From Planctomycetota bacterium (lineage in GTDB: Bacteria; Planctomycetota; UBA8108; UBA1146; JAJFFE01), in assembly GCA_020425835.1 (NCBI GenBank), contig JAGQRC010000067.1:1-10380 (forward strand): 10,380 nucleotides of DNA, in the 5' to 3' direction. Below are positions 1 through 10,380 of the stretch, piece after piece. Made by a program: the position numbers and the translations under genes. Every line of letters starts with the position of its first letter. Positions within the stretch are counted from its first letter, which is position 1. The notes under the pieces are model-generated. The model was not told the origin of the DNA. It saw only the letters and a list, made by a program, of their open reading frames with translations, and made no database searches.

Positions 1-1
1 T

Positions 2-505
2 GCCCATGTCGTGGAGGTCGCCGTCCTCGATCTCAGCGTCCACGGCTTTCCGCACGTCGAGGTCGTGACCGACTACCGCGTGACCTTCGTGGAGGGGGTG
101 AACTCACACTCCGCGCGGGTGCTCCGTCGACCGAGTGGCGCCGATGCGCCCGACCTCGCCGTTCTCGGCATCGAGCCGTTTCCGGGGATGCCGTTCGTCC
201 AGGGATTCCGTTCGGACGTGACGCCCGCCGCCGACGGCGACCGGGTCATGATGCTCGGCTTTCCCTATCGCACGTTTCGCGTCTACGAAGGGGTCGTCAC
301 GCGTTGGCGGAGTCCGGATGGGCACGACTATCTGATGTTCGACCGACCCGTGCACCCGGGAGCCAGTGGCTCGCCGCTGGTGGACCCGACCGGTGCGATC
401 GTCGGTATCGCCAAGGGAAGACTCGAGAATCCGGACACGGGCGAGCCGATCGAGAGTGGGGGCATCTCGATCCCGATCGGCGACGTTCGATCCGTGTGGC
501 CGTGA
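2..505 (+). CDS. Trypsin-like serine protease, 3' part (5' end outside window)
   Basis: The frame is open from base 2 to a TGA at 503-505, giving 167 visible residues. A GTG at 11 is in frame, but the coding pattern continues upstream of it, so the true start lies before the window. The sequence reads as the C-terminal half of a chymotrypsin/HtrA-fold peptidase. The segment DLAVL (from visible residue 51) fits the catalytic-Asp strand. GASGSPL (120-126) is the nucleophile loop, with Ser122 in the GxSGxP pattern. It is followed by a GAIVGIAKG strand and an SGGISIPI strand typical of trypsin_2-like domains. The catalytic His would be in the missing part. No PDZ domain follows, because the protein ends right after the protease barrel. 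The substrate is unknown. The protease domain call is firm; physiological role and localisation cannot be judged without the N-terminus. Confidence 0.8.
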   Translation, partial: AHVVEVAVLDLSVHGFPHVEVVTDYRVTFVEGVNSHSARVLRRPSGADAPDLAVLGIEPFPGMPFVQGFRSDVTPAADGDRVMMLGFPYRTFRVYEGVVTRWRSPDGHDYLMFDRPVHPGASGSPLVDPTGAIVGIAKGRLENPDTGEPIESGGISIPIGDVRSVWP

Positions 506-605
506 CCCGTGTTTCGGTGCCACCTCACTCCGTGGTCGGTTAGCATGCACGATCGCGCCGTGTTCGCAGTAGGGGCGCGCGGAGCGGGGTGGCCTGCGGA
601 ATCCG

Positions 606-630
606 CGCGCTGCGGTCACTCCGCTGCGCG
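606..630 (+). terminator. Strong GC hairpin between the protease and hotdog genes
   Basis: Bases 606-610 (CGCGC) pair with 626-630 (GCGCG), and 612-615 (GCGG) with 621-624 (CCGC). A single T-T mismatch lies between the two stems and the loop is 5 nt (TCACT). It lies about 100 bases after the protease stop and ahead of the 694 start. There is no T-run on either side, so it is not a classical intrinsic terminator. It could instead be an mRNA-stabilising or attenuating structure. Confidence 0.35.
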
Positions 631-693
631 AACGGTCGGCCAAGACACAGCACGGGCGTCGATCCAGTCGTCCGTCCATCGAGGCAGGTTCGG

Positions 694-1323
694 GTGACGG
701 AAGATCCAGACGCATCGGCACCGAGAGGCGCACCCGCGACGGGTTTCGTTCACTCCGCGCTCGACGTCCAGACGCGAGAGTCCATCGATGGAGGGGTCCT
801 GCAGCTGGATGTCGAGGACATCCTCGAGTTGCTGCCGCATCGACCGCCGCAGCTCCTGCTCGATCGCGTCCTCTCGCTGGTGCCCGGCGTGCATGCCGTC
901 GGTTTGAAGGTGGTCACCGGGAACGAGCTCGGGCTCGCGACCCGGAAGCACGGATTCGTCTTCCCTGCCACGTTCGCGTTGGAGGCCGTCCTTCAGCTCG
1001 CGCGAATCGTCCATCACTACCCGAGGCGCTTCGGACGTCGGCCCGACGCCGGCGCGAAAGGCCGCTCGCCGCGGATCGATCCACCGTCGGTTTCCGGCAT
1101 GGCGGACGTCTTCGCCGTGGACTCCTTCGAGGTCGCTCGCGAGATGCTCGTCGGAGATCGACTATTCATCTCCGTATCCCTCCTCGGCCGGGACGACGGT
1201 GATCCCGCGGCGCCGTCGGGCATCATCACTCGTGGGGTGGGAAATGTGCATCTCGCAGGCGAGCCGTACATCGACACGTCGTTCCGACTCATCGATGCCC
1301 GACTCACTTCCCACGATCGTTGA
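694..1323 (+). CDS. FabZ-like hotdog-fold protein, probably lacking the catalytic His
   Basis: A 209-residue protein. I chose the GTG at 694 because a GAGG lies at 681-684, 9 nt before it, and because the frame upstream does not look like protein. Residues 44-78 closely follow the FabZ/FabA-like N-terminal pattern (LELLPHRPPQLLLDRV, then a G-rich strand and VTxNE). FPATFALEAVLQLA (90-103) takes the place of the central hotdog helix. VGDRLFISVSLLGR (153-166) and the last two strands complete one hotdog domain. In FabZ the catalytic His sits in a GHFPxxPxMPG loop and a Glu lies on the following helix. Here the loop is shortened to HGFVFPATF, so the His appears lost, while the Glu (LEA) is kept. 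The N-terminal 40 residues and an insert near 110-135 make it longer than FabZ (about 145 residues). It may bind an acyl chain or ACP without dehydrating it. Family is likely; activity is uncertain. Confidence 0.7.
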   Translation: MTEDPDASAPRGAPATGFVHSALDVQTRESIDGGVLQLDVEDILELLPHRPPQLLLDRVLSLVPGVHAVGLKVVTGNELGLATRKHGFVFPATFALEAVLQLARIVHHYPRRFGRRPDAGAKGRSPRIDPPSVSGMADVFAVDSFEVAREMLVGDRLFISVSLLGRDDGDPAAPSGIITRGVGNVHLAGEPYIDTSFRLIDARLTSHDR

Positions 1324-1343
1324 TCCCCGCCACCTCGTGGACT

Positions 1344-1358
1344 GCGCTCGGGCAGCGC
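1344..1358. terminator. Small hairpin between convergent genes
   Basis: GCGCT (1344-1348) and AGCGC (1354-1358) form a perfect 5-bp stem with a 5-nt loop. It lies in the 41-bp gap between the hotdog gene (plus) and the methyltransferase fusion (minus), where a bidirectional terminator would be expected. The stem is short and no T-run follows on either strand, so the call is weak. Confidence 0.25.
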
Positions 1359-1364
1359 GAACCG

Positions 1365-2645
1365 TCAGGGGAGATCGCCCCGGGCCCGCTCCAGGGTCGG
1401 CTTCCGCTTGACGATCAGCCCTTCGAGTCCGGAGTGGAGCACGAGCAACGCTCCCGGTGCAGCGTAGTGCTCGAAGATGTCCGAGAGCGTCCGCTCCTCG
1501 CCGGGCCACGGGTAGGCAAAGACGAGATCGAAGTCCTCCAGGTCGAGACCGAGGTCCTCGTACGCGGACTCCCCCGTGACCTCGAGATAGGGCGAGGGAC
1601 CGAGGTTCTCTCGGTAGTTGTCGTCCCCGCCTGGGATGAAGTTGCCGCAGGCGAACCGGACGGGGATCTCGAACGACGCGGCCAGCTCCTCAGCCTCGGT
1701 CACCAACTCCGGCTCGATCTCGATCCCGAAGGACTCGAAGTCCAGGAACGCCGCGAGATCGGCCACCACTCCGAAGCCGCTGCCCCACTCGCAGAAGCGG
1801 TCACCCGTGAGATACGGGGACTCGAGGAGGCGTCGGAGTCCCCGGTAGACCAGCGGGAAGTCGCTGGAAACGTAGCTGTGGATCGGATCGTGACGCCGAA
1901 CGCGGACGAACTCGTCGATCCGCGCCGCCGCCTCCTCGAGGAGCGCGGAGAACCGGATTGCCCTCTCCTCGCGCGCCAACTCTTGCTCGGCTCGGATTCG
2001 AGCGAGTCGACTTTCGCGTGTCGCCCGATCCACTTCGGCTCGAGCCCGTTCTCTCGCGATGGCTTCGTCCCCCTGTCGTCGAAGTCGATCGATCCGTCGC
2101 TGCGCCGCGGACTCTTCGCAGCGGTGTCGCTCCAACTCTTCTCGAGCCCTGCGCGCGCCATCACTCGCGAACTCGAACTCCCCCACGCGATCGCAGCGGA
2201 GTCCGACCTCGAAGAGGCGGGAAGCAAGCTCTCGATCGACGATGGCCGCGAGATCACCCCAGGCCGGCGGCTGGCCTTCGGGTCCGACCCAGCGGAGACC
2301 AGGGGCCGCGACGAGCATTGCGGGTCGAAGGTGTGTCGCGATCCATCCCGCGAGTTCGCGGGTCTCGATGTGGTCGACTTCAGGAAGGAACTCGCGACGA
2401 AAGAGCTTGCCGGATGACCCGTGGCGAGGGGGATCGAGCCAGACGTCGAACGAAAGCTCCGCCATCATTCCCGAGGAGTCGATCAAGGGACCGCTCTCGA
2501 CGCGAACCCGGAGCGGTAGCGTCGTCACCCGAAGACAAGTCCCGTCCGACCGGGGCTCCAACATCAGATCGACGGTCGACGGAGAGGGAGGGGGCTTCCG
2601 CCGGCCTCGAAGCAAGGACGCCACCCATACAGAGTGGTTCTTCAC
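1365..2645 (-). CDS. Fusion: possible SPFH-like domain, coiled coil and SAM-dependent methyltransferase
   Basis: A 426-residue protein. The open frame runs far upstream, but only as a shadow of the ATPase gene. The GTG at 2645-2643 overlaps the ATPase stop as GTGA and has GAGG 7 nt upstream (2653-2656), so I start there. Residues about 27-160 resemble an SPFH/band-7-like domain: beta strands around PLRVRVESG and MMAELSFDVWLDP, then a helix, then ELASRLFEVGLRCDRVGEFEF leading into a coiled coil. That similarity is an inference. Residues about 160-245 are a highly charged coiled coil. Residues about 280-410 are a class I Rossmann methyltransferase. Motif I is CEWGSGFGVV (285-294), with acidic Glu309 ending strand 2 (GIEIEPEL) and FDLVFAYPWPG (372-382) as the motif IV strand. 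No substrate-specific motif is recognisable. It is the last gene of the ESCRT-like run and appears translationally coupled to the Vps4-like gene, so it probably serves the same membrane process. The methyltransferase call is strong and the SPFH call tentative. Confidence 0.75.
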   Translation of the reverse strand: MKNHSVWVASLLRGRRKPPPSPSTVDLMLEPRSDGTCLRVTTLPLRVRVESGPLIDSSGMMAELSFDVWLDPPRHGSSGKLFRREFLPEVDHIETRELAGWIATHLRPAMLVAAPGLRWVGPEGQPPAWGDLAAIVDRELASRLFEVGLRCDRVGEFEFASDGARRAREELERHRCEESAAQRRIDRLRRQGDEAIARERARAEVDRATRESRLARIRAEQELAREERAIRFSALLEEAAARIDEFVRVRRHDPIHSYVSSDFPLVYRGLRRLLESPYLTGDRFCEWGSGFGVVADLAAFLDFESFGIEIEPELVTEAEELAASFEIPVRFACGNFIPGGDDNYRENLGPSPYLEVTGESAYEDLGLDLEDFDLVFAYPWPGEERTLSDIFEHYAAPGALLVLHSGLEGLIVKRKPTLERARGDLP

Positions 2646-3772
2646 CGTCGCGCCTCGCTTCGATCCCGATAGCCCTGGTACTTCTGCGCCATCGCGGCGT
2701 CGACCGAAGGCGAGGTCTCCGCCGCCGCACGGAGCAAACGCTCCCGATCGACCGGCCGCAGCTGCCCTCCACGGATGCTCGTCAGGAACGCGTCGTCCGC
2801 CGCCTTTCGACAGACTCCTCGAAGGTCCGCTCCACTGAACCCCTGGAGACGGTCCGCGAGTTCCTCCAGGTCGACATCCGGAGCAAGGGGTCGACCCTGG
2901 AGGTGAATCTCCAGGATCCGGCGAACCGCGGGTCGGTCCGGCATTCCGACGTAGATTCGCTCGTCGAACCGACCGGGCCGAAGGATGGCGGGATCCAGAG
3001 CCCAAGGTGCGTTGGTCGCACCGAGGAACAGAATGGGTTCCGTCCTTCCGCTGAATCCCTCGAGTTCGGTCAGTAGCTGCGGAACCAGGCGCGCCATCAC
3101 GCTGGACAGAGCCTCGCTCCTCCGCGGAGCCAGGGCGTCGATCTCGTCGATGAAGATGACCGAGGGGGCGCTTCGACGAGCTTCGGCAAAGAGTCGCTGG
3201 AGATTCTGTTCGGCCTCTCCGACCCACTTGGACAGGATGTCCGAGGGCTTGACGGTGAAGAAGGCGCACTGGGTCTCTCCTGCGACGGCGCGCGCGAGTA
3301 GGGTCTTCCCCGTTCCCGGTGGTCCGTAGAGGAGAACCCCGCCGCCCGGCTGCACACCGAAGCGCGCTGCCGTCTCGCTGTGCTGGAACGGGTAGATGAT
3401 CTTGAGCCGCAGCTCCTCCTTGACCTCTTCCAAGCCGGCAATGTCGTCGAAGCCGACCGCAGGGCGCTCCGCAATCGCAAAGGAAGCTCGGTCGTCTCCA
3501 GGCACGCAACCATCCGACTCGACAGACCGCCCACCGAGGGTTGCGCCGGCCTGCAGGTCGATGTCCCGAGCGAGGCCCATGAGTTCGCGCGCTCGCCGAG
3601 CGCGGACCTCCCGGAGACGACCACGACTCTGCGCTGCCGCCTCGAAGAGATGCTCCGCACTCTTGAGCAGGCACTCCCGGGCGGAGTTCCGATCCCCGCC
3701 TCGGTACGCCTCGAGCCCTCGCGCCCGGAACTTCTCGTAGCTCGTCAGATGGAACTCCGCAGACGTGCTCAC
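2642..3772 (-). CDS. Vps4-like AAA ATPase with N-terminal MIT-like domain
   Basis: A 376-residue protein. Its GTG (3772-3770) overlaps the upstream gene's stop as GTGA. Residues 9-73 form a charged three-helix segment (SYEKFRARGLEAYRGGD, then SARECLLKSAEHLFEAA, then a helix ending LARDID) matching the MIT domain that Vps4 uses to bind ESCRT-III tails. A linker (74-104) leads to one AAA module. It has FDDIAGLEEVKEEL at 108-121, Walker A GPPGTGKT (150-157), pore loop KWVGE (182-186), Walker B VIFIDEID (205-212), sensor 1 in GATNAPWALD (Asn254), arginine fingers near 265 and 268, and GFSGADL (311-317). The ATNxPWxLD segment and the C-terminal PSV...KYQGY helix (355-368) are Vps4-like. The RPGRF arginine-finger segment is closer to CDC48/FtsH-type AAA. 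By family it should be a hexameric unfoldase that disassembles ESCRT-III polymers. There is no transmembrane segment and no HExxH, so it is not FtsH. A katanin/spastin-like or generic CDC48 role is the alternative, but the neighbours favour Vps4. Confidence 0.88.
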   Translation of the reverse strand: MSTSAEFHLTSYEKFRARGLEAYRGGDRNSARECLLKSAEHLFEAAAQSRGRLREVRARRARELMGLARDIDLQAGATLGGRSVESDGCVPGDDRASFAIAERPAVGFDDIAGLEEVKEELRLKIIYPFQHSETAARFGVQPGGGVLLYGPPGTGKTLLARAVAGETQCAFFTVKPSDILSKWVGEAEQNLQRLFAEARRSAPSVIFIDEIDALAPRRSEALSSVMARLVPQLLTELEGFSGRTEPILFLGATNAPWALDPAILRPGRFDERIYVGMPDRPAVRRILEIHLQGRPLAPDVDLEELADRLQGFSGADLRGVCRKAADDAFLTSIRGGQLRPVDRERLLRAAAETSPSVDAAMAQKYQGYRDRSEARR

Positions 3773-4365
3773 TCGTGCCCCAACTCTCGACGCACGGCCT
3801 CCAACCCGCTGGCAATCTCTTCGTCCAACTCGCTTCGATCCTCAACCGCGAGGACCTCAGCGTCGATCATTCGATCGATCTCTTGGTCCGAGATAACTTC
3901 CGAGCCGCTCGGCTCGTACCCGAACATGGAAGAACTCGACATGTCGATGAAGATGTCCATCTGCTGCTCGAGCGACTCCGCTTTCGCCATCGCTCGCTCG
4001 AACTCGCGTTGCGTTTGCGTCAGGTCCGTCCGGCCGAAGGCGTCTCCAATCGCCTTGGAAACCGCATTCATCGAGTTCGCAAACTGAGCGTGTGCCTCGG
4101 CCTGGTTCTTGATCTGCATCGCCGTCTCGATGTTGAGGAGCTGCCGCTCCATCAGGAGGCGCTGGCTGGCAGTGCGCTTCAGAGTCTGCTTGAGAAACTT
4201 CAGCTGCGAATCGGACCCGAGACGAGCGGCCCTCTTCGCCTTCTCGAGATACTCCTCCTCGTTCTTCTCGAGGTCTCGGATGTTGCGGCGGATGGCGTTG
4301 AGCCCCTTGCGAACCTCGATCTCACGATCGATTCGGCGCTCATCCTTGGACTTGAACAAACTCAT
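3769..4365 (-). CDS. ESCRT-III-like subunit C (CHMP2/Vps24-like, MIM1-type tail)
   Basis: A 198-residue protein. Its ATG (4365-4363) has a strong GGGAGGGAGA ribosome site (4371-4380) 5 nt upstream. The plan is that of ESCRT-III. A short N-terminus (MSLFKSKDE) leads into a long charged alpha1/alpha2 hairpin (about 8-82), a less charged helix (MQIKNQAEAHAQFANSMNAV, 83-102), and a stretch GRTDLTQTQREFERAMAKAE like the CHMP alpha3/alpha4 region. LEQQMDIFIDMSSSSM (132-147) recalls the MDMKEEMM segment of CHMP proteins. An acidic C-terminal region ends in DEEIASGLEAVR (181-192), which fits the MIM1 pattern (D/E)xxLxxRLxxL(K/R) at all key positions except Gly for Arg. Function by family: membrane-associated filament subunit remodelled by Vps4. 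It lies 33 nt after subunit B and overlaps the ATPase gene by 4 nt. It resembles CHMP more than PspA/Vipp1. A generic coiled-coil protein is the alternative; the combined context makes that unlikely. Confidence 0.82.
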   Translation of the reverse strand: MSLFKSKDERRIDREIEVRKGLNAIRRNIRDLEKNEEEYLEKAKRAARLGSDSQLKFLKQTLKRTASQRLLMERQLLNIETAMQIKNQAEAHAQFANSMNAVSKAIGDAFGRTDLTQTQREFERAMAKAESLEQQMDIFIDMSSSSMFGYEPSGSEVISDQEIDRMIDAEVLAVEDRSELDEEIASGLEAVRRELGHE

Positions 4366-4398
4366 GCTGCTCTCCCTCCCACGCTCGGGCCGCCTCGA

Positions 4399-5004
4399 TC
4401 ACTCCGGCTCATGCGCCTGAAAGCGCTCCAGCAACTCCCGCTCGCGGTCCGTGCTCGCCTCGGGCTCCTCGGTTCCGGTCGTGGATGAGATCGCATCCAG
4501 CTCGGCCATGAACATTGCCTTCTCGGGGTCCTCCTTCGGTTCACTGTCCCCGCCGAGTTCCTCGAGGATCGCGGACACCTCATGGAGACAGTTCTCTCGG
4601 GAGTCGTCGTGGAGAGCCAAACGCTCGAGCACTCCGGACTCTCTGAACCGTTCCAGTAGCCGCTGTGCCCCGATTCGGTCACGCTGGGTCTCGAGGCGCT
4701 CGATCGCGCGGATCGCGCGTCGAAGTGCCAACCCCTCCAAGTTGTGTCCGCGCGCTTCGCGACGGAGGTCGTGTCCTGAGACCCGGTGCGCCTTGAGTTC
4801 GTCCCAGAGATAGTCGACCTCGACCGAGTTCCCCGTCGATCGGGCTCGCTTCAGGCGCTCCATGACCAGACGGCGCTGTCGTTCCCACCGACGCATCTCC
4901 ACGCGTACCCGCCGACGCTCGCGGTCGACCTCCTGCAGAGCGTCCTGGAGGTCGTCCAGACGCAGTCGGCGCCGCGAGAACAGAGACTGGAGGAAGGTCG
5001 CCAT
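4399..5004 (-). CDS. ESCRT-III-like subunit B (divergent coiled-coil filament protein)
   Basis: A 201-residue protein. The frame is open to 5067, but the ATG at 5004-5002 has GGAGGT (5011-5016) 6 nt upstream and overlaps the stop of subunit A by one base (TGATG), so I start there. The N-terminus MATFLQSLFS is short and amphipathic, like the membrane-inserting ANCHR segment of ESCRT-III. Next comes a very basic helical hairpin (about 14-118) with a break near ARSTGNS (54-60), as in alpha1/alpha2. The rest is increasingly acidic (150-201). The tail ERELLERFQAHE (188-199) partly fits MIM1: acidic first position, Leu at +3, Arg at +6, hydrophobic at +7, but not the last two positions. By itself it would be called only a coiled-coil protein. 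The size, the basic-to-acidic gradient, the tail motif and its place between two clearer ESCRT-III-like genes support the assignment. It is the most divergent of the three. Confidence 0.68.
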   Translation of the reverse strand: MATFLQSLFSRRRLRLDDLQDALQEVDRERRRVRVEMRRWERQRRLVMERLKRARSTGNSVEVDYLWDELKAHRVSGHDLRREARGHNLEGLALRRAIRAIERLETQRDRIGAQRLLERFRESGVLERLALHDDSRENCLHEVSAILEELGGDSEPKEDPEKAMFMAELDAISSTTGTEEPEASTDRERELLERFQAHEPE

Positions 5005-5702
5005 CACTCGACCTCCCCACCGAGCGTCGAGTCGACCGTCGCCGGCTCCGGTGTCGAGGCCGGCCAACGTCGTTCTCCCCCTGGAGGCAACGACAAGTCC
5101 AGCGAGGCCTCGTCGACCGGGCGAGGCGCGGTGGGTACGGCCTCGGGTTCGGCCACTCGCTCGATGCCGACGATCTCGGCCTCGATCTCGGACAGTTGCG
5201 ACCGGTCGTCGAGCGATCCCGCGAGATCGGTGACCAGCAGGTCCTCGGTCTCGAGGGTGTTCTGATAGCTCGACAACTCCTCTTCGTAGGTGTTGAGGAT
5301 CTCGTCGATCGAGGACTCGTCGACACCACGCATCTCCATCGCCTCGAGCGACTGGATCCGCCCGACGAGGTGGATCTGCAGGTTGATGTTGCGGTTGTAG
5401 ATTCGCTGACGTTCCTCGAGATTGTCCATCTGCTTGCGCAGTCGCTGGATCCGTCGGAGGACGTTGTACTTGCTCCGCTCCGGCAACTGCCCCTCGCGGA
5501 TGCGCTCGACCTCGGTCGACTCGACCCGCTCCAACGCCTCGATCTCGCGATTGACGCCGTTGACTTCCATCTCATTGCGCGTGATCAGCTCATCCAGGCC
5601 GGAGAGCAGCTGGCGAGGAGTCGTGGCGCCACGCAGCAGCTCCCGCGCTTCCACCGGAATCTCTCGCCGACCGAACAGTCGCTTGATCTTCTGCATGATC
5701 AT
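5004..5702 (-). CDS. ESCRT-III-like subunit A (Snf7/CHMP4-6-like, MIM2-type tail)
   Basis: A 232-residue protein and the first filament gene of the run. There are two possible ATGs. The one at 5702 has AGGAGT (5709-5714) 6 nt upstream and is preferred; the one at 5696 would drop two residues. The N-terminus MIMQKIKRLFGRRE is amphipathic and basic. Residues about 28-120 make a long helical hairpin with a turn near EGQLPERSK (70-78). RGVDESSIDEILNTYEEEL (125-143) resembles the Snf7 alpha4 region (MDIDKVDELM-like in CHMP4). LSEIEAEIVGIE (170-181) resembles the acidic alpha5 helix, and it is followed by AEPEAVPTAPRPV (184-196), a proline-rich stretch like MIM2 of CHMP6/CHMP4. The last 36 residues are low-complexity and acidic. 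Expected role: a core membrane-bending filament subunit. The stop overlaps the start of subunit B. PspA/Vipp1 membership is the main alternative, but those lack a MIM2-like tail. Confidence 0.78.
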   Translation of the reverse strand: MIMQKIKRLFGRREIPVEARELLRGATTPRQLLSGLDELITRNEMEVNGVNREIEALERVESTEVERIREGQLPERSKYNVLRRIQRLRKQMDNLEERQRIYNRNINLQIHLVGRIQSLEAMEMRGVDESSIDEILNTYEEELSSYQNTLETEDLLVTDLAGSLDDRSQLSEIEAEIVGIERVAEPEAVPTAPRPVDEASLDLSLPPGGERRWPASTPEPATVDSTLGGEVE

Positions 5703-5751
5703 GGGCTCACTCCTCGTTCTTCTCGTCTCGACTCGGGCGTCCGATGGCCCA

Positions 5752-7218
5752 TCAGTACCGATCTCTCTTCAGGATCTCCTTGCCCGCGACGCGAGTGAGC
5801 TGGAGGCGGGGATCATCCGCGCGGACCTGATCGAGGGCCTTCCCGAGCACTTCTCGCGACACACCCAACGACTCGATCAAAGGCTCCACTTCGAGATGCC
5901 CTCCGGGGATTCGGAGTTCGGGGTCCTCGGTGAGGCGGGCGTAGACGCGACTCACCTTCTCCGACTCCTGCTCGGGATCGAAGAGGGAACGAAGCTCCGA
6001 CAGGCGTTTCGGCAGAGTGTCCCCGATCTTCCAGCCGCCACCCGGTCGCGGCTGGATCAGCACCAGGCCGACTCGCTCATGCCGTGGCGGACGCTCGATC
6101 AGCCCCGGCTCCCAACTCGTCGTCGCGAGAATGCCGAGTACGTGAAACGCCGAGGTCGGTCGACAATGTTCCGCAATCACCTCATCGAGATCGTCTCGAC
6201 CGAAGGGAGCTGATGGGCTCTCGCCTCGCGCAAGAGCCTCGATCGGACTGCGACATGCGGCGGTGATGATCACCTTCGGCTTTTTGCGCCCGAGCAAGCC
6301 AGCGCACGGAAACGAATAGCGGGTGGCACGATCGTGCGGCAGCTCCTCGAGCAGGGACCGGTCGTAGCGCCCCAGAGCCTTCAGTGTCGACACCACTTTC
6401 TGATAGGGGTCGAGGATCTCGGGATCGAGCGCGTGCTCCCGTACCGAGTGGTAGCGGTTCTCCAACGGGTCGAACACGCGACTCAGGGTGGCGATGCTCC
6501 GCTCGAAACGGTCGAGATACTTCTCCTCCAGGCGGCGGAAGGGACTCACTCGCAGAGTTCCGGTCGGCGAACTCAATGGCGTCACCCGCGCGGAACGCGG
6601 CGGTTCGATCGCACTCGACATGAGAGCCCCTTCGTCGTTCGGCTCACCTCGAAGCGCCTCCTCGGGCGAGATCCAACTCCAACCACCGCGAGGGGTCCGT
6701 TCCCACCGAGCGACTCGGCGAAGGTCGTCGATCATTTCGTCGATCTCGACCTCACTCGCGGCTCGTTCACCCGGCTCGTGCCGTCGTCGCCTCGGATACA
6801 GCTCCAGCTCCCCCGTCAAGGTTCGAAAGAAGGCCCCGACGAGCCACTCCCTCTCGACTGGCTGGAGACTCTGCGTGTGCACCGCCTCCTCCACGAGCCG
6901 GGCACAGCGCTGGGCGAGCGTCGCGGGATCGCCCTGCTGTCCTGCCAGAATGCGTCGAATCTCTGCGAGCGATCGGCCCAAACGGGTCTTCATGAAGTGA
7001 ATGGCGATCAGGTACGAGAGGATCTCGTCCTTGGGGTAGACCGGCGTCTTGCCCGCCTTCTGGGGCGGAGGGAGGACTCCCTCGGACACGTAGAAGCGGA
7101 GATTGCGGACGGTCATCGGCACGCCGAGCCGCGAAGCGTGGTCTGCAATCCACGCGTAGTCGACGAGCTCGCCCTGCCCGGGGATGAGCTCGTCGATTCG
7201 GATCACACCCGACCCCAT
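5752..7218 (-). CDS. MerR-type HTH protein with long unknown C-terminal region
   Basis: A 488-residue protein. Its ATG (7218-7216) has AGGGAG (7225-7230) 6 nt upstream. Residues about 20-92 are a MerR-family winged HTH: MTVRNLRFYVSEGVLPPP (35-52) matches the recognition helix and wing (normally ...R.YE..GLL.P), followed by KTPVYPKDEILSYL and LGRSLAEIRRIL. Typical MerR regulators are 110-280 residues, so about 390 further residues are unusual. Residues 95-185 are helical and charged, 186-225 a Pro/Ser linker. Residues about 226-412 have alternating strands (KVIITAACRSP, FHVLGILATTSWE, VGLVLIQPRPGGGW) that I do not recognise. The final 65 residues look like a second winged helix (GGHLEVEPLIESLGVS, then a hairpin LQLTRVAGKEIL). 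No metal-binding cysteine cluster is obvious. It lies 49 nt ahead of the ESCRT-III-like genes in the same direction, so it is a likely operon regulator; a structural DNA-membrane linker is possible. HTH call firm, role inferred. Confidence 0.75.
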   Translation of the reverse strand: MGSGVIRIDELIPGQGELVDYAWIADHASRLGVPMTVRNLRFYVSEGVLPPPQKAGKTPVYPKDEILSYLIAIHFMKTRLGRSLAEIRRILAGQQGDPATLAQRCARLVEEAVHTQSLQPVEREWLVGAFFRTLTGELELYPRRRRHEPGERAASEVEIDEMIDDLRRVARWERTPRGGWSWISPEEALRGEPNDEGALMSSAIEPPRSARVTPLSSPTGTLRVSPFRRLEEKYLDRFERSIATLSRVFDPLENRYHSVREHALDPEILDPYQKVVSTLKALGRYDRSLLEELPHDRATRYSFPCAGLLGRKKPKVIITAACRSPIEALARGESPSAPFGRDDLDEVIAEHCRPTSAFHVLGILATTSWEPGLIERPPRHERVGLVLIQPRPGGGWKIGDTLPKRLSELRSLFDPEQESEKVSRVYARLTEDPELRIPGGHLEVEPLIESLGVSREVLGKALDQVRADDPRLQLTRVAGKEILKRDRY

Positions 7219-7274
7219 GATGAACTCCCTGCGATCGACTCGGAGAGACGCCCAGCGGGTCCACTCCGACGGTT

Positions 7275-7310
7275 GGTGACAGTAGGTGACAGTTGCTGCC
7301 AGTGGGCAGC
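7275..7310. repeat. Three tandem 10-bp repeats running into an inverted repeat; candidate operator
   Basis: GGTGACAGTA (7275-7284), GGTGACAGTT (7285-7294) and GCTGCCAGTG (7295-7304) are head-to-tail units of exactly 10 bp; the third differs from the consensus at two of the first nine positions. The third unit is also half of a dyad: GCTGCC (7295-7300) and GGCAGC (7305-7310) around AGTG. One-helical-turn spacing places each unit on the same DNA face, as expected for cooperative regulator binding. The cluster ends 57 bp before the start codon of the MerR-type gene. It may be that protein's own operator (inference). Confidence 0.45.
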
Positions 7311-7320
7311 GACCGTGCCA
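7305..7320 (-). promoter_or_regulatory. Weak sigma-54-like promoter element
   Basis: On the minus strand, TGGCACGGTCGCTGCC (7320 to 7305) has the -24 half intact (TGGCACG) and a GC at -12 separated by the required 10 bp. The -12 half is CTGCC instead of TTGCA/T. Transcription would start near 7294 with a leader of about 75 nt, inside the 10-bp repeats. The match could arise by chance in GC-rich DNA. Confidence 0.2.
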
Positions 7321-7634
7321 CTTCCGGATCTCTCGGTCGCACCCCGATCGACGACGGCGCCTCTGCGCGGAAACGCGAGGCGTTCCCTACGCAAGGCTTT
7401 CAACGGAAAGGGGATGAGCACTGGGAATCGCAGGAGGGAGGCGGACTCGGGCGGAGGGACGCCGGGCCGAGCCGCGCGTCAGGATCGGGATCCCCGGAGA
7501 ACGCGATGTTCAGCTTGGTCGATCAAAAGCGCCATCCGCTCGGCGGGAAGACCTCCGAGAGGAACCCCGAGTTCGCTGGACCGAGTGAATCTCCCGGCAG
7601 CGCGAGGGGCCCCGGGATCGCTGACGATCGAGCA

Positions 7635-7654
7635 GCGCCGCGACAGCGCGGCGC
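7635..7654 (-). terminator. Perfect 8-bp GC hairpin directly after hpt
   Basis: GCGCCGCG (7635-7642) and CGCGGCGC (7647-7654) are perfect inverted repeats with a 4-nt loop. The hairpin starts 6 nt after the hpt stop codon, the right place to end the upp-hpt transcript. No T-run follows on the minus strand, so termination may be inefficient or factor-dependent, and read-through into the ESCRT-like operon is possible. Confidence 0.45.
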
Positions 7655-7660
7655 CGACGC

Positions 7661-8221
7661 TCACAACAACTCGAGCTGCGCGATGTAGGGGAGGTTTCGG
7701 TAATAGCCCTGGTAGTCGAGGCCGTAGCCGACCACGAACTCGTTCGGGATGTTGAATCCCACGTACTCCAGGTTCGAGATCTTGACGTTGTTCGACGGCT
7801 TGTGGAGCAGCGCACAGACCTTCAGGCTGGCCGGTCGACGAACTTCCAACGTCGCCTTCAAGTATTCGAGCGTCAGGCCGGTGTCCACGATGTCCTCGAC
7901 GAGGAGCACGTGGCGGTTCGACACCGAGCAGGCGATGTCGAGCTCCAGCTTCACCTCTCCCGTGGTCACCACTTGGTTCCCGTAGCTCGAGACTCGCATG
8001 AACTCCGTCGTCAGGGGAAACTCGAGTCCGCGAATCAGGTCGGCGACGAAGATGAACGACCCCTTCAACACGGCGATCACGACGGGATCGAGCTCACGAT
8101 AGTCTGCCGTGAGCTGGTGCCGCAGCTCGCGAATACGTTGATCGACCTTCTCCTCGGAGAGAAGGATCCGAAGGCGGTGCTCCGGGAGCGGCGGCACGAC
8201 ATGATGGGTCTTCTGGTTCAT
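7661..8221 (-). CDS. hpt: Hypoxanthine-guanine phosphoribosyltransferase
   Basis: A 186-residue cytosolic enzyme that joins hypoxanthine or guanine to PRPP to give IMP or GMP (purine salvage). The length is typical for bacterial Hpt. Diagnostic parts are LKGSF (52-56), the flexible-loop region VSSYGN (77-82), the PRPP signature VLLVEDIVDTGLTL (105-118) with Glu109, Asp110 and probable catalytic Asp113, and the C-terminal base-binding segment FVVGYGLDYQGYYRNLPYI (162-180). I start at the ATG at 8221-8219, 10 nt after the upp-like stop. The frame is open to 8272, but that would overlap the upstream gene by 41 bases and the extra residues match nothing in the family. No strong ribosome site is visible, so translation is probably coupled to the preceding gene. 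Confidence 0.95.
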   Translation of the reverse strand: MNQKTHHVVPPLPEHRLRILLSEEKVDQRIRELRHQLTADYRELDPVVIAVLKGSFIFVADLIRGLEFPLTTEFMRVSSYGNQVVTTGEVKLELDIACSVSNRHVLLVEDIVDTGLTLEYLKATLEVRRPASLKVCALLHKPSNNVKISNLEYVGFNIPNEFVVGYGLDYQGYYRNLPYIAQLELL

Positions 8222-8231
8222 GGAGCTGTCG

Positions 8232-9113
8232 TCAAACGTAGGAGTTGTTGAGCACTTCGCCGAAACCGCCACCGCCGGGAACGATGTAGTGCCGTTCGTT
8301 CAGACCGTCTTCCCGATCCCAGTGCTGACCCGGCATCGACGAGAGCACGTCGGGGTCGCTGGTCCCGCGGTCGACGCGGATCGCGTAGATCACGACGTCC
8401 GGATGGGCCTCCCGCATCGCTCGGACATAATTGGGCGTCACGATCAGATGGACGTTGATGATCTTCCGAGGGCTTCCTCGGAGCTCGTGCTTGTAATGGT
8501 TGATCGCTCGGATCAGCGACGATCCGGTAGCCCCCATGGGGTCGGGGAAGAGGACGAGGCGGCCATCGACGTCGCCGCCGATCTTCGTTCCGTGGATCCC
8601 GGCGCCGGTCACCCGCCCCTCGGAATCCGTGAGTCGATCCATCACGATGTGATCCTGACGGATACCGCCGGGGTCCAGGAACTCGTTGAGCATGTGAAAG
8701 CAAATGTGAGACGGGAACGTCCCGGCGCGCGCGATGTTCACGGTGACCACTCGAGTCGCGGGGTCGATTACCGCCCCGCGGTAGACGCCGTTCGGGTGGA
8801 CCTCGGCCATTCGTGTGGGTGCGGCAACCGCGCACCTCGGGAACTCGCGATCGAAGACGTGGACCAACAGCGCGCGGTAGCAGTTCTCGATCAGCGAGTT
8901 GATGAGGGGCTGTCGCGCCGCGGGCCCGCACAAGGTCGCCAACTGGGTCAGGAGATAGGGCTGTGCCATGATGTGGACGTTGGGGCCGTAGCCGTGCGCC
9001 ATCTCATGGTCCCCGACGGCCTGCGCTCGATAGGCGACGTCCGCCATGGCCTCACTGTTCTTCGCCAACGCGTGCTCCCTCTCGCGCCAGGTCGCCGCTG
9101 AGATCTGCGACAC
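8232..9113 (-). CDS. upp: Uracil phosphoribosyltransferase-like protein
   Basis: A 293-residue type I phosphoribosyltransferase of the UPRT family, which would convert uracil and PRPP to UMP. From the chosen start, the ARAG motif is at 128-131 (UPRT: RAG(L/I)PM), the PRPP loop DPMGATGSS is at 191-199 (UPRT: DPMxATGGS), and the uracil-binding end YIVPGGGGFG is at 276-285. The family is about 210 residues, so this one has a long N-terminus. Start choice: a GTG at 9113-9111 has GGAG 4 nt upstream (9118-9121), and the codons between it and the ATG at 9047 are almost all G/C in third position, as in coding sequence. The 9047 ATG (271 residues) is the alternative. Family membership is clear. The altered PRPP loop (MGATGSS) and weakly conserved neighbourhood leave room for a different base or a regulatory role. 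It is upstream of hpt by 10 nt, forming a salvage pair. Confidence 0.82.
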   Translation of the reverse strand: MSQISAATWREREHALAKNSEAMADVAYRAQAVGDHEMAHGYGPNVHIMAQPYLLTQLATLCGPAARQPLINSLIENCYRALLVHVFDREFPRCAVAAPTRMAEVHPNGVYRGAVIDPATRVVTVNIARAGTFPSHICFHMLNEFLDPGGIRQDHIVMDRLTDSEGRVTGAGIHGTKIGGDVDGRLVLFPDPMGATGSSLIRAINHYKHELRGSPRKIINVHLIVTPNYVRAMREAHPDVVIYAIRVDRGTSDPDVLSSMPGQHWDREDGLNERHYIVPGGGGFGEVLNNSYV

Positions 9114-9162
9114 GAGTCTCCGGTGGGCTGCTGGTCGAGTCCGAAAACCCCGGTTGCGCCGG

Positions 9163-9168
9163 ATTCTA
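9163..9168 (-). promoter_or_regulatory. Candidate -10 element for upp-hpt
   Basis: On the minus strand TAGAAT (9168 to 9163) matches TATAAT in five of six positions and stands out in this GC-rich gap. A poor -35 (TTCATC) lies 18 bp upstream. It would place the RNA start near 9156, about 43 nt before the GTG at 9113. Confidence 0.3.
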
Positions 9169-9315
9169 ACCGGAACCGTGCACGCGGATGAAGGCGGTCC
9201 GACCGAACGAAGAATCCGGGATGCGAGGTCGCCGGCGCCATCGACACCCGTCGAAGACGCCGGCGACCCGAGCTTTGGCATTCCGAGCATCGCAGGCAGC
9301 CACTCGGAGTCGGCA

Positions 9316-10380
9316 TCAGAACATCGGAGACTCCGGGAGCCGGAGACGCGGGATCCTCTCGCAGGAAGGTGTGAGTAGCCAGCGAGCGACAGCGGGGTCG
9401 TATCCCGCGGAATCTTCGAGCGGCTCGCCCTCATCCCGGCGAGTCAGCTCTGCAAGCACGCGCTCGGCGACCTCGCTCTCCGCTCCTGAGAACAGGACGC
9501 CTCCGGCGGCCCGCCGTGCATCGTCATCTCGCCCACTCATTCGGTGGATCGCCGCCAGACAGACCCAACGGGAAGCCGCATCCGCCGCAACACGGTCCGA
9601 CTCGATGATCGAGCGAACCAGCTCGTCGAGGCGTGCCTCACTTCCGAGATGAGCCGCTGCATCCCATTCGTACAGAACCAGGGATGGCTGGGCCCGAATT
9701 GCGGACTCGAACTGAGCCGCCGCCGCCTCGATGTCCCCGACCCCGGCCAACGCCACCGCCTCGAAGAAGCCCACCACACCCCGACGTCCCACATGCTCAC
9801 GTGAACGTCCGAACGCCACGGCGGCCTCCTCGAAGCGACCGTCCCGCATGGCGCGCCAACCGTCGCAGAACTCTCGCTCCCCCGGTTCGAGATCCAAGGG
9901 CTTGGGGTTCGACGCAGCGAGCCCGAAGCCGGCTACGAAACCGTCGTAGTAGTCGGATCGGTCGTAGTAGGAGTAGTCGAACCAGAACGGGGTATAGCAG
10001 TAGAGGAAGCGCGGGTAGCAGTACGTCCGGTAGAAATAGTGGCAGTCGTATGGCCGCCAGTAGCTCCACCTCGGCCAGCAGTACGCCGAGTAGTACGAGT
10101 AACAGGGTCGAATGGGGCTCCAACAACGAGTCCAACACCGCGAGTACGGCGCGAACCCCAAGCCCCAACCGAACCATCCGCTCCACGAACCGGTGTCGTA
10201 GTAGAGGGAGAACGACGGCGTGATCGAGGCAGCAACGCCGGCGACTTCGACCCCGGTCGAGACTCCCCCTCCGGTCGTCGCGGGGAAGACGATTCGACCG
10301 TCCGCGCGTGCTCCGGCGGTCGCCGGAGTCAGGCTGCCGACGGCCACGGCGAGCGACGGGTTCGCGCCGCTGACCAGGGG
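9316..10380 (-). CDS. Exported Tyr/Trp/Cys-rich TPR protein (5' end outside window)
   Basis: The frame is open to the window edge and 354 residues are visible. A GTG at 10347 is in frame, but the 11 residues before it continue a hydrophobic stretch (ending NPSLAVAVGSLTPA) that looks like the end of a signal peptide with cleavage after AGARA. The gene therefore probably starts just beyond 10380. Counting from that GTG, residues about 48-137 are extremely rich in Tyr, Trp, Phe and Cys, with few charges and many YY, WxR and CY pairs. Residues about 154-300 are helical TPR-like repeats (EFCDGWRAMRDGRFEEAAVAFG at the start; a second GDIEAAAAQFESAIRAQP unit). The expected place is the periplasm or outer envelope surface. 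The TPR part suggests protein-protein binding; the aromatic/Cys region may be a wall- or surface-attached, possibly disulfide-linked segment. No enzymatic motif is seen. Its gene precedes upp-hpt but is separated by about 200 bp with a candidate promoter. Confidence 0.7.
   Translation of the reverse strand, partial: PLVSGANPSLAVAVGSLTPATAGARADGRIVFPATTGGGVSTGVEVAGVAASITPSFSLYYDTGSWSGWFGWGLGFAPYSRCWTRCWSPIRPCYSYYSAYCWPRWSYWRPYDCHYFYRTYCYPRFLYCYTPFWFDYSYYDRSDYYDGFVAGFGLAASNPKPLDLEPGEREFCDGWRAMRDGRFEEAAVAFGRSREHVGRRGVVGFFEAVALAGVGDIEAAAAQFESAIRAQPSLVLYEWDAAAHLGSEARLDELVRSIIESDRVAADAASRWVCLAAIHRMSGRDDDARRAAGGVLFSGAESEVAERVLAELTRRDEGEPLEDSAGYDPAVARWLLTPSCERIPRLRLPESPMF

What the first reader, a model, noticed from the sequence alone, without database searches (positions are those of the whole stretch)
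2642..5702. Bacterial ESCRT-III/Vps4-like membrane-remodelling operon
Three consecutive small helical proteins with the ESCRT-III plan (short hydrophobic N-terminus, basic hairpin, acidic tail) are followed directly by an AAA ATPase with an MIT-like domain and Vps4-type core motifs. ESCRT-III with a MIT-bearing Vps4 is established in archaea and eukaryotes; the bacterial superfamily members I know of (PspA, Vipp1) lack this partner. Neighbouring genes (hpt, upp-like, FabZ-like, Shine-Dalgarno sites) look bacterial.
Basis: partly seen in the sequence, partly recalled or inferred. Interest (0 to 1): 0.95.

Follow-up and report, generated by a model that had tools for sequence, protein, structure and literature searches.

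The report
Bacterial ESCRT-like membrane-remodelling gene cluster
Some Planctomycetes, a group of bacteria that mostly lacks the usual bacterial division protein, carry a conserved gene cluster resembling the ESCRT machine that bends and cuts membranes in archaea and in our own cells, including a matching ATP-driven motor that reviews describe as missing in bacteria.

Summary
On the minus strand, three short helical proteins (E1, E2, E3) precede an AAA ATPase (AAA1). The host is bacterial (Planctomycetota). E3 is an ESCRT-III protein by sequence: Pfam Snf7 in 35 of 46 aligned members, co-linear with human CHMP3 over 156 positions, no PspA match listed. E2's predicted fold ranks archaeal and human ESCRT-III first in Foldseek (12 of 15 rows, best E only 0.16); E1 shows the helix plan only. 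E3 occurs in 55 of 392 planctomycete genomes; 48 of these 55 loci also carry AAA1 or a second AAA, AAA2, which is absent from the window and has a clear VPS4-type MIT domain. AAA1's MIT is weaker, with TPR as alternative. E3 ends in a helix resembling the MIT-binding motif MIM1. Against a strict reading: the AAA1 core is nearer CDC48 than CdvC, E1/E2/E3 profiles do not align significantly, and nothing is tested biochemically. Papers seen say ESCRT-III plus Vps4 is confined to archaea and eukaryotes; one reports looser bacterial Snf7/AAA associations. Most likely an ESCRT-III polymer remodelled by MIT-AAA motors. Its role is unknown; a part in division or scission is the boldest open reading.

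The parts
5752..7218 (-). UPS: first gene of the conserved cluster, 488 aa; MerR-type HTH at the N-terminus in the window's clade, conserved C-terminal domain
   Evidence: Pfam MerR_1 3e-6; MerR in 3 of 13 aligned members; conserved C-terminal part in alignment A10; UPS in 41 of 55 loci
5004..5702 (-). E1: ESCRT-III-like by helix plan (short helix 2-9, hairpin 29-69/75-125, helices 129-163 and 167-178, disordered tail)
   Evidence: AlphaFold model, mean pLDDT 80.5, above 90 in every ten-residue block of 1-120; Foldseek's first two rows are Vipp1 and Asgard ESCRT-IIIB but at E 0.22 and 0.24; 48 database relatives
4399..5004 (-). E2: ESCRT-III-like by predicted fold (short helix 2-10, hairpin 16-56/60-106, further helices); ATG overlaps the stop of E1
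   Evidence: AlphaFold model, mean pLDDT 80.1, other four models 72-76; 12 of Foldseek's first 15 rows, from 7 entries, are CdvB2/CdvB/CHMP chains, best E 0.16; E2 in 40 of 55 genomes with E3 against 3 of 337 without
3769..4365 (-). E3: ESCRT-III (Snf7/CHMP family) protein
   Evidence: Pfam Snf7; CHMP3 E 1.5e-4 over profile 13-168
3790..3825 (-). E3 residues 181-192, DEEIASGLEAVR: C-terminal helix in the register of the MIT-interacting motif MIM1 (consensus recalled), with G where MIM1 has R
   Evidence: Relaxed register in 107 of the 120 listed E3 proteins and 34 of 55 genomes; near-MIM1 form [DE]xx[LIVM]xx[RK]LxxL[KR] in 8 of 55; exact consensus in 0 of 120 and 0 of 55
2642..3772 (-). AAA1: AAA ATPase with N-terminal MIT-like domain; GTG start overlaps the stop of E3 (GTGA)
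   Evidence: Pfam AAA 3.4e-43 and AAA_lid_3; junction
3542..3772 (-). N-terminal 77 residues of AAA1: small helical-looking, MIT-like domain (probable)
   Evidence: Profile-profile match to the AAA2 MIT domain, probability 74%, E 2.9e-5 over 61 columns; PDB hit 2mpk chitin synthase 1, an MIT domain by recall, E 0.01 and 0.019; Pfam MIT not hit, TPR_2 hit in 3 of 11, best 0.0013
2768..3475 (-). AAA core of AAA1 with intact Walker A (GPPGTGKT), Walker B (VIFIDEID), pore loop KWVGEAE and RPGRFD motif
   Evidence: Sequence; alignment A3; CDC48 261 bits, PAN 236, FtsH 222, CdvC 189

Best explanation
This is a bacterial ESCRT-III/Vps4-like system of Planctomycetota. [quoted passage not shown] E2 has an ESCRT-III-like predicted fold; E1 has the same helix plan; the genes form a conserved cluster with one or two AAA ATPases whose N-terminal domains are MIT (AAA2 clear, AAA1 probable); E3 ends in a helix that in many relatives resembles MIM1. 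Inferred: E1, E2 and E3 bind the inner face of the cytoplasmic membrane through their short N-terminal helices and polymerise through the basic hairpins; the MIT domain of the AAA hexamer grips the C-terminal helix of E3, and ATP hydrolysis pulls subunits out, so that the polymer changes and the membrane is bent, sealed or cut. Unknown: which membrane event it serves (division or budding, vesicles, folding of the inner membrane, or repair).
For: E3: Snf7 in 35 of 46 aligned members, co-linear CHMP3 alignment, Snf7 in 5 of 5 forward and 0 of 5 reversed proteins, PspA_IM30 not among the seven families listed. E2: Foldseek ranking led by CdvB2, then CHMP3 and CdvB. E1: model. AAA2: the first seven PDB hits of its N-terminal profile (23 of 39 loci used) are VPS4A/B MIT domains, best E 4.6e-4; one continuous alignment to VPS4B, 7-353 to 6-355. 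AAA1 N-terminus matches that of AAA2. Cluster: 48 of 55 loci have AAA1 or AAA2; AAA2 is the next cluster gene before E3 in 39 of 39 loci that have it, AAA1 the next after it in 26 of 26. The gap is at most 300 nt in 22 of 38 measurable AAA2 cases and 23 of 26 AAA1 cases. E2 and E3 co-occur (40 of 55 against 3 of 337; Fisher 1.5e-38, not corrected for relatedness). MIM1-like tail.
Confidence: 0.82

Rival explanations
1. A CDC48-type unfoldase with coiled-coil adaptor proteins: the AAA proteins act in protein quality control or complex disassembly through MIT- or TPR-like N-terminal domains, and the three helical proteins are adaptors that do not form membrane polymers.
For: The AAA1 core scores best with CDC48 and AAA2 about equally with PAN, CDC48 and CdvC; PDB lists for both are led by CDC48/VCP; TPR_2 matches some N-termini; coiled-coil hairpins are common folds.
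Against: E3 has specific sequence homology to CHMP3/Snf7; AAA2 has a VPS4-type MIT; the N-termini are stretches of about 75 residues that look helical, and no CDC48 N-domain family was among the 25 listed for AAA1.
Confidence: 0.1
2. A phage-shock-like (PspA) envelope stress system in disguise: E1-E3 are divergent PspA/Vipp1 proteins, and the MerR-like upstream gene is its stress regulator.
For: PspA/Vipp1 belong to the same superfamily; Vipp1 is E1's first Foldseek row; wH genes beside pspA are reported (PMC10936438, passages); one source calls an E3 relative 'phage shock protein A' (P0104).
Against: PspA_IM30 is not listed for any of 46 E3 members while Snf7 is for 35; 28 of 55 E3-bearing genomes have a separate PspA match, 24 over the cut-off; the MerR domain is found in 3 of 13 UPS proteins only.
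Confidence: 0.06
3. A recent transfer from archaea, or mis-binned archaeal DNA.
For: ESCRT-III plus Vps4 is otherwise reported as archaeal or eukaryotic (PMC10936438, passages).
Against: Mis-binning: the cluster sits in contigs up to 2.45 Mb and in 55 of 392 genomes of the phylum sample, with bacterial-type neighbours in the window. An ancient transfer is not excluded; no tree with archaeal references could be built.
Confidence: 0.02

Closest known systems
Archaeal Cdv / ESCRT system (CdvB, CdvB1, CdvB2 with CdvC/Vps4)
   Same: [quoted passage not shown] E2's predicted fold ranks CdvB2 first; a helix-turn-helix gene upstream in the window's clade, comparable to the wH genes reported in archaeal loci (PMC10936438, passages)
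   Different: AAA proteins score 173-189 bits with CdvC against a cut-off of 650; two AAA genes in 17 of 55 loci; upstream gene MerR-like or with an unassigned domain; bacterial host
Eukaryotic ESCRT-III (CHMP3, CHMP2A, Snf7) and VPS4A/B
   Same: E3 sequence co-linear with CHMP3; AAA2 co-linear with VPS4B through MIT and AAA; MIM1-like tails in part of the loci
   Different: ESCRT-0/I/II were not searched for; G in place of MIM1's R in many tails; AAA1 core nearer CDC48
Bacterial PspA / Vipp1 (IM30)
   Same: Same superfamily helix plan; Vipp1 and PspA appear among fold matches
   Different: E3 matches Snf7, not PspA_IM30; AAA partners with MIT; co-exists with PspA in 28 of 55 genomes
Bacterial Vps4-like and Snf7/AAA neighbourhoods reported in mSystems 2024 (PMC11237479)
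   Same: Bacterial AAA ATPases of Vps4 type, and Snf7 homologues near AAA genes, are mentioned there (12 of 27 passages seen)
   Different: There the transferred Vps4-like gene has lost snf7 to a TPR/6TM gene, or the Snf7 has a TM segment in a longer ABC/OmpA operon; 'planctomycet' occurs 0 times in the main text; no UPS-E1-E2-AAA2-E3-AAA1 cluster is described in the passages seen, supplements not available

Membership tests
ESCRT-III (Snf7/CHMP/CdvB) | Snf7-domain sequence homology, E3 | tested here: met
   the window's E3 is 23.9 bits against Pfam's cut-off of 27.3, two of five forward proteins (P0024, P0112) exceed it
ESCRT-III (Snf7/CHMP/CdvB) | Snf7-domain sequence homology, E1 and E2 | tested here: not met
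   No Snf7 match at E 1; no significant profile match to E3
ESCRT-III (Snf7/CHMP/CdvB) | Core fold with short alpha0, long alpha1-alpha2/3 hairpin and further helices, for E1 and E2 | tested here: inconclusive
   Helix plan present in both models; ESCRT-III superfamily chains are 26 of 50 rows for E2 and 10 of 50 for E1, several chains per entry, no E at or below 0.001; VIA Z not discriminating. E3 was not modelled
ESCRT-III (Snf7/CHMP/CdvB) | Basic core and acidic C-terminal part | tested here: met
   E3 120 of 120, E2 12 of 12, E1 35 of 49
ESCRT-III (Snf7/CHMP/CdvB) | C-terminal MIT-interacting motif | tested here: inconclusive
   Relaxed register 34 of 55, near-MIM1 8 of 55, exact consensus 0 of 55; binding untested
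ESCRT-III (Snf7/CHMP/CdvB) | Polymerises on and remodels membranes | not testable with these tools
   Needs biochemistry
Vps4/CdvC ATPase | N-terminal MIT domain, AAA2 (relatives) | tested here: met
   Pfam MIT in 2 of 9 and TPR_2 in 2 of 9
Vps4/CdvC ATPase | N-terminal MIT domain, AAA1 (window) | tested here: inconclusive
   consistent but weak; Pfam gives TPR_2 in 3 of 11 and no MIT
Vps4/CdvC ATPase | AAA core of the Vps4 group rather than CDC48 | tested here: not met
   AAA1 CDC48 261 against CdvC 189 bits; AAA2 of L003 CDC48 175 against CdvC 173; both far below the CdvC cut-off. No tree could be built
Vps4/CdvC ATPase | Vps4 C-terminal helix / Vps4_C domain | tested here: inconclusive
   Not among the 25 families shown, but those lists were cut
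Vps4/CdvC ATPase | Encoded beside ESCRT-III | tested here: met
   48 of 55 loci; gaps
PspA/Vipp1 | PspA_IM30 domain | tested here: not met
   Not listed for E1, E2 or E3 at E 1, nor for any of 46 E3 members at E 0.01
Cdv division system | CdvA and a role in cytokinesis | not tested
   CdvA was not searched; the role needs cell biology

The most novel reading that the evidence does not exclude
Some Planctomycetes, in a phylum that mostly lacks FtsZ, use a three-subunit ESCRT-III polymer remodelled by one or two MIT-bearing AAA motors to constrict and cut their inner membrane in division, budding or internal vesicle formation: a bacterial counterpart of the archaeal Cdv machine, and a bacterial ESCRT-III with a dedicated Vps4-like partner. 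It may preserve an ancient CDC48-to-Vps4 intermediate.
Probability: 0.25. Interest if true: 0.97.

Novelty: new variant of a known kind. Interest (0 to 1): 0.86.

Why it matters
[quoted passage not shown] A conserved bacterial cluster with a sequence-level ESCRT-III, two more ESCRT-III-like subunits and MIT-AAA motors changes that picture and bears on where Vps4 came from. [quoted passage not shown] The cluster gives a concrete, testable candidate, although only 55 of 392 genomes sampled carry E3, so it is not the phylum's general division machine.

Tried and rejected
FtsZ: 0 of 55 E3-bearing genomes have an FtsZ/tubulin match, but only 7 of 392 of the whole sample do, so the contrast is not significant (Fisher 0.60) and is no evidence for a division role. 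13 of 14 control genomes ring for FtsZ; the one control that rings for Snf7, below the cut-off, is Sulfolobus acidocaldarius, which is not among those 13.

Common origin of E1, E2 and E3 by profile-profile comparison: not significant. Fold search for E1: unrelated hairpins rank alongside ESCRT-III. Absence from or presence in the VIA lists was not used as a test of membership.

The C-terminal winged helix of UPS: one weak GntR match (0.06) and no consistent family in 13 members; left as a suggestion. A tree of AAA and Snf7 with archaeal and eukaryotic references was wanted, but I found no way to fetch such sequences with the tools left; NCBIfam scores stand in for it. Searching for Snf7 itself (PF03357) rather than the E3 alignment finds only 3 of 10 E3-bearing genomes (1 over the cut-off), so the Pfam model is too blunt for a census. 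Repeat TIM-barrel designs heading the PDB list for the AAA1 N-terminus (7osv at 8.9e-4) were set aside because each repeat scores about 5 bits and only the sum is high; a TPR protein (0.039) stands close behind 2mpk (0.019) in that list. The first AAA2 N-terminal alignment (A6) had one wrong range and was not used. E1 over the 392 genomes could not be searched. The genome scan works from peptide patterns and returned 19 loci, while one search found 55 genomes, so it is no census of other phyla.
Full report
What is there. The 10,380-base window holds, on the minus strand, UPS 5752..7218, E1 5004..5702, E2 4399..5004, E3 3769..4365 and AAA1 2642..3772. Upstream lie hpt (7661..8272), a UPRTase-like ORF (8232..9434) and a TPR-containing ORF (9316..10347); downstream a methyltransferase-like ORF. 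E1/E2 overlap as TGATG and E3/AAA1 as GTGA, as in translationally coupled genes.

Host. Database relatives of E1, E2 and E3 whose name gives an organism say Planctomycetota, Planctomycetes or Planctomycetales; most carry no name, and 120 of 189 E3 hits were listed. One pattern-based scan of the genome collection with the E3 alignment gave 19 loci. In that sample 55 of 392 genomes carry E3, one match each, at E 2.4e-47 or better. Host contigs reach 2.45 Mb, so mis-binning is very unlikely.

E3 is ESCRT-III. Pfam Snf7 matches 35 of 46 aligned members (window included) at E 0.01 or better, best 3.2e-8; PspA_IM30 is not among the seven families listed. The window's own E3 scores 23.9 bits, under Pfam's cut-off of 27.3; P0024 and P0112 exceed it. 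A profile of the 46 sequences finds human CHMP3 first (E 1.5e-4, aligned 13-168 to 14-166), then CHMP2A (0.049) and yeast Snf7 (0.24) among 177,635 PDB sequences. Five reversed E3 proteins gave no Snf7 match at E 1, five forward ones all did, from 7.5e-8 to 0.0013; one reversed protein reached 0.0023 with an unrelated family, which marks the noise level. Of 120 listed E3 proteins 76 begin MGLFK, which recalls the MGLF start of CHMP3 (recalled, not tested).

The AAA partners. AAA1 has intact ATPase motifs. Its core scores CDC48 261, PAN 236, FtsH 222, CdvC 189 bits. In 39 of 55 loci a second AAA, AAA2, precedes E3. A profile of 23 AAA2 N-termini finds VPS4A/B MIT domains in the first seven places (best E 4.6e-4; nine N-termini: first six places, E 0.003), and the whole of AAA2 aligns with VPS4B in one piece through MIT and AAA (216.7 bits, rank 58 behind two-ring CDC48-type chains). 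Pfam gives MIT for 2 of 9 and TPR_2 for 2 of 9 of these N-termini. The AAA1 N-terminus aligns with that of AAA2 (probability 74%, E 2.9e-5, 61 columns). PDB hits of the AAA1 N-terminus include 2mpk, chitin synthase 1 (first at E 0.01, second at 0.019), which I recall as an MIT domain, and 2w2u (0.22), which I recall as the MIT of a Sulfolobus Vps4. Pfam's MIT model does not hit it and TPR_2 does in 3 of 11, best 0.0013. So AAA1's MIT is probable, not proven.

A possible docking motif. The E3 tail ends in a conserved helix, LDEEIASGLEAVRRELG in the window. With the MIM1 consensus (D/E)xxLxxRLxxL(K/R) (recalled) in mind, a relaxed register fits 107 of 120 listed proteins (shuffled tails 0.6 on average), and, with the last position left out, 34 of 55 genomes. 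A stricter form with only the first hydrophobic position and R/K relaxed fits 8 of 55, against 0.01 on average from shuffled tails, for example EDKVSSRLDSLR; these eight look closely related. The exact consensus fits none. The patterns were written after seeing the tails, the sequences are related, and 21 of 55 tails fit none, so this is a lead and not a proof.

Gene order. Over the 55 loci: UPS 41, E1 42 (8 of them weak, 20-100 bits), E2 38, AAA2 39, AAA1 26; 48 have AAA1 or AAA2 and 17 both; the commonest orders are UPS-E1-E2-AAA2-E3 (11) and the same plus AAA1 (11). AAA1 lies within 300 nt of E3 in 23 of 26 loci (in L073 the hit is partial and 4 kb away); AAA2 within 300 nt in 22 of 38, with 418 to 4798 nt between in the other 16 (in L064 both read in one frame across Ns). 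Many loci are cut by contig ends, and the profiles were rebuilt from these loci, so the figures describe rather than test. A separate check: E2 occurs in 43 of 392 genomes, 40 of them among the 55 with E3.

Mechanism. From established ESCRT biology, the parts suggest a membrane-bound ESCRT-III polymer whose subunits are extracted by MIT-AAA hexamers. Shown: homology of E3, fold or plan of E2 and E1, MIT of AAA2, neighbourhood. Inferred: membrane binding, polymerisation, docking, force. The cell process is open. No FtsZ match was found in any of the 55 E3-bearing genomes, but 385 of 392 of the whole sample have none either, so this fits a division role without supporting it. PspA matches are present in 28 of 55 (24 over the cut-off), so E3 is not simply this phylum's PspA.

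What is known. [quoted passage not shown] A 2023 review says that bacteria lack a clear Vps4 homologue (PMC7615534, passages). The 2021 Cell paper on Vipp1/PspA leaves the ATPase question open (PMC8281802, passages). mSystems 2024 reports Vps4-like AAA genes in bacteria without snf7, Snf7 and PspA together in some Deltaproteobacteria and Bacteroidetes, and PspA or Snf7 homologues with a TM segment together with AAA genes (PMC11237479, 12 of 27 passages; supplements not available). That is the closest precedent and lowers the novelty. In the listings of nine searches (the lists were cut) I saw no title or abstract start that describes an ESCRT-III/AAA cluster in Planctomycetes; the library holds open-licence papers only. 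PMC6952346, PMC5147048, PMC4164004 and PMC7203096 were seen as passages only.

Verdict. It is a new variant of a known kind: an ESCRT-III/MIT-AAA system in bacteria, with a CDC48-like motor core in AAA1, often a second MIT-AAA, and an upstream gene with a helix-turn-helix in the window's clade.

Noticed in passing
L003 8781-9974, L010 8693-9928 and others; 39 of 55 loci: A second AAA gene (AAA2), absent from the window, precedes E3 in 39 of 55 loci and has the clearest VPS4-type MIT domain.
   Followed up: yes
L058 3764-4348, L060 1742-2344: In two genomes the place of AAA2 between E2 and E3 holds an ORF with a lipoprotein-like start and coiled-coil look (by eye), and no MIT-AAA is in the contig held.
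   Followed up: partly
L075-L079 and L084-L092: In these loci about 0.7 to 4.8 kb lies between AAA2 and E3; what is encoded there was not looked at.
   Followed up: no
L082, L083: E3 stands apart from E1, E2 and any AAA gene in the stretch held; in G181 (L082) the E2 match is on another contig.
   Followed up: no
L029 / L061 (G164): The E3 frame contains one in-frame TAA in the profile match, so this copy reads shorter; error or decay cannot be told apart. Left as it is.
   Followed up: no
window 5752-7218; L008, L014, L017, L011: UPS carries a MerR-type HTH in 3 of 13 aligned members (window, L002, L006 by alignment); in L008, L014, L017 and the partial L011 the upstream gene has a cysteine-rich (CxxC) N-terminal part instead.
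   Followed up: partly
window 7661-9434; L002 2289-3787; L006 2-1486: A UPRTase-like gene plus hpt pair lies upstream of the cluster in the window's clade; the UPRTase-like protein is below the upp cut-off and may be a divergent paralogue.
   Followed up: no
G044, G117, G148, G160, G210, G262, G366: Seven of 392 planctomycete genomes have an FtsZ/tubulin match, six over the cut-off; none of them is among the 55 with E3.
   Followed up: no
window 1365-2480 (-): The ORF after AAA1 is methyltransferase-like, with a weak match to ribosomal protein L11 methyltransferase.
   Followed up: no
L019 6499-7128 and 7159-7785: Two tandem E2-type genes in one locus, so the number of ESCRT-III-like subunits varies between clades.
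   Followed up: no
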